A stretch of DNA of 28,127 nucleotides from a virus. The position numbers were made by a program, and so were the translations under genes. Where the stretch lies: IMG/VR virus record IMGVR_UViG_3300047461_000142, positions 1 through 28,127 of that record; one strand, given 5' to 3'. Positions 1 through 28,127 of the stretch are shown here, piece after piece (positions within the stretch are counted from its first letter, which is position 1; every line of letters starts with the position of its first letter). The notes below the pieces were generated by a model, which did not search any database, was not told the DNA's origin, and saw only the letters and a program-made list of their open reading frames with translations.

Positions 1-589
1 GCCAGATGATTTTTATGACATTTATCATGTAATTGAAAAAATTAACAAAAGAACTAAAGCTGGAAAAGAGGAATATGAAAAGCAATTAAAATTAGCTGAT
101 GGAAAAATTATTTTAGAATCAGATACACATGAAATAATTAAATCTATTCTTGGCAATTTCAGACAACATGAGTTAGCTCAAAAATATTGTAAAGGTGAAA
201 TTGAATTATCTCACTATACACAATATGAGGGTATTGATGTAAGAGTTCGACCAGATTGTATTAATAGAATATCTAATTTCATTAGTGATGTAAAAACTTG
301 CCAAGATAACTCACCAGAGGCATTTAAAAGAGATATTTATAAGTGGGGTTATCATTTACAGGCAGCATGGTATATGGACATCTGTAAAATTGACACCTTT
401 AAATTTATCGCTGTTACGACCACTCATCCTTACACAGTTGAGGTTTATACATTAAGTGATGAAATTATTGAGTTTGGTAGGAATGCTTACAAACAAGCAT
501 TTTCAAAATGGAAACTTTATTTAGAATCTGGTATTATGCCAGGTTATCATTGGTATAAATACGACAAAGATGGATCATATATATTATAA
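1..589 (+). CDS. RecE/exodeoxyribonuclease VIII-like PD-(D/E)XK exonuclease (5' end missing)
   Basis: The reading frame is already open at base 2 and runs 195 codons to TAA at 587-589, so the start lies upstream of the window. The visible part has the core of RecE-type exonucleases: an R-P-D motif at about 249-257, followed by S-D-V-K-T at about 285-299, which supply the metal-binding Asp residues and the catalytic Lys. Next comes a helix with Y-H-L-Q-A-A-W-Y, the Q-x-x-x-Y pattern typical of RecB/RecE-like nucleases. The family degrades one strand of double-stranded DNA for single-strand annealing recombination. A partner annealing protein would be expected just upstream, outside the window. 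An internal ATG at 374 gives a 71-residue frame, but it would begin after the active site and is not a plausible start. Confidence 0.8.
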   Translation, partial: PDDFYDIYHVIEKINKRTKAGKEEYEKQLKLADGKIILESDTHEIIKSILGNFRQHELAQKYCKGEIELSHYTQYEGIDVRVRPDCINRISNFISDVKTCQDNSPEAFKRDIYKWGYHLQAAWYMDICKIDTFKFIAVTTTHPYTVEVYTLSDEIIEFGRNAYKQAFSKWKLYLESGIMPGYHWYKYDKDGSYIL

Positions 590-1043
590 TACTAAAACCG
601 AAAAATACAGAGAGATAGTTGAAAAACATACTAATCTTAAAATAGATAAACTTACTAGGGAGTTTGATTATGTATTTGCTAGATCTTGTTATTATTATTT
701 ATGTAGAAAATTTGGTGAAATGAGCTTTGCAAAAATTGGTAAATCGGTTAACAAGAATCATGCGACTGTTATGCATAGTTTAAGAGAATTGCCTTATATT
801 ATTAAGCATGATGTTGTTCGGAGTAATTTATACAATAGAATTGTGAAAGAGGCAAAGAAAAACCATATAGAAACAGAGAATGGCAAAAGCATTGAAAAGC
901 TAGTTAGTGATCATAATTTTTATTTAATGCAATGCGAACATTTAAAAACTAGATTACAACAACTAGATAGAAAGTATAAAAAAATCTTTCAAGAAAATCA
1001 AGAAATGAAACGAGTTATTTACATTATGGCTGATACTGACTAA
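570..1043 (+). CDS. Stand-alone DnaA domain IV-like DNA-binding protein with C-terminal coiled coil
   Basis: A 157-residue protein. Residues about 31-75 resemble the helix-turn-helix DNA-binding domain of the replication initiator DnaA: an R-S/Y-rich helix, the S-F-A-K-I-G helix, then N-H-A-T-V at 63-67. That last motif matches the DnaA signature D-H-S/T-T-V, with Asn for Asp. There is no AAA+ ATPase domain. The C-terminal part (about 105-150) is charged with heptad-like spacing and is probably coiled coil. The ATG lies 20 bases inside the preceding exonuclease gene, which suggests translational coupling. A role in origin recognition, or in diverting the host replication machinery, is inferred. 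It might equally be a transcription factor using the same fold. Confidence 0.65.
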   Translation: MDHIYYNTKTEKYREIVEKHTNLKIDKLTREFDYVFARSCYYYLCRKFGEMSFAKIGKSVNKNHATVMHSLRELPYIIKHDVVRSNLYNRIVKEAKKNHIETENGKSIEKLVSDHNFYLMQCEHLKTRLQQLDRKYKKIFQENQEMKRVIYIMADTD

Positions 1044-1051
1044 ATATTTTT

Positions 1052-1059
1052 TAATTTTG
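1052..1059 (+). promoter_or_regulatory. Bacteroidetes-type -7 promoter element (TAATTTTG)
   Basis: TAATTTTG fits TAnnTTTG and sits 12 bases before the ATG at 1072, in one of the few gaps of the early region. It is followed by an A-run, as at 19515 and 25852. A clear -33 TTTG is not seen at the usual spacing. The motif is short and AT-rich, so a chance match is possible. Confidence 0.45.
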
Positions 1060-1071
1060 TAAAAAAACTTT

Positions 1072-1443
1072 ATGAAAAGGAATCCATTTGCAAAGTATTT
1101 AGGTAAAGAAGATGTATTGCAGAATCAAGTTATGAGATATATAGGTTTAAAATATCCAAAAACATTATTTACTCATGTAGCTAACGAGGGCAAAAGAACT
1201 CCCTTTGAACAATATAAAATGAAATACTTAGGCACTAAACCTGGTATTCCTGACATAATGATTTTTGAACCAAACAAAACCAAGAATGGATTAGCCATTG
1301 AATTAAAAGCTGGGTATAACAAACCCACACCAAATCAAAAAAAGTGGCTTAAAGAGCTTGAAAACAACAATTGGGTGGCTGTTTGGAGTAATAATTTAGA
1401 TGAATGCATTGAAATAATAGATAAATATTTTAACAACAAATAA
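1072..1443 (+). CDS. VRR-NUC domain endonuclease
   Basis: A 123-residue protein that is almost entirely one VRR-NUC domain, a PD-(D/E)XK subfamily found in phages and in the Fan1 nuclease. Visible catalytic pattern: G-I-P-D with Asp61, then I-E-L-K with Glu77 and Lys79, then Q89 with K-W-L in the following helix. Phage stand-alone VRR-NUC proteins are structure-specific nucleases thought to cut branched DNA, which suits a recombination and replication block with a RecE-like exonuclease. The stop TAA shares one base with the next gene's ATG (TAATG). The chosen ATG has a TAATTTTG element 12 bases upstream and no Shine-Dalgarno sequence. Confidence 0.85.
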   Translation: MKRNPFAKYLGKEDVLQNQVMRYIGLKYPKTLFTHVANEGKRTPFEQYKMKYLGTKPGIPDIMIFEPNKTKNGLAIELKAGYNKPTPNQKKWLKELENNNWVAVWSNNLDECIEIIDKYFNNK

Positions 1444-1694
1444 TGGCTAGATCAAAAAAAATATATTTTGAGGAAGAAAATCAAAAGGTAAGATGGACAC
1501 AATCTAGCTCAGATGGGTTTAAATATGATTATAAGTTTATAGGGGTTGCAAGTGAAGCAGAATTTGATCTGCTTATGGAACTACTTTGGTTTATGTATGA
1601 AGATGGCGATATAACTTACAATCAATTTTTTGACACTTTTAGAGAGCTGAAAACATTTTGCGATGGAATTAAAGGTTTGGTTGACAAACAATAA
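1443..1694 (+). CDS. Hypothetical acidic protein, 83 residues
   Basis: The ATG overlaps the VRR-NUC stop by one base (TAATG), so translation is probably coupled. The protein has a polar N-terminus (about 1-30) and an aromatic, acidic helical part (about 37-80) with L-L-M-E-L-L-W-F-M-Y. It has no signal peptide, membrane segment or recognised motif. Its position between a nuclease and a replisome-organizer-like gene suggests a role in DNA metabolism, but no function can be assigned. Confidence 0.6.
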   Translation: MARSKKIYFEEENQKVRWTQSSSDGFKYDYKFIGVASEAEFDLLMELLWFMYEDGDITYNQFFDTFRELKTFCDGIKGLVDKQ

Positions 1695-1717
1695 TTTTAT
1701 TACTTAGCGACTTATTT

Positions 1718-2575
1718 ATGAAATACAATAAGATTTTAAAACCTAAAAAGTTTGACCACTTTACTATTATACCTAGCTATATATTTAGGCATAAAGGCAT
1801 TTCAGTTGGTGCTACTGGTTTGTATGCTTATTTATTTTCTCATACAGCTGAACAAGAAATAACAATCCAATTTATTTGTAATCATTTTAAAGAATCAAAA
1901 GGTGCTATTGCTAGAAAATTAAATGAGCTAATTGATGCTGGTTTTGTTATTAGAGATAGGGTTACTGACAAAGGTAAATTTAAGGGTTATAATTATACAC
2001 TTAAAGCTAAACCGAAAACCCAAAAACCGAAACCGATTAAACCAGAACCTCAAAATGAACCACAAAGTAATATTAATATATACAATGATAATAATATAGA
2101 AAGTAATAATATGTATAGTAATTTAGTTTTAAAAGTTTATCCTCATTTTATAAACTTATTTCCAAAAAAATATCAACCTCAAAATGAGAGCCAAAAAAAC
2201 AAGTGGTTAGGTTGTTTAGATAAATTAGAGAGAATTGAAAAAGTTGATTTTCATAAACTTTGGTTAGTAGTTAAATTTATTAGAGAGCATGAGTTTTGGG
2301 GTGTGCATTTTTTAAGTTTATTAAAACTTAGAAATAAAGATAAAAATGGGATTATGTATGTACACAAATACATTGAAACTTATGACAATGCAAACAAACC
2401 AAAATTTTGGTGGCGAGTGAAAGGATTGATTAAATATTTTATTTACCAGGAAAATGGAAAAACATTATTGGGAGCTAAAACTAAAAAGGGTGATTTAAAT
2501 GAATTTAATATATCACAAACATTAAATAAATATCAAATAAATCAAATAAAAAAAATTATATCTAGTGATAATTAA
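1718..2575 (+). CDS. Replisome-organizer-like winged-helix protein
   Basis: A 285-residue protein. Residues about 14-95 look like a winged helix-turn-helix: F-T-I-I-P near the start, G-A-T-G-L-Y-A-Y-L, then a recognition-helix region with K-G-A-I-A-R-K-L-N-E-L and a wing rich in G and K. A Pro/Lys/Gln/Asn linker (about 98-130) leads to a C-terminal domain containing F-W-G-V-H-F-L-S-L-L-K-L-R-N-K, the pattern of phage replication initiators (lambda O and replisome organizers). Such proteins bind the phage origin and load the helicase. The gene lies 534 bases upstream of the primase-helicase, which agrees. The Asn/Gln-rich linker could hold origin iterons, but I saw no clear repeats. Confidence 0.6.
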   Translation: MKYNKILKPKKFDHFTIIPSYIFRHKGISVGATGLYAYLFSHTAEQEITIQFICNHFKESKGAIARKLNELIDAGFVIRDRVTDKGKFKGYNYTLKAKPKTQKPKPIKPEPQNEPQSNINIYNDNNIESNNMYSNLVLKVYPHFINLFPKKYQPQNESQKNKWLGCLDKLERIEKVDFHKLWLVVKFIREHEFWGVHFLSLLKLRNKDKNGIMYVHKYIETYDNANKPKFWWRVKGLIKYFIYQENGKTLLGAKTKKGDLNEFNISQTLNKYQINQIKKIISSDN

Positions 2576-3074
2576 TAAAGTTTATACTCTTGATAAATAC
2601 GAACAAGCTATTGTAAAGCTATCAGCTGAGCAAAGGCATAATAATAAAATTAAAACTGGTTGGGATGGTTTAAAAACAGTTAATGAAAAATCAATGCTAG
2701 AATTAAACATAGTTGGTTTTGGTGGTGAGTTTATATTTGCAAGAGAAAACAATTTATATCCAGATTTTAAAATACATAATACTAGCAAGGTTTTAAAAAC
2801 AGATGACTATGATCACCAATGGCTAGGGCATAGTGTTGATGTTAAAGTAAATAGAAAAGATCATCCACTTATGATACCAGAATATGCAAATACTGATTGT
2901 AAAATATTTGCTTTGTTTACTTGTAATTATCCAAACTATACTTTTGAGGGTTTTAGTTTAAACAATATCATTTTTCAAGATTGTAATAAAAAAATGACTA
3001 AAGTAAAATCTTATGTTATTGAAAAAAAGAACTTATTAAGTTACAAAGAATTAATTTTCTTATTGAATATTTAA
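2565..3074 (+). CDS. Putative PD-(D/E)XK nuclease-like phage protein
   Basis: A 169-residue protein. It has G-F-G-G-E-F with Glu55 in a helix, an acidic stretch at 80-83 and V-D-V-K with Asp92 and Lys94, followed by a strand with I-F-A-L-F-T and the P-x-Y-x-x-x-G-F turn near the end. This order (Glu in helix 1, D-x-K on a strand, then a hydrophobic strand) fits a PD-(D/E)XK nuclease fold and resembles a family of small phage proteins. I assign this by pattern only. The start is GTG at 2565, inside the preceding gene (11-base overlap). The next in-frame Met is residue 44, which would cut into the conserved part, so GTG is preferred. Confidence 0.5.
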   Translation: MIINKVYTLDKYEQAIVKLSAEQRHNNKIKTGWDGLKTVNEKSMLELNIVGFGGEFIFARENNLYPDFKIHNTSKVLKTDDYDHQWLGHSVDVKVNRKDHPLMIPEYANTDCKIFALFTCNYPNYTFEGFSLNNIIFQDCNKKMTKVKSYVIEKKNLLSYKELIFLLNI

Positions 3075-3092
3075 AATAAATTTCTATATTTA
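3061..3092 (+). promoter_or_regulatory. Possible Bacteroidetes-type promoter before the primase-helicase
   Basis: TATTG at 3061-3065 and TATATTTA at 3085-3092 are separated by 19 bases. The -7 box has A in place of the final G. It lies 16 bases before the ATG at 3109, but partly inside the 3' end of the upstream gene. It is a weak match in AT-rich DNA. Confidence 0.35.
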
Positions 3093-3108
3093 AAAAATAT
3101 TTTTATTT

Positions 3109-4794
3109 ATGAATCACTATAATGACTTGTTGGCTCTTGGTATTAACCTAAAAAGATCAAATGGATCTGTTAAAACCAAATGTCCAAAATGCTCACATAC
3201 CAGAAAAAATAAATCAGATGATTGTTTATCGGTAAATATTGATGATGGGTTATATAATTGTCATCATTGTGGATGGGGTGGCAATGTAGGTATTAAGTTT
3301 AAGAAAAAAGTTGAATATGTTTTACCACCTAAAGTCAATTCCAACATTGCCGAAAGAGTAATTAAATGGTTTGGCAATAGAGGTATAACTGAACCAACTT
3401 TAATTCATTGGAAAATTGGTGAATCACTTGAATATATGCCACAAGTACAAGCTAAAAGAAGATGTATTAATTTTAATTATTACAGAAATAATGAAATTGT
3501 TAATGTAAAATATAGGGATGGTGAAAAGAATTTTAAATTAGTTTCTGGAGCTGAGCTTATATTTTATGGCATTGATAATATAAAAGAATTAGATAAATGC
3601 TATATAGTTGAAGGCGAAATGGATGCATTAAGTTTACATGAAGCTGGGTTGTATAGTGTATGTAGTGTTCCAAATGGTGCTAGTAAAGGTTCACAAAAAT
3701 TAGAATACTTAGATAATTGCTATCAATATTTTAAAGATAAAAAAGAGATTATACTTTGCACCGATAATGATGATGCTGGTTTGCAACTAAGAAATGAACT
3801 AGCTAGAAGATTTGGGAAGTATAGATGTAAGTATGTTGAGTTTGGTGATTATAAAGATGCTAATGAAGTTTTAATTGAAAAAGGAGCTGAGACACTTAGA
3901 AATATAATTAAACAAGCTAAGGATTTTCCATTAGAGGGTGTACTTAATTTAGATAATATCTGGCAAGATGTTTTAAATTTCAATGAAAATGGTATAACTA
4001 ATTATTCTATTGGTTTACCAGGAGCTGATAATTACTTTAAGTTAGCATTTGGGGAATGGAGTGTATTATCTGGCATACCCAATTCTGGAAAATCTGACAT
4101 TTTAGATCAAATACTATGTAATGTAGCATTAGAACATGACTTTAGATGTGCAATGTTTTCACCTGAGAGTTTTCCTTATGAGGGACATATTAAAAGAATA
4201 GCTAATAAATTAAATCAAAAAAATTGCAATAGTGAAGATTTAAATAATACTAAAGATTTTATTGAAGATCATTTCTTTTGGATTAAAATTGATTTAGAAA
4301 ATCTAACCTTAAAAGGCATTTTAAATGCATTTAGGGAGCTTGTATTTCAAAAAGGTATAAATGTATGTGTTATAGATCCTTGGAATATGCTTGACCATTC
4401 AGCTCAAAGAGATCATAGTTATATAGGCAAAATACTAAGTCAAATAACACAATTTTGTCAACAAACAAATACTCATTTATTTTTAGTAGCACATCCTAGA
4501 AAAATTGAAAGTGAGGGTGGTGTATATAAAAAACCTACTCTTTATGACATTTCAGGTAGTGCTGATTTCTTTAACAAGGCATATAATGGCTTAATTGCTT
4601 ATAGATGCATAGGGCAAAAAACAAAATATAAAAGTGATGTTGTTAGAGTTCATGTGGAAAAGGTTAAAAGAAAAGAGAATGGACAATTAGGCGATTTTGA
4701 GATAGCTCCAGATTTTGATAATGGGGGTATCTATAAAGAGATATTTCAAGGCGAAAAGAAAATACAAGTAATAAAAGATAATGTACCATTTTAA
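3109..4794 (+). CDS. Primase-helicase (T7 gp4-like: zinc ribbon, TOPRIM, DnaB-type helicase)
   Basis: A 561-residue bifunctional replication protein. A zinc ribbon has Cys25, Cys28, Cys51 and Cys54. The TOPRIM domain shows V-E-G-E with Glu168 and T-D-N-D-D at 218-222. The C-terminal RecA-like SF4 helicase has Walker A G-I-P-N-S-G-K-S at 322-329, Walker B V-I-D-P with Asp423 and a sensor-like A-H-P-R at 461-464. Length and domain order match the T7 gp4 / Twinkle group, which unwinds DNA and primes the lagging strand. Its stop overlaps the next ATG by one base (TAATG). No DNA polymerase is seen in the window, so that gene is either outside it or host-supplied. Confidence 0.92.
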   Translation: MNHYNDLLALGINLKRSNGSVKTKCPKCSHTRKNKSDDCLSVNIDDGLYNCHHCGWGGNVGIKFKKKVEYVLPPKVNSNIAERVIKWFGNRGITEPTLIHWKIGESLEYMPQVQAKRRCINFNYYRNNEIVNVKYRDGEKNFKLVSGAELIFYGIDNIKELDKCYIVEGEMDALSLHEAGLYSVCSVPNGASKGSQKLEYLDNCYQYFKDKKEIILCTDNDDAGLQLRNELARRFGKYRCKYVEFGDYKDANEVLIEKGAETLRNIIKQAKDFPLEGVLNLDNIWQDVLNFNENGITNYSIGLPGADNYFKLAFGEWSVLSGIPNSGKSDILDQILCNVALEHDFRCAMFSPESFPYEGHIKRIANKLNQKNCNSEDLNNTKDFIEDHFFWIKIDLENLTLKGILNAFRELVFQKGINVCVIDPWNMLDHSAQRDHSYIGKILSQITQFCQQTNTHLFLVAHPRKIESEGGVYKKPTLYDISGSADFFNKAYNGLIAYRCIGQKTKYKSDVVRVHVEKVKRKENGQLGDFEIAPDFDNGGIYKEIFQGEKKIQVIKDNVPF

Positions 4795-5453
4795 TGATTA
4801 AATTACTAAATACTGATTATAAAGAAAATAAAGGTGAGTTTGATTTGTGCTTATTTGATCCTCCATTTAATATTTGGAATACAATTACTTTTATACCAAA
4901 AGCAAAAAATTATGTTTGTTTTACTAATTTTCAAAATAGACATTATGTTCAAGAGCTGTTTGGAAACCCCAAATTTGAAATGATTTGGTTTTTTAAGGAT
5001 GGCAGATGGGTTAGTCATAATATGCCTAGACATACACATGAGCATATTTTAATTTATGGTGATTTAAAAAACAATGCATATACTGGTGAATATAATAACG
5101 ATAGAAAACCAATAAAAAAGGGCAAAGGTTGTATAGGTACTGATAAAAACTTAGGCGATAGATTATATATACCAAAACAAAGAAAAATGCTCAATAGTGT
5201 TATTGAAGTTCCTAGAAATGTAAATAAAACATTAGGTGTTTGGGGTAAACCTATAAAACTTATTATGCCAATTTTAGAATGGCTTGTAAACGAAAATGAT
5301 AATGTTTGGGATGGCTTTATGGGATCAGGAACTTTTGGTGTTTGTGTTAAAAATTTAAATGCTAATTATTTTGGTAGTGAATTAAACAAAGAAACTTTTG
5401 AAGTAGCAAAAAAAAGAATTAATAATAATAATCAAATAAGAATGAAATTATGA
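4794..5453 (+). CDS. DNA N6-adenine/N4-cytosine methyltransferase (beta class, orphan)
   Basis: A 219-residue methyltransferase of the DNA methylase N-4/N-6 family. Motif IV D-P-P-F (22-25) precedes motif I F-M-G-S-G-T (175-180), the order of the beta class. D-P-P-F usually marks adenine-N6 enzymes. The HPxKP-like step before motif I is W-G-K-P-I-K at 150-155. No restriction endonuclease lies next to it, so it is probably an orphan enzyme protecting phage DNA from host restriction, or one with a regulatory role. There is no clear target-recognition domain beyond the region at 65-140. It is coupled to the genes on both sides by TAATG and ATGA overlaps. Confidence 0.85.
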   Translation: MIKLLNTDYKENKGEFDLCLFDPPFNIWNTITFIPKAKNYVCFTNFQNRHYVQELFGNPKFEMIWFFKDGRWVSHNMPRHTHEHILIYGDLKNNAYTGEYNNDRKPIKKGKGCIGTDKNLGDRLYIPKQRKMLNSVIEVPRNVNKTLGVWGKPIKLIMPILEWLVNENDNVWDGFMGSGTFGVCVKNLNANYFGSELNKETFEVAKKRINNNNQIRMKL

Positions 5454-5788
5454 ATCAAAAAGAATTTATTGAAACAAAAAAATACATTTTAGAAAAGGCA
5501 TTGGATATAATGGATGCAAAACAACCAGAATATACAAACAAAAGTGTTGATGTATTACACAACTTTAAATCAACTGCTGAAAGTATAGGCATAACCCCTA
5601 TGGAAGTTTGGGCAGTATTTTTTAATAAGCACATACAAGCTATTTTAAGCCATGCTGGTGATCCACATATGCATCAAGCTGAGCCAATTGATAGTAGATA
5701 TGCAGATGCTTTAAATTATTTATTTTTAGGTTTTGCTATGCTTGTTGAAGATTCTAGTAAAAAAGACATAATATCTGGCACAGAATGA
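5450..5788 (+). CDS. Conserved phage protein, MazG / Nmad1-like helical fold (tentative)
   Basis: A 112-residue protein that looks all-helical. It has a Y-T-N-K-S-V-D-V-L-H-N-F-K stretch (28-40), V-W-A-V-F-F-N-K-H (53-61) and D-S-R-Y-A-D-A-L-N-Y-L near 81-91. This arrangement (K-H in one helix, then R-x-x-D-x-x-N-Y-L in the last) recalls small phage proteins related to MazG-like and nucleotide-modification-associated domain 1 proteins, but the match is from memory and not secure. It starts with a 4-base ATGA overlap with the methyltransferase, so a role in nucleotide or DNA modification fits the context. Confidence 0.45.
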   Translation: MNQKEFIETKKYILEKALDIMDAKQPEYTNKSVDVLHNFKSTAESIGITPMEVWAVFFNKHIQAILSHAGDPHMHQAEPIDSRYADALNYLFLGFAMLVEDSSKKDIISGTE

Positions 5789-6000
5789 ATAAATACTTAA
5801 AAGCACAATCCTGGTGTTTAAAAAACAATATAAAGGTTTACATAGTTCCCATTAAGGGCAAAAAAAAATGCTATGTTGAAATAAATGATGATGGTCAATT
5901 AATTAGATCTCCTAAAACCTATGCATATCAAAAAGATGCAAGTGATAAAATATGGGATTTGTATTTATATTTGTACAATAAAAAAAGCAAACATGATTAA
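5785..6000 (+). CDS. Hypothetical small basic protein, 71 residues
   Basis: This gene is joined by an ATGA overlap to the gene before it and overlaps the ParB-methyltransferase gene by eight bases (ATGATTAA). It is rich in Lys and Tyr, with a short beta-type stretch (about 17-40) and a C-terminal aromatic helix ending in K-K-S-K-H-D. No family was recognised. The tight coupling on both sides makes it very likely to be a real gene of the methyltransferase cluster. Confidence 0.6.
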   Translation: MNKYLKAQSWCLKNNIKVYIVPIKGKKKCYVEINDDGQLIRSPKTYAYQKDASDKIWDLYLYLYNKKSKHD

Positions 6001-7069
6001 AAAAGTAAACATTAAAGAAATCAAAGAGAATCCAAATAATCCAAGATATGTTGTTGATTCTAAGTTTAAAAAATTAGTAAAATCAATTAAAGAGTTTCCA
6101 GAAATGTTGGAAAAACGACCAATTGTAGTTGATGAAAATATGATTGTACTTGGTGGCAATATGAGATTAAAAGCATGTAAATCAGCTGGTTTATTTGAGG
6201 TTTATATACATCAAGCTAATGGTTGGACAGAAGAACAAAAACAAGAATTTATTATTAAAGATAATGTTGGTTTTGGTGATTGGGATTGGGATATATTAGC
6301 TAATGAATGGGACACAAAAAAATTAAATGAATGGGGTTTAGATTTACCAGAGTTTGATGAAATACAACTTGATGCTGAAGAAGATGATTATACTGAACCA
6401 GAACAAATGAAAGTTGATGTTGTTTTAGGTGATTTAATTGAGATAGGCGAACATAGGTTATTGTGTGGTGATAGTACAGACACATTTATTATTAAAAAAC
6501 TTATCCAAGATAAAAAATTTCATTTAATAACAGATCCTCCATATGGTATTAATGCAAATAATCAAACACTTGGTTCTGGTAAAAAAGAATTTTATAGAGG
6601 ACAAAATTGGGACAAAGAAATTTTAGATTTTTATGGTGTTTTAAATTATGTTGAAAAAGCTATAATTTGGGGTGGCAACTATTTTGCAGACAAATTAGAA
6701 ATCAACAACGACTGGTTGTGTTGGCACAAAAAAAATGATAATTTAAGTTTTAGTGAATTTGAATTAGCATGGAGTAATTTAGGTAAAAACACTAGAATTT
6801 TATCACATCATTGGGGTGGTGAAAAAAAAATACATCCAACAATGAAGCCAGTAAAAGTTATAGAGTGGTGTATAAATTTAATTAACGATAATAAACCAAT
6901 TTTAGATATTTTTTTAGGTTCTGGTTCAACTATGGTTGCAGCACATCAATTAAATAAAATATGTTATGGTATTGAACTTGATCCAAAGTATTGTCAAGTA
7001 ATTATAGATAGAATGTTAAAACTAGATCCAGATCTAAAAGTTAAAATAAATGGAAAAAAGTATAAATAA
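5993..7069 (+). CDS. ParB-like domain fused to DNA adenine methyltransferase
   Basis: A 358-residue fusion. Residues 1-95 are ParB/Srx-like: an N-P-N-N-P-R segment (13-18), then V-V-D-E-N and G-G-N-M-R (54-58), the equivalent of the ParB G-E-R-R nucleotide-binding box. Residues about 142-345 are a beta-class methyltransferase with D-P-P-Y (181-184), H-P-T-M-K-P (281-286) and F-L-G-S-G-S-T (307-313). D-P-P-Y is typical of adenine-N6 methylation. Such ParB-methylase fusions are common in phages, and the ParB part may bind CTP or help target DNA. The frame is open from ATG 5921, but ATG 5993 begins exactly at the conserved domain and gives an 8-base overlap, so it is preferred. No partner nuclease is visible. 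Confidence 0.88.
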   Translation: MIKKVNIKEIKENPNNPRYVVDSKFKKLVKSIKEFPEMLEKRPIVVDENMIVLGGNMRLKACKSAGLFEVYIHQANGWTEEQKQEFIIKDNVGFGDWDWDILANEWDTKKLNEWGLDLPEFDEIQLDAEEDDYTEPEQMKVDVVLGDLIEIGEHRLLCGDSTDTFIIKKLIQDKKFHLITDPPYGINANNQTLGSGKKEFYRGQNWDKEILDFYGVLNYVEKAIIWGGNYFADKLEINNDWLCWHKKNDNLSFSEFELAWSNLGKNTRILSHHWGGEKKIHPTMKPVKVIEWCINLINDNKPILDIFLGSGSTMVAAHQLNKICYGIELDPKYCQVIIDRMLKLDPDLKVKINGKKYK

Positions 7070-7080
7070 TTAAAAAAATA

Positions 7081-7111
7081 TTTTGTAATTAAAAAAATAT
7101 TTGTATATTTG
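7081..7111 (+). promoter_or_regulatory. Bacteroidetes-type promoter (TTTTG, 18 bases, TATATTTG)
   Basis: TTTTG at 7081-7085 and TATATTTG at 7104-7111 are separated by 18 bases, close to the known Bacteroidetes arrangement of -33 TTTG and -7 TAnnTTTG. It lies in the 82-base gap before the gene at 7152, giving a leader of roughly 30-40 bases. This is one of the two best promoter matches in the window. Confidence 0.7.
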
Positions 7112-7151
7112 AAGTAAATAAAACAAATTATATAAATTAAAAATTACAATT

Positions 7152-7520
7152 ATGAGTACAATTACTAAAAAATTTACAAAATTTACAGAATTAGAAAAAC
7201 AAGTTATTAGAGCATGGTGTAACATTATAAAAGGTTCATCTAATAATTTAGATGCACAAATGCATCAAGCAGTTACTTATTATGCAGTAGAAGCAATTGA
7301 GCTATCTCAAGAATCAAAAATACCTACAAAAAAATTAAGAGGTGTTTTAAGTAGTTTGGTTAAAAAGAAAGTTTTTATTGAGGATTTAATTCAAGGCGAT
7401 ACATGGTTTTCACCAGAAAAACCAGCATTTTTCTTTGGAAGTTATTTTTGTAGAGATAATTACGAAGGCAATCAAATAGATGATTGTGACATGGAAAAAG
7501 TTTATGATGCAATAAAATAA
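7152..7520 (+). CDS. Hypothetical protein, 122 residues, own promoter and terminator
   Basis: This gene stands alone between a strong promoter (7081-7111) and an intrinsic terminator (7567-7595). That isolation suggests it is expressed separately, perhaps early and strongly. Residues about 14-75 are predicted helical, with T-K-K-L-R-G-V-L-S-S-L-V-K-K (near 57-70) looking like the last helix of a small winged-helix unit. The C-terminal part is acidic and aromatic. The family was not recognised. Its position just upstream of the terminase genes would suit a regulator of the early-to-late switch, which is speculation. Confidence 0.65.
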   Translation: MSTITKKFTKFTELEKQVIRAWCNIIKGSSNNLDAQMHQAVTYYAVEAIELSQESKIPTKKLRGVLSSLVKKKVFIEDLIQGDTWFSPEKPAFFFGSYFCRDNYEGNQIDDCDMEKVYDAIK

Positions 7521-7521
7521 A

Positions 7522-7562
7522 ACCTAACGTAAGAAGCCAGGTGGGAGCTATTGGCATTAGGT
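7522..7562 (+). ncRNA. Possible structured RNA element before the terminator
   Basis: Two nested inverted repeats lie in the 90-base gap: ACCTAA (7522-7527) with TTAGGT (7557-7562), and GCCAG (7536-7540) with TTGGC (7551-7555, one G-U pair) around a 10-base G-rich loop. The internal bulge is asymmetric. It directly precedes the terminator at 7567, so it would be the 3' end of the transcript starting near 7111. It may stabilise the mRNA or form part of a small RNA. The stems are short and chance is possible. Confidence 0.35.
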
Positions 7563-7566
7563 AATT

Positions 7567-7595
7567 AAAGGGGGTTTTACAACTCCCTTTTTTTT
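7567..7595 (+). terminator. Intrinsic terminator between early and late genes
   Basis: The stem AAAGGGGGT (7567-7575) pairs with ACTCCCTTT (7582-7590) in nine pairs with one G-U. The loop is six bases and the structure runs into eight T's (7588-7595). It separates the early replication block from the terminase operon. Confidence 0.85.
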
Positions 7596-7598
7596 ATG

Positions 7599-7606
7599 TA
7601 ATTTTG
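7599..7606 (+). promoter_or_regulatory. -7 promoter element (TAATTTTG) for the packaging operon
   Basis: TAATTTTG sits four bases before the ATG at 7611, immediately after the terminator. With the usual -7 to +1 distance, transcription would begin at or next to the ATG, implying a leaderless mRNA. The -33 region would fall in the terminator arm and shows no TTTG. Confidence 0.45.
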
Positions 7607-7610
7607 TTAA

Positions 7611-7970
7611 ATGGCAAATAGACAAGTTTCGACACATAAAAAAAGATTAATGCTCAAAGCATTGGAAAAAAGTTTATCAGTTGTTACAACAGCTTGTAAG
7701 CAAGTTGGCATTGATAGGCAAACACATTATAATTGGTTAAAGAAAGATCCTAAGTATGCAGCAGAAGTTAAATCCATTGAGGATATTACATTAGATTTTG
7801 CTGAAAGCCAATTACATAAGCAAATACAAGAGGGAAATACAACTGCAACAATATTTCTACTAAAAACAAAAGGGAAAAAAAGAGGTTATGTTGAAAGACA
7901 AGAGATACAACATGATAGCTCTATTGAAAGCAAACTAATTGAATGGACACCAGCCAAAGAAAAAGAATAA
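7611..7970 (+). CDS. terS: Terminase small subunit
   Basis: A 119-residue protein next to the large terminase. The N-terminal helix-turn-helix (about 15-50) shows A-L-E-K-S-L-S-V-V-T-T-A-C and I-D-R-Q-T-H-Y-N-W-L, a pattern common in phage small terminases. Residues 60-105 hold a helical oligomerisation region with F-A-E-S-Q-L-H-K-Q-I and the L-K-T-K-G-K-K-R-G-Y segment. Small terminases recognise phage DNA and regulate the large subunit's cutting and packaging. The gene overlaps the large subunit gene by 28 bases. Confidence 0.85.
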   Translation: MANRQVSTHKKRLMLKALEKSLSVVTTACKQVGIDRQTHYNWLKKDPKYAAEVKSIEDITLDFAESQLHKQIQEGNTTATIFLLKTKGKKRGYVERQEIQHDSSIESKLIEWTPAKEKE

Positions 7971-9124
7971 AAGAGTATTGTAACAAACAATTTTATGAAG
8001 CTGTAAATACCAAAGCCAGATTAAATATTTGGCAAGGGGGAACGCGAAGTGGGAAAAGTTGGAGCTTGATGCAATATTGTTTGTATGTAATGACTACTGA
8101 AAAAGAGCCACTAACAATAAGCATAGTTAGAAAAACACTCCCAGCACTTAAAAGATCAGTTCTAAGAGATTTTTTACATATATCTAAAGAATTGGGTATA
8201 TATTGGAATGGCATACATAACAAATCAGAAAATACATTTGAATTTAATGGGCATACACTAGAAATGTTTAGTGCTGATGATGCACAAAAGATTAGGGGAT
8301 CTGCTAGAGATATATTATGGATTAATGAGGGTAATGAATTGTTTTTTGAAGATTATCAGCAATTAGTAATGCGAACCAGGAAAAAGATATTAATTGATTT
8401 TAACCCATCTGATCCAGTACATTATCTTTATGACTTAGCTGAAAGGGATGATGCTAACTTATTTATCTCAACATACAAAGACAATAAGTTTTTGCCTAAA
8501 GAATTAATTGATGAAATTGAAAGGATTAAAGAACGAGATCCTGACTATTGGCGAGTATATGGTGAGGGACAAAGAGCAGTATTTAGTGAAAAGCAAATAT
8601 TTAAAAACTGGAATTATATTCCATATAAAGATTTTCCACAAATAGATGATGAAGTGCTGGGATGTGATTTTGGATTTAGCCAAGACAATTTAGCTATTGT
8701 AAAAGTTGGTAGGCACAATGATAAATTATACATACATGAATTAATGTATAAAAAAGGAATGACAAACCGAGATATTGCAAACTTTATTAAAGAACAAAAG
8801 CTGAATGATATGTTAATGTATTGTGATAGTGCTGAGCCAAAAAGTATTGAAGAACTAAGGCAAATGTCAGTATGGGCAAAACCAGCTGTAAAAGGTCAAG
8901 GTTCTATTAATGCTGGTATATCATTACTAAAAGAATTTGATATATATGTTAGCGAGGAATCAATAAATATTTTAAAAGAACAACAAAGCTACATTTATGA
9001 TGAGCTAAAAGATGGCACAATAATTAACAAACCAAAAGCAAACCAACAAGATCACTTATTAGATAGTATTCGTTATTGTGTTTATTCAAGGTGGCGAAAT
9101 CGTAATGACTTTTTTGTTGTATAA
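7943..9124 (+). CDS. terL: Terminase large subunit (PBSX/Terminase_3 type)
   Basis: A 393-residue packaging motor. ATPase: Walker A G-G-T-R-S-G-K-S (32-39) and Walker B I-L-W-I-N-E (124-129). Nuclease (RNase H fold): Asp242 in C-D-F-G-F-S, Asp295 in Y-C-D-S-A-E and the D-H-L-L-D pair at 370-374. All expected catalytic residues are present and the length is normal for the family. It translocates DNA into the prohead and cuts the concatemer. ATG 7943 lies inside the small subunit gene, and residues 1-30 contain the expected adenine-contact region with Q-F-Y, so this start is kept. Confidence 0.95.
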   Translation: MDTSQRKRIKEYCNKQFYEAVNTKARLNIWQGGTRSGKSWSLMQYCLYVMTTEKEPLTISIVRKTLPALKRSVLRDFLHISKELGIYWNGIHNKSENTFEFNGHTLEMFSADDAQKIRGSARDILWINEGNELFFEDYQQLVMRTRKKILIDFNPSDPVHYLYDLAERDDANLFISTYKDNKFLPKELIDEIERIKERDPDYWRVYGEGQRAVFSEKQIFKNWNYIPYKDFPQIDDEVLGCDFGFSQDNLAIVKVGRHNDKLYIHELMYKKGMTNRDIANFIKEQKLNDMLMYCDSAEPKSIEELRQMSVWAKPAVKGQGSINAGISLLKEFDIYVSEESINILKEQQSYIYDELKDGTIINKPKANQQDHLLDSIRYCVYSRWRNRNDFFVV

Positions 9125-9169
9125 TAAAAGAATTTATTATTTTGTATTTTTACATAAAATTTTATTTTA

Positions 9170-11212
9170 ATGGCATCATTCTTTGACCGATTCAGAAACC
9201 TATTGACCAAAAATGCTCAACAAACAGCACAAGAATATAACAAAGCTATTTATAACTGGCTAGGAGAAAGCATAGTTTGGAATCCAGAAAACGACACAAC
9301 TTACATTAATGAGGGATACAGAAAAAATGCAACTGTATATTCGTTAGTAAATATCATAGCAAAAGCAGCATCATCTATACCATTTCAAGTTTATGAAAAG
9401 GTAAATGACAATGATTACAAAAGGTATAAATCAATGACTAATGGTACATTTGATACAACTGTATTACACAAAGCTGATTTCTTAAAAAAGAAAGCATTGG
9501 TTGAGTTAGAAGATACTGAACTACATAAATTACTAGATCGACCAAACCCAGCTCAATCTTATGCATCTTGGATTACTGAACTTATTGCATTTGGTAAATT
9601 AACTGGTAACAGATACATATATGGTATTGCTCCAGAAACTGGCAATGGTGCTGGTAAATACAAAGAACTGTATGTTTTGCCTAGTCAAATAGTTGAGATT
9701 ATTTCTGGTGGTATTATGCAACCAGTAAAAGAATATGCAATTGAATATAATGGTCAATATAAAATGCCAGCTGATTGTATATGCCACATAAAAGATTTTA
9801 ATCCTTACTATGATGGATCTGGTTCACATCTTTATGGTCAATCACCACTTAGAGCTGGTTTAAGATCAATGACAACAAATAATGAAGCTGTACAAACTGG
9901 TGTTAAGTATTTACAAAACCAAACAGCTAGAGGTGTGCTTATGAGTGATGAGGGTGATCTTAATGAAGTTCAAGCACAACAATTAAAAGACAAGTTTAGA
10001 AAAAACTTTCAAGGTGCTGATAATGCTGGTGATATAATTATAACACCAAAGAAATTGTCTTGGGTAAACTTTGGATTAAATGCAAGTGATGTTAGTTTAA
10101 TTGAACAATACAATGCATCTATAAAAGATCTTTGTAACATATATAATGTTCCAGTATCACTTTTAAATAATACAGAATCAAGTACGTTTAATAACGTAAA
10201 AGAAGCTAAAAAAGCATTATATCAAAATTGTGTTATTCCTGAGTTAAATAAGATAGCTGATGAGCTAAACAGATGGTTAGCACCTAAGTATGGTGAAAAA
10301 TTATGTATTGAGTTTGATTATAGTTCAATACCAGAATTACAAGAGGAAACCGAAAAGGTTGTAAATCAAATGTCTCAAGCATGGTGGTTAACTCCAAATG
10401 AAAAGAGAGCTGCAATGTCTTATGGTACTGATGAGGAAAATGAAATACTTAATGAATACTACATACCAGCTAACTTAATTCCAACATCTGGAACTGATAT
10501 TGATATTGAAGATCCACAACCAGCACAAAGTGATGAAGAAGTTGAAAAGATGTTTTTAAAAGCTGAGGTTTCTGCTAGAACCGAAAAGGCATTAAAAAAA
10601 AAAGTAGAAGATCATAATTCATCAGTTGAGGCAGCATCAAAAAAAACTAGTTTAGGCACTCTAAAAGCTGTATTTAAAAGAGGTGTTGGTGCTTATAACA
10701 CAAATCCTAGTAGTGTACGACCAAATGTATCTAGTGCCGATCAATGGGCAATGGCTAGAGTTAATTCATTTTTATATGCATTAAAGAATGGCAAATATAG
10801 AGGTGGTAAACATGATACTGATTTATTGCCAGAGGGACATCCAATGAGTTCTAAAAAAGAAATGTTTACAGAAATTGAAATTAAAGCAACTTATAATGAC
10901 TATCCACAATCAGCATCTAATAATGCTAAAAGAATGATTGAATGGAGAGAAAAGCATGGTCGAGATGAAGTTAGAGGTGGTACTGAGGTTGGTTGGAAAA
11001 GAGCAAGTCAATTAGCAAATAGAGAAAAATTATCTGAATCTACAATAGCTAGAATGGCACAATTTAATAGACACAGAGAGAATGCAACCATTGATCCACA
11101 ATATAAAGATACTCCCTGGAAAGACAGAGGTTATGTAGCTTGGAACTTATGGGGTGGTACATCTGGTGTAAACTGGGCAATAAAGAAAATCAAACAAATT
11201 AGAGATGAGTAA
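9170..11212 (+). CDS. Portal protein with C-terminal accessory domains
   Basis: A 680-residue protein. Residues about 1-440 are an HK97-type portal: S-L-V-N-I-I-A-K-A-A-S-S-I-P near the start, the D-R-P-N-P region, G-N-R-Y-I-Y, and the S-T-F-N-N-V-K-E-A-K-K-A-L stretch followed by the amphipathic helix to W-L-A-P. This part forms the dodecameric ring through which DNA passes. Beyond a charged linker are two extra units: about 493-565 (G-T-L-K-A-V-F-K-R-G, with D-Q-W-A-M-A-R-V-N-S-F) and about 575-680 (S-N-N-A-K-R, G-W-K-R-A-S-Q-L-A-N-R, W-N-L-W-G-G-T-S-G). Similar units occur in other phage head proteins, but their function is unknown to me. The frame is intact and ends in an 8-base overlap with the next gene. 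Confidence 0.88.
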   Translation: MASFFDRFRNLLTKNAQQTAQEYNKAIYNWLGESIVWNPENDTTYINEGYRKNATVYSLVNIIAKAASSIPFQVYEKVNDNDYKRYKSMTNGTFDTTVLHKADFLKKKALVELEDTELHKLLDRPNPAQSYASWITELIAFGKLTGNRYIYGIAPETGNGAGKYKELYVLPSQIVEIISGGIMQPVKEYAIEYNGQYKMPADCICHIKDFNPYYDGSGSHLYGQSPLRAGLRSMTTNNEAVQTGVKYLQNQTARGVLMSDEGDLNEVQAQQLKDKFRKNFQGADNAGDIIITPKKLSWVNFGLNASDVSLIEQYNASIKDLCNIYNVPVSLLNNTESSTFNNVKEAKKALYQNCVIPELNKIADELNRWLAPKYGEKLCIEFDYSSIPELQEETEKVVNQMSQAWWLTPNEKRAAMSYGTDEENEILNEYYIPANLIPTSGTDIDIEDPQPAQSDEEVEKMFLKAEVSARTEKALKKKVEDHNSSVEAASKKTSLGTLKAVFKRGVGAYNTNPSSVRPNVSSADQWAMARVNSFLYALKNGKYRGGKHDTDLLPEGHPMSSKKEMFTEIEIKATYNDYPQSASNNAKRMIEWREKHGRDEVRGGTEVGWKRASQLANREKLSESTIARMAQFNRHRENATIDPQYKDTPWKDRGYVAWNLWGGTSGVNWAIKKIKQIRDE

Positions 11213-12038
11213 TGGAAAATGGAGAGATGCTTTTGAAAAACAAAGGAGAATAACCGAAAAAAGAAATATCTCAAGATTTACTAAGTATTATCAAAAAGAG
11301 TATAACAAAGGAGTTGACAATGTTTTAGAAACTGGCAATACTAACTACCAATATTTATTTACAGTAGATTTTTTTGACAAACTATATAATGAGTTGTACC
11401 AAGATACATCAATGCATTTTGCTAAGTGGTATGCTAAAACTTTTGACAAATACATAAAAAAAGGTATTGATAGTAAAGAGTATGTAACTCAATGGCAAGC
11501 TGCATTTGGGTTATATGCTAAACAAGTAGCAGCAACAAATGTTGTTTTAGTAAGTGGTACTGCAAAAAAAACATTAATTAAAATAACACAAAGATTATTT
11601 GCTGATCCTGAGTTTATGGGTTTAGGTTATGATGCAAAAGCTAGAATACTAAAAAAACAATTTACTAAATATTCAAGGTATCAAGCACAAAGATTAGTTA
11701 GAACAGAAACTACTAGAGCTGCAAACTATGGAGTTGAGCAAAGTGCCTTAACTGTTTTTCCTGGTGAAAACTTGATTAAAGAATGGTCAACATCATTAGA
11801 TGGCAGAGAGAGAGAATGGCATGCTGTTGCTAATGGGCAAAAGGTAAAACACAAAGATTCTTTTATTGTAGGTGGCGAAGCTATGATGCGACCAGGAGAG
11901 GGTTCAGCTAGAAATGTGGTAAATTGTAGATGTTCAGTTATTTATTATCCAGATCAATCAAATCAACCCAGCTCATCAAGTAATCTACTATTTAATATTG
12001 GTGTTGGTTTAGCAATCAATGAGCTAACAAAGGATTAA
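11205..12038 (+). CDS. Minor head protein, Mu gpF-like / SPP1 gp7 family
   Basis: A 277-residue protein directly after the portal, where this family normally lies. The signature is seen in order: R-L-V-R-T-E-T-T-R-A-A-N-Y-G in the middle, K-E-W with R-E-R-E-W-H, G-Q-K-V, a G-G-E-A-M-x-x-P-G turn, and N-C-R-C at 240-243. The His/Cys residues of this region may bind metal. These proteins join a few copies to the portal-containing vertex and affect DNA ejection. The C-terminus ends in a Ser-rich linker and a short hydrophobic tail. The start lies inside the portal gene (8-base overlap). Confidence 0.85.
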   Translation: MSNGKWRDAFEKQRRITEKRNISRFTKYYQKEYNKGVDNVLETGNTNYQYLFTVDFFDKLYNELYQDTSMHFAKWYAKTFDKYIKKGIDSKEYVTQWQAAFGLYAKQVAATNVVLVSGTAKKTLIKITQRLFADPEFMGLGYDAKARILKKQFTKYSRYQAQRLVRTETTRAANYGVEQSALTVFPGENLIKEWSTSLDGREREWHAVANGQKVKHKDSFIVGGEAMMRPGEGSARNVVNCRCSVIYYPDQSNQPSSSSNLLFNIGVGLAINELTKD

Positions 12039-12068
12039 AAATTATTTTAGTAATTTTACAAAAAATAT

Positions 12069-12755
12069 ATGTATATGGAATTTATTTATAAAGCAGCTCC
12101 TTTAGGCGACATTATTTCTGATTTTGATGAAAAGAATGGTATCGTAAAAGGTTATGGTTCTTACTTTGATAATAAAGATAGCGACCAAGACATCATTAGA
12201 AAAGGAGCATATCAAAAGACAATACAAGAAAATGGTTCAAGGGTTAAGTATTTATATCAACATGATATGATGCAACCAATAGGTAAAATGAAAGAGTTAT
12301 ATGAAGATGACAAAGGTTTAGTATTTGTTGCTGAAGTGCCTAAAACACAACTTGGAACAGATGTTATCGAACTTATGAAAGCTGGTGTAATTACTGAAAA
12401 CTCTGTTGGTATAATGCCAATAGTTAAAGAAGAAAAAGGTGATTATAGAGAAATAAAAGAAGTTAAACTATATGAAATTAGTGCTGTTACTTTAGCAGCA
12501 AATGATCAAGCTAAGATATTAGATGTCAAAGGCACAACTAATATTGATCAAGTTTACAAAAGATATGATAATATTTGTAAGCTACTTAGAAAAGGCAATA
12601 TCTCAGAAGATATGGGATATGCTCTAGAATCCGAAATTATCAAACTCAAAACATATTTCATCAATGCCACTCAGCCAGTTGAGGAAACTACTGAGCCGAC
12701 AGAAAAAAACCATGAGATTGATGTTTATAAATACTTGTTAAATAATCTTAAATAA
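12069..12755 (+). CDS. Prohead protease (HK97 family, U35-type)
   Basis: A 228-residue serine protease that cleaves scaffold and capsid N-termini during head maturation. The fold cues are G-I-V-K-G-Y-G-S-Y-F-D at 24-34, the catalytic His65 in Y-Q-H-D, Ser112 in T-E-N-S-V-G and the L-Y-E-I-S-A-V-T-L-A strand. The C-terminal part (about 160-228) is variable and helical and probably acts as scaffold. It sits immediately before the capsid gene, the standard order. Two start codons are possible (12069 and 12075); the first is taken without firm evidence. A TAATTTTA box lies at 12051-12058, one mismatch from the promoter consensus. Confidence 0.88.
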   Translation: MYMEFIYKAAPLGDIISDFDEKNGIVKGYGSYFDNKDSDQDIIRKGAYQKTIQENGSRVKYLYQHDMMQPIGKMKELYEDDKGLVFVAEVPKTQLGTDVIELMKAGVITENSVGIMPIVKEEKGDYREIKEVKLYEISAVTLAANDQAKILDVKGTTNIDQVYKRYDNICKLLRKGNISEDMGYALESEIIKLKTYFINATQPVEETTEPTEKNHEIDVYKYLLNNLK

Positions 12756-12766
12756 TTCTTACTAAA

Positions 12767-13966
12767 ATGGAAGAAAATGTAAAAAAACAGCTTGACCAAA
12801 TTGGGGATCTTATAGATGCTAAATTGGAAAAAGCTCATGGACAAGCACTAGAAAGTGCTACTGGTAAGGCAGATGAAATGCTAAAAAGCGAAATTTCTAA
12901 CCTTGCTAACAAATTTAATGAGAGATTAGATGAAATGGAAGTTGCTAACAAAAAACACTTTGAAGCAAAAGCTAATGAAAATCTAACTTTCAAAGGTGGC
13001 TTAGTTAAGTCAATAAATGAGGGTGCTATTGAAAACCTTGTAAAAGGGAACTCAAGATCTGCATCTTTTGAAGTTAAAGCTGACATGACTGTTGGTGCTG
13101 ACTTTACTGGCGAAGTTATCCCAGCTGATAGAGTACCAGGATACAAATTTGATCCTACTCGACCAGTACACATTAGACAATTAATCCCACAAGGATCAAC
13201 TAGCTCTGATGTTGTAAGATTCGTAAAAGAATCAGGATATTCAAATGGAGCAGCAACTGCTGCTGAGGGTTCTACTTTAGGACAATCTGATTTCGACATG
13301 ACTGCATCTGACAGCAATGTTAGAAAAATTGGAACATACTTTAGAATTTCTGAAGAAATGTTGGCAGATACTCCACAGCTTACTAGCTATATTTCAGCTA
13401 GAGCACCAGAAAAATTATTAAATGTTGAGGATACTCAAATTTTATCTGGAAATGGAACTGCACCTAATTTATCTGGTATTATTACAGATGCTGCTGACTT
13501 TGACACATCTTCTGGTGGTCAATTCTATCAATCAGTAGAATCAGCTAATGAGTTTGATGTACTTGTTGCATCTTTAAACCAATTAGCTTTATCTAACTAC
13601 CAAGCTAGTTACATACTATTACACCCAACAGATTTCCACAAAATCTTATTATTAAAAGATAGCCAAAACAACTATCTAAAAGATCAAGTGTATTCTGGGT
13701 TACAACCAAACTTTATGGGAGTGCCAGTTATAATCAATAATGCGATTTCAGCTGGATCATTCTTATGTGGTAACTTTAATGTTGGTTCACAACTTTGGAT
13801 AAGAGACAACGTAAATGTTGAGTTCTTTAGAGAAGATGGAACAAACGTAAGAGATGGTTTCGTAACTGTAAGAGTAAGCGAAAGAATAGCATTGACAAAC
13901 TACTTGCCAAATGCATTCGTAAATGGATCATTCTCAACTGCAAAAGCAGCTTTAGAAACTCCATAA
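12767..13966 (+). CDS. Major capsid protein (HK97 fold)
   Basis: A 399-residue capsid protein of the HK97 family. Residues about 1-70 form a charged coiled coil (the delta or scaffold domain) that the preceding protease would remove. Cleavage near 97-110, around S-A-S-F-E-V-K-A-D, is likely by analogy. After that come the N-arm and E-loop (I-R-Q-L-I-P at about 136-141 and the following strands), P-domain and A-domain, with Y-I-L-L-H-P-T-D-F and A-L-T-N-Y-L-P-N-A-F near the end. Codon third positions are more C-rich in places than in neighbouring genes, as often seen in highly expressed genes. A strong terminator follows at 13987. Confidence 0.93.
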   Translation: MEENVKKQLDQIGDLIDAKLEKAHGQALESATGKADEMLKSEISNLANKFNERLDEMEVANKKHFEAKANENLTFKGGLVKSINEGAIENLVKGNSRSASFEVKADMTVGADFTGEVIPADRVPGYKFDPTRPVHIRQLIPQGSTSSDVVRFVKESGYSNGAATAAEGSTLGQSDFDMTASDSNVRKIGTYFRISEEMLADTPQLTSYISARAPEKLLNVEDTQILSGNGTAPNLSGIITDAADFDTSSGGQFYQSVESANEFDVLVASLNQLALSNYQASYILLHPTDFHKILLLKDSQNNYLKDQVYSGLQPNFMGVPVIINNAISAGSFLCGNFNVGSQLWIRDNVNVEFFREDGTNVRDGFVTVRVSERIALTNYLPNAFVNGSFSTAKAALETP

Positions 13967-13986
13967 TAATTACTTTTATTATAATT

Positions 13987-14013
13987 AAAGGGGTATTTAT
14001 TACCCCTTTTTTT
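13987..14013 (+). terminator. Intrinsic terminator after the major capsid gene
   Basis: AAAGGGGTA (13987-13995) pairs perfectly with TACCCCTTT (14001-14009) around a 5-base loop, running into seven T's (14007-14013). It would end the packaging and head transcript. Confidence 0.9.
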
Positions 14014-14054
14014 ATGGGGTAAACTCAAATAAATTAAAAATAAAACAAAATATA

Positions 14055-14087
14055 TTTTGATTTTTAAAATATTCTTTTATATATTTG
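14055..14087 (+). promoter_or_regulatory. Bacteroidetes-type promoter (TTTTG, 20 bases, TATATTTG)
   Basis: TTTTG at 14055-14059 and TATATTTG at 14080-14087 have a 20-base spacer, a full match to the Bacteroidetes promoter layout. It follows the capsid terminator and precedes the ATG at 14109 by 21 bases, so the accessory cluster has its own transcription start. Confidence 0.75.
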
Positions 14088-14108
14088 TGTAAACAAAAAA
14101 TTATTACA

Positions 14109-14357
14109 ATGGAAAATTATTTAGATGAAATTAAAACTTTTAAAAACTGGAGAAATGAAAATATTTCTTTTGAACCTTTTTATCATACAGCAAAAAGATT
14201 GTATAGAGTATCAAGATGTGTTAATGGTGTAATGCATGAGGTTTATGAAAATAAAGGTTATGACACATTGTTAGAGGCATTATATGCTTGTAACAAAAAA
14301 TATAATTATTGGGCAAATTTTAGAAAAAAAGCAGTCAAATCTTGGAGCATAAATTAA
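14109..14357 (+). CDS. Hypothetical protein, 82 residues, first gene of the accessory island
   Basis: A small basic, aromatic protein with M-E-N-Y-L at the start and a W-R-N-E / F-E-P-F-Y-H-T-A-K-R-L-Y-R pattern in the first half. The second half is a helix ending in K-A-V-K-S-W. No family was recognised. The ATG at 14109 was chosen because an upstream in-frame TTG at 14085 lies inside the -7 promoter box and so cannot be translated from that transcript. Confidence 0.6.
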   Translation: MENYLDEIKTFKNWRNENISFEPFYHTAKRLYRVSRCVNGVMHEVYENKGYDTLLEALYACNKKYNYWANFRKKAVKSWSIN

Positions 14358-14368
14358 AAAACTTAGAT

Positions 14369-14482
14369 ATGTTTGATATGTATAAAAAATTCTTAAAACA
14401 AGATCCAGACAACTGGAAGTGGTTGATAGCAATCCATGTGGTGCTATATACTTTATGTTTAATCTTAATGCTAGATATATGA
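14369..14482 (+). CDS. Small single-span membrane protein, 37 residues
   Basis: A 37-codon frame starts at ATG 14369 and ends at TGA 14480-14482. Residues 1-18 are polar (M-F-D-M-Y-K-K-F-L-K, then D-P-D-N-W-K-W). Residues 19-35 are an uninterrupted hydrophobic segment (L-I-A-I-H-V-V-L-Y-T-L-C-L-I-L-M-L) long enough to cross the membrane. The stop overlaps the next ATG as ATGA, supporting real translation. Small one-helix phage proteins of this type can be superinfection-exclusion or lysis-related factors, but nothing here identifies which. Confidence 0.5.
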   Translation: MFDMYKKFLKQDPDNWKWLIAIHVVLYTLCLILMLDI

Positions 14483-14775
14483 ATTATAAGAACTTAAAAT
14501 TAAAAGATGCTTTTAAATTAGCTATGAATGATATGACAGATGAATTATGTTTGGCATGGCAACCAGTAACTGATTATGTTATTGATAATACACTAAATGA
14601 TCTAGCAGTTAAGTTTAGTAAAAATTGGCTAGAGCATGATAGGATTCTTTATTCTAGTGTTGACTGGAAACAGCCAGTTTCAAGAACATATCTTGATACT
14701 AAAGAGCAAAGACAATTAAATAAAGAGTTAGGTATAACTAAAAGTAATGAGATAATAAATTGGTATAAAAATTAA
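14479..14775 (+). CDS. Hypothetical protein, 98 residues
   Basis: This gene starts with an ATGA overlap after the 37-residue membrane protein. A GTG 60 bases upstream in the same frame (14419) would give a longer product, but it lies within the small membrane gene and lacks support. The protein is mostly helical, with L-K-D-A-F-K-L-A-M near the start, W-Q-P-V-T-D-Y-V-I-D-N-T in the middle and a polar C-terminus with K-E-L-G-I-T-K. No conserved domain was recognised. It is followed by the potential RNA structure at 14785-14875. Confidence 0.55.
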   Translation: MNYKNLKLKDAFKLAMNDMTDELCLAWQPVTDYVIDNTLNDLAVKFSKNWLEHDRILYSSVDWKQPVSRTYLDTKEQRQLNKELGITKSNEIINWYKN

Positions 14776-14784
14776 TTTAACAAC

Positions 14785-14875
14785 AGGGGGTGTACAAAGA
14801 AATCATAGTGGATAGCTATAAGGTGTACAACTTTTAACCACTACAACGGAGCAAGAGAGCCAACAGTCACCCCCT
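14785..14875 (+). ncRNA. Candidate structured RNA closed by an 8-bp G/C-rich stem
   Basis: The 117-base gap between two genes is closed by AGGGGGTG (14785-14792) pairing perfectly with CACCCCCT (14868-14875). This is striking in DNA this AT-rich. Inside, TAGTGG (14806-14811) pairs with CCACTA (14838-14843), leaving a G/A-rich strand at 14845-14867. GGTGTACAA occurs twice (14789-14797 and 14822-14830), so the second copy's GGTG could compete for the 3' closing strand. There is no T-run after it, so it is not an ordinary terminator. It may be a leader of the gene at 14893 or a separate RNA. I do not recognise a known class, and no hammerhead core is present. Confidence 0.5.
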
Positions 14876-14892
14876 AAATTAAAAGAAAAATT

Positions 14893-15033
14893 ATGAGTTC
14901 AAAAGCAAGATTTAATCACACAATAAAAAAAGCAAAAGAGCAAGGCAGATTTGAAAGATCTGAAAAACAAAAGCTCAACAACTTATTTGGTATAATGGCA
15001 AATGTCCAAAAAGATTTATTTAAAAATGAATAG
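14893..15033 (+). CDS. Small basic hypothetical protein, 46 residues
   Basis: ATG 14893 to TAG 15031-15033. The product is Lys/Arg/Gln-rich and helical (S-S-K-A-R-F at the start, K-K-A-K-E-Q-G-R-F-E, ending F-G-I-M-A-N-V-Q-K-D-L-F). It lies 17 bases after the predicted RNA structure and overlaps the next start by eight bases (ATGAATAG). No family was recognised. The overlap chain with the two following frames is the main support for it being coding. Confidence 0.5.
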   Translation: MSSKARFNHTIKKAKEQGRFERSEKQKLNNLFGIMANVQKDLFKNE

Positions 15034-15181
15034 AAACTATTTAAAGCACTTTTTAGCAATCCTTTTGTTCTTTTTAATGTTTAGGGCAATAGAAATGTCA
15101 AACGACTTGTTAACAGCCATTATATTAGGTATTTTAGGTATATCAGTATTAGCAAACAATAATCATGAACAAGGGAGATAA
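15026..15181 (+). CDS. Small membrane protein with two hydrophobic segments, 51 residues
   Basis: This frame is coupled to the previous one by an 8-base overlap. It has two hydrophobic stretches: about 9-22 (F-L-A-I-L-L-F-F-L-M-F) and about 28-43 (L-L-T-A-I-I-L-G-I-L-G-I-S-V-L-A), separated by an acidic E-M-S-N-D turn. A hairpin in the membrane is likely. Size and topology would suit a holin-like or exclusion protein, but it lies far from the endolysin and the role is open. Confidence 0.5.
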   Translation: MNRNYLKHFLAILLFFLMFRAIEMSNDLLTAIILGILGISVLANNNHEQGR

Positions 15182-15326
15182 TAAATTAGTCATATTAGAC
15201 ACCGACACAATAATAGCTAGTTCTATTGAAAGGAAAGCATGGGATAATTTACCAGCAATAAAAAAACTTAGAGTGTTTAAACATATGGATGCTATAAGAC
15301 AAATAATACAATCACACCCATTGTAA
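15165..15326 (+). CDS. Hypothetical protein, 53 residues
   Basis: ATG 15165 overlaps the 3' end of the membrane protein gene by 17 bases, and the frame ends in TAA 15324-15326. The N-terminus has L-V-I-L-D-T-D-T-I-I. The rest is basic and helical with R-K-A-W-D-N-L-P and a C-terminal I-R-Q-I-I-Q. No family was recognised. It is the last gene before the terminator at 15363. Confidence 0.45.
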   Translation: MNKGDNKLVILDTDTIIASSIERKAWDNLPAIKKLRVFKHMDAIRQIIQSHPL

Positions 15327-15362
15327 TTTATAGTTTTTGTTTTGTTTTAATTTGTGATTGTG

Positions 15363-15397
15363 AAAAAGCCAGTTGTTAATTCAGCTGGTTTTTTTTT
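15363..15397 (+). terminator. Intrinsic terminator in the accessory island
   Basis: CCAGTTG (15369-15375) pairs with CAGCTGG (15382-15388) with one G-U, around a TTAATT loop. The stem extends outward through a G-U and A-T pairs into nine T's (15389-15397). The A-run at 15363-15367 makes it potentially bidirectional. Confidence 0.85.
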
Positions 15398-15408
15398 ATT
15401 TTTAGTAA

Positions 15409-15783
15409 ATGACACATAACCAAAAAGGGTGCTTTGCTGAATATCACTTTGCAGCAACTGCCATCTCTTTAGGTTACAATGTTTGTACTCCATTAATGAA
15501 CTCTAGTTACTACGACTGCATACTTGAAAAGGATGGCAAGATGTTTAAAATTCAAGTTAAGTATTTAGGAAAAGATAGATTAAGGCGAGGCAACAGTATG
15601 CAAATAACTCTTAGGCGAACTGGTTTACCATCTTATGAAAAAAAGTATGTTGACTATTTTGCATTATATGATGAATCTAATAATGGCTTTTTTATAATAC
15701 CAAATCTAGGGCAAACTAGCTTAAAGATTAATATTAATGGTAAGTATAAAAATAATTTCAATAACTTTGCATTGATTTCATAA
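15409..15783 (+). CDS. PD-(D/E)XK endonuclease (archaeal resolvase-like, PDDEXK_5 type)
   Basis: A 124-residue nuclease domain with K-G-C-F-A-E at the start (Glu11 in helix 1), G-Y-N-V-C-T-P, then Y-D (Asp36) and I-Q-V-K with Gln49 and Lys51, the active-site pattern of this subfamily. Relatives include intron-associated and resolvase-like nucleases. It forms its own unit, with a terminator on each side and a TATTTTTA box at 15397-15404 just five bases before the ATG. Placement among structural genes is typical of mobile or cargo nucleases in phages. No intron or split gene was seen next to it. Confidence 0.75.
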   Translation: MTHNQKGCFAEYHFAATAISLGYNVCTPLMNSSYYDCILEKDGKMFKIQVKYLGKDRLRRGNSMQITLRRTGLPSYEKKYVDYFALYDESNNGFFIIPNLGQTSLKININGKYKNNFNNFALIS

Positions 15784-15788
15784 ATAAG

Positions 15789-15829
15789 TTAAGGTGCTGC
15801 TACTTAAAAACTAGTGGCACTTTTTTTTT
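15789..15829 (+). terminator. Intrinsic terminator after the PD-(D/E)XK gene
   Basis: GTGCTGCTA (15794-15802) pairs with TAGTGGCAC (15812-15820) with two G-U pairs. The stem is extended by A-T pairs and runs into nine T's (15821-15829). It closes the accessory island. Confidence 0.8.
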
Positions 15830-15852
15830 ATCTTTACATAAAAATATTAGTT

Positions 15853-16062
15853 ATGAAAATTAAATTATTAACTCAAATCAAAAAAGGTGGTCAAATTTAT
15901 AAAGAGGGGGATATTATGGATATTGAAGATCACAAAATCGACAAATGGATCAAAATGGGTTGGGGTGAATTAATCGTAAAAAAGGAAAAGAAAATTAAAA
16001 AAGAAACTAAAGAACTAAAGATTGATTCTAAACAAACTAAAGATGAGACAAATAAAGATTAA
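15853..16062 (+). CDS. Small head-region protein, 69 residues
   Basis: It opens the neck operon. The first 40 residues have a compact pattern (I-K-K-G-G-Q-I-Y-K-E-G-D-I, then K-I-D-K-W-I-K-M-G-W-G-E) seen in small proteins encoded between capsid and connector genes of many phages. The remaining 28 are almost only Lys, Glu and Thr, likely disordered or coiled. An in-frame GTG at 15814 lies in the terminator stem and is rejected. ATG 15853 has a TATCTTTA box at 15829-15836. It overlaps the connector gene by 20 bases. Confidence 0.6.
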   Translation: MKIKLLTQIKKGGQIYKEGDIMDIEDHKIDKWIKMGWGELIVKKEKKIKKETKELKIDSKQTKDETNKD

Positions 16063-16552
16063 TTCCACTACTGGATCTGAGATTGTATTGACTGCTACTG
16101 CAAAAGATTATATCAGAGTTAGCACATCAGCTGATGATAATATAATTGCTAGAATGATTACACAAGCTAGAATTTGGTGTGAGAATTATATATCTAGGGA
16201 CATTGTAGCAAAAAATAGAACTTACTATATTCCAGAAACTAATGGCACATTTGATTTGCCTTTTGCTCCAGTTGCAAGTATATCAAGTATTACAAGTGAT
16301 GGAACTGCTATTGATTATACTGTACTTGGTTTAGACAATGAAACTATTGAACTTGATGGGGGATTTGCCGACAAAGTAAAAGTTACATATGTAACAAGTG
16401 GTTTAGATGATTCTTTATTAGAACAAGCTATAATGCAGTTGGTATCAACTTATTATGACAATAGAGCTGATTTTATTATTGGTAAAAACATAGCTGAAGT
16501 TCCAACAAATGTTAGAGATATTTTAAACTCATATAAATCAATGTTTTTATAA
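16043..16552 (+). CDS. Head-tail connector protein (HK97 gp6-like)
   Basis: A 169-residue protein from ATG 16043. A TTG seven codons upstream is also in frame but less likely. Conserved points: a helical N-terminus with A-K-D-Y-I-R-V and I-I-A-R-M-I-T-Q-A-R-I-W-C-E-N-Y, then beta strands with F-D-L-P-F-A-P-V-A-S-I-S-S-I, the K-V-K-V-T-Y strand, and a final helix with Q-A-I-M-Q-L-V-S-T-Y-Y-D-N-R. This is the gp6/gp15 connector family that forms a ring below the portal. It is followed directly (TAATG) by the head closure protein. Confidence 0.85.
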   Translation: MRQIKINSTTGSEIVLTATAKDYIRVSTSADDNIIARMITQARIWCENYISRDIVAKNRTYYIPETNGTFDLPFAPVASISSITSDGTAIDYTVLGLDNETIELDGGFADKVKVTYVTSGLDDSLLEQAIMQLVSTYYDNRADFIIGKNIAEVPTNVRDILNSYKSMFL

Positions 16553-16884
16553 TGGATGCTGGAAAATTAGACACTAGGATTGGTATATATAGATTAAACC
16601 AAAGTGCTGATGGGTATGGTGGTTTTACATCTTCACCTAGTTTGCTTACTACTTTGTGGGCAAATGTTGAATATGTAAGTGGCGAAATGAAAACAGAAAA
16701 TGGTAGCAGAAAACAAGAAAAAAAAATAAAATTAATATTTAGAGATAAAGCACTTGACAATCCAAGTAATTACTTTGAATATTATTTACAAATAGATGGC
16801 AACTCAAATAAATATAGAATTATAAATTTGTTTGAAAGTACACCAGATTTTTATACAACAATAGAAGCTGTAAGTTTTTCATAA
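16552..16884 (+). CDS. Head closure / head-tail joining protein (SPP1 gp16-like)
   Basis: A 110-residue protein of the phage head-tail joining family. The usual pattern is present: G-K-L-D-T-R-I-G-I-Y near the N-terminus, D-G-Y-G-G-F, then a L-W-A-N-V-E-Y strand and the E-M-K-T-E-N-G loop, with a beta-rich C-terminal half. It forms the ring that closes the filled head and receives the tail. One-base stop/start overlaps on both sides show it is part of a tight neck operon. Confidence 0.85.
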   Translation: MDAGKLDTRIGIYRLNQSADGYGGFTSSPSLLTTLWANVEYVSGEMKTENGSRKQEKKIKLIFRDKALDNPSNYFEYYLQIDGNSNKYRIINLFESTPDFYTTIEAVSFS

Positions 16885-17240
16885 TGAAAAGTAAATTAAA
16901 ATTTAATAAAGCTGATTTAAATAATGTCAATAAAATATTGACTGACTTAGATATTGTTGTAAAAAATGCTGATCAAGTTGATATTGCTAGAGCAAGTGCA
17001 AATATTGTAAAAGAACAAAAGTTAAAAGCTCCAGTTGATACTGGTGCATTAAAAGCTGCCATAAATTATAGTAAAGAGGGAAGTGGTGTTGCTATTGTAT
17101 CTGAAATGGAATATTCAAGTTATGTTGAGTATGGAACTAGCAAACAAAAACCACAACCATATTTCTTTAATCCAGCTAGGGTTGTATTTAGAAATTTTGT
17201 TAAAAAATTAGAATCAAAACTAAATAGAAAAATAAGATGA
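16884..17240 (+). CDS. HK97 gp10-like neck/tail protein
   Basis: A 118-residue protein with the clear family motif K-A-P-V-D-T-G-A-L-K near 49-58, followed by Y-S-S-Y-V-E-Y-G-T-S-K-Q-K-P-Q-P-Y-F. The family sits between the head closure and tail completion genes, as here, and is thought to act in head-tail joining or tail assembly. Overlaps are one base with the gene before and four bases (ATGA) with the gene after. Confidence 0.85.
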   Translation: MKSKLKFNKADLNNVNKILTDLDIVVKNADQVDIARASANIVKEQKLKAPVDTGALKAAINYSKEGSGVAIVSEMEYSSYVEYGTSKQKPQPYFFNPARVVFRNFVKKLESKLNRKIR

Positions 17241-17674
17241 GAGAGCCAATGCAATATATAAGAAAAGCTATAATTGAAGCCATAGGCACTCAAAGCATAA
17301 GTGGTCAACCAGTACAAGTTACAAATAGGGTGTCCAGGAGTTTTGATCCCCCATACATTTGGGTGTATAGTGTTGCTACAAATGAGATTGACCAAAACCA
17401 ACAATCATTCACTAGTGAAGTCATTACAAGGGTAGAAGTTGTTACTAAATATCAAGGCGATTCTGGTGGTGATTTAGTTGCAAATCAGTTAGTAAATACT
17501 TGCTTATCTTTGCTAAGAACTAGAACAAGTGGATATTTCGATTTGTCTAGTGATAATTTTAAAGTATATGGATGTAATGTCGAAAGTGTTAATTATAGTC
17601 AAGAGGATACAGATGGTGGAACTTACTTTAAAGGTGTTATAGAATTATCAAATAGAGTTGAACAATTAAATTAA
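17237..17674 (+). CDS. Tail completion / terminator protein (DUF3168, SPP1 gp17-like)
   Basis: A 145-residue protein with the layout of the DUF3168 tail-completion family: an N-terminal helix (R-K-A-I-I-E-A-I), a P-P-Y-I-W-V-Y strand, the R-V-E-V-V-T strand, a central helix with A-N-Q-L-V-N-T-C-L-S-L-L, and closing strands. It normally caps the tail tube and binds the neck. Usually the tail tube gene follows; here the lysis and fibre genes come between them. Confidence 0.75.
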   Translation: MREPMQYIRKAIIEAIGTQSISGQPVQVTNRVSRSFDPPYIWVYSVATNEIDQNQQSFTSEVITRVEVVTKYQGDSGGDLVANQLVNTCLSLLRTRTSGYFDLSSDNFKVYGCNVESVNYSQEDTDGGTYFKGVIELSNRVEQLN

Positions 17675-17682
17675 ATTAAAAA

Positions 17683-17961
17683 ATGAGTAAAGTATCTGAA
17701 AATACAGAGTTAACACTAGATCTAAAGACAATTGGAATTATTGTAGCTGGAGCAATATCTTTAGCTGGTATGTATTTCACATTAAATGCTGAAATTGAAT
17801 TAGCAAAGCAATTGCCAGAGCCAAGCATATCAAGAACTGAGTATGACTTAAAGGATCAATTAATTAGAGAAACTATTGAAAATACTGCTGAGCAAGTTCA
17901 AGAAAACTCAAATAAACTAGATAAAATAGATGAAAAGCTATATGAAATTATACAAAAATGA
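17683..17961 (+). CDS. Single-span membrane protein with cytoplasmic-type coiled coil (holin/spanin-like candidate)
   Basis: A 92-residue protein. Residues about 16-34 are hydrophobic (T-I-G-I-I-V-A-G-A-I-S-L-A-G-M-Y-F). Residues 45-92 are charged with heptad spacing and likely a coiled coil. An uncleaved anchor plus coiled coil is also the layout of an inner-membrane spanin, and small holins are similar in size. It begins the lysis cassette: the next genes are a secreted thioredoxin-like protein and the M15 endolysin. The assignment rests on topology and context only. Confidence 0.55.
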   Translation: MSKVSENTELTLDLKTIGIIVAGAISLAGMYFTLNAEIELAKQLPEPSISRTEYDLKDQLIRETIENTAEQVQENSNKLDKIDEKLYEIIQK

Positions 17962-18299
17962 AAAAATTAGTTGCCCTAATTGTGTTCTTTGCATTTGTAA
18001 CAAGTAATGCACAAGATTTAACAATTATACACATTAATGCCAAATGGAATCAAAAAAATAACTACAAGTATGTTAAAGATTTAAATGGTGTTAAAATTCA
18101 ATATGGTTATTTAGAAGATCAAGCTCCCTCAATAAAACAAAACATAAAAGCAGTACCAACATTAATATTAATGAAAAATGGGCGACCAGTTTATGTTTGG
18201 AATGCTGATATATCTTTAAAGTTAAAAGTTGATCCATATGATGTTCAAGAAGTTATAAATAAGCAAAGAGGATTATACAAAAGAACATCAACAAATTAA
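17958..18299 (+). CDS. Secreted thioredoxin-fold protein lacking the CXXC motif
   Basis: A 113-residue protein. Residues 1-18 form a good signal peptide (K-K-L, a hydrophobic core, then S-N-A before Q-D), so export to the periplasm is predicted. The rest has a thioredoxin-like layout: I-I-H-I-N-A-K-W, then the region where C-x-x-C would be, here N-Q-K-N (31-34), and the cis-Pro strand A-V-P-T-L-I-L (Pro67) followed by K-N-G-R-P-V-Y-V-W. No Cys is present, so redox catalysis is excluded. A binding or chaperone role in lysis or host interference is inferred. ATGA overlap couples it to the membrane protein. Confidence 0.6.
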   Translation: MKKLVALIVFFAFVTSNAQDLTIIHINAKWNQKNNYKYVKDLNGVKIQYGYLEDQAPSIKQNIKAVPTLILMKNGRPVYVWNADISLKLKVDPYDVQEVINKQRGLYKRTSTN

Positions 18300-18302
18300 T
18301 AA

Positions 18303-18773
18303 ATGAAAATAAGCGAACACATATCGTACAAAGAAGCTACAAGAAGTGTTACAGCATTACGTTTAGGCATAGATAATACACCAAATGAGTATCAGCTCCA
18401 AAATATGGAGATCATTGCTAAAAACGTATTTGAGCCACTTAGAAAAGCTGTTGGTGGTGCTATAAAGATTAATTCTTTTTTCAGATGTGAGGATTTAAAT
18501 AAAGCAATTGGTGGTTCAAGCACATCTCAACATTGTCAAGGCAGAGCTATTGATATTGATGACAATTATGGTTATATGAGCAACAATGATATGTATAAAT
18601 ACATAAAACAAAATTTAGATTTCGATCAATTAATATTTGAGTTCCCAGATGAAAATGGAAATGCATCTTGGATTCATGTAAGTTATGTAGATGCTGATTC
18701 TAACAGAAAAAGATGTTTGAAAGCTATAAAGGAAAATGGCAAAACAAAATATATAGATATAACTAATGAATAA
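18303..18773 (+). CDS. Endolysin, zinc peptidase M15 family
   Basis: A 156-residue D-Ala-D-Ala carboxypeptidase/endopeptidase-like enzyme (peptidase M15_3). The zinc site is visible: S-x-H-x-x-G-R-A-x-D with His77 and Asp84, and the third ligand His125 in W-I-H-V. Arg61 in F-F-R-C matches the conserved substrate-region Arg. There is no signal peptide, so release through a holin is expected, in agreement with the neighbouring membrane proteins. It cuts peptide cross-links of the cell wall during lysis. Confidence 0.9.
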   Translation: MKISEHISYKEATRSVTALRLGIDNTPNEYQLQNMEIIAKNVFEPLRKAVGGAIKINSFFRCEDLNKAIGGSSTSQHCQGRAIDIDDNYGYMSNNDMYKYIKQNLDFDQLIFEFPDENGNASWIHVSYVDADSNRKRCLKAIKENGKTKYIDITNE

Positions 18774-18924
18774 ATTTCAATTTGGAATAATGGAAACTTT
18801 AAGCAATGGCTTATTATTAGGATTTGCTTATTATCCATATGATGATGAAAGTCAATTTTCTGAATTAAATGTTTATTTAGTTTTATTTGGTTTACATTTT
18901 AGATTTTACAGTTATGAGCGATAA
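18766..18924 (+). CDS. Small hydrophobic hypothetical protein, 52 residues
   Basis: ATG 18766 overlaps the endolysin stop by eight bases (ATGAATAA), and TAA is at 18922-18924. The protein is aromatic, with G-L-L-L-G-F-A-Y-Y-P-Y near 15-25, an acidic stretch, and a second hydrophobic segment V-Y-L-V-L-F-G-L-H-F-R-F-Y. The alternation suggests membrane-associated beta hairpins or a short helix. The chain of overlaps from endolysin to holin supports translation. Function unknown. Confidence 0.55.
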   Translation: MNKFQFGIMETLSNGLLLGFAYYPYDDESQFSELNVYLVLFGLHFRFYSYER

Positions 18925-19372
18925 AAAGAAATTCAAAGAGACAACAGTTGGTAAATTATTATTTGGTGCTGCATCAATGATAAATCCAACACTAGGTAAA
19001 GTTTTAAATGGTGTTAGCTCACCAAAAGAAGCATTGGCACAAATTGGTAAGGCAAAAATATCTAATGAAGATAAAATTAGATTACAGCAACTAATTTATG
19101 ATCAACAAAATAAAGAAATAGAATCTATTACTAGTAGATGGAAAGCTGATTCAATTAGCGATTCATGGCTTTCAAAGAATGTGCGACCATTAGTTTTAGT
19201 TTGGTGTATAGTGGTTTTTTCTTTAGCTGGTATATTAGATAGCATTGAAAGTGTGCCATTTCATATTGGCGAAACTTGGAATGATACATTTGAAAAGGTG
19301 ATGATGGCAGTAGTGTTAGCTTACTTTGGTGGTAGAACAACAGAAAAAGCAACGAGTATATTTAAGAAATAA
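18914..19372 (+). CDS. Holin candidate (3-helix GTA/phage holin type)
   Basis: A 152-residue protein. A soluble N-terminal part has A-S-M-I-N-P-T-L-G-K and charged helices, followed by S-R-W-K-A-D-S-I-S-D-S-W-L-S-K-N-V-R-P, a motif I associate with the holin_3TM family of gene transfer agents and phages. After it come hydrophobic helices (V-R-P-L-V-L-V-W-C-I-V-V-F, then the M-M-A-V-V-L-A-Y-F-G-G segment). The frame extends upstream to 18887, but ATG 18914 gives the typical M-S-D-K-K-K start and an 11-base overlap, and is preferred. Confidence 0.7.
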   Translation: MSDKKKFKETTVGKLLFGAASMINPTLGKVLNGVSSPKEALAQIGKAKISNEDKIRLQQLIYDQQNKEIESITSRWKADSISDSWLSKNVRPLVLVWCIVVFSLAGILDSIESVPFHIGETWNDTFEKVMMAVVLAYFGGRTTEKATSIFKK

Positions 19373-19503
19373 TGGCAAAAAATATAGTTCAAATATATAG
19401 AGCTAAACAAAAAAAGAAGCGACCAGGTATTCACTCAAAGAATGCATCAAAAGGTCAAAAAGGTTACAAAAAAAAGTATCGAGGTCAAGGGAAACAAAGG
19501 TAA
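19372..19503 (+). CDS. Very basic small protein, 43 residues
   Basis: Its ATG shares one base with the holin stop (TAATG). About 40% of its residues are Lys or Arg, with the rest mostly Gly, Gln and Ser. The core is K-K-K-R-P-G-I-H-S-K-N-A-S-K, ending Y-K-K-K-Y-R-G-Q-G-K. Similar short basic proteins occur in marine phages just before tail fibre genes, but no function is known to me. Nucleic-acid or membrane binding is possible. The overlap and composition make it likely to be translated. Confidence 0.55.
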   Translation: MAKNIVQIYRAKQKKKRPGIHSKNASKGQKGYKKKYRGQGKQR

Positions 19504-19514
19504 TCGAAATTGCT

Positions 19515-19522
19515 TAAATTTG
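19515..19522 (+). promoter_or_regulatory. -7 promoter element (TTAAATTTG type) before the tail fibre
   Basis: TAAATTTG at 19515-19522 is followed by GTAAAAAA-like sequence and lies 13 bases before ATG 19536. The same block (CTTAAATTTGTAAAAAA) occurs before the gene at 25874. No -33 TTTG is seen at the usual distance. Confidence 0.5.
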
Positions 19523-19535
19523 TAAAAAACATTTT

Positions 19536-22500
19536 ATGGCAACATCATATACTGGTTTAAGGGTTCAAGATACTTATAATGCAATAATCAAAATTGGAGA
19601 CAATTCAAACTTAACAGCAACTCCAAAACTTTTAAGTGATGGTTTAGGTAACGATTCACCTTTATATTTATCTGGAACTAGATTAGGTATTGGTATTTCA
19701 CCAGCTTATCAGTTTCATACAAGTGGTAATGCTAAAATTGGTGGTAATTTAATAGTATCTGGTAATCTTACAGTAAATGGTACACTTACATATTTGAATG
19801 TACAAGATCTTGCAGTTGAAGATCCAATAATAAAATTAGCAAAAGATAATACAGCTAACACTTTAGATATTGGTTTGTTCGGTAAATATGTAGCAACTGG
19901 TACAAAATATAAAGGTTTTTTCAATGATGCTAGTGATGATAAGTTTAAGCTATTTATAGGCACTACTGTTGAGCCAACAACAACTGTTGATACATCAGCT
20001 AGTGGATATACAATTGGTACTCTTGTAGCTAATATAGAAGGTACTACTGGTACTTTTAGTGGGTTATTAAAATCAGATACATTAGAATTAACAAGTGGTG
20101 CTGATCATTTAACATTTACAGAATCATCTGGTGATTGGACAATAAATAATTCCCAACAAAATAATGGTATAACTATTTATGATAGTACTGGTGGTGTTGA
20201 TATAAATTATGCTAGTTCTGCATATTTACAAGTAGATAATACTGGTGTTCATACACAAACCAATATAGATTTTTATGTTGATACAAATTTAATTTATGCA
20301 GATGCTGCAAATAACAAAGTTGGTATTGGCGTAACAGCTCCTGACTATAAACTTGAAGTAAATGGTCAAATAGCTAGTAATAACTATATTATTGCTGGTT
20401 TAGGAAATGGTGGTGTTGCATTAACTCACAATGATGGTTATGGAAATGCTAATGTTACATTTAATCATGTTTCAGGAACACCTGAGCAAGATGGGAGTTC
20501 TGGTCGTATTGTAGTTACAACTGATGGCACTACTGCTAAAATGACTTTTGAATTAAAAGATGATGTAACAAGTGGAGATGCAGTTGATACACCACAAATA
20601 ATGGAGCTTTACTCAAGTTCAATTGTAGCAAATCAAAAATTTAGAACAAGAACAACAACTGGTGGACATATTTATTTAGAAAGAAATGACACAACTATTG
20701 GTACTGGTAATCATATTGGTACACTACATTTTTCTGGCGATGATCCAACTGATGGAACTTTTAATGATGGTGCTGCTATAAAAATTACAGCAGTAAGTGG
20801 ATGGAGTGCAGATGATTATCCATCAAGAATAGAATTACAAACAGATAATTCTGGTACATTAACAACAGCATTAACTATTGATGAGTCACAAAATGCAACT
20901 TTTGCTAATAATGTCACTATTCCAGAAACACCAACAGCAGATGCTCACGCAGCATCTAAAAAATATGTAGATGATAATTTAATACCAGCACAATCATTAA
21001 GTAATGTTTTAGGGGTTGGTAATACCTCAGGTGCTAATGATATTATAATGGCAGATGACCAAAAAATAAATTTTGGTACTGATTCTGATTTACAAATATA
21101 TCACGATGACACTGATGGCTATATTAAAAACGAAAAAGGTAATTTAATTATAGAACAAACTACAGATGCCGCAGATATAGTATTTAAATCAGATAATGGT
21201 AGTGGAGACACTATAGAATATTTTAGAGTTGATGGTTCAACAAATACTATTCCTTTTGGTAGATCACCTCACATTGTCGATAATGTCAAATTATATTTCG
21301 GAAATGAAACTGCTAACGATGCAAGTATAAAATGGGATTCAACAGCAAATGAGCTATTTATTGATGGCGAATCAAAATTCCTTGATAACTTAGCTGTTGT
21401 AGGTGCTATAAAAGATTCTGATGGTGATGCTGGTACAAGTGGACAGTTATTATCATCTACTGGAACTGGTACTAACTGGATTGATTTTGAAGCAGACACA
21501 GCTAAAAGATTAGAGGTTGATGTTAAAAATGTTCATGGTGCTACTTTAGCAAAAGGTACTGTTGTTCATGCTGAACCAACTGGAACATTAAGTGGTAATG
21601 TCATTGAGGTTGTTGCAGCAGATGCTAATAGTGGTAGAATGCCAGCAATAGGTGTTTTAAATGAGGCATTATTAGATGATGATGAGGGTAAGGCAGTAAT
21701 GTTTGGTACTGTACAAGGCATTGATACATCTGCTTTTAGTGTCGGTGATGAGTTATATGTTTCTGCAACTGCTGGCCAATTTACAGCTACTAAACCAATT
21801 GCAACAACTGAAGAAGTACAAAAGATTGCTATTGTAATAAAATCTCATGCAAGTAATGGATTAATAAAAGTATTTGGTGCTGGTAGGGCAAATGATGTTC
21901 CTAACCTTTTAACTAGAAATATTACTATTGATGGTGCTGATTTTTATTTTAGAAATGGTGACCAAATAAGAATGGGTGATTCTATTGGATTAAGAATACA
22001 GCATAATGGTAGTAATTCATTTATAGATGGTGAGATTGGTAGTATGTATTTTAGAGCAGAAGCAAATAATTCTGCTATGTATTTTCAAGCAGATGATGGC
22101 TCTGGAGGTAATGCAACCTATATAGAAATTAATGGTGATGATGAAAGAATCTATGTAAATAGATTAATGAGATTTAATGATAATGTAGAATTACGTTTAG
22201 GTGAAAATAATGACATAAGATTATACCATAATTCGACATCAGGCAATGGTAACATTGAAAACCATAATGGTAGTTTATATATAACTAATTATGCAGATGA
22301 TGAAGATATTATATTTAGAACTGACAATGGTTCTGGTGATGTAATTGAATACTTTAGGTTAGATGGCTCGACAAACACAGTGCCATTTGGAAGGTCACCA
22401 CACATTGTAGATAATTTAAAACTATACTTTGGTAACGACACAGCAAATGATGCTAGTATTAAGTGGGATTCTACAGCTAGTCAATTGTTTATAGATGGAG

Positions 22501-25500
22501 TATCAAAGTTTTTAAGTAATGTTTATTTTACAAGTAATGCATATTTTGGAGATAATGATAAACTCTATTTTGGTGATTTAACAACTCCAGATTTAGAAAT
22601 ATACCACGATGGTAGTAATAGTTATATAAGAGAGCTTGGTACTGGTAATTTATATCTTGATACAAATGGAACTCAAGTTATAATTTCTACTAATGCAACA
22701 GCAAAAACAGCAGCAACTTTTACAAATAATGGAAGTGTAGATTTATACTATAACAACTCGAAAAAGTTTGAAACAACAAATACAGGTGTTACTGTTACAG
22801 GTGGTGGAACTTTTACAGGAGATGTTAATGTAGGTGCAAATACAAATGCTACAAGAAAAATAGAATTATCAGGGGGTAGAGCAGTTTATGAATATGACAC
22901 AACAAAAGGAACATCAGGCGCTATTGTAATTCAAGGTAGTGCTAATAAAGAAATTCATTTTGAAACTACTGCTGATACACCAGATATGATAATAGACAGT
23001 TCTGGAAACGTAGGAATTGGAACAACTTCCCCTGATACTAAATTAGAAATTGTAGGAAACAATCCTATTTTAACTATAAGAGATTCTGATACCTCTTCCT
23101 CGACCGCAACGTCAACTATAAGGTTTGCAGAGTCGAATGCAAGTGATACTTTAGGTAATTATTGGGACGTTGGATATTCACCAGTTAATCTGTTAAATTT
23201 TGATTTTAATGGCAGTACCAAAATGACTATCAACTCTTCAGGCAACGTAGGTATTAATGACACTTCTCCTAGTCATAAATTGCATGTATCTAGTGGAAAT
23301 GGAGATACTGCAAGAACAGTAAATGTTTCACATACTAGAAATGATCCTGATACTGGATCAGACGCAATATTTGTTGATGCTAATTACTCAGGAACAAAAT
23401 CTAATGCAACAGATATAGAACAAACTGGAATAAGAATAGATTTAGATTCATCAGCTAATGGTGATGCTACTAATGAACACAGAATTATTGGTATTAAATC
23501 AGATACTAGAAATAGTGGTTTTGCTGATATAGTAAGAGGTGGTTATTTTTATGCTGAATCGAATTATACTGGTGCTAAAACTGCTGAAGTTGTTGGAGCA
23601 TATGGTATAGCAACACATGATGCGAATAGTGCAAGTGGTGGTGTTTCTAATTTGTATGGAACTAGAGGTGTAGCACAAGTACAAGATGATGGTGATGTTG
23701 ATAATGCTTATGGTTTACATGGTCAAGTTTTTATTGCAAATAATAGAGATGCAAATGTGGATAATGCTACTGCGATATATGGAGAAGTACAAATAGATGA
23801 ACAAACTGCATTAACTTATGATAATATAATTGGTACTAGAATAATTATTGACAACAATGAAGGTGCAGTACCTACCATTTCAAATTCATATTTGTTTTAT
23901 GGAACTTATACTGGAACTAAAAGTGCTAATGCTTGGGGTATCTATGTTCAAGGCGATAAAAATTATTTACAAGGAAACTTAGGAATCGGAACTACTTCTG
24001 CTGCTGAAAAACTTGAAGTATCAGGGAGTGTTAAAATTGGAAATTTAAAAATTCAAAATGCTAATAGTGGTAGGATTGGATTTAATAGAAATACAGCAAC
24101 TGGTGCAATATATGATTCTAATTCTTCAGCAATTCAAATTAATGGCCCTTCTTCTAGTTTAAATTATTTAAGTATTGAAGCTTATAATAGTAGTGGTAAT
24201 TTTACCAGTCAAATGGTTTATACAGGCAATGGTAGGGTAGGTATAAACTCAACTAACCCAGCTGGTTTATTAACAATAAATGGAACTGGGGATGCTATAA
24301 GAGTAGAATCAACAAACACTGGTGTAGGTGGTGCTCAAATGGATTTACTACATTTTACATCATCTCCAGCTGATGGTGATAATTTTGCCATGATAAATAT
24401 GGGTGGTTATTATACTGGAACAACGTCTGTTTATGGTACATCAATTAAAAGTATATGGACAGATGTATCAGCAAGAGATGCAAAATTAACTTTTTCAACA
24501 AATAACTCAGGTACTTTAACAGAGCAAATGGTCATAACTAGCAATGGAAAAGTAGGAATAAAAACAGATCCAACATATAATTTACAAGTTCAGAAATCTA
24601 GTCAAGCATCACCAGCAATTATGATTGGTGGAGCTTATTATGGTGGACCAAGATTACAAACTTATGGATTAGATGCTGATGCTAATGCATGGATGGGGTT
24701 AGGAACTGATATGAGTGGTGCACCTTATGAACATAATGTATATTTTAGTGATCACAACAATTATGGTAGATTAAGTTTTGGTACATACAATGGCACTACT
24801 TATTCTGAAAAAATGGCTATTACAAGAGCTGGGTTAATTGGTATAGGTGGTGAACCATCTCATATTTTACATATAAAACAAGATAGTGCTACTAATCTAG
24901 TTAATTTAATAGAACAAGACAATGCTAGTTATCAAGCATATTATGAAGCAAAATCACAAAATAATGGTTATGCTAGATTTGGGATTGGCACTAATGCTAG
25001 TGCTGAAGCATTTTTTAATACAAGTGTTTCCTCATATACTTGGAATCACACTGGTGGTGGTTTATTAATGACATTAAATTCTAATGGTCATCTTGGTTTA
25101 GGAATAACTAATTTAACATTTGCAAAATTAGCAGTTAATGGAGCTACATATTCTTCTGGAGGTACATTTAATGCTGGAACTGATACTGTAACTAATGCTG
25201 CTTTTGTAGTTGATGAGGAAGATTGGATTTACACAAGAGATAGCTCACAATATGCTAGAAAGTTAATTGGTAAAACTAATGATATAATACAAATAGGGCA
25301 ATCAGGCACATCTTTAGTACAAGGTATTGAGTTTTATTCTGGTTCAGATCAATGTAATTATAAATGGTATAGAAATACAAGTGTAGCAATGCAATTAACT
25401 GGTAGTGGCTCACAACCTTATGAGATTTTAGATGTAAAAGGTAGAATAAAAGCTGAAACTGATAATGGAAGTGCAGTCAATGTACCTAGAAGTAAATCTA

Positions 25501-25832
25501 TTTCTTATCAGGGTGCATCTGGATATTATGATTTTGACCCAGTTGCTGAATTTGGACAAAGTAAAAGTGGTGGATATGTATTATTAGAGGTTAATGGATG
25601 GCAAACAAGATTTAATGCTGGTTATATACACTGGAATAATAATGGAACTGGTGCTGGTGCAATTGGAACTGGTAGCGTTACATACAGACAAATAGCGTGG
25701 AGTGGATCTTCGAGTGGTGCTGGAGTAACTGTATCATTACCATCTAGCTCAACTAATGTAATAAGAATATCATTCTCAGGATGGCATAGTAATAATCATG
25801 GTTGGACAGCTAACATTATAAATAGATGGTAA
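19536..25832 (+). CDS. Giant tail fibre / receptor-binding protein, 2098 residues
   Basis: A repeat-rich, Gly/Thr/Asn/Ser-rich fibre with almost no Cys. Residues 1-480 hold an N-terminal head and a K-K-Y-V-D element (474-478) typical of phage fibres. Two copies of a module occur at about 518-618 and 893-996, with a conserved fibre domain between them (about 658-790, G-T-V-V-H-A-E-P, G-T-V-Q-G-I-D-T). Nine G-x-V/L-G-I/L-x-x-T-x-P-like motifs are found near 49, 258, 1155, 1235, 1479, 1565, 1669, 1764 and 1849. The C-terminal 110 residues (F-D-P-V-A-E-F-G onward) form a Trp/Ser-rich beta domain, probably the receptor tip. No S74 chaperone motif was seen. The position between holin and tail-tube genes is unusual. 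Confidence 0.88.
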   Translation: MATSYTGLRVQDTYNAIIKIGDNSNLTATPKLLSDGLGNDSPLYLSGTRLGIGISPAYQFHTSGNAKIGGNLIVSGNLTVNGTLTYLNVQDLAVEDPIIKLAKDNTANTLDIGLFGKYVATGTKYKGFFNDASDDKFKLFIGTTVEPTTTVDTSASGYTIGTLVANIEGTTGTFSGLLKSDTLELTSGADHLTFTESSGDWTINNSQQNNGITIYDSTGGVDINYASSAYLQVDNTGVHTQTNIDFYVDTNLIYADAANNKVGIGVTAPDYKLEVNGQIASNNYIIAGLGNGGVALTHNDGYGNANVTFNHVSGTPEQDGSSGRIVVTTDGTTAKMTFELKDDVTSGDAVDTPQIMELYSSSIVANQKFRTRTTTGGHIYLERNDTTIGTGNHIGTLHFSGDDPTDGTFNDGAAIKITAVSGWSADDYPSRIELQTDNSGTLTTALTIDESQNATFANNVTIPETPTADAHAASKKYVDDNLIPAQSLSNVLGVGNTSGANDIIMADDQKINFGTDSDLQIYHDDTDGYIKNEKGNLIIEQTTDAADIVFKSDNGSGDTIEYFRVDGSTNTIPFGRSPHIVDNVKLYFGNETANDASIKWDSTANELFIDGESKFLDNLAVVGAIKDSDGDAGTSGQLLSSTGTGTNWIDFEADTAKRLEVDVKNVHGATLAKGTVVHAEPTGTLSGNVIEVVAADANSGRMPAIGVLNEALLDDDEGKAVMFGTVQGIDTSAFSVGDELYVSATAGQFTATKPIATTEEVQKIAIVIKSHASNGLIKVFGAGRANDVPNLLTRNITIDGADFYFRNGDQIRMGDSIGLRIQHNGSNSFIDGEIGSMYFRAEANNSAMYFQADDGSGGNATYIEINGDDERIYVNRLMRFNDNVELRLGENNDIRLYHNSTSGNGNIENHNGSLYITNYADDEDIIFRTDNGSGDVIEYFRLDGSTNTVPFGRSPHIVDNLKLYFGNDTANDASIKWDSTASQLFIDGVSKFLSNVYFTSNAYFGDNDKLYFGDLTTPDLEIYHDGSNSYIRELGTGNLYLDTNGTQVIISTNATAKTAATFTNNGSVDLYYNNSKKFETTNTGVTVTGGGTFTGDVNVGANTNATRKIELSGGRAVYEYDTTKGTSGAIVIQGSANKEIHFETTADTPDMIIDSSGNVGIGTTSPDTKLEIVGNNPILTIRDSDTSSSTATSTIRFAESNASDTLGNYWDVGYSPVNLLNFDFNGSTKMTINSSGNVGINDTSPSHKLHVSSGNGDTARTVNVSHTRNDPDTGSDAIFVDANYSGTKSNATDIEQTGIRIDLDSSANGDATNEHRIIGIKSDTRNSGFADIVRGGYFYAESNYTGAKTAEVVGAYGIATHDANSASGGVSNLYGTRGVAQVQDDGDVDNAYGLHGQVFIANNRDANVDNATAIYGEVQIDEQTALTYDNIIGTRIIIDNNEGAVPTISNSYLFYGTYTGTKSANAWGIYVQGDKNYLQGNLGIGTTSAAEKLEVSGSVKIGNLKIQNANSGRIGFNRNTATGAIYDSNSSAIQINGPSSSLNYLSIEAYNSSGNFTSQMVYTGNGRVGINSTNPAGLLTINGTGDAIRVESTNTGVGGAQMDLLHFTSSPADGDNFAMINMGGYYTGTTSVYGTSIKSIWTDVSARDAKLTFSTNNSGTLTEQMVITSNGKVGIKTDPTYNLQVQKSSQASPAIMIGGAYYGGPRLQTYGLDADANAWMGLGTDMSGAPYEHNVYFSDHNNYGRLSFGTYNGTTYSEKMAITRAGLIGIGGEPSHILHIKQDSATNLVNLIEQDNASYQAYYEAKSQNNGYARFGIGTNASAEAFFNTSVSSYTWNHTGGGLLMTLNSNGHLGLGITNLTFAKLAVNGATYSSGGTFNAGTDTVTNAAFVVDEEDWIYTRDSSQYARKLIGKTNDIIQIGQSGTSLVQGIEFYSGSDQCNYKWYRNTSVAMQLTGSGSQPYEILDVKGRIKAETDNGSAVNVPRSKSISYQGASGYYDFDPVAEFGQSKSGGYVLLEVNGWQTRFNAGYIHWNNNGTGAGAIGTGSVTYRQIAWSGSSSGAGVTVSLPSSSTNVIRISFSGWHSNNHGWTANIINRW
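21087..21391 (+). repeat. Fibre module copy A (about 101 residues)
   Basis: Encodes the first copy of a module starting D-L-Q-I-Y-H-D and ending S-K-F-L-D-N-L. Its core (F-G-R-S-P-H-I-V-D-N and T-A-N-D-A-S-I-K-W-D) is nearly identical at protein level to copy B at 22212-22523, but the DNA differs at most third positions. Confidence 0.85.
22212..22523 (+). repeat. Fibre module copy B (about 104 residues)
   Basis: Second copy, starting D-I-R-L-Y-H-N and ending S-K-F-L-S-N-V. Partial, more diverged copies of the opening element (x-I-x-H-x-G-S-N-S) occur near 21990 and 22590. Confidence 0.85.
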
Positions 25833-25851
25833 TAAATAAATAAAAAATACT

Positions 25852-25859
25852 TAAATTTG
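25852..25859 (+). promoter_or_regulatory. -7 promoter element (TAAATTTG) before the tail operon
   Basis: TAAATTTG lies 14 bases before ATG 25874, in the same CTTAAATTTGTAAAAAA context as before the fibre gene. No clear -33 element. Confidence 0.5.
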
Positions 25860-25873
25860 TAAAAAAATAAATT

Positions 25874-26203
25874 ATGGCTAATACATATAAATGGAAAATA
25901 TTACAGCTTGATGCAAAAATTAAATTAAATGATTTAGACAATGTTATCTATAACATTCATTGGAGATATGTTGGAGAAGATAATTCTGATGAACAAAATC
26001 CAATAACGATAGACATAATTGGTGTGTTTGGTGTTGAATATGATCCAGAAAACTTTATACCTTATGAAGATTTAACAAAAGAAGATGTTGTTGGATGGCT
26101 TGAAGCTGGATTGGATGTTGAAGGCATGAAAACTAATTTAGATGAGCAAATTGAATTACAAAAAAATCCAGTTGATGAACATCTACAACCTGAATGGGAT
26201 TAA
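25874..26203 (+). CDS. Conserved phage protein after the fibre, 109 residues
   Basis: An acidic protein with W-K-I-L-Q-L-D at the start, V-I-Y-N-I-H-W-R-Y (24-32), then F-I-P-Y-E-D-L-T-K-E-D-V-V-G-W-L (61-76) and a C-terminal Q-I-E-L-Q-K-N-P-V with a final P-E-W. This order resembles a short protein family found next to tail fibre genes in marine phages (DUF7936-like, recalled from memory only). A role in fibre assembly or attachment is inferred from position. Length is as expected for an intact member. Confidence 0.5.
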   Translation: MANTYKWKILQLDAKIKLNDLDNVIYNIHWRYVGEDNSDEQNPITIDIIGVFGVEYDPENFIPYEDLTKEDVVGWLEAGLDVEGMKTNLDEQIELQKNPVDEHLQPEWD

Positions 26204-26221
26204 TAATTAAATAAATACATA

Positions 26222-26461
26222 ATGAGCAAACTAGAAGAAAAAGAGTTACAAGAACTCAAAGAAACAATTTCAAAGCCAAATCAAATTCTTATTGAAATAG
26301 GTGCAAGAGTAGTTGCATATAATTCAATTGATGATCTTGTTAATTTACACAAAGAATCAATTAAAGAGCAACAAGACAAAGTTAAAGAGATTGAAGATAA
26401 ATATGGTAAGGGTTCTTTAAATATTGATACTGGCGAAATCACTCCTTTAGAAGAAGAATAA
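26222..26461 (+). CDS. Small coiled-coil protein, 79 residues
   Basis: Glu/Lys-rich with an N-terminal helix, a short I-E-I-G-A-R-V-V-A-Y beta-like stretch (25-34), a second helix (about 38-62) and a tail with Y-G-K-G-S-L-N-I-D-T-G-E-I. The helix-strand-helix plan recalls prefoldin-like phage proteins. No function assigned. It is 18 bases after the previous gene and one base before the tail tube gene, so it belongs to the tail operon. Confidence 0.5.
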   Translation: MSKLEEKELQELKETISKPNQILIEIGARVVAYNSIDDLVNLHKESIKEQQDKVKEIEDKYGKGSLNIDTGEITPLEEE

Positions 26462-26462
26462 A

Positions 26463-26930
26463 ATGGCAGTTATAAATGCCACTAGTTTTCTGTTATTAAA
26501 AGATACAACAGTTGTAGGGCATTCTAAAAGCACTAGTTTTAACATTAATGTAGATTTACCAGATGCTACAACTAAAGAAAGTTTAGGGTGGCAAGAGGTT
26601 ATACCAGGTGTTAAATCTGGAACAATTAGTTGTGAATGTTTAACTGATTATTCTGATTCATTAAATTTTGAGCAGTTAGCTGACATGGTGCTAACTAAAG
26701 AAAAGGCAACTTTTGTTTTTAAAGACAATGTAAATCCTAAATTAATTGTTAGAGGTGAGGGGTTTATCAATTCAGTAGATGAGACAGCTGAGTTTGAAAC
26801 TGCTACTAGTTTTAATTTAGAAATAAACCTTACTGGTGTTTTTACTATAACTGATCCTAGTGAGGGTAGAACTTGGGAAAACATCTTTGAAAAGTGGGAG
26901 GATATATCAGATAACTGGGAAGATGTATAA
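26463..26930 (+). CDS. Major tail (tube) protein 1, TP901-1 type
   Basis: A 155-residue tail tube subunit. The pattern is G-H-S-K-S near the start, D-L-P-D-A-T-T-K-E-S, the W-Q-E-V-I-P-G-V-K-S-G loop, then beta strands with V-R-G-E-G-F-I-N-S-V and a closing strand before I-T-D-P. The C-terminal 20 residues repeat W-E-N-I-F / K-W-E-D-I / N-W-E-D, an acidic tail absent from the second copy. It would polymerise into the tail tube around the tape measure. Confidence 0.8.
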   Translation: MAVINATSFLLLKDTTVVGHSKSTSFNINVDLPDATTKESLGWQEVIPGVKSGTISCECLTDYSDSLNFEQLADMVLTKEKATFVFKDNVNPKLIVRGEGFINSVDETAEFETATSFNLEINLTGVFTITDPSEGRTWENIFEKWEDISDNWEDV

Positions 26931-26942
26931 TTTTTTTATTTG

Positions 26943-26950
26943 TATATTTG
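26943..26950 (+). promoter_or_regulatory. -7 promoter element (TATATTTG) before tail tube protein 2
   Basis: A perfect TATATTTG lies in the 49-base gap between the two tail tube genes, 29 bases before ATG 26980. No TTTG at -33. It would allow the second copy to be made at a higher level. Confidence 0.5.
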
Positions 26951-26979
26951 TCATAGATTAATAATTAAAAAATATATAA

Positions 26980-27408
26980 ATGGCTACAACAGGCGTATTT
27001 AATGGAACAGATTTACTACTTAAATTAACAGATGGATCATCAATAGCAACATCTACTACTATTGGACACTCAACATCTTGTACTCTTACACTATCAAATG
27101 ATTTGCCTGAGGCAACTACAAAAGATAGCAATGGGTTTCAAGAAGTTATTGCTGGTGTAAAAAGTGGTGAGATTTCTTTTGAGGGATTAATTGCTTATGA
27201 TGACAATGCAAATCCAGTTGATTTTGCTGATATTTTAATTGCTAGAACAGCTGTATCATGGGAATTTGGAACTGCTGAAACTGGCGATGCTGTGTATTCA
27301 GGATCAGGTTTCTTAAGCTCAGTTGAGATGAGTGCTGAAATGGAATCTCCAGCAACTTATAGTGGTTCAATTACTGTAAATGGTGCAATTACTAAAACAA
27401 CTAATTAA
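26980..27408 (+). CDS. Major tail (tube) protein 2, paralogue of the preceding gene
   Basis: A 142-residue paralogue of the 26463 product. Shared landmarks in the same order are G-H-S-T-S, D-L-P-E-A-T-T-K-D-S, F-Q-E-V-I-A-G-V-K-S-G and Y-S-G-S-G-F-L-S-S-V, with the same E-x-E-rich stretch near the end. It lacks the acidic W-E-D tail of copy 1. It has an extra N-terminal F-N-G-T-D-L-L-L. It is likely a second tail-tube subunit or a distal tube protein. Confidence 0.8.
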   Translation: MATTGVFNGTDLLLKLTDGSSIATSTTIGHSTSCTLTLSNDLPEATTKDSNGFQEVIAGVKSGEISFEGLIAYDDNANPVDFADILIARTAVSWEFGTAETGDAVYSGSGFLSSVEMSAEMESPATYSGSITVNGAITKTTN

Positions 27409-27435
27409 TAGTTAGTAATTCTTAATAAAAATAAA

Positions 27436-27465
27436 AGGGGTATGGATTAAGGAAACTATACCCCT
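27436..27465 (+). promoter_or_regulatory. 10-bp hairpin upstream of the chaperone gene
   Basis: AGGGGTATGG (27436-27445) pairs with CTATACCCCT (27456-27465), one G-U, loop of ten bases. No T-run follows, only A/T-mixed sequence, so it is a poor terminator. It may stabilise the 3' end of the tail tube transcript or separate it from the chaperone message. Confidence 0.6.
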
Positions 27466-27479
27466 ATAAATATATAAAT

Positions 27480-27866
27480 ATGGCAAACAAAAAAAGAGGT
27501 TACTATACCTTAAAAATAGGTGGCAAAATGCGAACTATGCATTTTTCAATGAATTTCTGGTCAAACTTTACTGATGAATTAAATATACCAATTGATAAAA
27601 TTGGTGATGTATTTAATGATGGAATTTCATTAAGCACAATAAGAGCTTTAATATATAGTGGTTTATTAGCTAATGATCAAGAGCAAGGCAATAAAATTGA
27701 TTATAATATTTTTAAAGTTGGAATGTGGCTTGAAGATGTAAAAACTGAAACTTTTACTGATGTAATAAGTTCAATGATGGAATCAAGAATATTAGGGAAT
27801 GATCTCAATATGGGTGTTGCTAGAAATATCAAAAAAACTACTAAACCAACAAAAGAGGGAAAGTAA
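27480..27866 (+). CDS. Tail assembly chaperone, short form (G-type)
   Basis: A 128-residue protein placed between the tail tube gene and the expected tape measure gene, where lambda gpG and its analogues lie. It is largely helical, with K-R-G-Y-Y-T-L-K-I-G at the start, F-S-M-N-F-W-S-N-F-T and a central D-G-I-S-L-S-T-I-R-A-L. The last codons are GAG GGA AAG then TAA, containing the slippery heptamer G-GGA-AAG. Ribosomes that do not shift stop here. The family assignment comes from position plus the frameshift site rather than sequence identity. Confidence 0.8.
   Translation: MANKKRGYYTLKIGGKMRTMHFSMNFWSNFTDELNIPIDKIGDVFNDGISLSTIRALIYSGLLANDQEQGNKIDYNIFKVGMWLEDVKTETFTDVISSMMESRILGNDLNMGVARNIKKTTKPTKEGK
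27857..27863 (+). other. Programmed -1 frameshift site GGGAAAG
   Basis: The heptamer G GGA AAG is in the correct frame (X XXY YYZ) and is immediately followed by the TAA stop (27864-27866). It is identical to the lambda G/T site. A -1 slip continues into a frame open to the window end. Confidence 0.85.
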
Positions 27867-28127
27867 GTAGCCAACTTGATTGGGATTCTCTATTAGATTT
27901 TTATATTGGTCAGGTTGGCATAACTCCAGATTCTTTTTGGAAAAACACTTGGAAAGAAAATCATTTACTTGGTGAATCACATATGATTAAAAGTAATATA
28001 ACTTGGGAGCAAACTAGATATTTAGCTGCTATGCTTTTTAATGTAAATTGTAATAAAAAAGGTCAAATGATTACACCAGATAAATTATTTCCTTTACCTC
28101 AAGATATTTATTTGGGTAGGGGGAAAC
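27863..28127 (+). CDS. Tail assembly chaperone, T-domain extension read by -1 frameshift (3' end missing)
   Basis: After the slip (base 27863 read twice) 88 further codons are open to the window edge. They begin V-S-S-Q-L-D-W-D-S-L-L-D-F-Y-I-G and continue with F-W-K-N-T-W, I-T-W-E-Q-T-R-Y-L-A-A-M-L and P-L-P-Q-D-I-Y-L. The aromatic, helical composition and the W-x-x-T/Q-x-R-Y pattern fit the T domains of G/GT chaperones, which hold the tape measure. The first in-frame ATG is at 27981, over 110 bases in, so independent initiation is less likely than fusion. The predicted long form is at least 216 residues. Confidence 0.8.

Follow-up and report, generated by a model that had tools for sequence, protein, structure and literature searches.

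In phage lambda, a rare −1 shift links the two products gpG and gpGT, an arrangement that is widely conserved, with G binding the tape measure protein and T binding the tail shaft protein (PMC5009743). Ribosomes of E. coli are highly prone to shift on the heptamer G_GGA_AAG, and g-t frameshifts have also been described in the haloarchaeal siphoviruses HCTV-1, -2 and -5 (PMC5009743). We analyzed a stretch of viral DNA of 28,127 nucleotides (here called the window), which represents part of a virus record and for which a sequence-only reading had proposed a programmed −1 frameshift making a G/GT chaperone. The conserved heptamer, the missing start codon of T and the selection acting on T support this proposal, and we are highly confident that the locus encodes a siphovirus tail assembly chaperone made as G and, by −1 ribosomal frameshifting, as G-T. 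Judged by its sequence, the locus appears to work like lambda G/GT, a mechanism that is already well known and of textbook standing. As in lambda, G_GGA_AAG is found close to the 3' end of G and in the same phase, the shift would proceed in the −1 direction, the two genes are placed between those for the tail tube and the tape measure, and T has no start of its own. Unlike in lambda, the stop codon directly follows the heptamer, a conserved and covarying stem is located 6 nt downstream, and neither G nor T of the window showed recognisable sequence similarity to lambda G or T in our searches. The family around the window likewise has G_GGA_AAG, G_GGA_AAC and A-run variants when set beside HCTV-1, -2 and -5, from which it differs in viruses and hosts.

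The gene order tail tube - G - T - tape measure is also found in the Cellulophaga phi17:1 group and in Bacteroides F4/Bacuni_F1. In phi17:1 and F4, T lies in the −1 frame after an in-phase A-run, and the T proteins of both types are 28-29% identical to the window T over 82-89% of its length, at E values of 0.2-0.6. Unlike the window, phi17:1 and F4 carry the A-run and not GGGAAAG, and they are annotated as having two ordinary genes without a frameshift. Despite the joining A-run, G and T were deposited there as separate hypothetical proteins (L208, 3594-4306; L210, 3678-4330). Gene callers thus split or miss G/T proteins in deposited Bacteroidota phage genomes. Cellulophaga phi10:1 was considered as a further parallel and rejected, as its T lies in the +1/−2 frame and begins with an ATG. 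In this phage (L209, 4338-4685), the ATG of T is next to an A8 run and G is unannotated, representing a different solution within the same gene order.

In the mechanism that we infer from the heptamer, its phase and conservation, the absence of a T start, the selection on T, the covarying stem and the gene order, most ribosomes would terminate at the TAA codon at 27864, yielding G (128 aa). The remaining few, their tRNA-Gly and tRNA-Lys paired to GGA AAG, would slip one base back onto GGG AAA, and a stem starting 6 nt downstream would help the slip. The shifted ribosomes would read GTA AGT AGC CAA and onward, giving a G-T fusion of 238 aa (128 + 110). By analogy with lambda, G would coat the tape measure protein and T would recruit the tail tube protein, and the G:GT ratio would thereby control tail assembly. 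The features of the locus are compiled in Table 1.

Table 1. Features at the putative G/T junction of the window.
Feature	Position	Strand	Description	Basis
Major tail tube protein gene (Phage_tail_2)	26980..27408	+	Immediately upstream of G	PF06199 E=4.8e-18, PHROG 1407 E=6.7e-25
G-like frame	27480..27866	+	128 aa, ATG...TAA; putative tail assembly chaperone N-terminal protein	ORF, PHROG, conservation
TAA in −1 frame	27842..27844	+	Rules out the A7 run 27831-27837
Slippery heptamer G_GGA_AAG	27857..27863	+	In phase with G; zero-frame codons GGA and AAG
T-like −1 frame	27863..28127	+	88 codons, ended by contig end
Zero-frame stop TAA	27864..27866	+	Adjoins heptamer
5' arm of conserved stem	27870..27879	+	6 nt past heptamer; core 27870-27876 (alignment columns 14-20)	RNAalifold, pair counts, MFE, localisation scan
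3' arm of conserved stem	27910..27919	+	Core 27913-27919 (alignment columns 57-63)	RNAalifold, pair counts, MFE

Read directly from the sequence, the 3' end of the G frame is GAG GGA AAG TAA, which bears out the earlier statement that a lambda-type G-GGA-AAG in the correct phase directly precedes the stop. GGGAAAG occurs once on the plus strand of the window (dinucleotide expectation 2.4) and not at all on the minus strand, and the codon usage (AAA 559 and AAG 110 among the Lys codons) predicts a frequency of about 2e-5 per codon position for xxG GGA AAG. The −1 frame, whose translation from 27863 begins VSSQLDWDSLLDFYIGQVG, contains no stop up to the last base, as had been claimed for at least 88 codons. 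In L002, which is 100% identical to the window across G and T, the frame ends 22 codons beyond position 28127. This stop is not the early closure that would have spoken against the sequence-only reading; it completes a T of 110 codons, in line with the 106-113 codons conserved in other relatives ahead of the tape-measure gene. An open −1 frame taken alone was rejected as evidence, since 11 of the 31 other genes in the window also have at least 60 open −1 codons past their stop; such frames are common here because neighbouring genes overlap. By comparison of relatives, it is the conservation of the heptamer and not the open frame that lifts it above chance. The A7 run further upstream, already doubted as the poorer candidate, is excluded as a −1 site, because a ribosome shifting there would terminate at once on the −1 TAA. 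Upstream of the heptamer, the −1 frame is open for six codons.

Relatives were gathered by IMG/VR scans with G and with T, which found hundreds, together with three MAG contigs, and they collapse to 126 distinct G/T junction contexts. G is conserved in at least 80 viral contigs, and in the IMG/VR relatives the T match starts where the G match stops. In every one of the 126 junctions, the frame of T is −1 to that of G and an in-phase slippery heptamer is present, namely GGGAAAG in 106, GGGAAAA and GGGAAAC in one each, and A AAA AAA in 18. The −1 frame upstream of the heptamer is typically closed within a few codons, and 125 of the junctions are devoid of an ATG, GTG or TTG in the T frame ahead of the conserved core. 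A search of related phages had been suggested together with the original proposal; relatives that lack a heptamer and start T separately did not emerge from it. Among the closer relatives (74 distinct sequences), GGGAAA is invariant and the seventh base is G in 73, the single change being to GGGAAAA, which is still slippery, and third positions near the heptamer vary freely. The zero-frame stop is found 4-6 codons downstream in 17 GGGAAAG junctions, and because the heptamer persists there, the adjacent TAA is not essential. Similarly, L132 keeps G GGA AAG six codons before the stop with the rest of the junction altered, and L133 has G GGA AAC at an otherwise altered junction. Both frames are under purifying selection, with median dN/dS values of 0.17 (G) and 0.20 (T).

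The three MAG contigs L131, L132 and L133 are labelled Woesearchaeota, Rhodobiaceae and Gammaproteobacteria; these labels conflict with each other and probably reflect the binning of phage contigs. The 18 A AAA AAA junctions form a side clade (including L203, L184, L201, L179 and relatives), in which a run of nine A replaces GGGAAAG and contains the heptamer.

Downstream of the heptamer, RNAalifold analysis of 66 sequences returned one helix formed by columns 14-20 and 57-63. The stem measures 7-10 bp, and in the window itself it extends to 10 bp by pairing of GCCAACUUGA with UCAGGUUGGC. Its cells were paired in 98.9% of cases, whereas shuffles reached 90.4% and sliding the partner by one base left no more than 50% paired. 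Its covariation score was 0.362 vs 0.213 in shuffles, falling to about 0 upon sliding by 1-3 nt. Counted over distinct rows, pair 14/63 has 43 G-C and 21 C-G, with an unpaired intermediate seen in L131 only, and pair 18/59 has 37 A-U, 18 G-C and 9 G-U. A tree built from the flanking coding sequence calls for 10 changes of pair 14/63, and for 10 on each of its two sides, whereas a tree from the directly adjoining bases calls for 6; recombination between T alleles may have raised these covariation counts. Rows with C-G at pair 14/63 carry A-U at pair 18/59 in some cases and G-C in others, and therefore represent at least two haplotypes. When 610 nt were folded in 56-nt segments every 6 nt, the lowest mean z (−3.58) was located at +12, against a mean of −0.24 (sd 0.55) for all segments, and no local fold within 300 nt on either side is stronger than the stem. 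An earlier scan using 60-nt segments in 20-nt steps gave no signal because no segment held both arms, and folded as a single sequence, the stretch from the window is only mildly unusual (z −1.65). The spacing of 6 nt to the heptamer is maintained where the stop codon has moved, and L204, which has an altered junction, retains GCCAACC/GGUUGGC behind a spacer of 5 nt. When five sequences from the A-run clade were folded singly, they revealed no common stem and none conserved at the same place. Comparable 3' structures stimulate frameshifting elsewhere, as in dnaX and the IS3 elements, and the stem described here, which the sequence-only reading had overlooked, is likely a stimulator of the frameshift.

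Several of these data bear on whether the frame is changed by the ribosome at all. If G and T were separate genes, T would be translated from a rare or reinitiated start of its own at the overlap, as could be supposed from the phi17:1 and Bacteroides F4 records with their separate CDS and from the ATG at the beginning of the phi10:1 T in its +1/−2 frame. For the window family we consider this very improbable, given that nearly all junctions are without a start ahead of the conserved T core, that the first ATG of the window T is reached only about 40 codons in, beyond many invariant residues, and that the invariance of the heptamer would be left without a reason. We attach next to no credence to the idea that the frame change results from transcriptional slippage by RNA polymerase. 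Such slippage can also happen on A-runs, and runs of 9-10 A do occupy the site in the 18-junction side clade, in F4 and in phi17:1; the side clade itself may use either a different stimulator or transcriptional slippage. The window site, however, is GGGAAAG without a run longer than three, the exact phase for a tandem slip is kept, and the stem resides at a spacing typical of ribosomal shifting.

Assuming that the ribosomal shift is real, the stem might still be a by-product of coding constraint that does not stimulate it. The arms encode the conserved residues SQL and QVG, and because the stem lies inside the coding sequence, its conservation is partly owed to the amino acids. Moreover, most descriptions of lambda G/GT do not include a required 3' structure. 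Against a by-product stands the Gly codon of the 3' arm, the third base of which closes the stem: 96 of 97 cases have GGC or GGG, the third position matching the partner exactly, whereas in other parts of these genes Gly is most often encoded by GGU. The change of pair 14/63 from GC to CG, practically free of unpaired intermediates, the position of the strongest fold of the scan and the spacing that stays fixed with a moved stop further argue against a mere by-product, which we regard as rather unlikely.

Ribosomal frameshifting at GGGAAAG, aided by the stem, is thus the reading that we favor. What the locus adds to the known mechanism is a large clade with a covarying 3' stem at a fixed distance, its sole non-routine detail, and literature searches, which mostly covered papers outside subscription, returned no description of this phage family or of such a stem in it. 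The evidence leans toward a marine phage lineage that combines a lambda-type heptamer with a compensatorily evolving 3' stem, and in which the chaperone ratio would be set by RNA structure and not by the heptamer alone. A Bacteroidota host, in keeping with the "Bacteroidetes-type" genome noted before, is plausible; ribosomes of these bacteria rely little on Shine-Dalgarno pairing, and if the assignment holds, the locus would reveal the kind of stimulator that they permit. In addition, the family offers a natural data set, presenting one junction in more than 100 related phages with a moved stop, a changed last base, replacement by an A-run and a compensatory stem.

The assignment of G/T as tail assembly chaperone is supported by position, by weak family matches and by the conservation of T. 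G matched PHROG 2115 ("tail protein") at E=1.2e-6 and T matched PHROG 16333 at E=1.2e-4. The match of T to the Pfam family Phage_TAC_6 (E=0.026, 15.4 bits) stayed under the curated cut-off of 23.4, and G matched only DUF5484, at 18.1 vs a cut-off of 27. The predicted model of T is helical with a low pTM of 0.42, and that of G comprises two strands and a helical domain (pLDDT 80). In structural re-ranking, the HK97 tail assembly chaperone 2OB9 came second for the G model (86 residues, Z 2.8), a weak match (rmsd 6.2, 8% identity) that was tied with unrelated helical proteins and not above them. Foldseek of G against the PDB gave nothing better than E 0.2, and a profile sequence search of solved structures with G yielded no relevant match. 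On the genomic side, a 689-aa tape-measure-like ORF directly follows T in L009.

Upstream of G, two tail tube-like genes are arranged in tandem, the first at 26463-26930 (PF06199 E 9.2e-9) and the second being the gene listed in Table 1; possibly, the tail tube protein has been duplicated or has a second, decorated subunit. A repetitive fibre-like ORF of 2098 aa (19536-25832) lies after the genes for the head-tail connector/tail terminator and before those for the tail tube, which is an unusual place for a fibre. Farther away, at 5921-7069, inspection by eye revealed a 382-aa ORF with ParB-like and DNA methyltransferase-like parts that overlaps the end of the preceding ORF.
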